From contig NW_023501038.1 of assembly GCF_014066305.1 (NCBI RefSeq), positions 682,001 to 746,000 of the forward strand: a stretch of DNA of 64,000 nucleotides, in the 5' to 3' direction. A program made the position numbers and the translations under genes. Position 1 is the stretch's first letter; each line of letters opens with the position of its first letter. Source of the stretch: Letharia columbiana. Its lineage: Eukaryota; Ascomycota; Lecanoromycetes; Lecanorales; Parmeliaceae. Shown here in pieces: positions 1 through 64,000 of this stretch. Below the pieces are notes generated by a model. It was not told the origin of the DNA. It worked only from the letters and a program-made list of their open reading frames with translations, and ran no database searches.

Positions 1-1024
1 CAGCACTTGCCCCGTTGACTTGGGGCTGAGTGGGATGGACTCGCTTTTGTAAGTTGAACATTATTGAGCAGTAATCAGATAAGTTGAAATCCTGACCACA
101 TCTCCAATACTAGCCATCCTGGGCGCCCACTATCCGGGTTGTCCGCCCATCCCCTTCGACTTTCGCTTTTGCCCTCCAACTATCAAACCATCCGAACCAT
201 GGCAATACTATGGCTAGCCGCCCCCGCACCAGCGTCGCTCATCTTACAGAGTACCCTAAAGAAAGATGCAATTAGTGGCACGCCACCACGCCGGGCTCGC
301 TTGACGTGCGAGTTATCCTCTATATAACGTAACAAGCGATACTAGACGTAACAAGCGATACTGGATGTTAATGTCAGGCTCACCCTCTCATTGACCAGGC
401 ATTCAAAGATCTCGTCGAATTTTCGAACGGCGTGGGCTTTAGCCTGCAGACGTTGAGTCAGCACTATAATTAACGAGCTGATTACTCAGGAATCCCAACG
501 CGCCTCGTACATCGATCTAGCCCTTTTGGATACCTTGGATATTCTTAAAGAGATCGACATGCATTACAAGCTTCAACGCTGATGGTCTTTGGAGCGTTAG
601 TCCGGCGGGAGTATCCTCCTACTCGGAGACTCCACCTGGGCAGATTGGGGCTAGAATTGATACCTCATACATACGCAGCGGCTAGAAAGAGGATATGGAG
701 GCCCATGGCCGCGAATTATATCGGTCCTGAGGGGACTTCGCCCAGAAGTTGAGGAGTTCGTGACGGGATAGCGTCTGCCGGGCTTATTTGCTATTGCGCC
801 GGCGTACATTTCTGCAGGTGCGCTGATCCATTTATCAGCTATCTGCCCGAGCCCAGCGCCCACTAACATCCAATATCCAGCACTCCTGTAGAATCTGTTT
901 CGTCCTCCAGGCTCAAACCTTCAAGCTGGTATTGTTGAAACCCTTCCCCCCCCAACTCAGAGTGTGCGCGTGCCCCACAGATTGTGAGATATTCCAGATG
1001 CTGGGCGTAGCGCACATCTCCAAT
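1..1024. other. Intergenic, no gene recognised
   Basis: I see no convincing coding region here. The longest open frames are about 60-70 codons without recognisable motifs. A 20-bp-scale imperfect tandem duplication (acgtaacaagcgatact repeated) sits at about 325-362. Confidence 0.5.
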
Positions 1025-2152
1025 ATGAACCAACCGAACCGCCTGCCTTCAGGACTAAAGAGGAGGTCTGATTTCACTGACCCTGGACGCCTGGGAAGCT
1101 ACCATTTGCCTCGTCCGCAACAATCACATACCTCCCAGTCCTCCGACGCATCTACAAGCCCGCACAGCTCCCAAGCAGGACAGACGCCAAAGGCTGTTGG
1201 GCAATTGTCATCTCTCACGACCCGACAGGGGATCTCGTCTGACGTGGTCCCGACCCGAATAGATCCGTCCTTTCACGCTTCGTCGCCTAAGATGAGGCTA
1301 CCATCCCCATCGCCAACGTCATCTGCTACGTTCGCACTCCCCCCTATAGCACTATCATCATCCACACCCGCATCATACACACCTTACTCTGGCAATCCGC
1401 CTCACATATTTGGAACGGACTATCTTAACATCCAGATGCTACAGCGCGAGAACACAGACCTGGCCTCTGCCTACGCCCAAGCTCAAATTCACATAGCAGA
1501 CCTGGACGCAAGGGTTCAAGCCTCTCGCGCGGAGAATGGGAAACTAGCCATTGAACGACAAAATTTGACAAGTAAAATAGAGCTTCTTGACGCACAACTG
1601 GAAGAACTGGAGCAAAGCATACAGCAGACCCAAGAGCATACAGCAGCTAAGGACGCTCAATACTCACGTATTGTGGAATTGTCCACGAGGCTACAGGTTC
1701 AAGGTGCAGCAGAGTCTCAAGCCCGAAAGGCGGAAAAACATGAGTGGTGCTCTGAGAAGAAGAGCATGCAGAGTGGGATCGACTCCCTGAAAAACGAGGT
1801 AAAGTGTCTACGCAAGGCCAGCTACGCCCAATTCACCGACCTAACGCCCTCACATATTGATGATTATCCCAATAGAATCGAATGCAACCCTGATTTGGCA
1901 GCCAAGTCTTTGTCAGATGGACTCATTGCAGAAATGGAGGCACTCGGACGTGCCAATGCGAGGATGGAAGATGCTTTAGCCGGGGTTCGAGGGGATAATG
2001 CCCAGCTTGCTGAGTATATTGAGAAGCTGGGCAGTGTAGAGAGAAACATTCAAATGCAGTTGCAGAGGGTGGAGACCGCAAGAGGCATGATGGACGTTCT
2101 TGACGGTGAAAGGGCGACGGTGAAAGGGCGACGGCGAAGGAACGAGGATTGA
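1025..2152 (+). CDS. Coiled-coil protein, function unknown
   Basis: Single-exon gene of 375 codons from the ATG at 1025. The frame stays open upstream to 932, and an in-frame ATG at 998 is a possible alternative start. Residues 1-130 are rich in Ser, Pro and Thr and look disordered. From about residue 140 to 240 the protein is a continuous Glu/Gln/Leu heptad-type coiled coil, followed by a second helical stretch near the basic C-terminus, which ends in an Arg-rich tail. I do not recognise a family. The layout, a disordered head and a coiled coil without a catalytic motif, suggests a scaffold or cytoskeleton-associated protein, but that is inference. The next gene is 0.9 kb away on the same strand. 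Confidence 0.7.
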   Translation: MNQPNRLPSGLKRRSDFTDPGRLGSYHLPRPQQSHTSQSSDASTSPHSSQAGQTPKAVGQLSSLTTRQGISSDVVPTRIDPSFHASSPKMRLPSPSPTSSATFALPPIALSSSTPASYTPYSGNPPHIFGTDYLNIQMLQRENTDLASAYAQAQIHIADLDARVQASRAENGKLAIERQNLTSKIELLDAQLEELEQSIQQTQEHTAAKDAQYSRIVELSTRLQVQGAAESQARKAEKHEWCSEKKSMQSGIDSLKNEVKCLRKASYAQFTDLTPSHIDDYPNRIECNPDLAAKSLSDGLIAEMEALGRANARMEDALAGVRGDNAQLAEYIEKLGSVERNIQMQLQRVETARGMMDVLDGERATVKGRRRRNED

Positions 2153-3065
2153 AGGGGAAGAAGTGAAGATTGACGGAGGAAGCTAACCTTGGCCCTTGAT
2201 GTGAGTTGGGGATGGAACTCTCGGTTGATACTCCATTTAGGGAATCAGGGGTACGTTGGCACATTCATGACCATGCTCACCATCTCCAAAAAGTGTATAG
2301 GTGACAGATGAATGGATCAACGGCAGTTTTAACAAGCTGGAATATTTATAAGTCCTAGATGCTGACATGCTCGCTATGCTCTACTGAGCACCCGAGAACC
2401 CCTGTTGCAATCAAGGCTTCTGTTAAAAGCCGATTTTCGCGTCTTAAAAAGTCTTCGGATTTATTGGCATTGGTCTTCTCCCCAACTTCCGTCGGTTTAA
2501 ATCGCTCTTTACAAAGTAAACTCCTTATCGCCGCGGCTCCAAAGCTATCAAAGTATTAAGAAAATCAGTAAGTAAGTGATGTCTCCATAGTTACGAATTT
2601 CTAAGGATTTTGCGTCAAGCGGATCACTTCACTCGAGGGCATCTCCTTTCTCTTAACTTCTAGATTCCACTAAGATTGTAATTCGAAATTTATCCTTCAA
2701 TACACCAGCTTATTTTGAGACATATCTTGCGACTACAACGTCGCTAGGATTTTTACACTCCGACTTATAGTTGTGGAGTTGATCATTTGGATCGATGCGT
2801 TGCGTGATAACCCAGTGCCAAGATTGGAAAAGGATTTTGCATACGCTAAATGATTCACCGAGAGCGGCCCAATACCGTCTTACCTCTTTCCAAAAGAGCT
2901 GTATACTTCAACCTCGAGAATTCAATGAGCTAAAAATAAGGATATCGTCCATGCCATGACTGAACGCATAATCCCCATCTGCTGGTGCCCAGAATTCTGT
3001 ATAGGCTGACCATTCGACCTTTGCTTTTCTCGTACACCATACTTTCGTCATTGCAAGACCTCAGT
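2153..3065. other. Intergenic, no gene recognised
   Basis: No open frame here carries a recognisable motif. The stretch is fairly AT-rich and presumably holds the terminator of the coiled-coil gene and the promoter and 5' leader of the WD40 gene. Confidence 0.5.
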
Positions 3066-6000
3066 ATGCAGCCTACATTACAAGACCGCCTCTTGCGGCG
3101 GGAGCTTGGCAATAGGTCGAATTACTCAGCTATCAGTGGGATGTATGGAGACAGAAGCTGGATAAATGATTTAGACATTGTCAACGAACTCGGTGGACAT
3201 TCAGGATGTGTCAATGCATTAAGGCAAGTAATTTGTTGTTGCTTGCTTCGGTAAGGAAGAAGACGGTACTGACATAGCCGTTGCAGCTGGTCGACATCTG
3301 GAAGGCTCCTGGCTTCCGGCAGTGATGACCAGCATCTCAATATCCACACATACCAACCGGACTCATCAGTAGCACCGTTTGCCCTTACTACGACAGTCGC
3401 CACGGGCCATACTGCCAACATATTCTCCGTCAAATTCATGCCACACTCTAACGACCGCACCCTCATTACGGCAGCTGGAGACGCCGAAGTCCGGGTCTTT
3501 GATATCGAGTACAGTGGGAGGTCTGTCGAACCGTCTATGGGGCCCAATATGGCAACTGCTGGACGTGGGCAAAGGTTCCAAAATATGTACAGGGGTGTGA
3601 AATATCTGAGTGATGGAAATACGAACGCAAGGATTTATAGATCACATGCTGATCGAGTGAAGAGGATTGTGACGGAGTCATCTCCCAATCTCTTCTTGAC
3701 TTGCTCAGAAGATGGGGAGGTCAGACCCTTAGATCTGCCACCAAACAGTATATGCTGAAGGCTATGACAGGTACGCCAATTCGATCTACGATTACCCTCC
3801 TCTTCGTATCCGCCTCCGAGAGGTGGTCGAGGCTTCCTAGCTCATAGAGCAGACCATGACAATACGAACGTTCCTCCACCCCTGATATCCTACAAAAGGT
3901 TCAATCTCGACCTCAATACCATTTCTTGCTCAGCAAGCCAGCCTCACTACATCGCACTAGGCGGCGCACATCTCCATTGCTTCCTACATGACCGCAGAAT
4001 GCTCGGGAGGAACAAAGAGGAAGAGCATGGGATTCCTGGTAGAGCTTCTCCGGCCAACAGCATGTCTTCGCAAGAAAACGAGATGATGGGACAGGCCACG
4101 CGTTGTGTTCGCAAATTTGCACCTGAGGGGCGAAGGAAGATGAGAAGAACGGATAACGGCCATATCACGGCCTGCAAAATTAGTGATGCTAATCCCAATG
4201 AAATGATTGCTAGTTGGTCAGGAGACCATATCTACAGCTTTGATTTGGTTCGGTCTCCAGATGTGAGAGAAGGGGAAACAAATAGTGTCAATGCTTCGAT
4301 GAGTGGAAAGGGAAAAGGCAAGGTTAGGGAATCTGAGGATCGAAAGCGCAAGCGGAAGAAGCAAGGATCGACAACTTCACTCGAAGCGGGCATGACCAGC
4401 TCAAAGTCGAGGCGTGCAAAAGAGCACTCGGATGAAGACGGTGACCTAGCACTGCGCGTACGATACGAAAATGGGCAAAGTGAAGACATCGTCGTGGGCG
4501 ATGCTGTCCCAAGTCTTCCTCTCTACATGGTTGAAAAGGCAAGGGAATCCGTTCTGAGCGAGTCTCAAAAGAGGAGTTTCAAAATTGCCAAAAGCCTTGT
4601 TAAGATACGCAAATTAATGTTTTCTCTTGGAGCATCTCGTGATGCCTCACCATCTTCTGAGCCCTCTCATCACATCCCGTCTTTCACGGCCGCCCTCGGG
4701 CTTGCTGCTACTTGCTTACCGGAGATGGATGAGATCTCACGGTCTTGGAGGTATCCGGTCAATCCTCTCCACGAGGACGTAATGTTGCAGCAAACGCTCC
4801 GAGCGAATCGAGATTCGTCTCGTCGCATTGTACAAGCCGCAGGGACTTTGGCGCGAATGCTTGGTGGCAAAATCCAGACCGCTAGTCCGATACCAAGTCC
4901 TGCTCTCGATTTGTTCCAAGAGATTGGTGCTGCGCCACATGAAGGACCAAATCCGTCCGAGAGAGAGATCTTCAATTATGATTTCCTTAGAGCGATCATG
5001 CTCTGGCTTGAGGGAGGCCCTGACGCTCTATTGCAAGGCTTCAAAAGACCACAGAACCAGCGAAGGCATAACCCGCGATACCCAATACCAGACGGCGCCG
5101 AGCTTTCTGGTGTTGATGAATGGCTCATCCCCTATCTACTCGGTCTGGCTACAGGAAAGGCAATCCCGAATCTTGATGCATCAAGATTTGAAAGAGATGA
5201 AACACGGAAGATATTTGAGACTGATACCGCTGCAGTTATTGCTTTCGCCAATGCTGTTAAGATGCCCCTAGAAGATCTATCGAGCGCGATTGTGCCCGTG
5301 CCTGGAAGCGCGGATAACGGGCCAAGGCCTTATATTCAAGTCAAGAAGACGGCCACGAAGTACTGGGCTTTTAAGGTTGGAAGGGGCCTTCTGATGAATG
5401 CTGGAGAGGGTGTCAATTTTCAATTCGCCGACACTGCTTTCGGTGGGCTGGGTACTGCCCAAATCGAGGAAGACAAGGCGCAAGAGGATATAGATCCTGA
5501 TGAAGAGGAAGATGTTGCTGAAGGAGTTAGCCTGATCAGACGATCTGGAGAAGCTTCGACGATTCGCGGCACCGCAACAAGTCCCGACGGAATGATGGAG
5601 AGCCCCGTCGCCGGCGACGGTATGGCCGTGGATGCTTCGCATTCATCCTCCGTGCGAGCCTCTGGATCCGATATCGACATAGAAGATGCTGGCTCAGACG
5701 CTGATGTGATACTGATTGATGATCTGCATAATGAGATTGCGGAGCACATGGCTGATGAGGACGCCAACGAAGATGACGAAGACCACGGCGATAATGACGG
5801 CGGCGATAGCGATGCGGACGATGATGACGACGACGATGGAGACATTACGGCGGAAGAGCGACAATTCATGTTTCAGTCCGCTTCAGATAGGGGCAAATTG
5901 CGAGAAAAGGTCGAGAATGGTGTGCCATGCTCGACCCATAGCCGCCAGTATCGTGGGCATTGCAACGTCAAGACCGTTAAGGACGCCAATTTCTTTGGTT

Positions 6001-6767
6001 TACAAGATGAATATGTTGTGAGCGGCAGTGATGGTGGTCACTTATTCATCTGGGATAAGAAGACGTCTGCGCTGGTCAATATTCTTGAAGGAGACAATGA
6101 GGTCGTGAACGTTGTGCAAGGTGAGTTCTTATCAAGAGCTCTACAAGGAGGTCTATTTCTAACACCCATCAACTTTAGGCCACCCATACGAGCCTGTTCT
6201 AGCTGTTTCCGGCATCGATCACACCATTAAAATCTTCTCGCCGGACCACCGTGCCCAAGAAGACGCTCAAGCAGGCATCAACATCAGCTCAGCCACCAAT
6301 GGCTCGTCCGGTTTTTCTTCTATAACCGGCCGACGGAGAGCTGGCCGCGGCTCCAACAACGAGGACGAACCTCGAGAACAAGGATTATCGAGCCGAAAGA
6401 GGATGCATCAAAGCTATCAGATCGTCAGCCAGAATGATATGCAAAGAAAAGGCGGGATGAGAGATACTTTCATCACGGTACGTGCTGATGGTCCCTTTAT
6501 GAGAATGCGAGCAGTACAAGTTGGGTTCGCAGAGTGGGTCAGTTGGTTCGTTGACTGATTGACTGGTACTTCAGAGAAATATGCTGGCGCAATTGGCTGC
6601 GAGATTGCGGGCTAGACAGGGCGGTGCTGGAGATCTAGGTGGGGGTGAGGGAGTGGTATTGGGAGAGGACGGGGAAGCAATTTTGATGGATGATAATTGC
6701 ACGGTAAGCTTGGTCTTTGCTGCTGAGGACGACTAAATGGCCGCTAATTGAAAGGCAGATAATGTGA
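3066..6767 (+). CDS. WD40-repeat protein, DCAF6/DCAF8-like
   Basis: Six exons: 3066-3223, 3287-3719, 3771-6120, 6179-6477, 6575-6703 and 6759-6767, giving 1125 codons. WD40 repeats are visible at both ends: VNELGGHSGCVNALSW, LLASGSDD, GHTANIFSVKF and FLTCSEDGEV in the N-terminal part, then YVVSGSDGGHLFIWDK, NVVQGHPYEPVLAVSG and HTIKIFSP near the C-terminus. A long insertion separates them, with basic, Lys/Arg-rich segments and a very acidic Asp/Glu run around genomic 5740-5860. This split-propeller architecture is that of DDB1-CUL4-associated factors (DCAF6/DCAF8 group), substrate receptors of a CRL4 ubiquitin ligase. The exact subfamily is my inference. The C-terminal MDDNCTIM ending relies on a small last exon. 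The first intron is read as GC-AG because the WD40 frame demands it. A short GGTCA-type tandem repeat follows the gene at about 6815-6850. Confidence 0.85.
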
Positions 6768-7359
6768 CACGGCCCATGAGTGAACCTCATGGTATCAGAT
6801 GGACGATCATATACGATCAGGTCAGATCAGGTCAGGGTCAGGTCAGGTAAAGAACTTGGCAGGCATGGATGTTAGGTGTCTATCAGATTGAGCATTTACG
6901 GTCAGGCAAGGCGAAGAAGTCTATGACCAGCATTAACGTTAAGCATGTAATATATGGAGACCAGAACAAGTTCAACCTTGCTACAGTACGCCTGCACATG
7001 ATGTTCACAAATGGAGATATGGCGCAAAGAGAAAGAGAGAGTGTAATACTTGTACTCTAGCCTTAATTGCCCTCTCGTTCTGGTTTTTCCGAACTCAGTT
7101 AAGCTCATTTCCGGCTTTTTGAATTAGAGATTTCGCACTTTCGCAGTGACTGACTTTACATACGAGTAGAGGAAGATTCTACCAACGCACCATGAGAGGA
7201 TATCTCTTCTAAAGCTCTTGAATCAAGCCTTTACAATCCGACTATGACTTTCCCCCTCGCGCCGACAACAGCCCAATTGCCTCACTCACTAAATTAGCGT
7301 CTGCAGAAACTTCACATTGCCATTCTCGAACGTCATGGCGGGTCATTCTTTCTTCAGAA
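6768..7359. other. Intergenic; GGTCA tandem repeats
   Basis: Contains about seven near-copies of (a)ggtca between 6815 and 6850, just past the stop codon of the WD40 gene. No gene is recognised. The frame of the next gene is open upstream to about 7213, so its true first exon may lie here. Confidence 0.4.
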
Positions 7360-9114
7360 ATGCTGGACGAAAAACGCCATTGGCTCGACGAGAGACGCAT
7401 ATGTACTGTTCACATTGAGGAAAGCCCTTACGACTGCGATCCGTATGTACGAAGAGCTGTGTGCCATGAGAAGCTCGGATACCCTGATCTTGCCGCCGGC
7501 GATGCTTATCGGGCGTTACTTTTGACGGATGAGCTGCTGGATGAGTCAGGAGAATGGCATGAGTTGGCTGTTGAGGCTATCGAGTCTAGCGCCAGAAAAG
7601 AGGACGGGGTGCTGGTCAATGGCGCTACGAATGGATTGAATAGAAATGGAGCAATGACCGGGGATGGGCACTCTGGGGGGACCCGAAATGAGGAGGGTTC
7701 AAAGGGAGTAAATGGCAAGGAGAAGGAAGACCTATGGTACAATGTGATAGCAGAGGATTATGCACGACGAAGTTATGAGATACTGGCCCGCACGCTGTCG
7801 GATTGTGGGGACCTGAAGGCTGCCTATGACTTTACAGAAAGGAGTCTGAAAGTCTTCCCGGGCCACCACATATTAAAGGGGCTACAGGAGCAGATAATGG
7901 ATAAGCACCGCCAAAGCCAACTCCAGAAAGACCCGACGTGGGACAAATCGGAGTTCAATCCTCGAACAGAACTCCCGGAAAACGGTTCGGCCAAGCGAGA
8001 GATCTATCCGTGGAACAAGCATGAGATCGATCGCTTTTCAGAAGACAGCATGTCATTTCTCAACGCAGAGATCATGAAGGCGGCTCCAAAATGCAAGGTT
8101 CGCGCCGTAGAACTCCCGGTTCTCAATACGCAAGCCTTGTACCAGGAAAACCAGAAGCCAGCGACAATCACTCAACTGGGTGTCTTCGCTACTACAGAAA
8201 TTTCTCCCAATGAGACCGTCCTCGTTGAGCCCTCGGTCCTTACGTCATCCACCCGCCTCTTCGACCCTCTCTGCGACGCCTGCTCCTCTGCGCTCCCCGT
8301 GGTCGATCGAGACCATCCACTACCATGTTGTCCCGACTGCGACGACATCGTCTTCTGCTCCGAACCCTGCCTCACTCGCGCCCAGGATCTCTACCATCCC
8401 GCCGTCTGCGGACTTTTAGATTTCGACATCGTTGCTAATGACCCTTCCCCCTTCGCCGCCTCAAATGCCCTCTATACTCTTCTAATAGCCCGGACCCTCG
8501 CAATGGCTGAAACGCAAGATATCCACCCGCTCGATCTACCACAAGTCAAATACCTCTGGGGTGACTTCACACCGCCCGGATCTCCCGCCGTCCGCACCCT
8601 GCCTTTCAGCTTCGAGAACAACATTGCTCAACCTCTGCATTTACTATCCAAACTAGACAGAGACCCCTTCGCCCCTGAGATCTTTGGAAGATACGATACC
8701 TGGGTCATCAACACTCTCCTCGCCAAATTCAGAGGCGTAGCAAACGCAAAAATGAATGAGCGCACCGGTATGCCAGAAGTTGCAGGTGTACACTGGCTAT
8801 GGAGTCTAAGTAACCATAGCTGCGCACCTAACATGAGATGGGCGTGGGAGAAAGGGGGGATGGGATTAGTGGCGAGAGGACCAGATGATGCTGTGAGGTG
8901 GGGTGAGGATATGGATGCGGAGGGGATGTGGAAGGGTGGTATCAAAAAGGGAGATGAGGTGCTGACGCATTACTGTGATGTGGAGCTGGGTGTGAGGCAG
9001 AGGAGGGAGTGGGCGGTGGGACCCCTGGGTGGCCTTTGTGTTTGTGAGAGGTGTGTTTGGGAAGAGCGGGAGGAGAGAAGGAAGGAAGGGGAAGATGGAA
9101 AAGGGGACGCTTGA
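7360..9114 (+). CDS. SET/MYND-domain protein with TPR-like N-terminus
   Basis: Open frame of 584 codons from ATG 7360. The frame is open upstream to about 7213, so an extra 5' exon is likely and the start is uncertain. The N-terminus has a TPR-like segment (YVRRAVCHEKLGYPDLAAGD). Residues about 270-480 form a split SET domain: LGVFATTEISPNETVLVEPS opens it, and it is interrupted by a MYND-type zinc finger with Cys pairs (CDAC, CCPDC, FCSEPC) and a final H-x3-C. Further on are WSLSNHSCAPNMRWAW (the NHSC motif binds S-adenosylmethionine and substrate) and KKGDEVLTHYCDVE, with a post-SET Cys cluster. This is the SMYD-like lysine methyltransferase organisation. The target is unknown; fungal relatives are mostly uncharacterised. 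Confidence 0.88.
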   Translation: MLDEKRHWLDERRICTVHIEESPYDCDPYVRRAVCHEKLGYPDLAAGDAYRALLLTDELLDESGEWHELAVEAIESSARKEDGVLVNGATNGLNRNGAMTGDGHSGGTRNEEGSKGVNGKEKEDLWYNVIAEDYARRSYEILARTLSDCGDLKAAYDFTERSLKVFPGHHILKGLQEQIMDKHRQSQLQKDPTWDKSEFNPRTELPENGSAKREIYPWNKHEIDRFSEDSMSFLNAEIMKAAPKCKVRAVELPVLNTQALYQENQKPATITQLGVFATTEISPNETVLVEPSVLTSSTRLFDPLCDACSSALPVVDRDHPLPCCPDCDDIVFCSEPCLTRAQDLYHPAVCGLLDFDIVANDPSPFAASNALYTLLIARTLAMAETQDIHPLDLPQVKYLWGDFTPPGSPAVRTLPFSFENNIAQPLHLLSKLDRDPFAPEIFGRYDTWVINTLLAKFRGVANAKMNERTGMPEVAGVHWLWSLSNHSCAPNMRWAWEKGGMGLVARGPDDAVRWGEDMDAEGMWKGGIKKGDEVLTHYCDVELGVRQRREWAVGPLGGLCVCERCVWEEREERRKEGEDGKGDA

Positions 9115-10241
9115 TGGAAAGGGCCTTTTGGAAAATCATTGGCAGGAGATTGGGTGAGGTTTGTATTAGGATGTCATAGACATTGACGCATGTAGTACCC
9201 ATCATAAATATACCACGGTGGTGGTCGCCTTGACGGCGATTCATTCTCCACCCATGGGCTCTTTCGGCTGGGTACCTTCTACGCCATACTCCCATCCCAT
9301 TAGCCTTTCGACCTCTCAAAATATATCCGTCTCCCCGATCCCACATCCCACAAAACACCACCCCAAGCCCCTTCTTCTTCTCTTCTTCTTCAATTACCCT
9401 CCCAACCCCTCCCTCCCTCCCTCCCTCCCAACACCAACTCCTCCTCCACACCCTCTCTCTCCCCCCCTCGCACAAACCCCCAGCAACGCAACCGGCCCTC
9501 CGAAATCCCCACAGTCTGTCTCGTCTCGTCTCGTCTCGTCTCGTCTCCTGCTGCGTCGCGCTCGTCGTCGTCGTCGTCGTCGGTATCCGGCCGATTGGAA
9601 AGTAGATTGGGATTGAGATTGATTGCCGCGGACGGGAGGGGGAGATGGTTGGATGTGGGGGAGATGGATAGGGGAAAGGAGCAGGTCAGGAGATGGATGG
9701 CAGTGTTGGGAGACGGGTTGGTGCTTTGGGGGCAAGGGATTTTGAGAAGCTCGAGGGGATGGACGTTCAAGGAGGAGGACTAACGGCGGGGGGGTGGGCA
9801 GAGTGTGATGGAGGGGCTGGGAAAAGGTCGTGCGGGTTGTGGAGTGTGGGTGACTGGAGATGAACCTCGAGAGAGTGGAAATGGGAGTAATGGAAGGATG
9901 TTGTGAGTCCATGGTATTTTGGTACCGGTCAGACGTTGGAACACGAGAAGAATGCTCCCGTCATCGGACGGATCGCAACGACCTGGGCCTCGGGGATCTG
10001 ATCACATCGGTGCGAATTGAGAGATTGTGGCAGAAGTCATGCATGGATGGATGCTCAAGATTCCAAGTCCGCGAGGCAGATCGGCAGGGAAAGTGGCAAC
10101 CTTGAGAGCTCCCATCTTTTGGTTTTTGCATACTTCTGTGGGTAACAATCAGAATGAAACGACTGTTCATATTGACTCAGTGGAATTTGGGATCTTCGCC
10201 GGGGTAATGGCACCTCTATGCATGACTTTTGCTCGATCCTC
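9115..10241. repeat. Low-complexity spacer with several microsatellites
   Basis: From about 9360 to 9600 the + strand carries a C/T-rich tract: CCCTC repeats, then about six CTCGT units, then a CGTCGT run. Long open frames occur on both strands only because the sequence is low in complexity (Pro/Ser-rich on one strand, Arg/Gly-rich on the other). I annotate no gene. It lies between the convergent 3' ends of the SET protein and the OXNAD1-like gene. Confidence 0.7.
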
Positions 10242-11493
10242 TTACCACCACTTCTCACACAGCACTCTCGCCTGATCCATGCCTTTCGACCTGTTCAGCA
10301 CATCAACGGCCCAGTCGGTCATTCTCGGTGGTCCGCAAACATATGCTACAGTGTTTCCTCTCTCTTCTACAGGGCCCAGTGCTGTCTCCAAGTCTTTCTG
10401 CTCAAAGCGGCGGTATTCGATGCTTTGGTGCTCACCAACGTAATGCATATCTCCGCTCCGTTCCCGAATGACATTTGAGCGTTTTTCTCCGCTATGAGAT
10501 GTTGAAGGTAGGGCGAATGGGGCTGTGCAGAATAGAGTGTAGTGATGACGTTTTTGAGGAAGGTCTCTTTGGAACAACTCGTGGATCCGCTTCACGAAGA
10601 GGATCGATGATATGTTGCCGGAGGGGCCTTTCCGCGAGGTGTAGAGGAGCTCGATCTGTCCGTGGTAGTCCGAGTGCAGAATAAGATGGGTGATGATCGA
10701 TAGCAGAGGGCTGGCAGTGGCATGGCATCAGCATGGACGATATTGAGGCATTGTTCGTGCACGCAAGACGTACTTTATGCCCACGCCACCTGCAACCAAG
10801 ACCACTTTGTGGACCTGATTCGTATCGATTCCTGGTGGAGGCCAGACGAAGCTCCCTCCAACTCTGATCTGTAATTCTGTACCCAGTATCTTTTTCTCTC
10901 TTTGCCACTACAAGTTCTCCGGTCAGTTATCCGCTTTTCAAGATCAAAATTTGAGTTATAAGAAGTTGCGGAAGTCAATTTACTCTCGTAATTTTTCTTG
11001 CGGATCAAGTCAGAGTATGGATTGGAAAACAAAGAGCTGGGGAGGTTGCTTACAAGCCACGCAGCAGGCGGATTGTTCGGTGAATGCTGAACAGCAAGTT
11101 CTAGATACGGTTCGTCCTTCTTAAGATCGTCAGGCGTAGACGTGATAGTGAAGCCTCCGGCTTGAGGTATACGGGGGACGTGGACGTCAAGCCATTGGCC
11201 TGGGAGGAACTGTACTGTAGAGGTTCGATCTAAATTCGTGGGTCGCTTCAACGGATCAGGTCTCTTGCCTTAGGCTTTTCACCGCGGGGTCCCAGTTTCA
11301 ACAAGCGAATGTTCATATTGACCTGTTCGATCTTGTCGAGGACCACCGTATGCAGGCCTGGCTCACGGCGATCTGCTGCTGTTCGCTCTTCATGGCTCGT
11401 CTTGGATGTCATAGCTCTGCGGGGAGTGATATCTTGCAAGGGAAGTCTTGCCAATATGCTCAGAGAGCGGAGGGCACGGAGGCGACTACCCAT
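10242..11493 (-). CDS. Mitochondrial OXNAD1-like FAD/NAD(P)-binding oxidoreductase
   Basis: Exons, 5' to 3' on the minus strand: 11493-11269, 11209-11054, 10907-10774 and 10710-10242, giving 327 codons. The protein starts MGSRLRALRSLSILARLPL, an Arg/Ser/Leu-rich amphipathic sequence typical of a mitochondrial presequence; an in-frame upstream ATG at 11637 is less likely. A ferredoxin-reductase-type FAD domain follows (FLPGQWLDVHVP, AGGFTITSTP), then the NAD-binding domain with VVLVAGGVGINPLLS and the C-terminal VCGPPRMTDW motif. The role is electron transfer from NAD(P)H via a flavin; the physiological partner of OXNAD1-type proteins is not firmly known. The first intron (11210-11268) must be read with a GC donor to keep the frame. 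Confidence in the family is high and in the exact presequence start moderate. Confidence 0.87.
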
Positions 11494-11755
11494 AATTCGG
11501 TGGTACACGTAGGAGTTCGACAGAGCTTCATTGATGCGTGTCGCTTCAGGGAGAGGGCAGACTAGAGTGGCAGGATGGCGCAAAGCGGCATCATCCGAGG
11601 GATCGACAGCGAGGCGAAGCGAGGATTCCGCCGCCAAGATATCCCAACCTACGCGACGCGACTCTTCTTCACCTTCACCTTCTTGGACACCAGTATGGAT
11701 TATTAGTTTATCACTTATTTAGTACCTTGTTACGTTAGGTCTGTCTACCAACACT

Positions 11756-13749
11756 ATGGAGAGCAACGAGCATGCTCCAATGTCATCGGCCTCACAAGAC
11801 ACAACAACAGGCAGCTCAGAGGGTCCTAAGGGCAGCTATGCATTCCTTGTTCATTCTCAGGACTCTGTGGGTCAGATTACGCCTCCACAAATTGAGGATC
11901 AGCGTCTTGCTCGGCAGAAGCGCCGCCGTACAAGGTACTCATAGTCCAATATAAAGAAAACACTGTTTGTTGACTGATCACTTCTGCAGCCCTGAAGATC
12001 ATGCAATCCTCGAAGCCGAGTACGAGCGTAACTCCAAGCCTGATAAAGCTGCAAGAGTTAATATTGTCAACCGGGTCTCCCTTGGAGAGAAGGAGGTACA
12101 GGTTAGTAAAAGCGAAGACTGCGGTCACTTATCGTGGTTCAGGACATATCCAAATTCGCGAGGCACCTCTGGTGGGGCATGAGCTGATTCTTGGTACCTA
12201 GATTTGGTTCCAGAACCGTCGTCAAATGACGCGTCGCAAGTCGAGGCCACTGCTGCCACACGAGGTCTTCTCTAACCTTCAGTCGAGCCAAGAGGATGCT
12301 GGACACGCAAGTTCCTCGAGCTTGTCTGCAAACGAAAGCAGTGAGCAGCAGCACTCTTCGAGTCAAAGCACTGCCTTCCCCAGCCAGTCAACGGTGCAGA
12401 GTCTCCATACCACGTGGCAAGTCAAGGCACCGGTAGACGCGGTTGTCAACGAGTCAGCAACTCTCCCGGAGATAGGAGGAAGCTTAGGAGGCAACGATGT
12501 GGCACGAGGCCCAGGAAACATTTCTGAAGGTTCTGCGAAGCCTTCGTACACGTCAGCCTCCTTCGACAACAAAGACGACAATGGTCAAGCTTCGATCACA
12601 AGTCTGATCCGGTCTTTATCCCAGACAGCTTCAACTAAACGACGCCCTGGCTATCTCGCGAACCGCCGCAGTGCTTCCTTTGTGATCCATGACGAAAGCA
12701 GGAATGGCCTCTCTCCATCGTCGCTGGCATCTAGCCTACCTTCGATTGGACCAGCAAAAGGCGCCAGCGATGTCTCAGGATCTGCACAGACCCTCAAACG
12801 AGCCTCATCGCATGTGAGATTGTCGATGTCACTCGATGGAAAAGCCGAAGTCACCACCCGCACAGGGAATACACCATCTCCTCCACGCTCTCAGCCCGTA
12901 CCAACAGCTATCAATCCAGTCCCTCGACCGAAGACTAGCCTCCAACGCAGCTACAGTGCTCTTGAACCTGGCAACAAATCCGTTCCCAACAAATCTGTTT
13001 CTGACGTCGTCCCTGTTCTATACACCAGGCGATCGATGACTGGGAGGTCGCGAGATGCTAGAACCTGGGAATTCTACTGCGACAGCGATGCTCGCAACGC
13101 ATTGACAGAACAAGCCGAACGCGAAGAAAGCGGATCGGCCACAGCGGCCATTGGATTGATTAGATCACAAAGTAACAACAACAAAGTCATGACTCCCAAC
13201 CCCAACAAGCGCAATGCCCACTCCCAGAAGCCTGACTCAACCAAGAGATTGAAAGCAGACGTTCAAAGGACCGACAAACCAAAACTTGCTCGCGCCATTT
13301 CCTCGGTTGCTAGACTGCAGACCGCCAACAGCAGTGGGCAGACACAGAAGGCTATGAAGGAGGGAGAGAAGAAGTTGAAAGGAGCCTCGCAGTCAGCGAT
13401 GTGGCAAGAGTATGAAGACGACTCGGACAAAGAGAATTGGGAACCCGGCACTCAGTCCAGCAACCCTCGAAGGCGCAGACCTAGACATTCTCACCAGGCT
13501 GTTTGTATCTTGGAAGAGAGCTTCCGGGTTCCCAGCCAGTCCTCTAGCCTAGACGCTATGATGAACGGTGAGAGCACCACATCTCGCCGCTCCAATACGA
13601 AGAGCTCCAGCAGCGCAGAGAAGGAAAATAGTGGCCCCGAAGTGGATGATGAGATTGCAGCTTTCATGGACGAATCCGGACCGCGTGGAGTGGAGGACCT
13701 GGACTGTGTACAGAATCTGTTGTCGCTGAGTCAGGCCGCATGGCAGTGA
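11756..13749 (+). CDS. Homeodomain transcription factor, YOX1-like
   Basis: Exons 11756-11934, 11990-12101 and 12202-13749, 612 codons. The homeodomain spans about residues 53-112: a basic arm (RQKRRRTR), helix I/II (DHAILEAEYERN, KAARVNIVNRVSLGEKEVQ) and the recognition helix IWFQNRRQ with the invariant Trp, Phe, Asn and Arg. Both introns fall inside the homeobox. The rest is long, Ser-rich and disordered, with basic patches and the motifs KENWEP and EKENSG, which look like possible KEN-box degradation signals. Fungal YOX1/YHP1 relatives repress cell-cycle genes; the match here rests on the homeodomain position near the N-terminus and the fungal-type sequence. Predicted to be nuclear and to bind TAAT-like sites. 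Confidence 0.85.
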
Positions 13750-14735
13750 GTATGTCCACGATTATGATCATGACAGAGATGGACCGTTGTTTCATGTGAT
13801 AGTGATAGAGGGGTTCTTCCAGGGGTACGTTTGGTTGAAGTTATCATCTTGTATTTCGTTTGTCTCTCCAACGTGGGCTCGAAGCACAACACTGTGCTGT
13901 TTATCTTCTCGGGGGGCTCATATTGACCAATTGTCTTCGGTACGATGCCCGCCATCTTCATTGTTGAGGGGGGTAGGAAGTGAGTAGTCAGAGGAAGCAG
14001 GTGGGGGCTCGGGGGGTTCGGAAGTCGAAAGCCGGCGGCTCGGCGCTTAGCCTCGATCCAAACCGACATCAGAGAATGATAGAAGTCTTTATTCATAGCA
14101 ACCCAGCATACTAAGAATCAATCGAGTTGATTCTGTCATCTTTCCCTCAAATACGCTTCCACATTGATGCATGGGCTCTCAATCTTTGCCCATTCTGTAT
14201 TGCCGTCAAGCCATGATCCCTCTCAGACTGACCTACCTAACAACGCACATGAACCATCACTGGAAAGACAAATGATCTTCGGCTAGAAGTTAAGGGGTTG
14301 AGTACTAGGCAAGCTCGCTAACAATTGCTACCTCCTAAAGGTGCTCCTGCTTGCAGTTTGTGCTGGACATGCCATTGACCGTTCCTTCCTTGAATATTGC
14401 ACTGCGTTCTTGCGCAAAACACATACCCTGCTTCCCCATGATTGAATGTGACTTGCGACATGGTTGAGATTATGTGATGACCTCGTAAAACAAGACAAAA
14501 GTATATACGCTGTTCGAACGTGGAGCTTTAAGCACATAATTTGGTGCCTCTCACGCAGCTCATCAGCTTCCAAAATCAAATATGAGCGATAGCATTGCAA
14601 GATACAACATGACAGAAACCTTTAGTTAAGAAGCGGCTGTGATCGACTCGGCGAGCAAAACATGAACAATTTGTGGTCGAACACTCGAATTTGGGGTTGG
14701 TTTAAATATGAAAATAGCGGCCCTACTTTCTAAGT
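13750..14735. other. Intergenic, no gene recognised
   Basis: No coding frame above 121 codons and none with a recognisable motif. It is presumably the 3' region of the homeodomain gene plus non-coding spacer. Confidence 0.5.
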
Positions 14736-15000
14736 CCAGTTGGTGCAGTGGTTAGGAGTGACCACGAATCTTCCTGGCTACCTAAGAAAGCACCGGGGAC
14801 GTGAAAGCGTTTAAAGATCCCACCGCCTCTTCTACTTAGGTACGCACACCGCAGCGAAAAAGGGCCAGTAGTACTCCTCAGCCTGAATTTCCTATACCTT
14901 CCACCCCTGAATCAGGGCTGGTTGGGAATCCTTTTGCCATTTTGAATTACTGGATTTGTGAGTTCTGAATGGGGGCGGAGGGTTCGAGTCTACGTTGTGG
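14736..15000 (+). repeat. Dispersed repeat copy A, possible tRNA-derived SINE
   Basis: About 260 bp that recurs in diverged form about 540 bp downstream. It begins with a box-A-like segment (ttggtgcagtggttaggag) and ends with a box-B-like ggttcgagtc near 14990. An intact tRNA cannot be folded from it: the D and T stems do not pair. Shared blocks with copy B include gtgcartggt, gagtgaccaygaatctt, ttttgccattttgaattactgg and the G-rich tail. A T-rich stretch follows at about 15005-15030. Confidence 0.45.
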
Positions 15001-15282
15001 ACGGCTTTTTTTGGTTTCATTATTTTTTTACCCCTACTTTCTCACTTATCTTCTATGATCCAATATTTGCCCATGAGTTCTTTTTGCAAATCTCGTGGCT
15101 GCTAGAGAGACTCCTGAAGCTTGGTGCTTACCCAGCAGCGTCTTTCTCCCCTTACCAAAGTGCCCCCCAAGCCAAGCATCCCCAAAATCCCTCCGACTCT
15201 TCTGCGCTAAGGCCCTCACCCCAGATCTCCAACTCTTTCAAACCATCCCCTAAGTTTCCTAACAGCATTATCCCTTCCACAG

Positions 15283-15535
15283 AAGGCCTAATTAGTGCAA
15301 TGGTGAAGGAGTGACCATGAATCTTTCTGGCCACCAGAGGGCATCCGTCTCGCCTTGTGCTGGTCCTTTGAGTGCACATACCTAATGGTGTGAAACTGGC
15401 GATAAATCATTCCTGAGAAGCCTACTTCCTGTGTTTCCCACCCCTCAGGACTGGTTAAGAGTCGTTTTGCCAGTTTGGAATACTGGAAATGCGGATAAAA
15501 AAGAAGGGGCGTTCGAGGGCGGGTTAGAGAGGGGA
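15283..15535 (+). repeat. Dispersed repeat copy B
   Basis: Second, diverged copy of the same element in the same orientation. It shares the order of conserved blocks with copy A: a box-A-like start, gagtgaccatgaatcttt, a middle with cacccctca and ctggtt, ttgccagtttggaatactgg, and an end with gggcgttcgag. By eye the identity is well below 80%, which implies old copies. The 15001-15282 spacer between the copies shows no gene. Confidence 0.45.
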
Positions 15536-15937
15536 TTTTGAGGGGGATCTTTTGTACTTTTTCTTCGTCTGATTTTGAAGATGCAAGTCTTTATTGTAAC
15601 TGCTGTGCAAATATACAATCCAGAAAGCCCTTTGCCGGGGTAAGAGCCACAGAAAGGGACTACAGCTCTAGTAACCTATTGCTCGCGGAGATAGTCATCT
15701 CTCTGGGATAGAGCAGTGGCAGACAGAGAAACCTAAGCACAAATGAAGGCACAAGCACTGCACATGTTCTCAAACTTCTGGGCACGAAGGATTGGCAAGA
15801 CTGCTCGAATTATACGTAGTCTCATCTGTCTGTCAGAAAAATTGGAAACGGACAATCTATCTCTCTCTCGCTCTAAACTACGATCATAACTTTTCCTCAA
15901 CCCTTCCCACACGAAATCAGCCCTCCCAATCAAGTGT

Positions 15938-16986
15938 TCACGGCGTGCCTGTGGTGTCTTCCACTCCTATCTCCAAATCCGTCGCAATGAACGTGACAGC
16001 AGCCGGACCCGCATCATCGGGTCCATTGTCCGACGGGTCCTCTATATCAATCTCCAACAGTTCGCGGCCGCTCGTGGGAGGGGCTGGGAAATCGGTGCAG
16101 GAACCGTATACACCTATTCAGAAAGGATTAGGTCGTTTCTCCACGTTGTCGATCCTTCGACGCATATCTCCAGTCGAAGAAGACTTACTCGCGGCATAGT
16201 ACACGTAGTTGTTCGCGTTCAACCTCGACTGCTCGGCCGCGAGGCGGAAACATTTGTTCGCGTCGTTCGTGTTGGTGATGGTCAGGAGCCCCGTGGACGC
16301 GAAGAGGTAGTAATGCGTGATCATCTCCAGCACGATCCACATCTTGTAGAGCCAGAAACTCTGCCCGTCGCCGTGGAATCTGTTGATGTAGGTGTTGACC
16401 GTCAAGCAGGTGTTGGGCGGCGGGACGGACACGATGGCGCTGGTGAAGAATGACGGACAGAGGATGATGTACTGCTTGGGCGGAAGGAAGCCGACGTAGT
16501 TGGACGTCGCGGTCGGGTTGGCCAGGCACTCGGCGTAGGCGTCCTTCTGGCCATCGAGTTTGTACATGAACTGTCCGGGTTCCGTCACGCAGAGGAGAGT
16601 GGGCGCGCCGTTGAGGGAATAGGGTGCGGGGGGGGTCAAAGCGACGCCGCTCGTGACGTTGGTGAGGAGCGCGGATACAAAGGGGGCGGAGGAAGGGTCT
16701 TTGAAGAACGCGGCGTAGGCGGGGCTTGTGTTGGTGGATTTGGCGTCTTCAATCACGGGCAGGAGAGTGGTGTAGAGCCTGTCGAGGAGGTGGACGACGA
16801 GGGACGTGTTTCCTCCGCAGTTGGCGACGGTGTACTGGCCGGTCATGAACATGTCGTAGTTGGCTGCGACACCTCGAAGTTAGCATCGAGAAGAGTTTGT
16901 GGTCCTGGAACGGACAAACATCGTTTCGCATCTGGCGAGGCATTTGCTAATGCTAGCAAGCCGAGGGTAGAGAGACGCATGAGCAT
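15938..16986 (-). CDS. Secreted M35/deuterolysin-like protein lacking an intact HExxH
   Basis: Exons 16986-16920, 16863-16189 and 16113-15938, 305 codons. A short hydrophobic signal peptide (MLMRLSTLGLLALANA) starts the protein. The body keeps the landmarks of the aspzincin/M35 fold: YIILCPSFF, a conserved NTC, and LNANNYVYYAASVYGSCTDF matching the usual 'NADNYA-Y' helix. At the place where the zinc motif HExxH should stand the sequence reads VLEMITHYY: the first His is missing and one residue is inserted, so the catalytic site looks broken. Intron 1 has a perfect GCTAAC branch point and intron 2 starts GTAAGT. Family members are extracellular metallopeptidases; this one is inferred to be a non-peptidase homologue. 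An RNase T1 gene lies just upstream on the same strand. Confidence 0.8.
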
Positions 16987-17348
16987 GTTGGATGTTGGTG
17001 TGAAGACTGAAGAAGCTTTGATCCTGGAGAAGGATGGTTCTGCAGTCTAATAAGGAGACTCATATTCATATCGCATAATGCGCATAAAGGTAGTAGCGAA
17101 TTGCGTGCATGTCGCTATGATCAAGGCCGAGCCGGGCTAATAACCTGGCAACTAAAGAAAATCAAAGCCTTGCATAGTAGTAAGGGCATGAAAAGTGAAG
17201 GGTACAAACAGTACTGTACAAGACGGCGTTCGCCAAAGACGTATACGACTTCAAGACCACGGAGACCAGCGCTTTAGGATCAGACTCTCTCACTCAATAT
17301 TAATCGCAACAATGGGAGATGACTCTAAGCCAACAGCCATGCTCTGCT

Positions 17349-17850
17349 CTAATCCGCAGTACACTGCAAGAAATCATTTCCAGTAGCCCCAGTGTGTGTG
17401 ATCACGCCCTCGTACGTCCCATCTCCGGTGAAGATGACCCGATCGGCTCCCGGACTGCCTCCAGTATACACCTGCTCATCACTCAGGACGGGGAATTCGT
17501 AATAGGGTCCAGCGTCTGGGAAGGTGAAGCCCTCGTAGTCTTTGTACTGGTGAGGATATTCATCGTTGCCCACCGTGGTCCCGTCCTCGTAGTAGCCGTA
17601 GCCTTGTTGCACGGCCGCGTTGATGTCATCTTGCGAGTAGCATGTATTGCCGCAAGTTTCAGCGCATTGGCGCTGGTCGATGTTAGATCGAGGCGAGGGA
17701 GATGTAGAAAGGGTGACGAACACGAAGGAGGGGGTTCGTGAGGACGGGCACGGCAAAGGCCAGTGCGACGAGAACCTGTGGACTGTTGATAGGTGGAAGA
17801 ATCAGAGGAACAGCAATGCTTGAGTTCATACATACCTTAAATGCATGCAT
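17349..17850 (-). CDS. Secreted guanyl-specific ribonuclease, T1/F1 family
   Basis: Exons 17850-17836, 17775-17722 and 17672-17349, 130 codons. It starts with a signal peptide (MHAFKVLVALAFAVPVLT). The mature part carries the RNase T1 active site in order: YPHQY (Tyr and His), YYEFPV (general-base Glu), GADRVIF (Arg) and ITHTGA (general-acid His). The Cys residues (CAETCGNTC and the C-terminal LQC) match family disulfides. It should cleave single-stranded RNA 3' of guanosine outside the cell. Intron 2 is 49 bp with a CTAAC branch point. The gene lies 0.36 kb upstream of the M35-like gene in the same orientation, so the two secreted proteins may share regulation. Confidence 0.92.
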
Positions 17851-18554
17851 GTTGTGGAAATTTGGCTATTCGTTCTTTGGTTTGTGAATCTGTTGTCCGA
17901 GTGCTGGTCGCGTATTGACCATGCCCAAAGCTACGGGAGCTTCAGCATCTTTATATGCTATTCTTCTCCATAATCTTGAACATTCATTCCCCTGAGACGT
18001 CATAGCAGGTGTTCCTGACATACTCAGCGCGGTGGGCATTGCCCGGAATGGATGCCAAAGCCGACGTATGTCGTCGATCTTGTGGGAGCAAAAGAATGGC
18101 AGGCAGTGGAGGCATGGCAGCGAGAAGCCAGTCAGTGGCCAGGTTAGCAGCACATGCCATCAAGGACAAAGCGCAAAGCAGTATGATGGCCGGAGCGAAG
18201 TATCCAGTAAAGCGGACTTCGACGCTTTTTGGAAGGTCGGGTGTGCGCAAGCTACCCGCTCAGCTCGGCGGCCGGCCCCACAAGCATCCGCAAAGGGACG
18301 GATAATTTCCAATGGAAAAATAAAACAACAAACGTTGGTGTGCGAAAAGCGAAGGCGAAAGGATCGGGCGTTCATGGACCAATCGAAAGCTTGGTCTTAC
18401 GTATGGAAAACCTCTTGAACCTTTTGAATCCGGGGCTACCGCAAACCTATCAGAAAAGCACGAGTACCTCTGCAAGTCTCAAGGTTAAGTTGTGAATGGC
18501 TTTGTGGACTCTAGCTCTATCTAACACTCGTCTTTCCAACGACATGAGAGTACA
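17851..18554. other. Intergenic, no gene recognised
   Basis: Promoter side of the RNase T1 gene and 3' side of RPL22. Open frames of up to 128 codons overlap on both strands without motifs. Confidence 0.5.
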
Positions 18555-19223
18555 TTACTCGTCGTCATCCTCATCTGCATCATTCACCACATTGAAGAAC
18601 CTCAGCTCGTAGACACCCTGGGATGTGGAGACCACACGGAGCCAATCTCGCAGCTGTTGCTTCTTGAGAAACTTCTTTGTCCTAGAGTCCTAGTGTAAGC
18701 CAACCCGAAGATCTTCTTCGTGGCCTGTGGGCTTTTGCTTTTCCTTTCTTCCCAGGTATGAGAGGTGAAGGCACTCACAAGTACTTGAGGTATCTCCCGG
18801 AGAATTGAGTGTGCGCAATGACCTCAATCTTCCCTTCACCCTGCTGGCTAATTTGGATCGTGTCGCCTAAGTTACCCACGCGGTTGTCGACCTTGATCTT
18901 ATCGTGGAGGAACTTCTCGAAGGCGGAAACGTCGAAGATCTTGTCTGAGGCGGGCTGGGAGGCGTTGATGATGAACTGAAAAAAGGAGCCGCAACGTTAG
19001 CGATTGCTTGGGAACGCTGAAGATGGGAGAGCATGAGAGTTCGCTATACCTTCTTGGTGATCTTGCCAGGCTTTTGGCCTTTGGGGGGTGCTTGTCGCAG
19101 AGCGCTGGTGCGCTGAGTTTTCTACATTGCGGAGGTAACACTTAGCCTACTGCTCTTAATGCCCCAGCGCTAGGCATGGGGAGAACAGCAAAGCAGTGCA
19201 ATACATACTGTAGCTCCAGCCAT
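18555..19223 (-). CDS. RPL22: 60S ribosomal protein eL22
   Basis: Exons 19223-19209, 19121-19050, 18975-18779 and 18681-18555, 136 codons. The protein carries the eL22 pattern: a basic N-terminus ([20 protein letters not shown]), an acidic helix ([20 protein letters not shown]), the sheet motif [20 protein letters not shown], then [20 protein letters not shown] and DWLRVV, and an acidic tail ending in Asp/Glu residues. The length is normal. A 15-base first exon holding only five codons is typical of fungal ribosomal protein genes. It is a structural component of the large subunit near the exit tunnel. Confidence 0.95.
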
Positions 19224-19521
19224 CTTGAACGCAAAGAGGTTTGATCCTGCGCTCTTGTTGTTGTTGATATGGATGTTCGTTGACTATGGAGAGAAAGGCA
19301 AATCATGGCGGAATTCGTGTGCTCGCTTGATTGGCGCTAGAAGCTAGCCTGCAGCCCTGTTCGTGAGCTCCGCTGAGTGACCCAAAACACCTCCCAACCT
19401 ATCCTTGATTCTTTGATGGGCAGCAGATTTTCACTGACATTTGCTATCCTAAAAATCCGCCTTTAAAAAATGCCCTGCATTTGTAGTTAGCTAGCAGTTC
19501 TCAGCTTCCTCGACTACTGTC

Positions 19522-20663
19522 ATGGCAAGCTCAGACTCAGTGCCGAAGAGCATGTTTAGCCCGGCGATTTTCGAGCATCTCCAAGCAAAGCTCGATGAGG
19601 ATGCTCAGGTTCGTGAAGAGCTCCGCAATATCGTACAGGCTATGGAACGGCAAGGTATTTGCCAATCTACAGCTTGCGACCTGCTTCATGCCTACTAAAC
19701 TTCTCAAAGACAGGACTACAATGTCAATTCTCTCTCGAGCCCACTCCATACCTCAGGCAGACCGTCAGCTATAGCTCTCCATCATCTCGCCGTGATCTAC
19801 TGCTGATCTACATGAGCAGTTAGCAGCACTCTTTCCGAGGCCTGGGAATCCATTAGCAAACAAGTCGAAACCATTGGCAAGCTCAATGAGGTAGCATCGA
19901 AGCATCCATACTACAGATACAACAACATGTGGTCAAGAGAAATGCAGAATGCAGTATGCAGGCCAGCAACACAGCTTTCGAATAATGTACTGACCAGGAA
20001 CAGAGTTTCGCTATCGTTCTTTGGGGTTGGCTTCGCAGCCATATGCCGGACTACAATGGGCAGAAGGGGGAGCTGTTCGCAATTGAGGAGGTGGGTAAGC
20101 TGCTCTACGGTAAGCAGCGCCGCAATCATGCAAAGTCCAATCGTACTGACGCAAGCCCAGTGCCGGTTAGCCTTAAAACACAAGGTTCGTACATATCGCA
20201 ATGATTTCCTTCCTTTTAGGATCAGAACCCGAGTTGCGAGGTTTCGTGACCAAAGAAATCCCTGTGGTAGTAGGACCATACCTCAGATTCGCGGCTTGAA
20301 GAAGCAATGCTGACTCCGATTTGTGCTCAGATGTCTTCCACATGACAATCGAAGAATACCTTCACTCTCTTATAAGTCTCATCGAAGAGCTGGCACGCCT
20401 AGCTGTCAACTCCGTGACGCTTGGCGACTACCACCGACCTCTAGAAATCAGTCGATTCGTCAAGGACCTCCACGCTGGTTTTCAAATCCTGAACCTGAAA
20501 AACGACACGCTGCGCAAGCGAAGCGATAGTATCAAATACAATGTGAGTACAGTTGTCAATTGGGATCCATACGACCTAAAAATCATAGGTGAAGAAGATC
20601 GAAGACGTCGTCTATGACCTCTCGCTACGAAACCTCGTGCCTCGAGGGACAGCGGGAGCTTGA
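19522..20663 (+). CDS. Translin
   Basis: Seven exons: 19522-19654, 19710-19763, 19820-19953, 19998-20109, 20161-20184, 20331-20542 and 20589-20663, 247 codons. Hallmarks of the all-helical translin fold are present: HPYYRYNNMWSREMQNA, FAIVLWGWLRSHMPDY, then the highly conserved C-terminal half FHMTIEEYLHSLISLIEELA, LAVNSVTLGDYHRPLEISRF, LNLKNDTLRKRSDSIKYNVK and KIEDVVYDLSLRNLVPRGT. Translin forms an octamer with TRAX, the C3PO nuclease. In Neurospora C3PO is known to act on tRNA precursors and in small-RNA handling. The gene is intron-dense; the 44-bp fourth-exon-proximal intron (19954-19997) is near the lower limit. The 146-bp intron 20185-20330 is the only choice that joins KTQ to DVFHMT in frame. 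Confidence 0.92.
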
Positions 20664-23137
20664 GGCCCCTCCAGCAAATCTTAGCAATCATCTGAGCAAT
20701 GATAGTGCACAAATCTTAGCGGAGAATAATCTGCAAGGGTAGCGATGTCTCGTGTACCTACGGTACTGAGCTACCGCTCTTGCAGATATAGCAAGGGAAG
20801 CCCACGCACCAAAACTCCCCTCATAGAGGCGAGGAAATTGCTTAGCCCATTGATGAGCCCACGCCAAGCGAACTTGATTATGGCCTACGGTATCTAGGGA
20901 GGTACAGATGGTCCTTGCGTAGGTGGAACTACAATCAAGATGTCCAGCCAACTACCGAAACACGGTTCTTGCGCAAAGTGCCGAAAGCTTGAATCCAACC
21001 CGCAGCATCGCTATTGCACCGGATCGAATGTGAAGCCAAATTCAGGGTACCATTGAACAGCGTAATACTAAGATCATTGTCTTAGTTATTATCCTTTCTC
21101 TCCTCTCCTCTCCTCTCCTCTAAGGCATGTTGCGATTCGGGCAGCGATCTTGTACAGGAACCGATTTCGCCCAGGTGATCTCCTGCCGTCCGTAGACTTA
21201 CCCTCCTCCTTCGAGCCCTGCCGCTCCGCACATCGAAGCGAAAGGCTTGGCTGCTAATTTTCTGCCAGTATCAACGCTAGCCTTTTTCCAAGAGGATTGG
21301 GCGCTGATGCTCGGAGTCCATTCCTGACCTTCTGTCTTAACAATGGGCCATGAGAATGCGGCTGCATCAAAAGGCGCGCGTCAAGAACCACACAGGCGAG
21401 GATTCCTCGCCTGCCTGGTGCTGCTCTTCTGCATGTTCCTTAGTGCATGCGTTGCTGTCCCGCTCTCACCTGGATGCTTTGTACTTGGTACTAGGCTGCA
21501 GGTCACTACCGTACAGGTTGCGGAGCTCTCTGCCGCGGAGACGGCGATGTCGAGTCCACTGATAGCCAGATGTTCCATTCGCCGAGAGTTTGAATGGTGT
21601 CTGGATAGCCCTGATAGTAGTGTCGCCACTGGAGATTTGGGACATGAGAATCGCCATTGACGAACAAGTCTAAGGCAAAGAAAAGAAAGTCGCATCATTA
21701 AGGGTTGGCGCAGCCTCCCCGGGGACATCCAGGTCCTTGAGCACCACTTACTAAAATATTATCGCAGATACCCTCATAGTATGCATCACCGCCAAATTTA
21801 GGGTCAGAGCATTTCTGCATTTGCAGGCCATACCTCTCGGGGCAGATAATACTGATGAATTAAATCATTTTAGAAGGTCCATTGTGCTGCATATCCGGTC
21901 GACATAGATAGTAGATCTCACACAGTCCTTGGGCTCGAGACCATGGCGTTATCAGACCATTTAGACTGTGCTCCTGTTCAGTTGAGCTAGGAAGAAAAAA
22001 GCGGGACGCTTTGAGTGTACCGAGCATTGTCACAAACTCCTTTCACCTTCGAGTCTCCTTCGCAGTATGAGCAATACTGTCGTCCCTCTCAAAAAAAACT
22101 CGGTGCAAGGGTTGACGATAAACGGGGCCTGTCACTTCTCTAGGCCCGACAATCTCGTGGTAGGTGATGTGATTCGACGTTGTAGGACTTAGCCACAGAG
22201 CAGGCTGCAAAGCGAATAAGTGCTGCACCTACGAGAACGCGAACAAGGTCGTGCATATTTCCCTGCCCGCAAGGAAATCAAATGTTAAGAGGTAGAACCG
22301 TGTTGTTGTATGGGAAGGAGAATTGCCGATCAAGGGTAGGAGAAAACGGTACTTGTTTGGACACTTGCGAACACTTTATGACCAAGAGTCCGCAGCAAGC
22401 AAAGGGTATGAACGAGATATCCTTGAAAGTTCTGTTGTACTGTGCGGACAGCCAGAAGTATTTGTACAAATTTCCATCACATGAAAAGCCTCAAAATGCT
22501 CCCTCTTATCTAGCAACAAGGTATTGCAGCAAGTTGGAAACCTCCAACATATTTGATATGGTTGTTTACTGATCAACCTGAAACGATGGCGACTCAGACC
22601 TCTTGAGTAATGTAGGTAGTTTCGGTCTATTCTAATTTTTGAGAAACAGCGGGCAATAAAAGTGATTTGTTCTCGACAAGAGTCACGTATTCACTCGAGC
22701 TCACGTTACCCATATCTCAATTTTCCAGAGGTGGTTCGCATCAGATACATCAAGCTTCAAGATAGGCTTACTTTGAGGGAAGTACTACTGTAGCACCAAC
22801 CAATAGTCAAAGCGCGTTGGCTTTGTTCAAGCTTTCTATGACAACGCAAAGGACTTTATTCTGATACCATATGTCGGTGTTTGCTGGCATATCAAGGCGA
22901 TCAACTCGGAACATTCAATTGTTTAGGATGCCTCCAACCTACAATACTTGGTCCCTCGCTACTTGGGTCTTCGCGTATGTCTTTTGTCAGAGAGCAGACA
23001 CGAGACTAGTGACTACCGGGCAACAGTGAAATAAGAGTGTAATCTTTGTATCGCTTCTCCGTCTTCCCTCGACGTAGCATCGTCACTCCATATCTAGAAA
23101 CAATGGTGTCGCGCAGGATAGTGAAATCTGAGCCGGC
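20664..23137. other. Gene-poor stretch
   Basis: No recognisable gene. It contains a TCTCC microsatellite at about 21095-21120. A 105-codon frame at 21343-21660 has a hydrophobic stretch (LACLVLLFCMFLSACVAV) but is overlapped by equally long frames on the other strand; I cannot support it as a gene. The rest is non-coding or too decayed to read. Confidence 0.5.
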
Positions 23138-23199
23138 TTGTCATCAATTCTAGTACTGATCGCAGGCGTGCAAGCCTGTTACTTGCACCCAAATTGCCA

Positions 23200-24233
23200 A
23201 TCCATACCATTCTTGGTCATCCGTCGAGCAAAGTTTTCGGTGGGCCGATACAATTGTGAAGTTGGCCAAGAAGGGCAACCCATACCTCAGAACAAGTGGT
23301 ACCAACCTTTTCAAGGAGAGCCAATATCTCAAAAAGGCGCTGGGTGAGTCCCAAGATCAACAGCAAGGGATTGTCTCCCTCTGAAATACATGTATAGGTC
23401 ATCTGCGGGGTCTTGCGAAGGCTTCGGAATACGAAAGCTGAGACCCTCTTGCTTCTGTCAAGCTGGCGCAAATGGGCAAAGATGAATTCGTGAGTGATGC
23501 GTCACCTCACGAAGGCTCTTCTCAGACTTCAAGATCATCATCTGCGGTTTTAACGACCTGACTGAAACAATAAACAAGGAGGGCAAGACAGAATGGTGCA
23601 ATTTGAAGCTGGGATTTGGGCAATTAGCGGATCCGGAGGGGATATTCATGAAGTGCAAAAACAGCGATATATCCCAAGGATGGATGGTCAATGCGTACGT
23701 AGCACCGACGAGGCATGCTGGTAAGCAGACTCTTCGTTTCATCCTATGAGACAAGACTGATGCGCAGGCCAGATGTCATCAGGATATGCCCACCCTTTCC
23801 ATCATATGCTGCAGAAAAGATGGGGCCGGATGCTTCGAAGGTCGACCCTCAGTAAGATACTTTTTCTTTTAGCTAAGAATCATACGGCTGCGTGCATCAA
23901 CTGCCGATCACCATCGTTCTTGTCAGATGGTTGGTCGATGTCCCTACGGATGTTGGTAAAACCAGAATATCTAGGATTTACGATAATAATTCCACCAAAC
24001 CATAGGCCAAGGACATATTGGAAAGAAAATATCTACTCACTATCGATTTACACGCCTTTTTCGAGAAGGTTTTGCTGCATAAGATGACGCACACCAATGT
24101 GGGTGGTGCAACTCTGGATCTCAAGGGTGGTGTCTTGACGGGAAACACCTTAGGCTATAGATACGCGGCATCGTTGGGATTTTCGGCATGGAAAGACGCA
24201 GAAGGCAATGCTTACCTTGGCCTCCTCGGCTGA
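23200..24233 (+). pseudogene. Decayed M35/aspzincin-like metallopeptidase gene
   Basis: Several exon-like blocks keep the family pattern: 23526-23720 (FKIIICGFNDLTETI to NAYVAPTRHA), 23773-23851 (DVIRICPPFPSYAAEKMGPD) and the last block, to 24233, with FEKVLLHKMTHTNVGG and LGYRYAASLGFSAWKDAEGN. The zinc motif that should read HExxH reads HKMTH: the catalytic Glu codon GAG is AAG. The frame of the last block is interrupted by TAG at 24003-24005, and the NADNYA-type helix near the end is shortened. Both visible nonsense and missense changes fit C-to-T or G-to-A transitions. The upstream end is not resolved. It is a distant second copy of the 15.9-17.0 kb gene type. Confidence 0.6.
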
Positions 24234-26577
<2,344 letters not shown>

Positions 26578-28735
26578 CCTTCCTTGTGTTTACTTCATAC
26601 TCAGAGCTAGTGTCGAACGAGAATACCACATGCATTGCTGGAATGGAAAGGAAATCCACTTTAGTGGGTCGGTCAATAAGATGACACAAAAAAAGCAAAG
26701 GCCTTCATCCTATTCAGGCCTCTATGATTATTATCACACGTTTGTCTGCTTGACGAGCCAAGCTGACAGAGATCTGTCCCGGCCTAGGTAGGGTGAGCGC
26801 GCCGAACATCAATCATGCGACGTACACTAGCCTAATCTGCTATGTTCTCAATGAGGAAATTCCCGTGGATCACAGGTCCCTTTGCATGTGCTCGGCTTGA
26901 GCATCACAATGTCTATTTTAAATGATCATTTGGAGTGACATTTTCCGCCTGTAAGTAGACAGAAGTCATCTTTCCTTCTGTAAGCCTTCATCGAGTACAT
27001 CACACCCTCCTCTCTCACTTCGGCTGCCACCCAACAATGCAGTACCCTCAAGCCACCCATTGATCTGGAAACTGCATAAGAGGACGGACGTATAATTATC
27101 CATTTCCGGGTTTCATTATGCCGTGATAGTGAACACCACGCTGCGTCAGCCTGACAGACTCCAAGCCATCGGTCGAGAAACCCTGCCTTCTTCACTAACA
27201 GCCTGTTGCTACATGTCCTACATGCAGCCGAGGTCTCAAAAGCCCTGCATGGTGTCAAGACTTTACACCCCTGAACCCTTGCGATACCATGCTGCTCCAC
27301 GGCGTAGCGTACCCTTTTCATACAAGCTCGAAGATGTCTGCTTCCTTTGCCTTTTATGTTGGACCGCAATGTTTCAGCTCCGTTGCTCGTCTCGTACTTC
27401 GCATGTGTACTTGGGATTCAAAAGGACGGCCTCCTGCTGCTCTGGCACACTATTGCTTGAATTTCAAAGCCCGAATTAGGGTAATCAATCGATTTGCTCG
27501 TTATTACATCCTCACAAGCTCGTATGTATCTAGTTTCACGGCTCAAAGATTTGAGGAGCAAAGATTGGGCAAAAAAGGATAAGAAAGGCTCCTCGCAGCC
27601 TCCCACGCCCTAGATGCTCCAATCGCCCCAGCAGAGGTTCGCATAGCTTCTATCTGTCAATTTCACCACCAGAATGCAAACGGGTTCTACTGGCGCAACC
27701 TTTCGGCTGACTGGGTCTTCTTCTATTTACTAGTCATCAGTCGTCGCCACCCGTGAGACAGATTCTCAACACTTAGCAAAGGCGTGCGCTAATGAATTCC
27801 TCAGATGCAATATGTATAATACAGAGCCAACCGAGTCAGCCGGGCTAGCCGCCTCAGATCATCAATATTTATCACGAAATTTCTCCAGAGAAGAAGAAAC
27901 AGGAGGGCTGTTGTGGCTCCATGTGTTCGTGTTGTATTTGGACGCTCAAGTCTCTGATGTGCTGTGAAAACAATTTTGGCGATGACTAGAGAATGATGCA
28001 GGAGCTCTGATGATTACATTTGTGAAAGTCCATCTCGCTATTAGTGCAGAAATTGCGACGGGTACTTAGATGCGAAGGAGCTCTGGGTAATGGTTGGGAA
28101 AATAGCGCTGCCTTGTTTGGTTACTTTGAACGAACATGCGCGAGTCCTCGGATGCCGTCTCGTCAGCCAATCGTTGTGATATCAGATGTACCTCGAGGCT
28201 AGCGTTGGAGAGAACGTCCAAACATTCAAGCACGTTGAAGACGTGGGAAAGCGGAAAGCTAATGGTAAATAATCAGGCTATATGGAGATCTCAATCATAT
28301 TACCAAGTAGATCGTTGGTCCTTGGTCATTGACCTCCGAACTGTATCGCATGTACGGAAGTGGAGGCCATGAAGAACTTTGATAGTGTCCCTCGATTCTG
28401 TTGTTGTTGAGTAAGGACAAGAAAATACCGTAGGGTAGAAGAGCACCGTTGGATAATAGAATGTTGCAGAGTAGAGAGTATCACAGGATAGGAGAGTGTC
28501 GTAGGGTGAATAACTATCGCATGATAAGAGAGTACAGCAAAATAAAAGACTCTAAGGCCTATCTCTCCTTGCAGGTTTTGAATACCCTGCGTGCCTGATG
28601 AGATCTTTACTCGTGCTCTAGAGTTTCGAGTGAGCCAAGCCCTAATCGATAAGATTAAGACCTCTGGGGCCAGGCTGAAAGCCATTTTACTCGCTTTCAA
28701 AGTCCATGCCCTGACATGAGCAAAGAGGCTTTTGA
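26578..28735. other. Gene-poor stretch with a degenerate tandem array
   Basis: No gene is recognised over about 2.1 kb. Frames of up to 147 codons (minus strand, 26926-27369) lack motifs and codon bias. At about 28420-28545 there is a degenerate array of roughly 20-base units resembling 'ataggagagtatcgtagggt'. Confidence 0.5.
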
Positions 28736-29471
28736 ATGTTAGTATCTTCCTTCACCCGACGTGCTATCAACTCTTGTCCTCGAAGCTTGATCAAGCGCAC
28801 TAAGGGTAATCGCGCTTCTTTGCGTCATATCATAGCTCGCGTAGAACTTGCCGGCAGTGTCCAATTTGCAAATTCCCAATTCTTTTGCAGGCACACGCAG
28901 TTCAAACGGCATCAGCCAAGTCACCTCAAGGAATCATTGAGAACCATGTCTGACGACGCCTACTCTTCTTTCCTCGACCAAGCCAACCAGGACACTGGTG
29001 CGAGCAAAGCCTCTACGAGATCCAAATCGGCAGCCACAAAAGCCGTGGACACCGATGTGCCGGTCACGTTGCAGAAGGTGGATCAGTACTACACGTCTGA
29101 GTCTGACGAACCTTTTGAGCCTGTGAGCTTGAAATGGAGTGGGAAAAATATGCCATCAGAGAGTATGCAGCCACAACAGGCAGCCTCTTTACGCCCGGAC
29201 AGACGTGAATGTACGCTAACAGCGCCTTCCTGAAGACGAGTTTGGGAAACTCATAGAGCACGATTCCGAGGTCTCGACCTTGACCGCGAAAGAATTCGAC
29301 CCGCAGGGAGAGTACAAGAAGGTCATGGAAGCAGTCGAGCAGTCGGGGGATGGCAAGACAAGGATATATCGGGTAAAGCATGGCAAGACGAGACTGGAAT
29401 ACTATGTCGTTGGCTTCGATAAAGAAGGCGGAAGGGTCGTGGGATTGAAGGCTAAGGCTGTAGAAAGCTGA
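28736..29471 (+). CDS. Nuclease A inhibitor (NuiA)-like protein
   Basis: Exons 28736-29162 and 29236-29471, 220 codons from the first ATG; a second ATG at 28946 would give 150 codons starting MSDDAYSSFLDQANQDTG. The upstream 70 residues are rich in Arg and Ser with few acidic residues, like a mitochondrial presequence, so dual targeting by two starts is possible. The core has VDQYYTSESDEPFEPVSLKW, FGKLIEHDSEVSTL, FDPQGEYKKVMEAVEQ, TRIYRVKHGKTRLEYYVVG and a terminal VGLKAKAVES. I recognise this as the fungal NuiA-like family, named after the cyanobacterial inhibitor of nuclease A; the fungal role is not established. The intron has a GCTAAC branch point 16 bases before its AG. Confidence 0.75.
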
Positions 29472-30502
29472 GGGATTGAGGTATCCTGTCAATTAAGGTT
29501 TGCTAGGCACAGACATTGATTGTCACCTCTATAGGATCGAGGGCGCAAACGATTGAGGATAGCAAATATAGCTATTCAAGCGCGGTACATGACGAAGCAT
29601 GTGCCATGGCCTGGGGAGGACCTTTGACAAACTCCGGTTCTTTGTCCTTGTTGTTCTGATCTGATTTGCTTTTCTTTCTTGTTCCTTCCTTCCACTTTCC
29701 CAATCCTTTTTCACCTTCAAATCTCGTTCAGACCAAAGCTTCCAGAAACGAAAAAGGAATGTCCCATATTTCACATGTACATGTGATGGCCAGGAGTCAG
29801 AAACATAGATAGGAAGAGGCGTTGGGATGGATTAGTTTTCTATGTCGTGCAGAGGGATGGTACCCGTAGATGTATGATATTTAGCCAGCAGATCTGCTTG
29901 CGCACGTAGAGTAGATTGGAGATGCTGTTGGAGTGGCAATACAGTACTAATTGCTATGCTGCTTACTACATGTATAAATAGAAATGAGGCTCCACCACTA
30001 CTTTAGGCATGATCGCTTGTCCAACTACCTTAGGGCCGGGTAGCCGGGCCCCATTTCGATAGACTAAGGTAGTGATAGTCACCGTCAAATCTTGCTGAGC
30101 CTTGGCACTGATTTGGCACTCCTTTTCACACTGCTGTCACGCGCACTCTACCAAAAAAACATACTCTACGTACCACCTCAAAACCATACAACTTGCATAC
30201 AAATTCTACAGTACTCGGCTCTCTTGCCTCTTACCTTCGTTTGAGCCTTCATCTGCACCTTCGAATCCCTTTCACAGCTGTCTCATCCTTTCAATCATAC
30301 CATTGATCCTATTGTTGCTGTTCGTCTGACATTATCACCGAGACCGATGATCTTACCACACTCCCACCCAGCTATTTTCCAACGATAACGCCAAGGCGGG
30401 GGGGAGGCTGGCCTTCACCATCTCGCCATATTGGGGCTCTCTATTAATCCTCTGACCCTAGAAGGCGACCTTCGTTGACCGAGCTTCGATCAATCTCGCA
30501 AG
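29472..30502. other. Intergenic; inverted repeats at 30.0 kb
   Basis: Promoter and leader region of the KRE6-like gene. A perfect 10-base inverted repeat, actaccttag at 30024-30033 and ctaaggtagt at 30064-30073, flanks a GC-rich core; a third related copy (actactttag) lies just upstream near 29996. Nothing else is recognised. Confidence 0.5.
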
Positions 30503-32681
30503 ATGGCTGACAGTCGATCAACATCGCCGCCTGGCACCCCAATAGAGAGAGATATGCCTCATGTGCGCCTCAACAGCTCGCAAAACAATCTCCTCGCAAA
30601 TGATGTCCTCAACAACCGACCGACAGGGCCAAGCAGGCAGAAGTCCGCGCGATCCCTACTCCCTCCACCAAGACCCTTGACGGCGCCGTCAGTAAGAAAC
30701 AATCCCACTCTGAATCGCATGTACAATGGCGGTCCCATGGATTCAGCCGAGAGCCTGCTCATTCCACCAACACGATCAAGAACACACAGATTCAGAGACG
30801 AAGAGTCAGTTCCCGGATCGCCGGTGGAGGGGATATCGCGAAGAACCAGTTTCAGCTCAGATGGCAGAGGTTACGGAAGGGACCCTTTTGCAGATTCAAG
30901 AGCAACATCACGAGCTCCATCAAGAGCGGGCAGCGACGATGAGCATGTCAACACCCAAACAGTATCTGAAAAGTATAACATATTGCCCTCGGCTGGACTT
31001 CTCTTATTCCCAGAAGATGTAGAAAAAGATGACTGGTTACATAATCCTGATCCAAACGAGAAGGAGTCGAGGGAGTGTAATATCTTCACTAAACGAGGAG
31101 TAGCCAACATCGGTGGTCTTGGTCTTGTGGTCCTAGGACTATTGGTCCTCTTCATTGGCTATCCTATACTGTAGGAACCATTGATCTATCGCGTACTTGG
31201 CGCCTATGCTGACAAGTGCGTAGAACATTCGTGCAAAGATTCGAACCTCCACCAAATGAGTGCGCCTCGGATCCAGACTGTATTGATGTTGGGAAGATAC
31301 CTCTGTTGAAAAACATTCGCACCAGCTTAATAGATCCGGACACACCGAGCGATATGAAGACAAAGACGGCTGCAGACGGGACGACGTTGAATCTGGTCTT
31401 CTCGGACGAGTTCAACACAGATGGCCGCACTTTCTATCCTGGAGACGACCCCTTCTTTACTGCCGTGAACTTGTGGTATGGTGTAACTCAAGATTTGGAG
31501 TGGTACGACCCAGACGCCGTCACGACCAAAGGTGGTGTTCTCGAGCTCAGATTTGATGCTTTCGAGAACCACGGGTTGAACTATCGCTCGGGGATGGTAC
31601 AGTCGTGGAATCAGATGTGTTTCACTGGTGGGCTTCTCGAGGCTTCCTTATCTTTACCTGGGCGAGGAGACGTACAAGGCTTCTGGCCTGGGTTCTGGGC
31701 TATGGGAAACCTGGGGAGACCAGGCTATGCAGCTACGACGGACGGAATGTGGCCATTCAGTTATGGTAATACCTGCGACCCTGGGATAACAGCAAATCAG
31801 AGCTCGAATGATGGGATCAGCTACCAGCCAGGAATGCGATTGCCGGCTTGTACATGCGCAGGCCAAGATCACCCAACACCAGGCAAATCACGGTCGGCGC
31901 CTGAACTTGACGTGCTCGAAGCTACGGTTTCCCCCCTGGGCCTCGATAACACCGATATGACAGGTGTGGTGTCTCAGAGTTGCCAGCTTGCTCCCTTCGA
32001 CATCTGGTACCAGCCAAATACTGGTAGGTGACGCCATTCCATTCTTATGTGTAATTCCTCTCCCTCTGCATCGAAGCTGACAAAGACACAGAATTCATCG
32101 AAGTCTATGATAATTCTATCACACTTCTCAATACTTACCAGGGAGCGCCATTCCAACAAGCCTTGTCCGGCCTGACGAATATCAACAATGACTGGTACGA
32201 CGGCAATGGTTATGCAACGTATAATTTTTACTACACCCCCGGACCAACTGGCCGTGTAACGTGGTCTGTAGCCGATATTGAGGCATGGACTCTGGATGCT
32301 CGAGCTATTGGCCCCAACGGCAACGTGGGACAACGAGTCATACCAGTGGAGCCCATGGCAGTCGTCATGAACTTTGGCATGTCCACTGGGTTTTCTAACG
32401 TCGATCTCCCGGGCATTGAAGCTACCCTACCTGCAACCATGCGCTTTGACTACGTCCGCATCTACCAGGATCCTTCCTCTTCGTCCAGTGTCACGTGTGA
32501 TCCCGAAGGGTATGAGACAACGGATTACATCGCCAACCACATGAACGCTTACACGAATCCGAATTTGACACAATGGTATGTGAATGTACACTGCTCGCTG
32601 CGCTTTGCTAACACGCTGGTGGTCAGGCATCAAACCTCACATTCGTGGCCAAGTAACACATTCGTGAACGACTGTAAATGA
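30503..32681 (+). CDS. KRE6/SKN1-type type II membrane GH16 beta-glucan protein
   Basis: Exons 30503-31170, 31224-32023, 32092-32575 and 32627-32681, 668 codons. The cytosolic N-terminus (about 195 residues) is Ser/Pro/Arg-rich. One transmembrane segment follows (IGGLGLVVLGLLVLFIGYPI), then a lumenal GH16 domain. Recognisable parts are LNLVFSDEFNTDGRTFYPGD, DPFFTAVNLWYGVTQDLEWY, GLNYRSGMVQSWNQMCFTGG, the catalytic signature PELDVLEA (Glu-x-Asp-x-x-Glu) and FDYVRIYQDP. The Cys-bearing tail ends SWPSNTFVNDCK. KRE6 and SKN1 act in the secretory pathway in beta-1,6-glucan assembly of the cell wall. Length and architecture agree with the family. Introns interrupt exactly after the membrane segment. 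Confidence 0.95.
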
Positions 32682-33347
32682 CTGCGCCTCCTTTGTCCCT
32701 TCTCCCAAAGGACGCTGCTTCAAGCATTGCGAATGAACCCTTTGACCCAACTTCTCTAAATCTTATCCACAATATGCATAGCGGGGTCGGCGTTTTCCAT
32801 CCTAACGGCCTCGTGTCCTCGGACACGATCATCATGGCTGCGTATTCATCAGTGCAACGAAACTACATACAACGGCTCTTACACAGTAATCTAATTCTCG
32901 TTAGCCTTGATGGCTGATCGCTTGGGTTTTGCATTTGAGTTTCTGCTTCGCTGTGTACAATACCATCACAACGTTGTCGAAATGTGCAGGAGGCAGTGTC
33001 CTGTTTTTTGGGTTTGAGTTTGGGGTTAGAGTTGGGTGGAAGCTCTCGAGCCACATGCATTATAGTGAAGCTTCAGCTATAGCCAGCATCACGTGCTGGT
33101 TGACTTGCAGAACCAGAAATATGATCAACAAACAGCAATTCAACCGCGACTTCCTCGTAGCTATGCTGAAGTGTTCCAGACGCCCAGAGCCAAAAAGGTT
33201 TGTCCTTGGGTATCATGTATCCAAACAAAAAGAAGCCCACTGATCCAGCGACCCATGCAATGCAAATCATCCAATTGCGTAAAGTCGTCAAAAACCCCAG
33301 TCCTCACAGCACATAGAATGCTTCCCAATTTCACATCATCATCATCA
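32682..33347. other. Spacer between convergent genes
   Basis: The region holds the converging 3' ends of the KRE6-like gene and Dsc3. I see no coding evidence in the overlapping frames. A short atc triplet repeat lies at about 33340. Confidence 0.5.
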
Positions 33348-34337
33348 TCAAACCCCAACCCTCAGCATGCAAAACGCGATGTTCACCAACACCCCCGTCA
33401 CCACCCCCACCTGCCGCCGCTTCGTCCACACCCCTTCCTCCCGCACCAACCACACAATCGCCCCCACCGCCCAGAAAAACCCCATCACGTTCCCCCACAG
33501 CATGTCCTCCAGCCCGCCCCCGCCGCCCCCTTCCTCGTCCCCGTCCGCGCGCCCTCCCCCGTCCAAAGGCGTCCCCGCGTCCAGCCAGCGCTCCTCCAGC
33601 GCCCGCAGCTCGGCCCCCGACGGCATCGCGTCCGGCGTGTGCGTGTGCGCCTGCACGGCGAGGAACTGCGACCGCAGGGCGGCGATCTCGGCCGCCGAGA
33701 GGCCGGCGGAGAGGAGCCGGTCGAACCCTTGCGCCGGGGGCGGCAGGCTCGGTCGTCGGTAGTCGTCGTCGTCGTCGTCGGCGGTGCGGGCGGGAGCAGA
33801 TGACGACGCACGCTCGTCCCGGCCATCGGTGTCGTGTTGGGAGAGCGCGACGGCGGCGGTTTCGGCCTCGGCGTCGAGCTCGGCGGGCGACAGCCGCGCG
33901 CCGGTCGCGATGGAACAGTGGACGTAGAGGCGGGCGGGCGGGGGGCCGGTCGCGGAGAGGCGGAGCGAGGCGTGGAGGGGGGCGGTGGGCGGGAGGAGGG
34001 CGCCGGCGTGGATGAGGCGGAGCGGGCAGCCGGCGAGGGCGGGGGGCAGGTGCGGCCGGATGAGGGTGGCGAGCGTGGTGGGGGTCGTGGCGCGGGGGTG
34101 GGCGATGGGCAGGGGGAGGTCGGGGAGGGAGGTCGTGAAGCGGATTATGAGGGTCAGAGGGGGCGGGGGGGGGGGGGGGTGGGAGGCATGGTTGCTTTGG
34201 TTGGGTGGTTGTGGGTGTGGTGTGGTGTTTGGCGGGGGCGGGTTCGTGTGCTGGGTGGGTGGAGAGCTTGGTTGTGGTCTTGCGCCGAGTCGTGAGAATA
34301 TGTGTCTCTGTTGTTTGGAGGAGGCAATACGGTTCAT
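33348..34337 (-). CDS. DSC3: DSC E3 ubiquitin ligase complex subunit 3 (DUF2407)
   Basis: Single exon, 329 codons from the ATG at 34337. Residues about 60-160 form a ubiquitin-like fold (LTLIIRFTTSLPDLPLPI, GCPLRLIHAGALL, ARLYVHCSIA). The C-terminal part is the DUF2407 signature: GFDRLLSAGLSAAEIAALRS, LRALEERWLDAG, LEDMLWGNVMGFFWAVGAIV and a final pair of transmembrane segments through VVTGVLVNIAFCMLRVG. Dsc3 belongs to the Golgi/endosome Dsc ubiquitin ligase, which in fungi controls SREBP cleavage and quality control of orphan membrane proteins. The sequence is strikingly GC-rich, with a poly-Pro run, an Asp run and a Gly run from G/C tracts. The first 55 residues are Pro-rich and poorly conserved-looking, so the true start could be different. 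Confidence 0.87.
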   Translation of the reverse strand: MNRIASSKQQRHIFSRLGARPQPSSPPTQHTNPPPPNTTPHPQPPNQSNHASHPPPPPPPLTLIIRFTTSLPDLPLPIAHPRATTPTTLATLIRPHLPPALAGCPLRLIHAGALLPPTAPLHASLRLSATGPPPARLYVHCSIATGARLSPAELDAEAETAAVALSQHDTDGRDERASSSAPARTADDDDDDYRRPSLPPPAQGFDRLLSAGLSAAEIAALRSQFLAVQAHTHTPDAMPSGAELRALEERWLDAGTPLDGGGRADGDEEGGGGGGLEDMLWGNVMGFFWAVGAIVWLVREEGVWTKRRQVGVVTGVLVNIAFCMLRVGV

Positions 34338-34800
34338 CGACTGATCGGATGAGTTAGGGCTGAAACTACGGAGGTCGGCACCAAAAGTCCTGCAGATACG
34401 CTAAAAAGCTTGGCAGTCTTCGCAAACATTTCTGCGTAGACACGTAGACCATTGTCTAATGGAGATGCTTCATGTGGTTACGTATGTACTCATCAGCCCG
34501 CACATTCGAATCATACGGTCATATCATCCCTCCCTGATTGCCTACCCTATACGCGTTGCCGCCCTTCAGACGAATGATCTATATGCCTGGGCATAAGCTC
34601 TATCCAATTCTGAATTCTCTTCTGAGAGGGTTCCTGTGTCCAGCACTTCTTCCAACCCCCCTCGGCCTCTTTTCAAATCCTGGATGCGCCATCCTAAGTA
34701 GTATACATAACGCTAGGTTCAAGGCTAGCATAACTCAATGCAATTGAGATCGGACTAATTCCCGCCTCATGGCATTCTGGGAATATCGACTGATAAGAAG
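34338..34800. other. Intergenic, no gene recognised
   Basis: Promoter side of the DSC3 gene. No frame with coding character was seen. Confidence 0.45.
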
Positions 34801-35160
34801 ACTAATTTTTGGCATACGCCGAAGCCTTGCCCTCCACTACCTTCCTGTCGAGTCGGTAACGCTTGTATTCCTGAGCGGTCTTGAGGAGTTTGAGGATACG
34901 GACCTTCTTTTGATAGCGATATCAGTTGATTCCGCCTTTCCCGTGGTAGTGACCTTTCCAGTCCTCGAAGTGAAACGCCACTCGCGCTCTCTTACCAGAA
35001 GGGCTCATTAAGCCCATATGCCGTACGCCCGTCTCGAACTCCCATTGAGCTTTGACCTTGATTTCAAATGCGGCGTTGATTTTGGCGAGATCCTCGGCAT
35101 GCTTGCTGAAAAAAGGGCAGTTCCTTTGCTTGATTTTTATGCAATAGAAGATTTGAGAAT
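34801..35160 (-). pseudogene. Possible broken reading frame of unknown origin
   Basis: On the minus strand one frame reads for about 110 codons with plausible protein character (FFSKHAEDLAKINAAFEIKV, AQWEFETGVRHMGLMSPSGK, VAFHFEDWKGHYHGKGG) and is cut by one TGA. It then continues with VRILKLLKTAQEYKRYRLDR. No family was recognised. It could be a gene fragment or transposon remnant with a premature stop, or chance. Confidence is low. Confidence 0.3.
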
Positions 35161-35311
35161 CGCCGTGGGTTCACAAGCTTCGTAAGGCAGAACCCCTAGA
35201 ACCAGGTAGAATCAACGGAAGGTCCTCTGGGCGATTCCGTGTATATAAATCGGAGCATGACCACCTTCATACTTTCTTCCTTATGTTCTTAATGGCGTTG
35301 CTTATGCTCCC

Positions 35312-37064
35312 TCACACAGCCTTTTCTCCGAAGTGCTTTCTCGCTTGCGCCTGCTGGATGCCTTCTAGATCTTTCAGACATGGGGCGAACAGAAGCTTTC
35401 CCATAGCGAGCTTGCGCACAGTTTCACAAGCGACCATGATCCAGAGCAGCGTCACGAAGATGGAGAAGATCTGACCACAGTCACGTATCAATTTGTGTCA
35501 TAATCAAGATCTCGTCTTACTCGCGGCTGCATACAGCCAGCCATTGTTTGCCAAGGAAATTCAGATGGGAATACGTACTGTACCAAGCACCTCGAAGAAC
35601 ATCGACGGTATCTCTTTCCCTAGTGTCGTCGTTGAAACGGTGAATACACCGAGCGGGAAAGTAAAGCCCCACCAGCCCATATTGAACGGAAACTTGCTGC
35701 GGCTGATGCTGGCGAGGGCAAAGAAAAGCCAGACGATGGCAAAGCCCCACATGATGAGCGCTATCAACCAGCCCACAACATACAAAATTTCTCCGGCATT
35801 TCCGGCAGCCATGTCAAGTGTGTGGGTCTCTGGAAAGACGCGAAGAGCCACTTTCCCCAACTGCATAATGCCAAAGCCGCCTTGGCCCAGCGGACCCAGC
35901 GGCAGAAATACGGAAACGATGACCTCACGTGCAGGTAGCTTGTGTACGGTGAGGCGTTGGAAATATATTACTAAGACGACCATGGCGAGAGGGATACCGG
36001 TGCCCCAGAGGATATAAGATACTATAACGGTCCACAGAGCGTGATTAGGGTTAGGCAAGACTTCAGCGACAACACCTCCGGAAGCTGCCGCGACGATTGT
36101 TGCGACAATCGGTAACAGCCAAGCCGCTGTCATTGTAGAAAGCTCGGTTTTGTGGAAGTACATACTGTATTGGAAGTGATAAGCCGGCTGAGCTTTTCCA
36201 TTGAGACATTGAGATATGGGGAAGTGCGCAGAGCTACTCACATCACGAATGGGAGATAGAAACAGGTGAAGACGGCCATCACAGCGTCCACCCACCACAA
36301 TGCCCAAGCCTAATGCTGTCAGAATCTTGACTTGCATGTCAGCACAACGGTTTTGCACTTACGAGGTAGATGGCCCAGGTTCCCCATGCGGGGACGCAAA
36401 CGAAGACAATCATATTGATGATAGTCGCAAGACCCATTGGAAAGGTGCCAAGAAAGAGTGACTGTGCTGGATGGCGAACCATTGCGAACCAGATTTCCGG
36501 ATATATAGTGTAACGCAGGATTGATATGAGGAGGAAAACGCTGAAGAGGAACACGTTTAAGGCGAAAATGATGACAGATATCCAGTAGAGCCATGATCCG
36601 TTATAGGGAAGATTGTGGAGTAGTATCGATACAATGCCGGTGCCCATTATGACCGAGAACCATCTGATTGAATAATCTACATTCAGCCAATTTTTTTCTC
36701 AGACCACGTCATGAAAGTGAATATAAGGAACGACGAAAGGCAACTCGTCTGCCCAAAGGTACGCCGGGGGATATATCAAAATTTGAGCTCACGATGGAGT
36801 GAAGTTTCTGATAACATTTCTCCAGCCCCTCTGTTCCTTGGTCTTTTCTATCGACTCTTCGGCCTTTTGTTCGCGAAATTCAGCATTCGATGCCTGCAGC
36901 CCACAGTCTGGCTCCTGGTCGGAGTCTGTATCTTGCGCTACGGGTGCTTTGAGAGAATCTTGAGACATATCAGGAAAGGCAGCTGTGAAGGGTGAACCCT
37001 TTGCATTTGACTGGTTAATGGTATGTTGAATCTGACCATTTGTGCCAGCGAGTGAGGGAATCAT
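35312..37064 (-). CDS. SSU1: SSU1-like sulfite efflux / SLAC1-TehA family transporter
   Basis: Exons 37064-36793, 36663-36363, 36309-36242, 36164-35579 and 35470-35312, 461 codons. After a soluble N-terminus (about 90 residues) comes the family start WFSVIMGTGIVSILLHNLPY, then about ten hydrophobic segments. Landmarks are FLGTFPMGLATIINMIVFVC, AWALWWVDAVMAVFTCFYLP, the HKTELSTMTAAWLLPIVATI motif, LPLGPLGQGGFGIMQLGKVA and FPFNMGWWGFTFPLGVFTVS. It belongs to the tellurite-resistance/dicarboxylate transporter fold. Fungal SSU1 members export sulfite and confer sulfite tolerance; some family members carry malate. Plasma-membrane location is inferred. The 68-base third exon and all splice sites are needed to keep the helices in frame. 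Confidence 0.93.
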
Positions 37065-37261
37065 CTTACGTTGGGAACCTTGTCGGAGGGTGATGGAGAA
37101 GATATGAGTATGGCTGCATCATAGTCTTAAGGAGGATGATAATAGTTTTTCCGCGAGTTGATCTGCGACATGTGGATGATTGAACGTACTAGCGTGTGCA
37201 GAAAACGTTGGAATACTTGGCACTAAGAAAATCGCACACACACCTACTCGTGTTGGAGTCT

Positions 37262-37354
37262 CGCTTAATAGCGCCGGGGAGTTGACCAATCAAACTACTC
37301 AGTTCTCCGCGAAAATCGTAGTTTGATTGGTCAACTCTCCGGCGCTATTAAGCG
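37262..37354. repeat. Long hairpin, MITE-like inverted repeat
   Basis: Two 37-base arms, 37262-37298 and 37318-37354, are inverted complements of each other with a single mismatch (36/37). A 19-base loop separates them. Each arm starts cgcttaatagcgccgg from its outer end. The length and near-perfection suggest a recently amplified miniature inverted-repeat element or a hairpin-forming transcript. The region lies between SSU1 and a gene-poor stretch. Confidence 0.85.
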
Positions 37355-39197
37355 GTAACTCTCCTGACAGCACGATTAGTATTCACTAGGATTTGCAATC
37401 TACTAGGATTTGCGTAATTATCTTAAACCCGATAAATCCGACGTAGATAGCTACCACTACCATGGCTAATAAGAAGTTTTTCTCCAACTGACCAAGTATT
37501 CCAATGTTTTCTACACACGCTAATACCTGGATAACAATAATTACCAATAATAAAGATGCGCAATGACGACGCCGCCACCACCACTGAGTGACCTTGGATC
37601 CGAGGGGTCCGTTTATCTTACCGGCTTCCCCGGAGGCTACGAGGAAGGCTCGGAACGTACTCTAGCGTGTTCTACCCCACACTTCAGAATCTCATGTTTT
37701 AAACTTTGCGGAGCTATCGGATGCTAGTGTACAACAATATTGGCGATGGATGCTAAAGTACTGAATCGGCGATGGTGCGAGGGGCACCTTGGTTGCGCGT
37801 GGATGCCACAACCAAAACATCTGCGACGCCGCTATGTAGCCCCACTGCCCCACTGTCCTACAGAAGGATCCCAGATTACATACCTGACCTCCACAACCTC
37901 TACAATTTCCCGCATCTCCTCAGGGATGATATGCTCCGCAGCAATTGAGAGAGCATGTCCCCCCAAACAACCTATACAACCCGGCTCTACTTCGCCAGAC
38001 GCCTTCTTCTCACCAGTCAAAGGCCCTTTCTCTCCCAAACGTCATCAAGACACATTTCCACCTTCCCGCCTCTTCGAAATCCAAAACAGCCACCGCTACG
38101 ACCGGCAGAAATCGACCGGGCCTGCGGTGCTCCTCTAGATTCAACTGAAGCCGGGCCCCCTCACCAGCCGGTATTTTAAGGCCAGAAGCGTTGTGGGTCT
38201 CACTGATCGAGCTGCTGTCATTCAGGATATTGGTGTGCTGATTAGATAACACTTCCTATAGGATTATCGGCGCAGGTGCAATACTGACTATGGCGGGGCT
38301 TTACTTCTTCATCCCGAGCTCTTCTTCGTTCTCCGGCCAAGCTATGCAAAAGAACATACTCGGTACGAATGCTGGACCGTTTTCTTCACGACCTGTGGCT
38401 GATACAGTTGCCGGCTCAAGGTCAGCGGCAAGCGCTAGAGCGGCATGAAGGCGATAGAGAGGAAGAGGAAACTGATGCGGAGAAAGCGGAGGAAGCGGAG
38501 ATGATAAAGATACAGCGAGGGAGGAAAGGGTAAAAGGAACGAAGACACGAGGGTAGAATCGCTTTCTGCAAGAACACCATTGTGATCAGGATATCTCTTT
38601 CTTTATGGTGAACTAAGTTATTCTTGGGAAGCCTCGGAGGAGGTTACGGCTCCAATTTTATCTGCCCAATTACATTGTCCTTTATGGACTGATTGCCTTT
38701 TATCACAGAGGGCATGCTACCTGTACGCTTACTGAAGCTCTTCAATGGCGGTCTAGGAACCGTGCATTACCTAAATTCACGGTCTTGCGGCTTGCAGCAT
38801 AAGCATAGCTCGATCATCAGGCATTACAGGACCGCAGACGTGAGCTAAAAGCATTTGTCTGTGTAAAATACACTGCTAACGCTGACCTGATAGAATGCCA
38901 TCCTTTAGCGAACCATTCCGCACAGCAGTCCAGAACAGCCATTTGTCGAAGTCAGAAAGAGAGAGATGAGAATTGTCCTGAGGCTGCGTAAATGTGATAA
39001 CCCCCAGCGACCCGGAACAGGACATCAGCACAAACATCTTGGACGCTTACGATGACGGTTCCCGATTGCGTGGAATGTTTGGCATGCAACAGGTCATGAT
39101 CGAGTGAAGTCCATTCTACTACTGAATACTTCACAGGTGTCGTCTAGTGCTGGAGCTCCCTGTCATATATGCGCTGTCGTTTTGTTGTTGTCATACT
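37355..39197. other. Gene-poor stretch
   Basis: No recognised gene over 1.8 kb. A short direct repeat (ctaggatttgc) occurs twice just past the hairpin. Frames of up to 132 codons near 37740-38180 overlap in all phases and look spurious. Confidence 0.5.
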
Positions 39198-40424
39198 CTA
39201 GCTTGTCGACTCGTCCGCGGCCTCAATAGGCTTGAGTCCGCTGTTTTCCTTGCGGTACGCCATCAGAAACATCTCCTTCATCTTCTCCGGCGTCAACACC
39301 GTTTGCCCACCTGCGATCGCTCCACCCGTGGCTGCCAATGCTACACCTCCACCTACCGCGCCACAGGCAATGATCCCATTAACAGCTGCTCCGCCCCCCA
39401 TGGCCGCGCTTTGACACCACGCAAATAAGCTACCGGCTTGTGCAATTCCGATGGACGATTGCCAAGCGGTCACCGCTGTACCAGCAACAGGACCAGTTGC
39501 TGCAAACCCAGCTAGTCCCAGGGCAGGGAGTGCAATGACTGAAGCTGTCATAGCGACTCCACCTACGACCTGGGAGGCAAGAAGGAAGGGATGAGCTTTG
39601 GCGTACGCACGAAATCGACCACCAATTGGTACTTGGCCGGATTCAGCGACTAGGGAACGTCAACAATGCTCGAATAGCCTACACGAACTACTTACGGAGT
39701 CTCTCCATCTCTTTCTCGAATTCCAGACTCCAGCACCCAAGGATATAAGGCCCCATCGCCATGTAGAAGACGTCATCTGGGAAAATGCCATGACGGTAAT
39801 GGTCCTGCACCTCCTCCTCGCTCAGCTCCTCGAAGGGTTCTTTTGCTGTCATGACCTCGTAGAGCAGAGTACCTAATGCAAACCTCTCCGCTCGCGTCAC
39901 CCTCTCTCCCTCGTCAAGCCCGAGGACGTTGTGAGGAGGGATCCGGAAACGAGAGGGGTAGAAGCTCCGACCTCCCTTTTCTGACGACAATGCCACGACG
40001 GAACCATGTTGGTGCAGAAGGATATCCCAGGGTCTGATGGCCGCAATTGGACCGGGGTTTGATAAGAATAACCTCACGATCTCTTCAGCCCATCGTTGTT
40101 GCAATTCTTTTGTCATATCGGGTAAATCTTTGATATCTTTCAAGCTTCGTATGGCGTGTACATGGGGAACATCACCGCTCCCCCATCTGACTCGAATCCG
40201 ACATGTTGTTGGTTCAGGATCCATGCTGCGTCGGTCAGTTGTGGTTCTGTGAGCCACCCGTTTATTCGAGAGGGAAGGTTTTGTGTTGCAACGACGATGT
40301 TGTGGAATTCATGGATGATGTCCGTAGGATTGTTCAATTCTACGAGTGCTTGTGTAGCATCGGACGTGCGCGACCAGCAAACAGGCAACAGTGCATTTGA
40401 TTGGACAAGAAGTCGCTCTTGCAT
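39198..40424 (-). CDS. Pseudokinase-like protein with C-terminal IFI6/IFI27-type membrane domain, frameshifted
   Basis: Read from the ATG at 40424, then with a frame change near 40140, to 39706, and a second exon 39649-39198. The N-terminal part (MQERLLVQSNALLPVCW) leads into a kinase-like region. IRPWDILLHQHGSVVAL stands where HRD should be. ERFALGTLLYEVMTAKEPFE matches kinase subdomain IX, followed by FPDDVFYMAMGPYILGCW. Lys/HRD/DFG catalytic residues are not visible, so it looks like a pseudokinase. The second exon encodes a Gly/Ala-rich hydrophobic module: ASVIALPALGLAGFAATGPV, AWQSSIGIAQAGSLFAWCQS and GGGAAVNGIIACGAVGG. This is the pattern of IFI6/IFI27 (ISG12/FAM14) membrane proteins. 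The two halves of exon 1 are in different frames (...MFPMYTPYEA, then SLKDIKDLPD), with no splice site that reconciles them. This implies a 1-base indel or sequencing error. Confidence 0.65.
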
Positions 40425-42773
40425 GCGAGACCCCGCGCTCCGAGTCTGATGTCAGCGTGTGCAGGATGCTTATAATTCTTGGCATCCTGATTTGATCCCA
40501 CACCGCCAAACCGCCTACAACAATGATAACCAAGATTTTGATCAGTGCCCTACTCACGATAAGAAGAACACAACGGTAAGCTCAAGCATCTTCTTGATAG
40601 ACATTTCTCCAATGCTAAAGTACTCGTTCCCTTTCCCTCGGGAAATAATCTCACAATTAGAATACTCTACTAATCATTGATTGTTGGTCTCTACAGACCA
40701 AGTGTATACTATCGATCTCTGTCTCATACACATTGATTGTCTCAGCGCCAGATATTATGATATAGACCAGTGCGGGTGGGAGACAGACGAAGGTGCCAAG
40801 CCTTGATATCCTTTTTGCAGCCCCCACCCTACAAGGAACATCCCCTCGTCCCAACTCAGTCGTGAATAGACTTCCGTCTTCCTGGGGCGCCGAGATGTGG
40901 AATAGTCATGGTTTATGAGACCCTTTCGTGCGGAGCTGTCAGCGCGTCCGCCTCGCCGAATGATACTTCCCATGTGGATTTCTCATCGCAACTGGAGGGG
41001 ATTTTCTCGAATTGAAGGGTCCCATATCCTGCGAGACTGGTCAGCTCTCGTTGACGAAACGGTATGTGATTGGGTGTGGGACGGTGCGATGACCCCGTTT
41101 GGGATCGCGGCGACTTGGGGACGCAGCGATTGAGGGGGTTGAGTGTGGCTATGGAAGATTCAACGGACCTCCTCGGATGGGGCAGTTGGCTTTTCTGACC
41201 GGGCACCGCTTGATCGGCGTCAAGTCCAGACGGGTACTAGACTCCTCATGGTTTGAGGGAAGACGGAATTCTATTTTTGGCTATCTGTATATAGATGAAC
41301 GACTAGGCCAGCCGCGACCGAGATGCTTTTCCCACTGCTCACCACCGCCATCACCACCACCGGCCTATGATCGCAACGACCTTCACTCCGGCATGCCGAG
41401 GTACGGCCTCAAGTCAGCAGCTCCCCCTTTCCCTGCCGCCCGGGCCCCTGAATCCCAAACGCACCCACCATGGAGTTCCCGCGCTCTGGAGCTCCAATCC
41501 GCCCGCATTCGAAACACCCGTGCTGATGATTTGATTGGACGACCCTTTGCGGATGTCCCCGTTCCAGGACGTGAGATGAGCATCGGACATCACCTAGACG
41601 ATCATACACTGGCAGTTCCCGGGGGGGTCTCGTTGGCACGGCGGGTCGGCACTGAGGGTGAGATTCAACGGCCGCGGCAAAGCCGGTGCGGTACGTCCGG
41701 GTGAAGTAGTCGAGCATGGCGGTGGAACCGCTCAAGGCATCTCCTGCCCTCTGGGTTCAGGTTGGGCGCCAGATCTTCGGATCGTCGGAACCGGGGGCGG
41801 GGTTGACGACTGTTTTGGACGTTGGCCTCGTCCGCGATGGCTGCACCGCGGACGCTGAGAGCCGGGAGGGTGCTAAGGGCGGTGATGCGGTTGAGTTTGA
41901 CTATGATCGTGAGTGATGGCTCTGATCTTTTAGTTTGAAGGGGACATTTCTTGTTAGAGGGTTGATCGCGAGAGGAGTAATGAGGGCATGTCGCGCTCTT
42001 GGAGTATCCCACTCCAAAACACCTCTTCATGTCCCATCGCCTTAATATTCTCATGTTTGAGCACAACGTGGGGGGCATAGTGCGCATGATGTGACATCTT
42101 GCCGTCTATACTCGGAAGCTCTGCTTCCTCTCCCTCGCCCCTTTACTCACTCCCGTTCGCATCATCACAACGCTGCTTATGTAGCCGAGTCTTTCCCTGG
42201 CCACGTTACGCTGATCTCTGACTGTATCGTTTGGTGTTGTGTATTGCTATGTGGCGATACTAGTATACGTTACGTTTTAGATAGTAACAGACCTTTAGCA
42301 ACCACCCTTCTGCTCCAGTCGCAACGGTTCGCGGAATCCGTCTCGGCCTTTCTTTTGGATAACGAGAAGCATCATGCAGCTCCGGTCGGCCGATATCATC
42401 TTCCAAGCCCCAAGATGGCTACGCCTGCGAGATGTCCCACAACGTTCAACCTCGCAGGCTTGCGGGCGCTGATGCGAATCACGGACCGCGTCTTCATTTC
42501 CTTGTGAGATTTTTCCCTCGTCGACTTCGACTCGGTGTAGAGGGTCGGTAGCGATGGCAGTCTGCTGCTTCGTACCTCGCGAATGGAAGACTGCGGTCGG
42601 TTTCCTCGGCTGGGACTATCGGGGGTGAGAGTCCATCGAATCTTCCGCCTGCAGGAAGCTGTGAGGCGGACGGCTCCACGCTCGTTTTTCCGGTTCTTCG
42701 CCGCGATCAGGACGACGAGCTGGTCTCGTTCCTGCAAAGTGGCCAGGGGGAGGCGGAATGGTTTGTTTGGCTT
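40425..42773. other. Gene-poor, possibly decayed stretch
   Basis: No intact gene. The GC-rich part, 41100-42090, has long frames on both strands. On the minus strand, from about 41910, a signal-like start (LNRITALSTLPALSVRGAAI) runs into frames broken by stops; this may be the remnant of a secreted protein, but I cannot name it. Confidence 0.4.
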
Positions 42774-43865
42774 GTGGTTTTGAGTGATATCGGAAGGAGG
42801 TCCTTTTCTGGTTGGGTCAGGGGCTCTATCGAGGATGTGCCGGATCTTGACGTGGAATTCGAGCCGAATGGAGTATTATGGCAATCTGTATTTTGGTGTC
42901 TGACAGCTATCGCGCTGAACACCATGGCCCAACCTTCGGGTATGATACTCAGGTTATTCCCTTCCAAATATGGCTTCGTCCTACGGTCTTCGCCTATCAT
43001 CCGCGTCTTGGACGCACTCCGTATGGTGTTTCGTGTTATTTTCGACAGCATCAGCGTTAATGTGATGGAACTACGATTCCGTGGCATGGGCGATCGGGCT
43101 GAAGAGGGTAGCCTCACTAGTCTACAGAGAAACACCCCTTTTCGGCTCGTATCGTTCGCATTCGGTGCGGTCCCTCAGATGATCTGACTCTACGCCGTGA
43201 GTGGAGTTCCGACAACGCCATGGTGAGGCAGTATATTCTTGAGCTCTTTCGTCGTCCTCGAATTTATGGTTCGAATGTCCGAGGGAAACTGGCATAAGTC
43301 TATTCCGTTTTTCGACCAAATCAATTCGGGTAAAACGATTGAAACCGAAATCTCCGGTCGCCTTACTTATTTCGTCGTCAGCGCGACGCCATTCATGGGT
43401 CTTCCGAGCTTGTTAGTTCAGAGGACCCACAGAGAAGATAGCTACGAAGACGAAATAAGCATGTTCCTTCACCTTCTAAGTCTTTCGGTAACTTTGGTAG
43501 TCGAACTCACTTTGTCGGACAAGAGATTTGAAAGCAATTCTTAGTTCGCTTTGGTGCTGTTGTGCCCAATTACCCTATCTGTAAATGTCACTGTATTGGT
43601 TGAGATTTCTGGTAAAGGCGGATTTGCCCAACAGCTCACAACTGGCGGTAGAGACCTTGCGATGACCGCCAGCACAATCTTGTGGTTCCGCAAACATTTG
43701 AGCCGAGAGAAAGCGGGCTATCTAGAGCTTGGTTTGCAGGTATGCAGCTTGGTTTGCAGGTATGCATTTTTGCTGGTACATTTTCTGGCCGCACTGCTAG
43801 GGTATCAAATCTGGTTCTATAGAGGTGATACCTGGAAACCTTCTTGGACCGATGCACTGGATTGA
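42774..43865 (+). pseudogene. Fungal multi-pass membrane protein, pseudogene with three in-frame stops
   Basis: A single frame keeps protein character for about 1.1 kb: WQSVFWCLTAIALNTMAQPS, SSPIIRVLDALRMVFRVIFD, TPFRLVSFAFGAVPQMI, LYAVSGVPTTPW, IFLSSFVVLEFMVRM, then FLHLLSLSVTLVVELTLSDK and FLLVHFLAALLGYQIWFYRG. It is interrupted by TGA at 43185-43187, TGA at 43224-43226 and TAG at 43542-43544. This pattern resembles a large family of uncharacterised fungal membrane proteins (…FRL…GALPQ.IKL.A..G…). A perfect 20-base tandem duplication (43726-43745 and 43746-43765) lies in the 3' part. The 5' end is not defined. Confidence 0.6.
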
Positions 43866-44387
43866 GAACAAGCGCTTCGTTGCGGGATAACCCATGAAGC
43901 GTTAGGGTAGTTCTGGGCATTGCAGAGAGAGCCTGAGATAAAGGGAAAATTGGATGATGGTGAAGACATCGCGGTAGCGATAATGGATTTGACGGCGGTT
44001 GAGAAGGTGACATCAATCAAATGGCATACAACAGTGGAAGCTTTTTAGAGCACTCCGGGGGCTTGTTGGATTTGGAAAGCAAATGTGTAACGCTAGGAAA
44101 ATATGAGTGAGACTGTATCTTGCTACATCGTAATGTGGGAGTCTCAAAATCGAGTTCTGCTCTCTCTTTCGGACGAATCTCGGTATTGCGTGCTCTTGTT
44201 TTCGATCCATCTAGGGTTCTATTCCGTAATCCCTATTCGTAAGAGGTAACCTTGTGTGAACCGTTGAAACTACAACGTCTCCGGACTGCTTCGGTAATCG
44301 TCGAGTTCGATTCTCAAAGGTCCACTGCGGAGCCATTGACCGGCGCTTCCAGTGTCGGGAATGTGAACCGTGGCTCATCAGCTTCAA
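43866..44387. other. Intergenic, no gene recognised
   Basis: Short frames only, with no recognisable motif. Confidence 0.4.
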
Positions 44388-45262
44388 TTAGTCGATCTTC
44401 TTCAGAACCTGTAGACCAGATGAATACTCCAATGCTCTGATATGCGCCTTCGCCGATTCAAAGACGAGGATGAGAATGTCAGCCGTGAACTCGGGTACAG
44501 ATGCATAACAACACATGTAGGACAAGGACCGTGAGAGTATTGAAGCAAGAAATTCGGGAGAGTGGATGACAGAGATCTCACCTGTTAGCTGCCACCCCAC
44601 CTTTCCCTGACTTTCGATACAATTTTTAACCAAGCCTTTGGCTACTTTCCAGATATTATAGTAGGTCGTCGTGTCCGATGTTAATCCCGTCTTCGAGCCC
44701 CCGGGCAGCTGAGCGGGATCTGGGAAATCTGAAAGCATGACTATCGCCAGCGTACATGTGCCTAGTTCAAGGAAAGGATGTTAGCAGCAAACGGTGGCTT
44801 TTGGAACAATTCGACCTTGACACTCTGGAACCATGATGATTCCGTGGTGGAATGGATGCCAAAGAAGTAGTGAAATGACAGCATTATCATTGGTGGATAA
44901 GCCTTACGGAATGTGTATTTTCGAGGAGTCCGTTGCGGCGGTGAATGTGTAGTTTTCTTTGCGCCTGGAGCCCTGAACTCTTTTGATTTGCGGTGGCCTT
45001 CGTCATATGTCTCGAGATAGAAATAATCGAGCACTCCCAAACAGTCGTCGGGTTCCAGTTTCGGGAGAGACCAACTTTCAATCTTGGTACAATATTGCAT
45101 CCGAAAATTACTTTCCGCCACGGAAGTATGAGAGGAACTTCGGAGATGCGTGGATGTCAGGTTCGAGACAGTTGAGCTTCTGGTGATATTGATCGTTGAA
45201 GGAACGAAGGCAGAGCTCGTGCATGCTAGAGATCCTACAACAAGGAGAAAGCGTGGGATCAT
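44388..45262 (-). CDS. Small secreted fungal protein, function unknown
   Basis: Exon 1 45262-44908 and exon 2 44761-44582 are well supported. The 3' part is uncertain: a GTGAG donor at 44581 is followed by a further open stretch (FTADILILVFESAKAHIRAL) to 44388 that I cannot join in phase. The protein starts with a signal peptide (MIPRFLLVVGSLACTSSAF). It then has IESWSLPKLEPDDCLGVLDY, TPRKYTFRTCTLAIVML and TTYYNIWKVAKGLVKNCIES with GKVGWQLTG. This is the layout of a common Pezizomycotina family of secreted proteins with conserved 'DC…L', 'TP…C…I' and 'W…V…GLV..C…G' blocks, whose role is unknown. Predicted to be extracellular. Confidence 0.6.
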
Positions 45263-46790
45263 CCTGATGAAGCAATGAAAAGAGGGTTCGCGTTCAAAGT
45301 AGAGGACCACGGGACATGGAGAATGAGTCCATGGTCACGACTGCTCCTAGAGATCCATAAAAGCATGGGTTTTTGAGTGCGTATAAGCGAAATGCGCTTG
45401 TCGAGGCGGTCAAGCTGCTGTTGAGCGCGTGTTGATGGGGAGATATCCTACAAGCGTGGTACTGACTGACATGTCCCAGTTATGATGGCAATCTACATAA
45501 GAGAATAGGAATGCCACATCTCGAAAGATGCGCGTTTTAAAGGACTGTTTTCGTAGTTGACAGATCATATAGTTGAGGTTTTGGATTTTCGGAAAGAAAG
45601 AAGAAGGAAAATAAGCGAGAACGAAAAGGAACGTTATAATATCCTCATTCACTTACTATGTTTGTACTCGATAGAGTTCACTCGTTTGAGCCAACATCTT
45701 CAGAGGCTTGTAGACTGCACATCTCTGGCAACATCAGTCAGACCCTAATAGCCCAATCAATCACAACCCCTGAGGTTGTCAAATCTTCTACCTCCAACTT
45801 GAAGGACGTAACAAAACCCTCAACCAAGTCCATCGACGATGGCCTCACTGTTCTGGCCGCCTTGGATGTAGATATATGCAAGTCGGCTCAAGGGATCTCA
45901 TCCATCCATGCTCGACTTGACGGCGTCCTATCTGCGACGGAGTCTGTTGGTCAAGCGCGGCTAGTTTTGCTGGAGGAAGAGGTTCACGCAGAGCGAACCC
46001 GTTGAGGGCAAGATAGCATCAAACGTTCTGCGGGTACTGCTCCGGAGATTGTTCTGTTTGTGGACCAATGATTCGTCTTGTGTACATGAGGGGAGGAGTA
46101 CTTGCTCCTCAGAGTTGGGATTTTGATTGTGACCGAGCTTCGTGTTGGTTTTTGGTGGCTTATGGCCACTAGCCCTGGCTTGGGACAGATAGCTCACTCG
46201 ACGTTCAAGTGGATTCAAGGCGCCAGGGAGGCTGAGATGCGGTCCCTGCAGCTGCCTATATTACTGTGAGCCACAGACTGACTGCTTAGAGGGGAAAAGT
46301 CTCAAGTGGGTCTGCATATATAATCCGGAGTATGCCCGCCTGCACGCCTTCCCTCCTTATGTTGATGCAGACCAGTCACATATCTCCAGCCATAACAGAC
46401 ATTCGGTATAGTCTATAATCTATTCGCTTGCACCAACACTTCCGCAAAGTCAGAAGAGTCACTGAGGTCTTGAGGAATTCGTGAAGCAACGAGATGATTG
46501 CAGCCATGGGTAGACAAACCTTCTGCAGTCCTAGGCTTTGAAGGAATGGAGCATTTGGTACAGAACTGTGTCGATTGTTTCAATGAGAATTCAAGGGAAG
46601 GAGGGCTGGGGAAAAAGACGAGTGTAGGGATATGCCAAGCAGGTAGAAGAAGAGCTGGTCCAATTGACGGACCACTTGGATGTGCTACATTTCCTTGGTA
46701 ATCCTGCAGCTAGAGCGTTGCACTTTTCATACATCTGAGCCGTAAGGCTCCTGTAGCCTGGCTTCCTCTGCTTTATACCTCTCTTTCTCA
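45263..46790. other. Gene-poor stretch
   Basis: No gene is supported. A 115-codon + strand frame at 45658-46005 has helical, Ser/Thr-rich character (RVHSFEPTSSEACRLHISGN) but no known domain and no convincing start context. Confidence 0.45.
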
Positions 46791-47443
46791 GTGCGCCTTT
46801 ACTGATCTCAATCGTCATCTTCATCCTCCCCCAGCTTTCCAGGAAAGCAAATGGACAGCAATGTAACGCCAATGCCTGGATATTCTTTCTTGACCGCCAT
46901 TCAGAGAGCCCATGGCCTATTCTCCGAGAAAGTATTCGCGGTATGTTAGAGGAATTCCGAATGCAGACGGCGAACGAGATTTGCCTGCCACAACAAGTGT
47001 GTGTATCATCCCCTGAGCCCCAATACCGACTAAGAACCAGGACTGGTCCTTGACTCCAGAGACCGTTATTAACAAAACGACCCATGTAGCAGTTAAACTA
47101 GCCATGATCCATCGAGTATTGTTCCCCGTTGATATGCCCTCACCCGTGCTTGCTAAATCTTTCCGGAGTAAGACAGGGAGTCCATATACCATGCTGCAAT
47201 TCGGAGATACGAGTGATCCGAATATGTAGCCGATGCGATGGCCATGTGCAAAAAGCAGACTTGAAGCCTTTTCCAAGCGATTGCCGTATTGTTATACTGG
47301 TATAGGTGGTTCAGGAAGCTTCTTGCAATTTCGACGATAGAGACACTTGGGTTATAGTCGAGTGGCTTAACGCTGTGATTTTCCCATTTCGCGGGTTGGT
47401 ATCTGACCCTCGGAGAGCAGGCGATAATAGCGAGTTGCACCAA
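46791..47443 (-). pseudogene. Fungal membrane protein family, broken copy
   Basis: The main frame runs from about 47276 to 46920: SSLLFAHGHRIGYIFGSLVS, MASLTATWVVLLITVSGVKD, WFLVGIGAQGMIHTLVVAGK and SPSAFGIPLTYREYFLGE, followed by TAG. After the stop the family C-terminus reappears in a different frame as KEYPGIGVTLLSICFPGKLG and an acidic end. So there is at least one nonsense change and one frameshift. The family is a multi-pass fungal membrane protein of unknown role, often adjacent to accessory genes. Upstream pieces up to 47.9 kb may be further remnants. Confidence 0.55.
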
Positions 47444-48325
47444 TAGCCTGCCTTGCGCACGAGACCTTTCTCTCTCTACCTACATGCTGTGGGCGCAACG
47501 CTCCCTTGTCAAATATCAACGGGGATGCGGCTTGAGGATGATAATCGCGCCACTTCCGTAACTGGGAATACCTGTCGACTGCGCCCAAAGGATCAATCCA
47601 TGCACGATACGCCATTCAAAAGTCATCTCGAACTGTAAGCCTTACCCAGCGAATCCAGCCGTATTCTATGTTACGTCCCGCTTGAATCCCAGCAATGCCC
47701 GGGGAATAGTCAACAAATTCGGTGTTTCGTTTCACTGACTGGTGAGTCGAGCTCGTCGATACCTGCTTGGTATTGGCGAATCCATCCGGAGCTCTATAGC
47801 AGGATCTTAATCTGCAACTCCATACATTACCATGGATAGAGTCCCATTCATACTCTACGACATTCCGATACACGCCATTGAGAAATGTAATAATATTCGA
47901 GACCACTCAGAGGCGGGATCAACGAACGTGTTGAGCTCAATATCCAAACTCCCCAAGTACCTTCGCCGTCTTTCCTTGACATTTTCTTGGAAGACTTGAG
48001 GGGAGGTCTGGGGCTCAATGAACAACTCTTGAGAACCTATGCATTCGGGACAAGAATGCAGTTGCTTTGCGAAGCATTCTGCTCAAGTGTTGGTAAACGT
48101 TCTCTCTTCCATTCGATGGAGCCCCTTTTGTTTTGAAAGAGAATAGAGCCTGGACGTGCATTCGAGCTGGACAGCCTCCTCCTCATGATGCTAGCTTTGA
48201 CCTGCCTTTGTGTAAGCGCATCAACGGTCTGGGCTCGCAGCAAACTCCTGATGCAGTCTTGAGGACATGTCGAGTCTGCCAAAAATGGGACTGCCAGATT
48301 TTGGGAAGACTACAGCGTTAGCGAT
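47444..48325. other. Probable remnants upstream of the membrane-protein pseudogene
   Basis: Short minus-strand frames without clear motifs. No intact gene. Confidence 0.4.
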
Positions 48326-50245
48326 CTATTCAAAGAGTCCTGAAAGCAATTTCCAGTCGTTGGCATTACCCTCCAGTAAGTCATTCTGTAGTGCAGAATT
48401 CTGGCCGGAGGCTGTCTGACCAAGGTCCCAGATACAGATTCCCGACCTACTCCACACCTCTGCATTCGTTTTCTGGATCAGTATCAAGCCAATATTGAAG
48501 CGATCACCATTGAACTCGGAGTTACTACCTCCCGCCAGCTTCCACCAACCTTCAGTATGCTGGTCGTCGCTGAAACGGCCTAATAGTAAGACATATATCG
48601 AAAGCCCTTGCCGGGAACAAAGGGTGACCAACTCGGCTGCCAGTCTATGCTGTCGTTCATCTCTTGGTATATCTTGTGTGGGGTCATCAGTGAAAAGAGA
48701 AAATGGCAATAGCGCCGATGAGTCCACTATAATCTGCTGTGTGCTCTTCTTCCCAGTTCTCCTCCTAGGAAGTATATGACGATCCATGGAGCTCCAGGCT
48801 TTTTGTAGAATTTCGAAGGAGCAGATCTTGCCTACGAATGAGGCACAAGAGTTGCCATCAACCTTTGTAGATGAGAATTGGCATAAACATTTGTGATCCC
48901 CTAGAAAGCTGCTAGTGACAAAATAACCTACTTTGGAAGCCAGCTCAGGAACTCTCGAGTCACTGCTGACTCTCCAGGCCTGACCTTGCCTTGCAGGCTG
49001 GGTGTGAACATGCAGTTGGCTCATAATAGGATACTTCGTAAGTAAATCCTGTCCAAGCTGTAACTCCAGCTCTGGCAAATTGGGGCTCGCCCCCTTGTCT
49101 GCGTGGGGTGCTGAGATGCCCAGTTGAAAATCAAAAACTTGCATGATTCCGTAAACGCGATCTACGGGTCTTGAAGTCAGGCGATTTGATGCCACAGTGT
49201 AAAGAGCCATAGGATTCTCCATAGCAAGCGCCGCAAGACCACTCCGCTCAATCATGTCAATGAGGCGAACTTCTGTATCTGCTGTCGGCAGACTCAGCGC
49301 CTGCTTATAAGCTACACTTCTTTTGCATACAGCATTGAGAGTCTCGCATGCCGTGAAGATATCTCTGAGCTGTGGAGAACCAACGCGAAGAGCTTCCACT
49401 TCTCCAGAGATTACATAAGCCCACTGGCTGAGGAAGGCCTCCTGTAGCGTCCACAACGAGCTGAACCATCGTTCTTCGGTTAACAAAGTAATGTTCTCTA
49501 GTGCTGAGGCTAGCCATTGCTCATCACCTTGGAGGAGCATCCGACGGGTGTTTGCCACTATTCCAAACCAGTTTTCCTTGATCTTTGCCTTGGTTTCTTT
49601 TATCATTGAGGCTAGCCATCGTTCATTTCTAAGCAGGGTCATCTTGAACTTTGATCCTGGTATGCTGGTCCATTGATCCTCAGGGCGAAGAGTCTGGGTC
49701 AGGCGCGGCTCAGCAGTTGCTGCAGCTGCAACAATGCCGTTAATCTCTCTCTCAAGGCCTTGCAGTGTGGCTTGGTTGAGCCACACGATAACATGTTTGG
49801 CCTTTCTGAAGATTCGTGCTTGGCGCCCTATCTCGACTGCCATTTGAGGATGACTGGGTATTTGATTAATACAAGCAACATCAAGCCAGACGAACTCGAT
49901 TTTAGAAGGGGTGAAGGCAGGATTGTGACCGGAGTAGGAGTTGGGCTCAATACTTCGACGGATGAGCTCCTCAAATTGCCCTACAGTGAAATGAGAGTCA
50001 TCAATCCGTGGGATCTCCCAGTCCACCCCATCGAGCTCGATGGGCTTGACATGAGGTCTCTCGAGGGCTGAGTTCAGTCGATAGCGACCCCAGGTGTACG
50101 AAATTGCGCTGTATCTGGGCTTGATGTGCCCCCCGTATACGTGGCCGGCTTGCCATTCATAGGAAGTCATGGTAGGTACGTGCAACAACCTCTGCGGCCA
50201 ATCGCCAATTGAACCGTCGGCATCAGTCTGAGACGATATCTCCAT
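48326..50245 (-). CDS. HET-domain (heterokaryon incompatibility) protein
   Basis: Single exon, 639 codons from the ATG at 50245. The frame is open to 50353, but that codon is TTG. The HET domain lies in the first half: RLLHVPTMTSYEWQAGHVYG, then KPRYSAISYTWGRYRL, FVWLDVACINQIPSHPQMAV, EIGRQARIFRKAKHVIVWLN and ERWFSSLWTLQEAFLSQWAY, the standard order of HET motifs. The second half has no recognised domain (no WD40, ankyrin or NACHT visible). HET proteins trigger cell death after non-self recognition during hyphal fusion; many genomic copies are of unknown partner. Around residue 190-260 three near-repeats of an 'RNERWLASMIK / GDEQWLASALE / TEERWFSSLW' type segment occur, suggesting internal duplication. 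It is flanked by pseudogenes and an NLR-type fragment. Confidence 0.93.
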   Translation of the reverse strand: MEISSQTDADGSIGDWPQRLLHVPTMTSYEWQAGHVYGGHIKPRYSAISYTWGRYRLNSALERPHVKPIELDGVDWEIPRIDDSHFTVGQFEELIRRSIEPNSYSGHNPAFTPSKIEFVWLDVACINQIPSHPQMAVEIGRQARIFRKAKHVIVWLNQATLQGLEREINGIVAAAATAEPRLTQTLRPEDQWTSIPGSKFKMTLLRNERWLASMIKETKAKIKENWFGIVANTRRMLLQGDEQWLASALENITLLTEERWFSSLWTLQEAFLSQWAYVISGEVEALRVGSPQLRDIFTACETLNAVCKRSVAYKQALSLPTADTEVRLIDMIERSGLAALAMENPMALYTVASNRLTSRPVDRVYGIMQVFDFQLGISAPHADKGASPNLPELELQLGQDLLTKYPIMSQLHVHTQPARQGQAWRVSSDSRVPELASKVGYFVTSSFLGDHKCLCQFSSTKVDGNSCASFVGKICSFEILQKAWSSMDRHILPRRRTGKKSTQQIIVDSSALLPFSLFTDDPTQDIPRDERQHRLAAELVTLCSRQGLSIYVLLLGRFSDDQHTEGWWKLAGGSNSEFNGDRFNIGLILIQKTNAEVWSRSGICIWDLGQTASGQNSALQNDLLEGNANDWKLLSGLFE

Positions 50246-51471
50246 GAGACTTGTATCGAGAATGCTGATTGTGTCCCCGAAGGAGAAGATTGCATCTGAT
50301 ATTTGGTCGGTGAGATTGACTGATTCTCGGGAAGAGATTACACAGCCTTTCAAACGTTCGATTCAACGAGCGGCGTGTCCCCGCGGCTCGCGAGTGTTTG
50401 GCATTGGGGACTAGGTAATGATAGGCAGATGCATGAATTCTTTGAATCGGCGCTACATAGCTCCAGTAATTAGCATTTGCTACGCGGAGAGAATGCCTGC
50501 TTAGCATTCTACGGTTCCAAGGTGGCTTGCAATTGTAGGGCGATGACTTGACGTCTGACTCAGCTCCACCATCATTGGTCAGAGGCTTCGCCTAGCGGGA
50601 AAGGGGTTAGATCCAATCCTCAGCAAGATGAAGATAATCTTAGGTACCTCAGTTTTCCTCGTAAGTACCAACCTCCTTCCGTCCTATTTGAGTGCTTATG
50701 TGCTTTTGCTCATCAGTCACAACTAACTATTATTCGAAGAAAGATCAATACGCATACCCATGGTCAACATGTGTAACCCATGACCTTAGCATGTAGTCCA
50801 TCCATGATTATGGCTGCAGAGTCTACTTGGTATCGATGATGAGGGAGTGGTAGTAATTTTCATGTCAAAGAAGCTAGAGTTGGCGACATACTGCTTGCCT
50901 CCATGAACCACTCTGACAGCAATTTGCGGGGCTTTTCTTGACTTTTCGAGTTCGTGAGCTTGGGCTTCAAAAAGAGATGGATGAGAGTAAAAGCAATCAT
51001 CACAAGGACAGGCAGTGACAGGGTGCCGTTAGTTGTCGGACTTGGCATTATTCACGTAACCCTTCAGGCGGAGCACTATTCGAGATCTTGGCGTGCAGCA
51101 CTTTTAGTGCTGACCTCCGTAAGCTTTGCATGAGGCTTTCGCGTCCTTGATGCATGTGGTAGGCTGTGCTGCTGCACCAACCCTTGCTCTTACCCCGACG
51201 CCTCATGTTTGCGCGCATCGAGGAACAGCTCCCTTTTGAAAAGTCCAGAAAGCCCCGCATCGTTCGTTTTACAGTTCTCAAATGCCGGTAGCAGGACTTT
51301 GATCAATATTGCCAACATCAACTGGCCGGGCGTTGTTGCCCTTAGTCCTGTGGATATCATATTTTTGTATATTAAAGCTGATTTTGTATCTGAATGCCTT
51401 CCCTCTTTTCAAGTCTTTTTCTAGATTGCAATTGCCTTCAGATCCTAGAAAATTGGAACCTTTGATTCAGC
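50246..51471. other. Intergenic, no gene recognised
   Basis: Divergent promoter region between the HET gene and the NLR-type fragment. A 62-codon minus-strand frame at 50860-51048 has one hydrophobic segment (LSLPVLVMIAFTLIHLFL), too little to call a gene. Confidence 0.45.
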
Positions 51472-52024
51472 ATGGCTTTCGAGGGCCTTGCTGCTCTTGG
51501 CGTTGCGAGCAATACAGTCCAATTCATGGATTCTGGCTGCCGGCTAGTATCCCAAAACCAAGAATTGTACATGTCTTCCAATGGTCTAGCAGATGAAAGT
51601 GTGGAGCTCGAGAGCATCACCCAGTCTCTTGGCCGCTTGAGTAACGATCTGGTGGTTGAGCATTCGTTCGAGAACTAACCTTCATCAGATGATGCTTGAT
51701 GTCATATTGGAAGATATCCTACCTCTTGGGCCTGCAAAGGCGCTTGAGAAATATTGTGGCCAAGTCGACGTCATGCTGAGAGCCAAAGACTGCAAGAAGA
51801 TAGCAGATGAGCTCTTAGATGCCTTGGATCAGCTCAAAATCAGAGATCCCAGGAAAAGGTGGCAGTGTTTTCAAGTCAGCCTGAAAAAGATATGGAAGCC
51901 CGAGATAATTGACGGCATGGCAAGGAAAATAGAACGTTTCACTAGCCAACTGACTATATGTTTGGTCAAAATCCTCAATTATTGCAAATACACTCCAATT
52001 CACCGAACCCCCACTACCAGGTAA
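51472..52024 (+). pseudogene. Orphan N-terminal domain of a fungal NLR/STAND protein
   Basis: The first block starts MAFEGLAALGVASNTVQFMD and continues ADESVELESITQSLGRLSND. After a frame change it runs CKKIADELLDALDQLKIRD, RKRWQCFQVSLKKIWKPEII and MARKIERFTSQLTICLVKIL. This is the helical N-terminal domain found at the start of many Pezizomycotina NACHT proteins. The two blocks are joined either by a 37-base intron (51653-51689 by eye; it has CTAAC and CAG but is shorter than usual) or by a frameshift. No NACHT or repeat domain follows, so it is a truncated gene, a pseudogene or a stand-alone adaptor. It lies 1.2 kb from the HET gene, divergently oriented. Confidence 0.6.
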
Positions 52025-52691
52025 CAATTGATTGCATAGTACGAAGCCGTCGGAGCTTTCCTCATCTCTTCGCACTCTTGTCTAAAACAAGCGAGCTATT
52101 AGTATCTACCACAGCATTAACATTTCGAGAGCATGAGACACATTACGCTCAATTCATGAATGACCACGGGATTGCCTCATCCAACTCCAGTGGATACTAG
52201 TAGATGGCCTCGTGCACACATGAATGAGAGGTGAAAACGTGATATTCAGGCCTTCGTATTCCCTCGAGACACGTCCTATCTTGCTGAATCATTGAGGCGC
52301 GCCTGATCGTCGCATTTGCAACAGCAAGTATCATCTAACGTCCATATAGATGTTGGGTGCTTTTTTTGTATACACACAGGAAATGAAAGAACACTTACAG
52401 AAGGTAGAGAGCAGAGAAGGCGGTTATAGACTATGATGAACATTCTAACCAATCATGTTAAGAATCAAAACATAGCAGCAGCGAAGACATTCCTCTGTGA
52501 TTATGTAAGCAAAAGGACACTCGATAACATTTGTAGGTTGCAACCCTACAAGATTGATGAAGTGATCCAAAATCCCAAATCGACTGACTGTTATTGGCGA
52601 GGGAATGCTTGAATCTCGAGATATTGATGTCACCCATATTATAATGTGTGGTATATATTCAAATAAGAAATTTCTGCATAATCAACATCCT
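52025..52691. other. Intergenic, no gene recognised
   Basis: AT-rich spacer between the NLR-type fragment and the tRNA gene. No gene is seen. Confidence 0.5.
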
Positions 52692-52842
52692 GGACAGATG
52701 GCCGAGTGTATGTTGTTTCGCAATGGAATTAATTGTGATCAAAGACTAACAATTCCCCAGTGGTTATGGCGCCAGGTTAAGGTTACCTTGACATTATATC
52801 CTGGTCACGTAAGTGGCGAGGGTTCGAATCCCTCTCTGTTCA
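52692..52842 (+). tRNA. tRNA-Leu(AAG) with two introns, one of spliceosomal type in the D loop
   Basis: A class II tRNA can be folded completely once two insertions are removed. Acceptor: ggacaga (52692-52698) with tctgttc (52835-52841) and discriminator A (52842). D stem: gccg with tggc (52767-52770). Anticodon stem: ccagg (52772-52776) with cctgg (52800-52804). Anticodon: AAG (52779-52781). Variable arm: cac-gtaa-gtg. T arm: gaggg-ttcgaat-ccctc (52818-52834). The canonical intron is 52783-52798, 16 nt after position 37; it contains cctt, complementary to the anticodon side. The second insertion, 52708-52760 (53 nt), sits between D-loop positions 16 and 17. Excised exactly, it leaves A14-G15-T-T-G18-G19 and a box A that matches TRGCNNAGYNGG fully. 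The mature tRNA is 82 nt, usual for Leu. Confidence 0.85.
52708..52760 (+). other. Spliceosomal-type intron inside the tRNA-Leu gene
   Basis: 53 bases starting gtatgt, with gactaaca ending about 11 bases before a terminal ccccag. These are the 5' splice site, branch point and 3' splice site consensus of fungal U2-type introns, the same as in the protein genes of this window. Inner complementary segments (aattgt/acaatt, ggaatt/aattcc) allow alternative hairpins. It splits box A between its ninth and tenth base. Confidence 0.75.
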
Positions 52843-54770
<1,928 letters not shown>

Positions 54771-55946
54771 CGCAGTAGAACAGATGCGATATAGGTCTCT
54801 CGATCGGCCACAAGAAGGTGTGCAACAAGCAGGCTGAGGAAAGCAGTGCTAGAGGAAGCCGCCAGCCCTCAATCATGTCCACAGCCACAGCGCTTTTTCG
54901 GTGACTCGCAGGCTATGCGAAAGCACCTTTGCTCACTCTCCATCTAGCATGGCAATCTGGAATAATGGGGTACGGTCAAATATGGCTGCCTGGAGTATCT
55001 GGCCTGGATAAAAGCGTGCATCTGGATACCCACAATGGCCTATTGTCTCCTGTAGGAATAGCAGCGAAGATAGTGTTGCAATCTATTAGATAGTCTGGCT
55101 CCTCTTCCAATCAATCACAACATCACGCTCAACAAGCGAGACTGAGGTGTAGCCATGGTGTCCCGATTCCCGCTCCGTCTGACCGCTTCGATGCACCGAC
55201 TATGCGTAAACTGCGAGGCACTCTGCAAGCCGTGAGACTTGTCTCATTAGTAGTCGATGTTCCAGACCGTTTGTTGTAACCAACGAGTCCTTTTTATCCA
55301 ACATCCTCGTTCCCTTGGAGTCATGTCGAGATCCTACAACATGCATCGTTGAAGCGCCCCCAAATCTCTCCCATTCTCGTCACCCAGCGTGGTTGAATGT
55401 TTAACTTGCACAAGTCTTCTGTAAGAGAGACGGCCCGACTTGTGCGTAGTGAGGCCGGAAAGACGATGCCGGGCACAGGTAAGACTTGCGGATTGTCGAG
55501 CTCCGGCCTTGATGTCCGAGGCGACGAAGGAGTCAGTCGGGAATGGGAATACATGATGAGCGTTTCCCTTCTCGATGACACCGGTCCAGTCTTCAGGGCC
55601 GCGTTTCAGTCTGCAACGCAGGGAGAAGCCATGTACCTTTTCCGGTGCAGCAAACGGACCAAATGTCTTCCCACCCTTCATACAATGCAAACGAGTAGAA
55701 GCTCATGACGCCAGAAAGCACACGGCGGAAAAGGGGGGTATCTCGTACAAGCACCGATGCACCCAACCCAAGCAAAGAAAGCCTCACGAACCCTCGAGAC
55801 CACGCCATGGCACCCTCTCCCCACAACGAGAACACGTAACCCAACCCCCAACCCGGTTCCCCCCCACCCCTCACCATCAACCCGGTTCCCCCACCCCTCA
55901 CCACCCAACCCGTTCCCCCACCCCCCCCTCACCATCCCCCCCCCCC
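54771..55946. other. Spacer with C-rich 3' end
   Basis: No gene is recognised between RVB1 and the NRK1-like gene. From about 55850 onward the + strand turns into long C tracts interrupted by A and T, continuing into the NRK1-like coding end. Confidence 0.5.
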
Positions 55947-56775
55947 TCAAAGAAGCTCCCTCCCTCCCATCTCCCCCCCCACAACCCCAACGACCCACTC
56001 CAAACACTCCTCCACCCCCCACCTCGGATCCGAACAATAAACCCGCTGCCCAAAACTCCCCTCCCCCCTCCACGACCCCATCCCCCTCCCCTTCCCCCCC
56101 GTCCACCATGCCCCCATGCTCCGCGACATAATTCGGCCACACGACCCGATCGAAATAACCCTCCGGATCGTGCCAGAACCCCTCGAGCGTCACGTACGCG
56201 CCCCTGCCCGCCCGCCGCGCCCGCGCCTGCCCCCGCCCCGCCCGCAGCAGCACCTTGACGTCGAACAGGTCCCGCACCCCGCCCGGCACGCTCCGCCCGA
56301 AGAGCAGGAACCCCTCCACCACGACGAGGGTCCGCCCGTCCCCCCGCGCCGCCGCCGCCGCCCTCCTCAGCCGCTCCACCGTCGCCGCGCTGATGCCGCC
56401 GGTGGTGGGGGGGGCGCCGTGCACGCCGTCGGGGGCGAAGTTGCCCTGGCGCAGCAGGCGCGCGGGCGCGGGACCGCCGGACCGGAGGCCGTGGAGGACG
56501 GCGGCCAGGGCCGCCAGGTCGAGGCTGCCGGCGCAGTCCCAGTCCTGGAGGCCGTCGTGGGTGGTGGGGATTTCGGAGTCGGGTCTGTAGAAGTCGTCGG
56601 CGTGGATGGTGAGGGAGTGGGGCGGGGGGAAGATGGCGTGGAGGGCGGCGGCGAGGGTGGTTTTGCCGGAGGAGGTGGGGCCGGAGAGGGCGAGGAGGAT
56701 GGGTGGGAGGGGGGGTTGGGCGGTGTCGGGGGGCGGCGGGGAGGATGTGGGGTCCGGGGGCCCGGAGGTGGGCAT
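55947..56775 (-). CDS. Nicotinamide riboside kinase-like P-loop kinase
   Basis: Starts MPTSGPPDPTSSPPPPDTAQ. The Walker A motif is LSGPTSSGKTTLAAALH (residues about 30-46). Then come the NRK/uridine-kinase signature IHADDFYRPDSEIPTTHDGL with QDWDCAGSLDL, LVVVEGFLLFG (Walker B-like), FDVKVLLRAG, and WHDPEGYFDRVVWPNYVAEH. NRK1 phosphorylates nicotinamide riboside to NMN in NAD+ salvage. After residue about 220 the annotated frame becomes meaningless Gly repeats (to 55678), while another frame gives a plausible C-terminus (GSFGQRVYCSDPRWGVEECL and EWVVGVV) ending at 55947. A frame change within the G tracts near 56060-56110 is therefore likely, either genuine or a homopolymer sequencing error. 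The gene is extremely GC-rich on the coding strand. Confidence 0.8.
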
Positions 56776-57395
56776 GGTTGGTGGAGAGGATGGTGGAGGT
56801 TATGTTTTGGGGATGGATTGAACGTGCGATTGGAGGAGGGGAAACATTTGGGGTTATCAGGCAGTAGTCGAGAAGGTGTGTGGGAATATGGCGATGGATT
56901 TAGATGTTTTGTTACTGGGGGAACTAATCAGAATGCATAGATGATAGTAGTCCTCTCGGCGTTAGGGATTAGCAAGTTGCGGTAGTCCATTGGAGAGCGA
57001 TGCCATGTCATTAGGACTGTGTGATCAACGCTATAGCTCGAAGTAACATGCTAGGTGTTTGCTACTCGAGAGCCGCAAAGCCCACTACCAATCTGTACAT
57101 ACGAATAGAGCTGGGTAACATTTTCGTCCACTGCAGGAAGAGAAGATCAGTCTTTGCTCATCACCGTCGTTCGTTGCTTGCTTTTGCAAGCCAGCTTTTC
57201 TTTCAAGTCCACAGCGCTCGCTAATGTTCAGCCTCATTTTTCCAGCACCTAATTCTTTGGAGTTGACCGATGAAGTAATAGAATACAAGGAGGGTTCATA
57301 GTGTTGGTCAGTGTGTTTCGGTCTCGCAAAACACGGTGAAGCCCAATCGAGGCCGACACAGATCGTGAGATGGCTGCCGATCAGGAATAAGGCCT
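56776..57395. other. Spacer between NRK1-like gene and BDF1
   Basis: Promoter of the NRK1-like gene and 3' end of BDF1. Nothing further is recognised. Confidence 0.5.
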
Positions 57396-60353
57396 TCACT
57401 CTTCTTCACTCTCGGAGCTCTCGTCTTCTCCACTGCTCTCCTGACCTGCCACTGGGTCGTCATCTGCATCGAAGGGTAAGCATGGAGTCACGTATAGCCA
57501 TCCCGAGAAGAGTAACTTACAGCCGGGAGCAGAGCCTCCCTTCTGGAATGCAGACAGACCGCTCTGGACTTGTGCAATCCTAGCTTCTTGCTCAGTCTTG
57601 CTCATGGGCTTGTTCTTTTTCCGTGTCGGTGCTGCGCTAGATGCTGCCGGAGCCGGTCGAGCGGGAGCGTCGTCGGAACGGGGTGCATGCTTTCGTACAA
57701 AGACAAGAAGTTTGTGGAGAACTTCGTCGGATAGCTCGTCAATGTCAAGCTCAAGTTCATCGTCCTGCACGCCCTGCTTTTGATTTAGATTAGTGTCTAT
57801 TTCATATTCTAAGATGGCTTCGTTGGATAGATATAAAAAAAATCTCTTGTCTGGATTAAGTCTCACCTGTAGATTTGGCATGTTGTCCCGGATGATCCTG
57901 AGCGCAGTCGCCATTTTGGTTTCGGACAAGCTGTTGATGCGATTCGAAATATCTTGCTTCTGCTCATAGGTTACATATGGCGTCTTCTCCTTTTTGGCTG
58001 GCTTTGAAACCGCTTTTTTCTCCGCTCTGGCGGGCGCAGCAGTTTTTTTCGTGTCTTTGCGGACAGGCTTGGCTCCTTTTGTGGCCTTCTTGCTAGACAC
58101 TGGAGGTGACTTCTTTTTTTGTGTGATTAACTCGACCTGCCTCGACATCGCGGCAATTTGCTGCTGTAGTTTCGAAAGCTGAGTCTGCTCTTCCTCCTCT
58201 TCATCCTCCTCCTCCTCTTCTTCATCGCTGTCTTCGGGCTCAGAGCTACCAGCGGATTGAGGACCAGAGCCGGGCGTATTCGCCTCAATCCAGTCCCGCT
58301 TCTTGGCCCATTCACTATCGAATACGGCTTCGAATTGATGCCCGGTATGGTTGATAGGGTCACTTTGGGGGTTGAAGCGATAGCAGTTTTGGAACACCTG
58401 ACGAGCGTCGGCCTCGAACTCCTTGGCATTTTCATACTCGCCCTGATCCAGCTTCAACTTCATACTACCAAAATCCATGGGCTTCTTGATGATGCTATGA
58501 TAGGTTGGGATGTTCAGGGCAACGGGGTCGACTGCAGTCATGAAAGGCCATGAGAGGTGATTGTACTTCGGCTTCGAAAGCTCGGTCAAAACCTTTTCAC
58601 AGAACTTCAACTCCCATTGGTACTTCTTCTTTTTTGGCTTCTGGTTTGCGTAGGGTAGATCCCGTGGTGCAGGTGGATGGATCTCTCGCTTTGGTCGACC
58701 GTCTCCGAAAGTTGAATCGCGACGAATCAGAGGTACGCCTTGAGGATTCAAAGCGAATGTTTGCGGAGAGCCTGTCGATACAGGTGATCGTGCAGGGCCC
58801 GGCAACGAAGATCGTGATTCTCGTCGAGGCGGTGCCACCTTGGCTGCTGGCGGTATAATTGCCTTCTTCTTTCTGTCGGCCGGACTTGGCTCCACGACAT
58901 CAGGTCCCGGTATTTTTGACATGTTCTTGTCGAAGGAGGCTTTCATCTCATTCGCGAACTTCGTGAAAGTGCTCTCACGGCCATTGAAGGCCTCGCAGTT
59001 CTGTACTATCTGATTGAAATCCGCTGTGAACGCGTCAACCGTAGCATACTTGTTTTCCTTCAGATTCTCTTCCAGGGTTCTCAAATCCATAGGTTTTCTG
59101 ATGATATTTGGGTAGCTTGGGATGTTCAATACCAAATAGTCGACCGGCTGTCTGAAGGCGGTAGATGACTGAATACGCTTGACGTTTTGGATAGTCCTCA
59201 TACAGTGCTTGTGCTGGAGTTGGGTCATTGGAGGTGCTGATGTTTGGGGCGCATCTGTATGCGTGCCATTGACCTGCGTATTGATCGCTGGCCGCTCAGG
59301 AACCTTGAAATCCGCGGTAGCATCCTGTTCAGTCTTTGAGCGCTTCGCCGCTGGTCCATCTTCTAGGTCATCGCCTTCCCGCTCCCTGGCCACTTTCGCG
59401 GGAGAAGATGGCACGTCCTGCATGACCTGGTCCTTTGACTGACTCTCTGTCTCCGTCACTGGTGATGACTTCTCTGCTGGAAGAGCCGGCGACGGCGCCG
59501 GATCTATGGGTGCCTCAGTTGATGCACCTTCGGGTACAGGGACTGGTGGATGGTGCGGGAGGTTTGTAGTAGGTATTGAGGCAAACTCTTTTGAAGGCTG
59601 CAGAGCAGAAGCGTTGTCCTCGCTGAGCGATGGAGCTACTGCAGGCTCCGGAGACATTGTGGCACTCATCTGAGGCTGTTGAAAGATTAAGGCCGCAGTA
59701 GAGTCTGTCTGTGGTGGTAGCTCTGAATTCACTGGGATCGGATCCGATGCGCCGGCAACCAATCCGTTGGCTAAATCGGGATCATTGATGAGATGTTGCT
59801 GCAATTTTTGCTCCTTGATCTCGGCGGTCTGCTCCTGACTTACAGGCTGAGTTTCTTCACGAAGATCAGAAGTTGGCTGCTGAACAAGCGCTGATGAAGT
59901 TTCAACTGGGGTGGCGTCTAGCTTTATTGAAGAGTGATCGACAATATCATCGGGCGCAGACTGACTCGATGAGAATAGTAGGCTGTCCCCAGTCTCGCCA
60001 GAATTCGGAAGACTTGAGCTTGGCTCAAGGGATGCCTGAGTGTCATTCAAGTGAATATCTGCGTGATCAATACCATTGGTCATAGATGATGTAAAGTCGT
60101 GCGCACTTATTTGCGCGTTTGCGTCGTGAGCTGAGGTGTTCAAGGAGGTGGAGGAGTTCAGTGATGAGTCTTTGGGGTGGTGAACATTTTGTAATCTATA
60201 AACACAAGTACCTTATCAGCAACTCACTGTAGACAACAAGATGTGCATGAGTGAGTTGACTCACGCATGATCGTGTGTACCAAAATCCATCTCGTCCTGC
60301 TCAAGGCCGAACTTGCCCTCGAATGCGCCGCGCTCCGGCTCCGATAACGCCAT
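57396..60353 (-). CDS. BDF1: BET-family double bromodomain protein, BDF1-like
   Basis: Exons 60353-60265, 60195-57867, 57773-57521 and 57463-57396, 912 codons. The first third is acidic, Ser/Pro/Gln-rich and disordered, with a basic nuclear-signal-like AAKRSK. Bromodomain 1 has HCMRTIQNVKRIQSSTAFRQ, PVDYLVLNIPSYPNIIRKPM and the acetyl-lysine Asn in VQNCEAFNG. Bromodomain 2 has KFCEKVLTELSKPKYNHLSW, DPVALNIPTYHSIIKKPMDF and FQNCYRFN. A coiled, acidic Glu-rich linker follows. The NET/ET domain has TYEQKQDISNRINSLSETKM, MPNLQGVQDDELELDIDELS and LHKLLVFVRKHAP. The C-terminus is an acidic Ser/Glu tail. BDF1-type proteins bind acetylated histone H4 and act with TFIID and SWR1. The intron 57774-57866 interrupts the NET domain; removing it restores the family sequence. 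Confidence 0.95.
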
Positions 60354-61866
60354 GGGCTTCTTGTGAAGGCAGTTGCGACGGGTGATGAAGCAACCCAAGA
60401 CCAGGCTTGTTGAGATGGGAACGACGGAGGTGAGGGCTAAAGGGTTGGGAGTGCGCGATTGTGTGAGTGTTGAGTGTCAAGTACTGAGGTATTGAGACAG
60501 CGATCGCAATTTATTGTATTGTTCTAGGTCCTTCCAATGCTTCAACAGCCAACAAGATTATGCTGAGAAATCAAGTGAAAGGGATATGGCGCAACGCTTG
60601 GAAGAAATATTGGATTGGGTGTGAAAGGTCAATAATTGTTGATCTTGACACGAAAGGTCTTGGCGGTTTTGTATGGCCTCAATATTGCCGGGTGTGTTTT
60701 GAGGGGACTAGAGGCGCGCAAGGTCTTACTAATTAAAGCGACCGCGTTCAAGTCGGCTCAGATTAGGGCTGTGGCTGAGGCAGACCAATGAATGAATAAA
60801 TAAGCCAGTGAAAGGTGAAAAGTGAAAAGTTATGCAGGTCACGAGACTTAATGCTTCGATAGGATGCGTTGGCCAGAGGTCGGAGGACATGGGCGGGCGG
60901 CCGAGGCTGTTAAGTAGTAGTATGACTGGCAATTTTGGGGGCAACTTGCGAGGGGGGAAAAGAGAAAATTACAGCTTAAGTTCGTTTATGTATGAGAATA
61001 ACAACGCACTTGCTTTTTAGCGGCTTAGCCCGCGGCTGCAGGGATAAGGTAGGTCTAAAAAGCTTGAAGTCTGTTTACAATTCCCCCCCTATCTTTCGCG
61101 TTCCCTTTTAATTATAAGCCCCCTCCCGAGTCCACTTCACTTTCATTGCGTCATGTGTCTTCCTTCAGCAACCACCACCACCTCTCTTTCACCAGCGACG
61201 TATTATTTTTCATCCGTCTCAAGATGCTGTATCTCATCCTTCCTTAACTTTCCACTCATACCCACGGGCCGTTCTCTTCCGAGCAAGCCCCGCATTTGAC
61301 TCACACATTCGTTCCGAAGGCAAAAAAGTAGCCTGCCGTCTGTATCCTTATCACGTAAGAAACACGCGATATGATGCCTCTAAAATTGGTAGATATCAGT
61401 CAGTGGAGAGTTGAAGCTAGGTACCGCCACGATGACACTTCTATCGCGCGTTTCTCCATCATCATAGCAGTGGCAGCCTCGCGTACTCATAGTGGCTGAG
61501 AACAGGCAACAACGATCAGATACCTGCTGCTTGAGAGGAACAGAAGGACACCCGTAGAATTGTACCTAGTAGAAACAGTATTCAGAGATGAACAACAATG
61601 TTGGATTGTTGTTGAGACATTTTGAAGTTGGAACTGGCACCACTGCTGTTCTCTGACAGAGCTGAGAGGTTGGATTCGTGGCCGAGGAGGTGATTCCTTC
61701 CAACACGGACGAGGCGCTGAGTGAATTACATCAGATTTATGGAAGAGAATTAGTTAGACAGAGACACCATGGAAGACACGGCGGTCATGTTCCCTCACAT
61801 GCAGTGGGAATGGAAGAGATGATGCGGAGTAGAGAGTGGTAGGTAGGTAAGGTAGAGAGAGCACAG
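60354..61866. other. Long non-coding spacer upstream of BDF1
   Basis: 1.5 kb without recognisable genes. It includes the BDF1 promoter and leader. Frames are all under 80 codons. Confidence 0.5.
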
Positions 61867-63461
61867 ATAACAGGCGTGACTTCTTGCAGGCTTTTGCAGC
61901 TAGTCCATATGTAGTATAGCTCGGCCTGGTGGGATAAATATCCTGCTGCCGTAGGCTTCCATAGATTCTATATCCTTTGCTACCCACATAGTAGAACTGT
62001 TTCGTTCAACTGGAGGTCTTGCCCAGATGGTAATCGTGGCCTTGCAAGTGATCTTGTTGTTATACGTTCGTTTGAAGTCTTTCACAGCCGTTCATTGGCT
62101 GGTTAGTGATTTATTCTCCAAATCATTCATTTTACCTCAGTGGAGAGCTCGGAGAGCCCCTCTCCCATTATTGCCATTTCACCTTCGTCAAGCTGGCCCA
62201 TCTCAGTGGCAGTCTCCTATTAGATCTTGCTAAGTCTATGGCAAGCATGGCCTACAAGTCGACTGGTCCTCAATTCACTCGCAGTGATTGCTTCTTCGGC
62301 AATGGAGTATCCGCTACTCAATGGCTAAAACACTTTCACACCATAATATCCGGCTACGAGTATACATTAAAGCAGTACCTCGAATGGCTTGATTTACTTC
62401 TTATGGACGACGCTGGTAACTGAGCCGACACGAATTCTAACGCTATCCGTCTTCTTAACGAGTTAGCTCCGTCTCAGCAGACTATCATAGCTTTACAAGC
62501 TTGTTCTATACACGATTTGAGTCCCTTATCGAGTTCCACAGCGGAGTACGAGACCAGCCACCACAGCTACCGGAGCAGCCTATCGTACCAGAGCAGCCTA
62601 TCACATCCGAGCAGCCTACCTTACCTGAGCAGCCTACCGTACCACAGCTGTCAGAGCCTGCTCCAAAGCTATCAGAGCAGCCTACATTACAGCTACCAGA
62701 GCAGCCCGTCGTAATACAGTCAGCTCCATCAGTACCAGAGCAGCCTGCTCCGAGCTACCAAAGCCTACTCCACAGCTACCAAAGCCTACTCCAGAGCTAC
62801 CAAAGCAGCTTACCCCAGAGCTACCAGAGCAGTCTATGCCAGTCATACCACAGTCAGCTCCATCAGTACCAGAGCAGCCTACTCCAGAGCTACCAAAGTC
62901 TACCCTACAGTTACCGAGCAGCCCGTCATATCACAGTCAGCTCCATCAGTACCACAGCAGCCTACTCCACAGTACCGAGCAGCCTACTCCACAAATACCA
63001 GAGCAGCCTATCGTACCAAAGAAGCCTGTCATACCAGAGCAGCCTATCTACAGCTACCAAAGCCTACTTTGCAGCTACCGAGCAGCTCACCACCTCACTC
63101 AGCAGTCCGGTACTACCTACACCATTAGATCTGGCCTATCATAGGGTTGGTTGCTTGATATGCTACGAAAGCAGACTTAGTGCTTACAGAAGGCTTCCTA
63201 GCTGCTTGCTACGATGCTATTTGTTTATGATGCATTTTTGCTAAGTACATCTTTCGGGGCTTATTTTGCTATGGCTTTGCTTGCTACCTTGTTGGTATAG
63301 CTTCATATATTTGTTAGTCGGGGGCTCCGTCTTGTTTGTGTGGGATAGTTAACAGACGTACTTCCTTCAGGCTTTTGCAGCTAGTCCACATGAATACTGC
63401 TCCGTAGGCTTCCATTTCTCATCCTTTGCTACCCCTTAGTAGAACTGTTCCGTTCAAAGAG
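61867..63461 (+). mobile_element. Degenerate retroelement with terminal direct repeats and gag-like remnant
   Basis: Direct repeats of about 100-140 bases bound the element: 61867-62010 and 63347-63461, both containing caggcttttgcagctagtcc, ccgtaggcttcca, tcctttgctacc and tagtagaactgt. Between them lies a gag-like frame starting at 62238 (MASMAYKSTGPQFTRSDCFF, then SATQWLKHFHTIISGYEYTL and WLDLLLMDDAGN) that stops at TGA 62421-62423 and continues in frame with ADTNSNAIRLLNELAPSQQT. A TGG-to-TGA change would explain the stop. From about 62550 to 63080 follows a repeat-coded Pro/Glu/Gln region. No reverse transcriptase or integrase is visible, so the element is non-autonomous or deleted. Confidence 0.55.
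62550..63080 (+). repeat. Tandem PEQP-coding repeat
   Basis: Units of about 15 bases related to gtaccagagcagcct (Val-Pro-Glu-Gln-Pro) are repeated tens of times with drift. They read LPEQPIVPEQPITSEQPT in one frame at the start, then slip into frames reading SYQSLLHSYQSLL. Indels between units therefore change the frame several times. It forms the C-terminal part of the gag-like remnant. Confidence 0.75.
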
Positions 63462-63680
63462 CACAGAGCAGTGGTGGCAGTGCTTAAATCCTAGTGATCC
63501 CGAGATCCCTCGGACTTGGCTTGGCGGCATGGACTCGCCTCGCCTAGCGCAACTATTATCAAAAAAATCATTCCAGAAAATCACGGAGGAAAAATCCAGC
63601 AGCCTCATGCGTGAATTGAGAACCTCCTGCTGATCCGTTCTCAAGGGCCAGTACAATATCTGCAGTCAACATCCATCATA
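63462..63680. other. Spacer before UTP5-like gene
   Basis: Presumed promoter and leader of the UTP5-like gene. No other feature is seen. Confidence 0.5.
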
Positions 63681-64000
63681 ATGGGGAATAAAAAGGCACC
63701 CAAGGCGGTAGCCTCCAACGTCTCCTCAGTCGCAAATCCTGCAGCGTCTTCCAACACACAAACCGCCAACAGATCCTCCATCCTCCGATCGTCCTTCTCT
63801 CCCTCTCATTTCCAGCTCTCCTTATTCGCTTCGGTCATCCAAGGTTTTGATGCGCAGCATCTTCGCATACATGACACCAACACTGGCCGGTTACGTTGCG
63901 AGCACACGATCAATTCAAAGGCCTCGATAACCTGCTTGGATTGGGGCTACTATGGCGAAAACCACCGAGACCGGCATCACCAAGAATCCAAGAAGAAGCG
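63681..64000 (+). CDS. UTP5: UTP5/WDR43-like U3 snoRNP protein, partial
   Basis: Open from the ATG at 63681 to the window edge, 106 codons, so the 3' part is missing. After a short Ala/Ser/Asn-rich head come SSILRSSFSPSHFQLSLFAS, VIQGFDAQHLRIHDTNTGRL and INSKASITCLDWGYYG. These are the first two WD40 blades as found at the start of Utp5 (t-UTP subcomplex of the small-subunit processome, needed for pre-18S rRNA processing). A basic stretch (ESKKKR) follows. The family is recognised from the position and spacing of these motifs. No intron is needed in the visible part. Confidence 0.75.
   Translation, partial: MGNKKAPKAVASNVSSVANPAASSNTQTANRSSILRSSFSPSHFQLSLFASVIQGFDAQHLRIHDTNTGRLRCEHTINSKASITCLDWGYYGENHRDRHHQESKKK

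Follow-up and report, generated by a model that had tools for sequence, protein, structure and literature searches.

To our knowledge, the introns of tRNA genes fall into two groups by mechanism: some are cut out by the tRNA splicing endonuclease, others splice themselves. Group I introns occur in organellar and bacterial tRNA genes, including tRNA-Leu; they share the use of tRNA genes as hosts with the introns described here, but they are self-splicing and much longer than the approximately 54 nt seen in the present set. Spliceosomal introns reportedly interrupt the fungal genes for U6 snRNA and U3 snoRNA, and they are also said to occur in ascomycete rDNA, lichen fungi included. Like those of U6 and U3, the introns reported here appear to be ordinary spliceosomal ones in small structured RNAs, and U6 is interrupted in this genome too; the difference is that here the hosts are tRNAs, many genes are affected and a single gene may hold up to four introns. 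The rDNA introns are likewise spliceosomal, reside in structural RNA genes and come from the same fungal group, but their host is rRNA rather than tRNA. According to PMC5832005, frequent interruption by an intron is known to date for no small structured RNAs other than U3 and U6, and PMC6652019 describes rDNA introns as unusually numerous in lichen fungi.

According to PMC3978253, nuclear tRNA introns lie exclusively at 37/38, and the exceptions in algae are described as bulge-helix-bulge mediated. Introns of this canonical type are also present in 12 of the 18 interrupted genes that we report, whereas the set of interest lies outside 37/38, measures 49-58 nt (83 nt in one case), has GT/GC-AG ends and carries a branch-like motif. 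PMC3978253 also states that 34 of the 43 nuclear tRNA genes of Cyanidioschyzon merolae are disrupted, that a standard finder undercounted them and that a TATA-like sequence lies upstream. The present genome resembles C. merolae in its non-canonical intron sites, its many disrupted genes, the undercount and the upstream TATA-like sequence, but the introns of C. merolae are presented there as bulge-helix-bulge mediated (PMC3978253) and those described here bear spliceosomal signals. Non-canonical sites are likewise found in the Guillardia theta nucleomorph, many of whose introns are said to have no defined motif (PMC3978253), unlike the present ones with their spliceosomal signals. A search of one open-access library, judged by the titles and abstract openings among the matches listed, found no precedent for spliceosomal introns in nuclear tRNA genes, and PMC6461891 gave nothing on tRNA introns. 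The novelty is in the host, each intron being, to judge from its letters, of an ordinary spliceosomal type.

The tRNA-Leu(AAG) gene of the window

The window, that is, the whole 64-kb stretch of DNA that was analysed, lies on contig C3. The first-pass annotation had described in it a class II tRNA-Leu(AAG) gene whose D loop is interrupted by an insertion of spliceosomal appearance. On rechecking, the coordinates of the gene and of the insertion hold, as does the position of the latter within the tRNA (Table 1); its start, its internal GACTAAC and its end have a spliceosomal look, as stated there, and an ordinary anticodon intron does coexist with it. Once both are removed, all the stems pair as claimed (7/7 in the acceptor, 4/4 in the D stem and 5/5 in each of the anticodon and T stems), and the resulting cloverleaf, with a Leu anticodon and a class II variable region of 13 nt, confirms the identity of the gene as a nuclear tRNA-Leu. 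The 16-nt intron occupies the canonical site, and the D-loop insertion does not. The predicted Pol III signals, boxes A and B and a T5 run, are all present. The statement that the insertion splits box A needs qualification: the box is indeed interrupted, but the first bases of the intron replace its end, and seven of the eight conserved letters are kept. The TATA-like box upstream has AT-rich surroundings and is only suggestive as a promoter signal.

Table 1. Features of the window gene (window positions) and sites of non-canonical introns in the interrupted tRNA genes found (loci)
Feature	Position or locus	Strand	Detail
tRNA-Leu(AAG) gene, class II	52692-52842	+	direct reading of the sequence
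Exon 1 (positions 1-16)	52692..52707	+	tRNA fold
Spliceosomal-type intron, 53 nt, D loop	52708..52760	+	positions 16/17; GTATGT...GACTAAC...CCCCAG
CTAAC, branch-site-like	52746..52750	+	presumed branch A = 52749; branch role inferred
Exon 2 overall	52761-52842	+	harbours the 16-nt anticodon intron
Exon 2, first part	52761..52782	+	D-loop remainder, D stem, anticodon stem and loop to position 37
Anticodon AAG	52779-52781	+	
Canonical anticodon-loop intron, 16 nt	52783..52798	+	37/38; TTACCTTGACATTATA; not GT..AG
Exon 2, remainder	52799..52842	+	base 38, anticodon stem 3' strand, class II variable region, T arm, acceptor 3' strand, discriminator A
Box A as in DNA	52699..52709	+	TGGCCGAGTGT; final two letters from intron; 7/8 conserved letters
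Box B	52821..52831	+	GGTTCGAATCC; intact, 8/8
TATA-like box	52652..52659	+	TATATATT; 40 nt 5' of tRNA start; 7/8 letters of TATAWAWA
TTTTT, possible Pol III terminator	52876..52880	+	33 nt past tRNA 3' end
Leu-AAG	window		intron 16/17
Thr-AGT	L033		intron 43/variable loop
Ser-AGA	L041		intron in variable arm
Arg-TCG	L044		intron 61/62
Leu-TAA	L045		intron 60/61
Trp-CCA	L046		intron 18/19
Asn-GTT	L071		introns 16/17, 28/29, variable loop
Gln-CTG	L085		introns 10/11, 15/16
Arg-CCT	L093		intron 51/52
Ser-GCT	L095		intron in variable arm
Lys-CTT	L096		introns 10/11, 17/18, 27/28, variable loop
Ser-CGA	L100/L101		intron 52/53
Lys-TTT	L102		intron 16/17
Tyr-GTA	L103		intron 32/33
Thr-CGT	L104		intron 19/20
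Arg-CCG	L108		intron 18/19
Met-CAT	L112		intron 22/23
Ile-AAT	L114		introns 18/19, variable loop

It had been anticipated that standard finders would miss this gene, and they do. ARAGORN reported no tRNA in the window, even with introns of up to 100 nt allowed, nor in the intact 300-nt region around the gene; the score of the intact gene with RF00005 is 17.4 bits, where 29 would be needed to pass the cut-off, and no Rfam family exceeded its cut-off within the window. When the insertion was taken out of the 300-nt region, ARAGORN did find a tRNA, which it labelled Ile(TAT) because it placed the 16-nt intron four bases further upstream. The spliced gene scored 32.9, compared with 29.2 for the best of 20 sequences with a shuffled interior. 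With the boundaries chosen by structure only, 17 removals tied at the top; two of them are GT..AG, and one of these is the insertion as given in Table 1. A BLAST search of the whole assembly with the spliced gene returned a single match, its own exon 2, exon 1 (16 nt) being too short to be visible to BLAST.

Around the gene, a putative helicase gene with at least two short introns begins at window position 53226 on the + strand, approximately 380 nt downstream of the tRNA gene; from its translation we take it to be an RVB1-like helicase. On the - strand, window positions 57396-60212 encode a bromodomain protein with matches of up to 93%; among the matches that carry an organism name, Alectoria sarmentosa (82%) leads, followed by Puttea exsequens (58%), Psora testacea (56%) and Lobaria immixta (53%). 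From these matches the DNA probably belongs to a lichen-forming member of the Lecanoromycetes close to Parmeliaceae. Also on the - strand, positions 48326-50362 hold an open frame of 678 aa, presumably, by its motif, a heterokaryon-incompatibility (HET) domain protein.

Interrupted tRNA genes across the genome

The assembly searched comprises 52.2 Mb in 161 contigs. RF00005 gave 62 matches in it, from 63 scored of 1723 candidates, and 40 of the 62 are on contigs C94 and C110, which are presumed to be mitochondrial. The remaining 22 consist of 13 without a non-canonical intron, five interrupted genes and four organelle-like or doubtful matches. This is a low number of tRNA genes for a fungus, so hidden genes were sought with box-B patterns and BLAST, and the loci were then read individually. 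The pattern of a B box plus poly-A had 444 matches against 350 for its reversed form, with reading by eye among the matches listed, and a broader box B with TTTTT had 165 against 30 in the control, with loci again taken among the matches listed; narrower patterns, listed completely, gave 45 vs 21, 31 vs 23 and 12 vs 2 matches. BLAST with fungal tRNA sequences led to three places only. Pattern matches provided 34 loci, namely 11 interrupted tRNAs, four with a canonical intron only and 19 that are either not tRNAs or ambiguous. Altogether, non-canonical introns are present at 19 loci of the inventory and absent from 18; the inventory is a lower bound, since for two patterns the loci come from among the matches listed and the patterns need a near-intact box B. 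Seventeen of the 18 loci without such introns fold at 31 or above on the same scale, and Arg-TCT reaches 26.5.

Outside 37/38 we count 25 introns in 18 distinct tRNA genes (19 loci, as Ser-CGA is present twice), spread over 17 contigs, several of them 0.4-2.2 Mb in length. Their sites cover the D arm, the anticodon arm, the variable region and the T arm; tRNA-Lys(CTT) has four introns, and exons can be as small as 5 nt (Gln-CTG) or 7 nt (Lys-CTT). Organelle-like matches aside, nuclear tRNAs for Phe, Val, Asp and Cys did not turn up in the searches of the assembly, and neither did a recognisable gene for initiator Met.

Several other elements were seen along the way. The tRNA-Arg(TCT) gene (L047, C16:65350-65429) has no non-canonical intron and a poor D stem (1/4 pairs). 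The locus L106 (C5:543250-543690), excluded from every count, has good acceptor, D and T arms and an unconvincing anticodon arm, and is perhaps a heavily interrupted tRNA. Immediately 5' of an uninterrupted tRNA-His (C25:320324), the apparent 5' half of another tRNA adjoins it at L050, where no 3' half is seen. A repeated tRNA-like element, in which box B is followed by GGCGCTGGTACAATGGTG and a T run, is probably a SINE; it occurs at C2:231246-231292, at C1:449807 (L064) and at many more places. A second element of a few hundred nt, with two copies (L087 at C3:1431083 and L088 at C1:334706) and a tRNA-like head (GGCCTAGTGGTTTACACTGG...GGTTCGAGG), is possibly another. On C94 (109691 bases) the same tRNA cluster appears twice, approximately 90.5 kb apart, as if the contig had been assembled past the circle.

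BLAST of all 18 spliced sequences against the whole assembly returned 36 matches, which are the genes' own exons, relatives and one Thr piece. The relatives (82-86%) are Ser-TGA on C2 and two Leu places on C4. Thus the search for the same tRNA with and without its insertion, which the first-pass annotation had proposed, found no uninterrupted copy, and none was found for any of the other genes either; the interrupted Asn gene, with its short exons, is itself invisible to this search, and an uninterrupted 83-nt copy should show. Moreover, among the genes found, the Trp, Lys, Asn, Tyr and Thr tRNAs have interrupted genes only. There are two possible exceptions, neither of them a sound gene: a degenerate, AT-rich, organelle-like match with the anticodon TTT at C2:407460, and the Thr piece on C50. 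The latter (L124, C50:171900-171938, 39 nt) is a 3' part resembling Thr-AGT with no recognisable D arm adjoining, and is either a pseudogene or another interrupted gene. The two Ser-CGA copies are identical in gene and intron over 153 nt, and their upstream 250 nt show seven mismatches and 68 gap columns (34 at the alignment end); such identity beside a diverged flank would fit constraint or gene conversion.

These observations bear on whether the interrupted genes are alive. They could have been killed by intron invasion, with other genes supplying the tRNAs: wobble makes some isoacceptors dispensable, Leu-AAG possibly among them beside Leu-TAG and Leu-CAG, and a degraded Leu copy at C4:545024 indicates that pseudogenes exist. 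Nevertheless, the searches revealed no uninterrupted version of any of the 18 genes, five amino acids have no other sound gene among those found, and decay would not preserve up to four introns in a gene with their signals intact. After intron removal, the acceptor is 7/7 and the T stem 5/5 in 18/18 genes, the intact acceptors being partly by choice, as a gene was called only when its acceptor stem paired. The window gene does not look like a tRNA pseudogene either, with its stems intact. We therefore regard the death of these genes as quite improbable. The annotation had left the choice between a need for the spliceosome and an invasion fatal to the gene; with such introns in 17 other tRNA genes, the former appears to be favoured, because the genome search turned up no uninterrupted counterpart for any of these 18 genes and several are the sole gene found for their amino acid.

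Splice signals and controls

The 25 introns have the ends GT-AG (24) or GC-AG (one, in Gln-CTG), as our solver required, and in all of them a motif resembling CTAAC precedes the 3' end, the least convincing cases being CTTAT in Leu-TAA and TTAAT in Thr-CGT, although this motif and the 5' site are partly selected, as the solver rewarded splice signals other than the ends. With the same reservation, pooling them with two introns from U6-like RNA gives G1 in 27/27, T2 in 26/27, G5 in 24/27, T6 in 21/27 and AG in 27/27. Twenty-four measure 49-58 nt and one 83 nt (mean 54.2), a narrow range that was not imposed, since the solver allowed 36-140 nt. For comparison, two introns of a single protein gene, the RVB1-like one, were read by eye; they measure 72 and 50 nt and read GTATGT...GCTAATC...CAG and GTTCGT...GCTGATC...TAG, respectively. 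The canonical 37/38 introns in 12 of the 18 genes range from 8 to 30 nt, none with GT..AG ends; two distinct classes of intron therefore coexist in one precursor.

To judge the ends from structure only, with no motif, the 14 genes with a single intron were used. GT..AG was among the best removals in 12 of them, and the next commonest end pairs reached 6/14; in Tyr-GTA and Thr-CGT a removal other than GT..AG scored one point above it. Tied removals ranged from 3 to 357 per gene, and the test is strong for Leu-TAA (3), Arg-TCG (4) and Ser-CGA (9) and weak for Ser-AGA (357) and Ser-GCT (184). In Ser-AGA, removal of the intron rebuilds the variable-arm hairpin CCG-TTCG-CGG. Shuffles that kept dinucleotides, with the first nine and last 25 bases fixed, covered all 18 genes, with five shuffles for Asn, five for Lys-CTT and 20 for every other gene; in 0/330 cases was the score within one point of that of the real sequence. 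This control is easy for the genes with T-arm introns because shuffling breaks that arm too. ARAGORN recognised a tRNA in each of the 18 spliced sequences and gave 15 of them the expected anticodon; it misread the anticodon of Leu-AAG, Asn-GTT and Ile-AAT because it shifted the canonical intron. In the unspliced sequences it found nothing in nine genes and something in nine, and for Thr-AGT, Ser-AGA, Gln-CTG, Ser-GCT and Met-CAT it gave the correct anticodon with one intron of 36-104 nt placed at the anticodon. The shuffles and the test of ends led us to reject a chance origin of the tRNA-like halves. With the pattern recurring on 17 contigs and every spliced form passing ARAGORN, an artefact of any kind, be it chance halves, misassembly or contamination, is scarcely credible.

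A different enzyme could in principle remove the insertions. C. merolae has nuclear tRNA genes with introns at various non-canonical positions (PMC3978253), and the present ones might be of the same bulge-helix-bulge type, for which the tRNA splicing endonuclease does the cutting, as it does in Cyanidioschyzon or archaea. Judged from the splice signals only, this is very improbable: 25/25 introns have spliceosomal ends and branch-like motifs and 24 fall in the narrow size range, whereas the 12 canonical introns lack such signals.

The origin of the introns was approached through their mutual similarity. The best pair among the 27 scored 26, compared with maxima of 18-29 in 20 shuffled sets, and an introner-type family, mobile and mutually similar, was rejected. 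The dissimilarity argues against a single mobile family of recent date; the introns may instead have arisen by reverse splicing or through separate, older gains.

Transcription, processing and significance

A T5 run lies within 60 nt downstream of all 37 genes considered (19 interrupted ones including U6, and 18 others), and in the unspliced DNA box B is 8/8 in 17 of the 18 interrupted tRNA genes, although the conservation of both is partly ascertainment, as many genes were found through box B and TTTTT patterns. Box A keeps at least seven of eight letters in 17/18 genes and is imperfect in the DNA of 5/18, and the introns often lend it their first G. This does not mean that insertion sites were selected to spare boxes A and B: 5222 of 20000 random placements were as good (5546 of 20000 with the preceding base kept), which is not significant. 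TATA-like boxes (at least 7/8 letters) occur within 60 nt upstream, from -27 to -58, in 23/37 genes (13/19 interrupted, 10/18 others) and in 44 of 1114 control windows, 876 of which come from the 64-kb window; the signal is suggestive only, because the upstream DNA is AT-rich.

U6 is an essential RNA made by Pol III. RF00026 gave five matches in the genome, none above the cut-off (best 41.2 bits vs 44), and the top two lie side by side on C17. There, at approximately 919160-919380 (L120, L121), removal of two GT-AG introns, 53 and 66 nt long, joins the exons into a U6-like RNA; the first intron lies inside ACAG|AGA. No uninterrupted U6 was found in the RF00026 search. By contrast, all five 5S rRNA matches are full length (120/120 model positions), so that not every kind of Pol III gene is affected and a general invasion of these genes is unsupported.

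Most genes couple spliceosomal splicing to Pol II, and the imperfect box A of five genes would agree with spliceosomal splicing of Pol II rather than Pol III transcripts. What speaks for Pol III is that U6 has the same architecture, together with the TATA-like boxes, confounded as they are by AT-rich DNA, and the box B and T5 runs, partly a product of ascertainment. Transcription by Pol II is in our view unlikely.

The reading that we prefer, at a probability of about 0.86, draws on the anatomy of the gene, its recurrence, the splice signals, the restored structures, the lack of uninterrupted copies among those found and the introns of U6. The window would hold a working, single-copy tRNA-Leu(AAG) gene, whose Pol III transcript contains two kinds of intron and would need both the spliceosome and the tRNA endonuclease to yield a functional product, and at least 17 other genes would be alike. 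RNA polymerase III would transcribe the interrupted gene, the spliceosome would remove the 53-nt D-loop intron by means of its GU 5' site, CUAAC branch site and AG 3' site, and the tRNA splicing endonuclease and ligase would remove the 16-nt anticodon intron. The spliceosome would probably act in the nucleus and before the endonuclease, since neither the D arm nor the folded body that the latter recognises forms until the D loop has been joined; folding, removal of the 37/38 intron and normal end processing would follow. Where a gene has several introns, their removal would be stepwise, since some inner exons are 5-10 nt long, and the 5- and 7-nt exons of Gln-CTG and Lys-CTT are demanding for a spliceosome. 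It also seems likely, though with less assurance, that the spliceosome is an obligate tRNA-processing enzyme in this fungal lineage: the cytosolic Trp, Lys, Asn, Tyr and Thr tRNAs would be obtained only through one to four spliceosomal intron removals from Pol III transcripts, many of which would lose a further intron to the tRNA endonuclease, and U6, the spliceosome's own catalytic RNA, would itself be spliced.

Subject to confirmation at the RNA level, spliceosomal introns in tRNAs would add a new class both to the introns of tRNAs and to the substrates of the spliceosome. If this is true, a third kind of tRNA intron exists, and the spliceosome handles Pol III transcripts with exons down to 5 nt. 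It would help to explain low tRNA counts such as the 22 RF00005 matches outside the two presumed mitochondrial contigs, and it would make testable how introns enter structured RNA genes and how one substrate is shared between tRNA splicing and mRNA splicing. If the spliceosome is indeed obligate for these tRNAs, translation and splicing would be mutually dependent at the level of tRNA supply.
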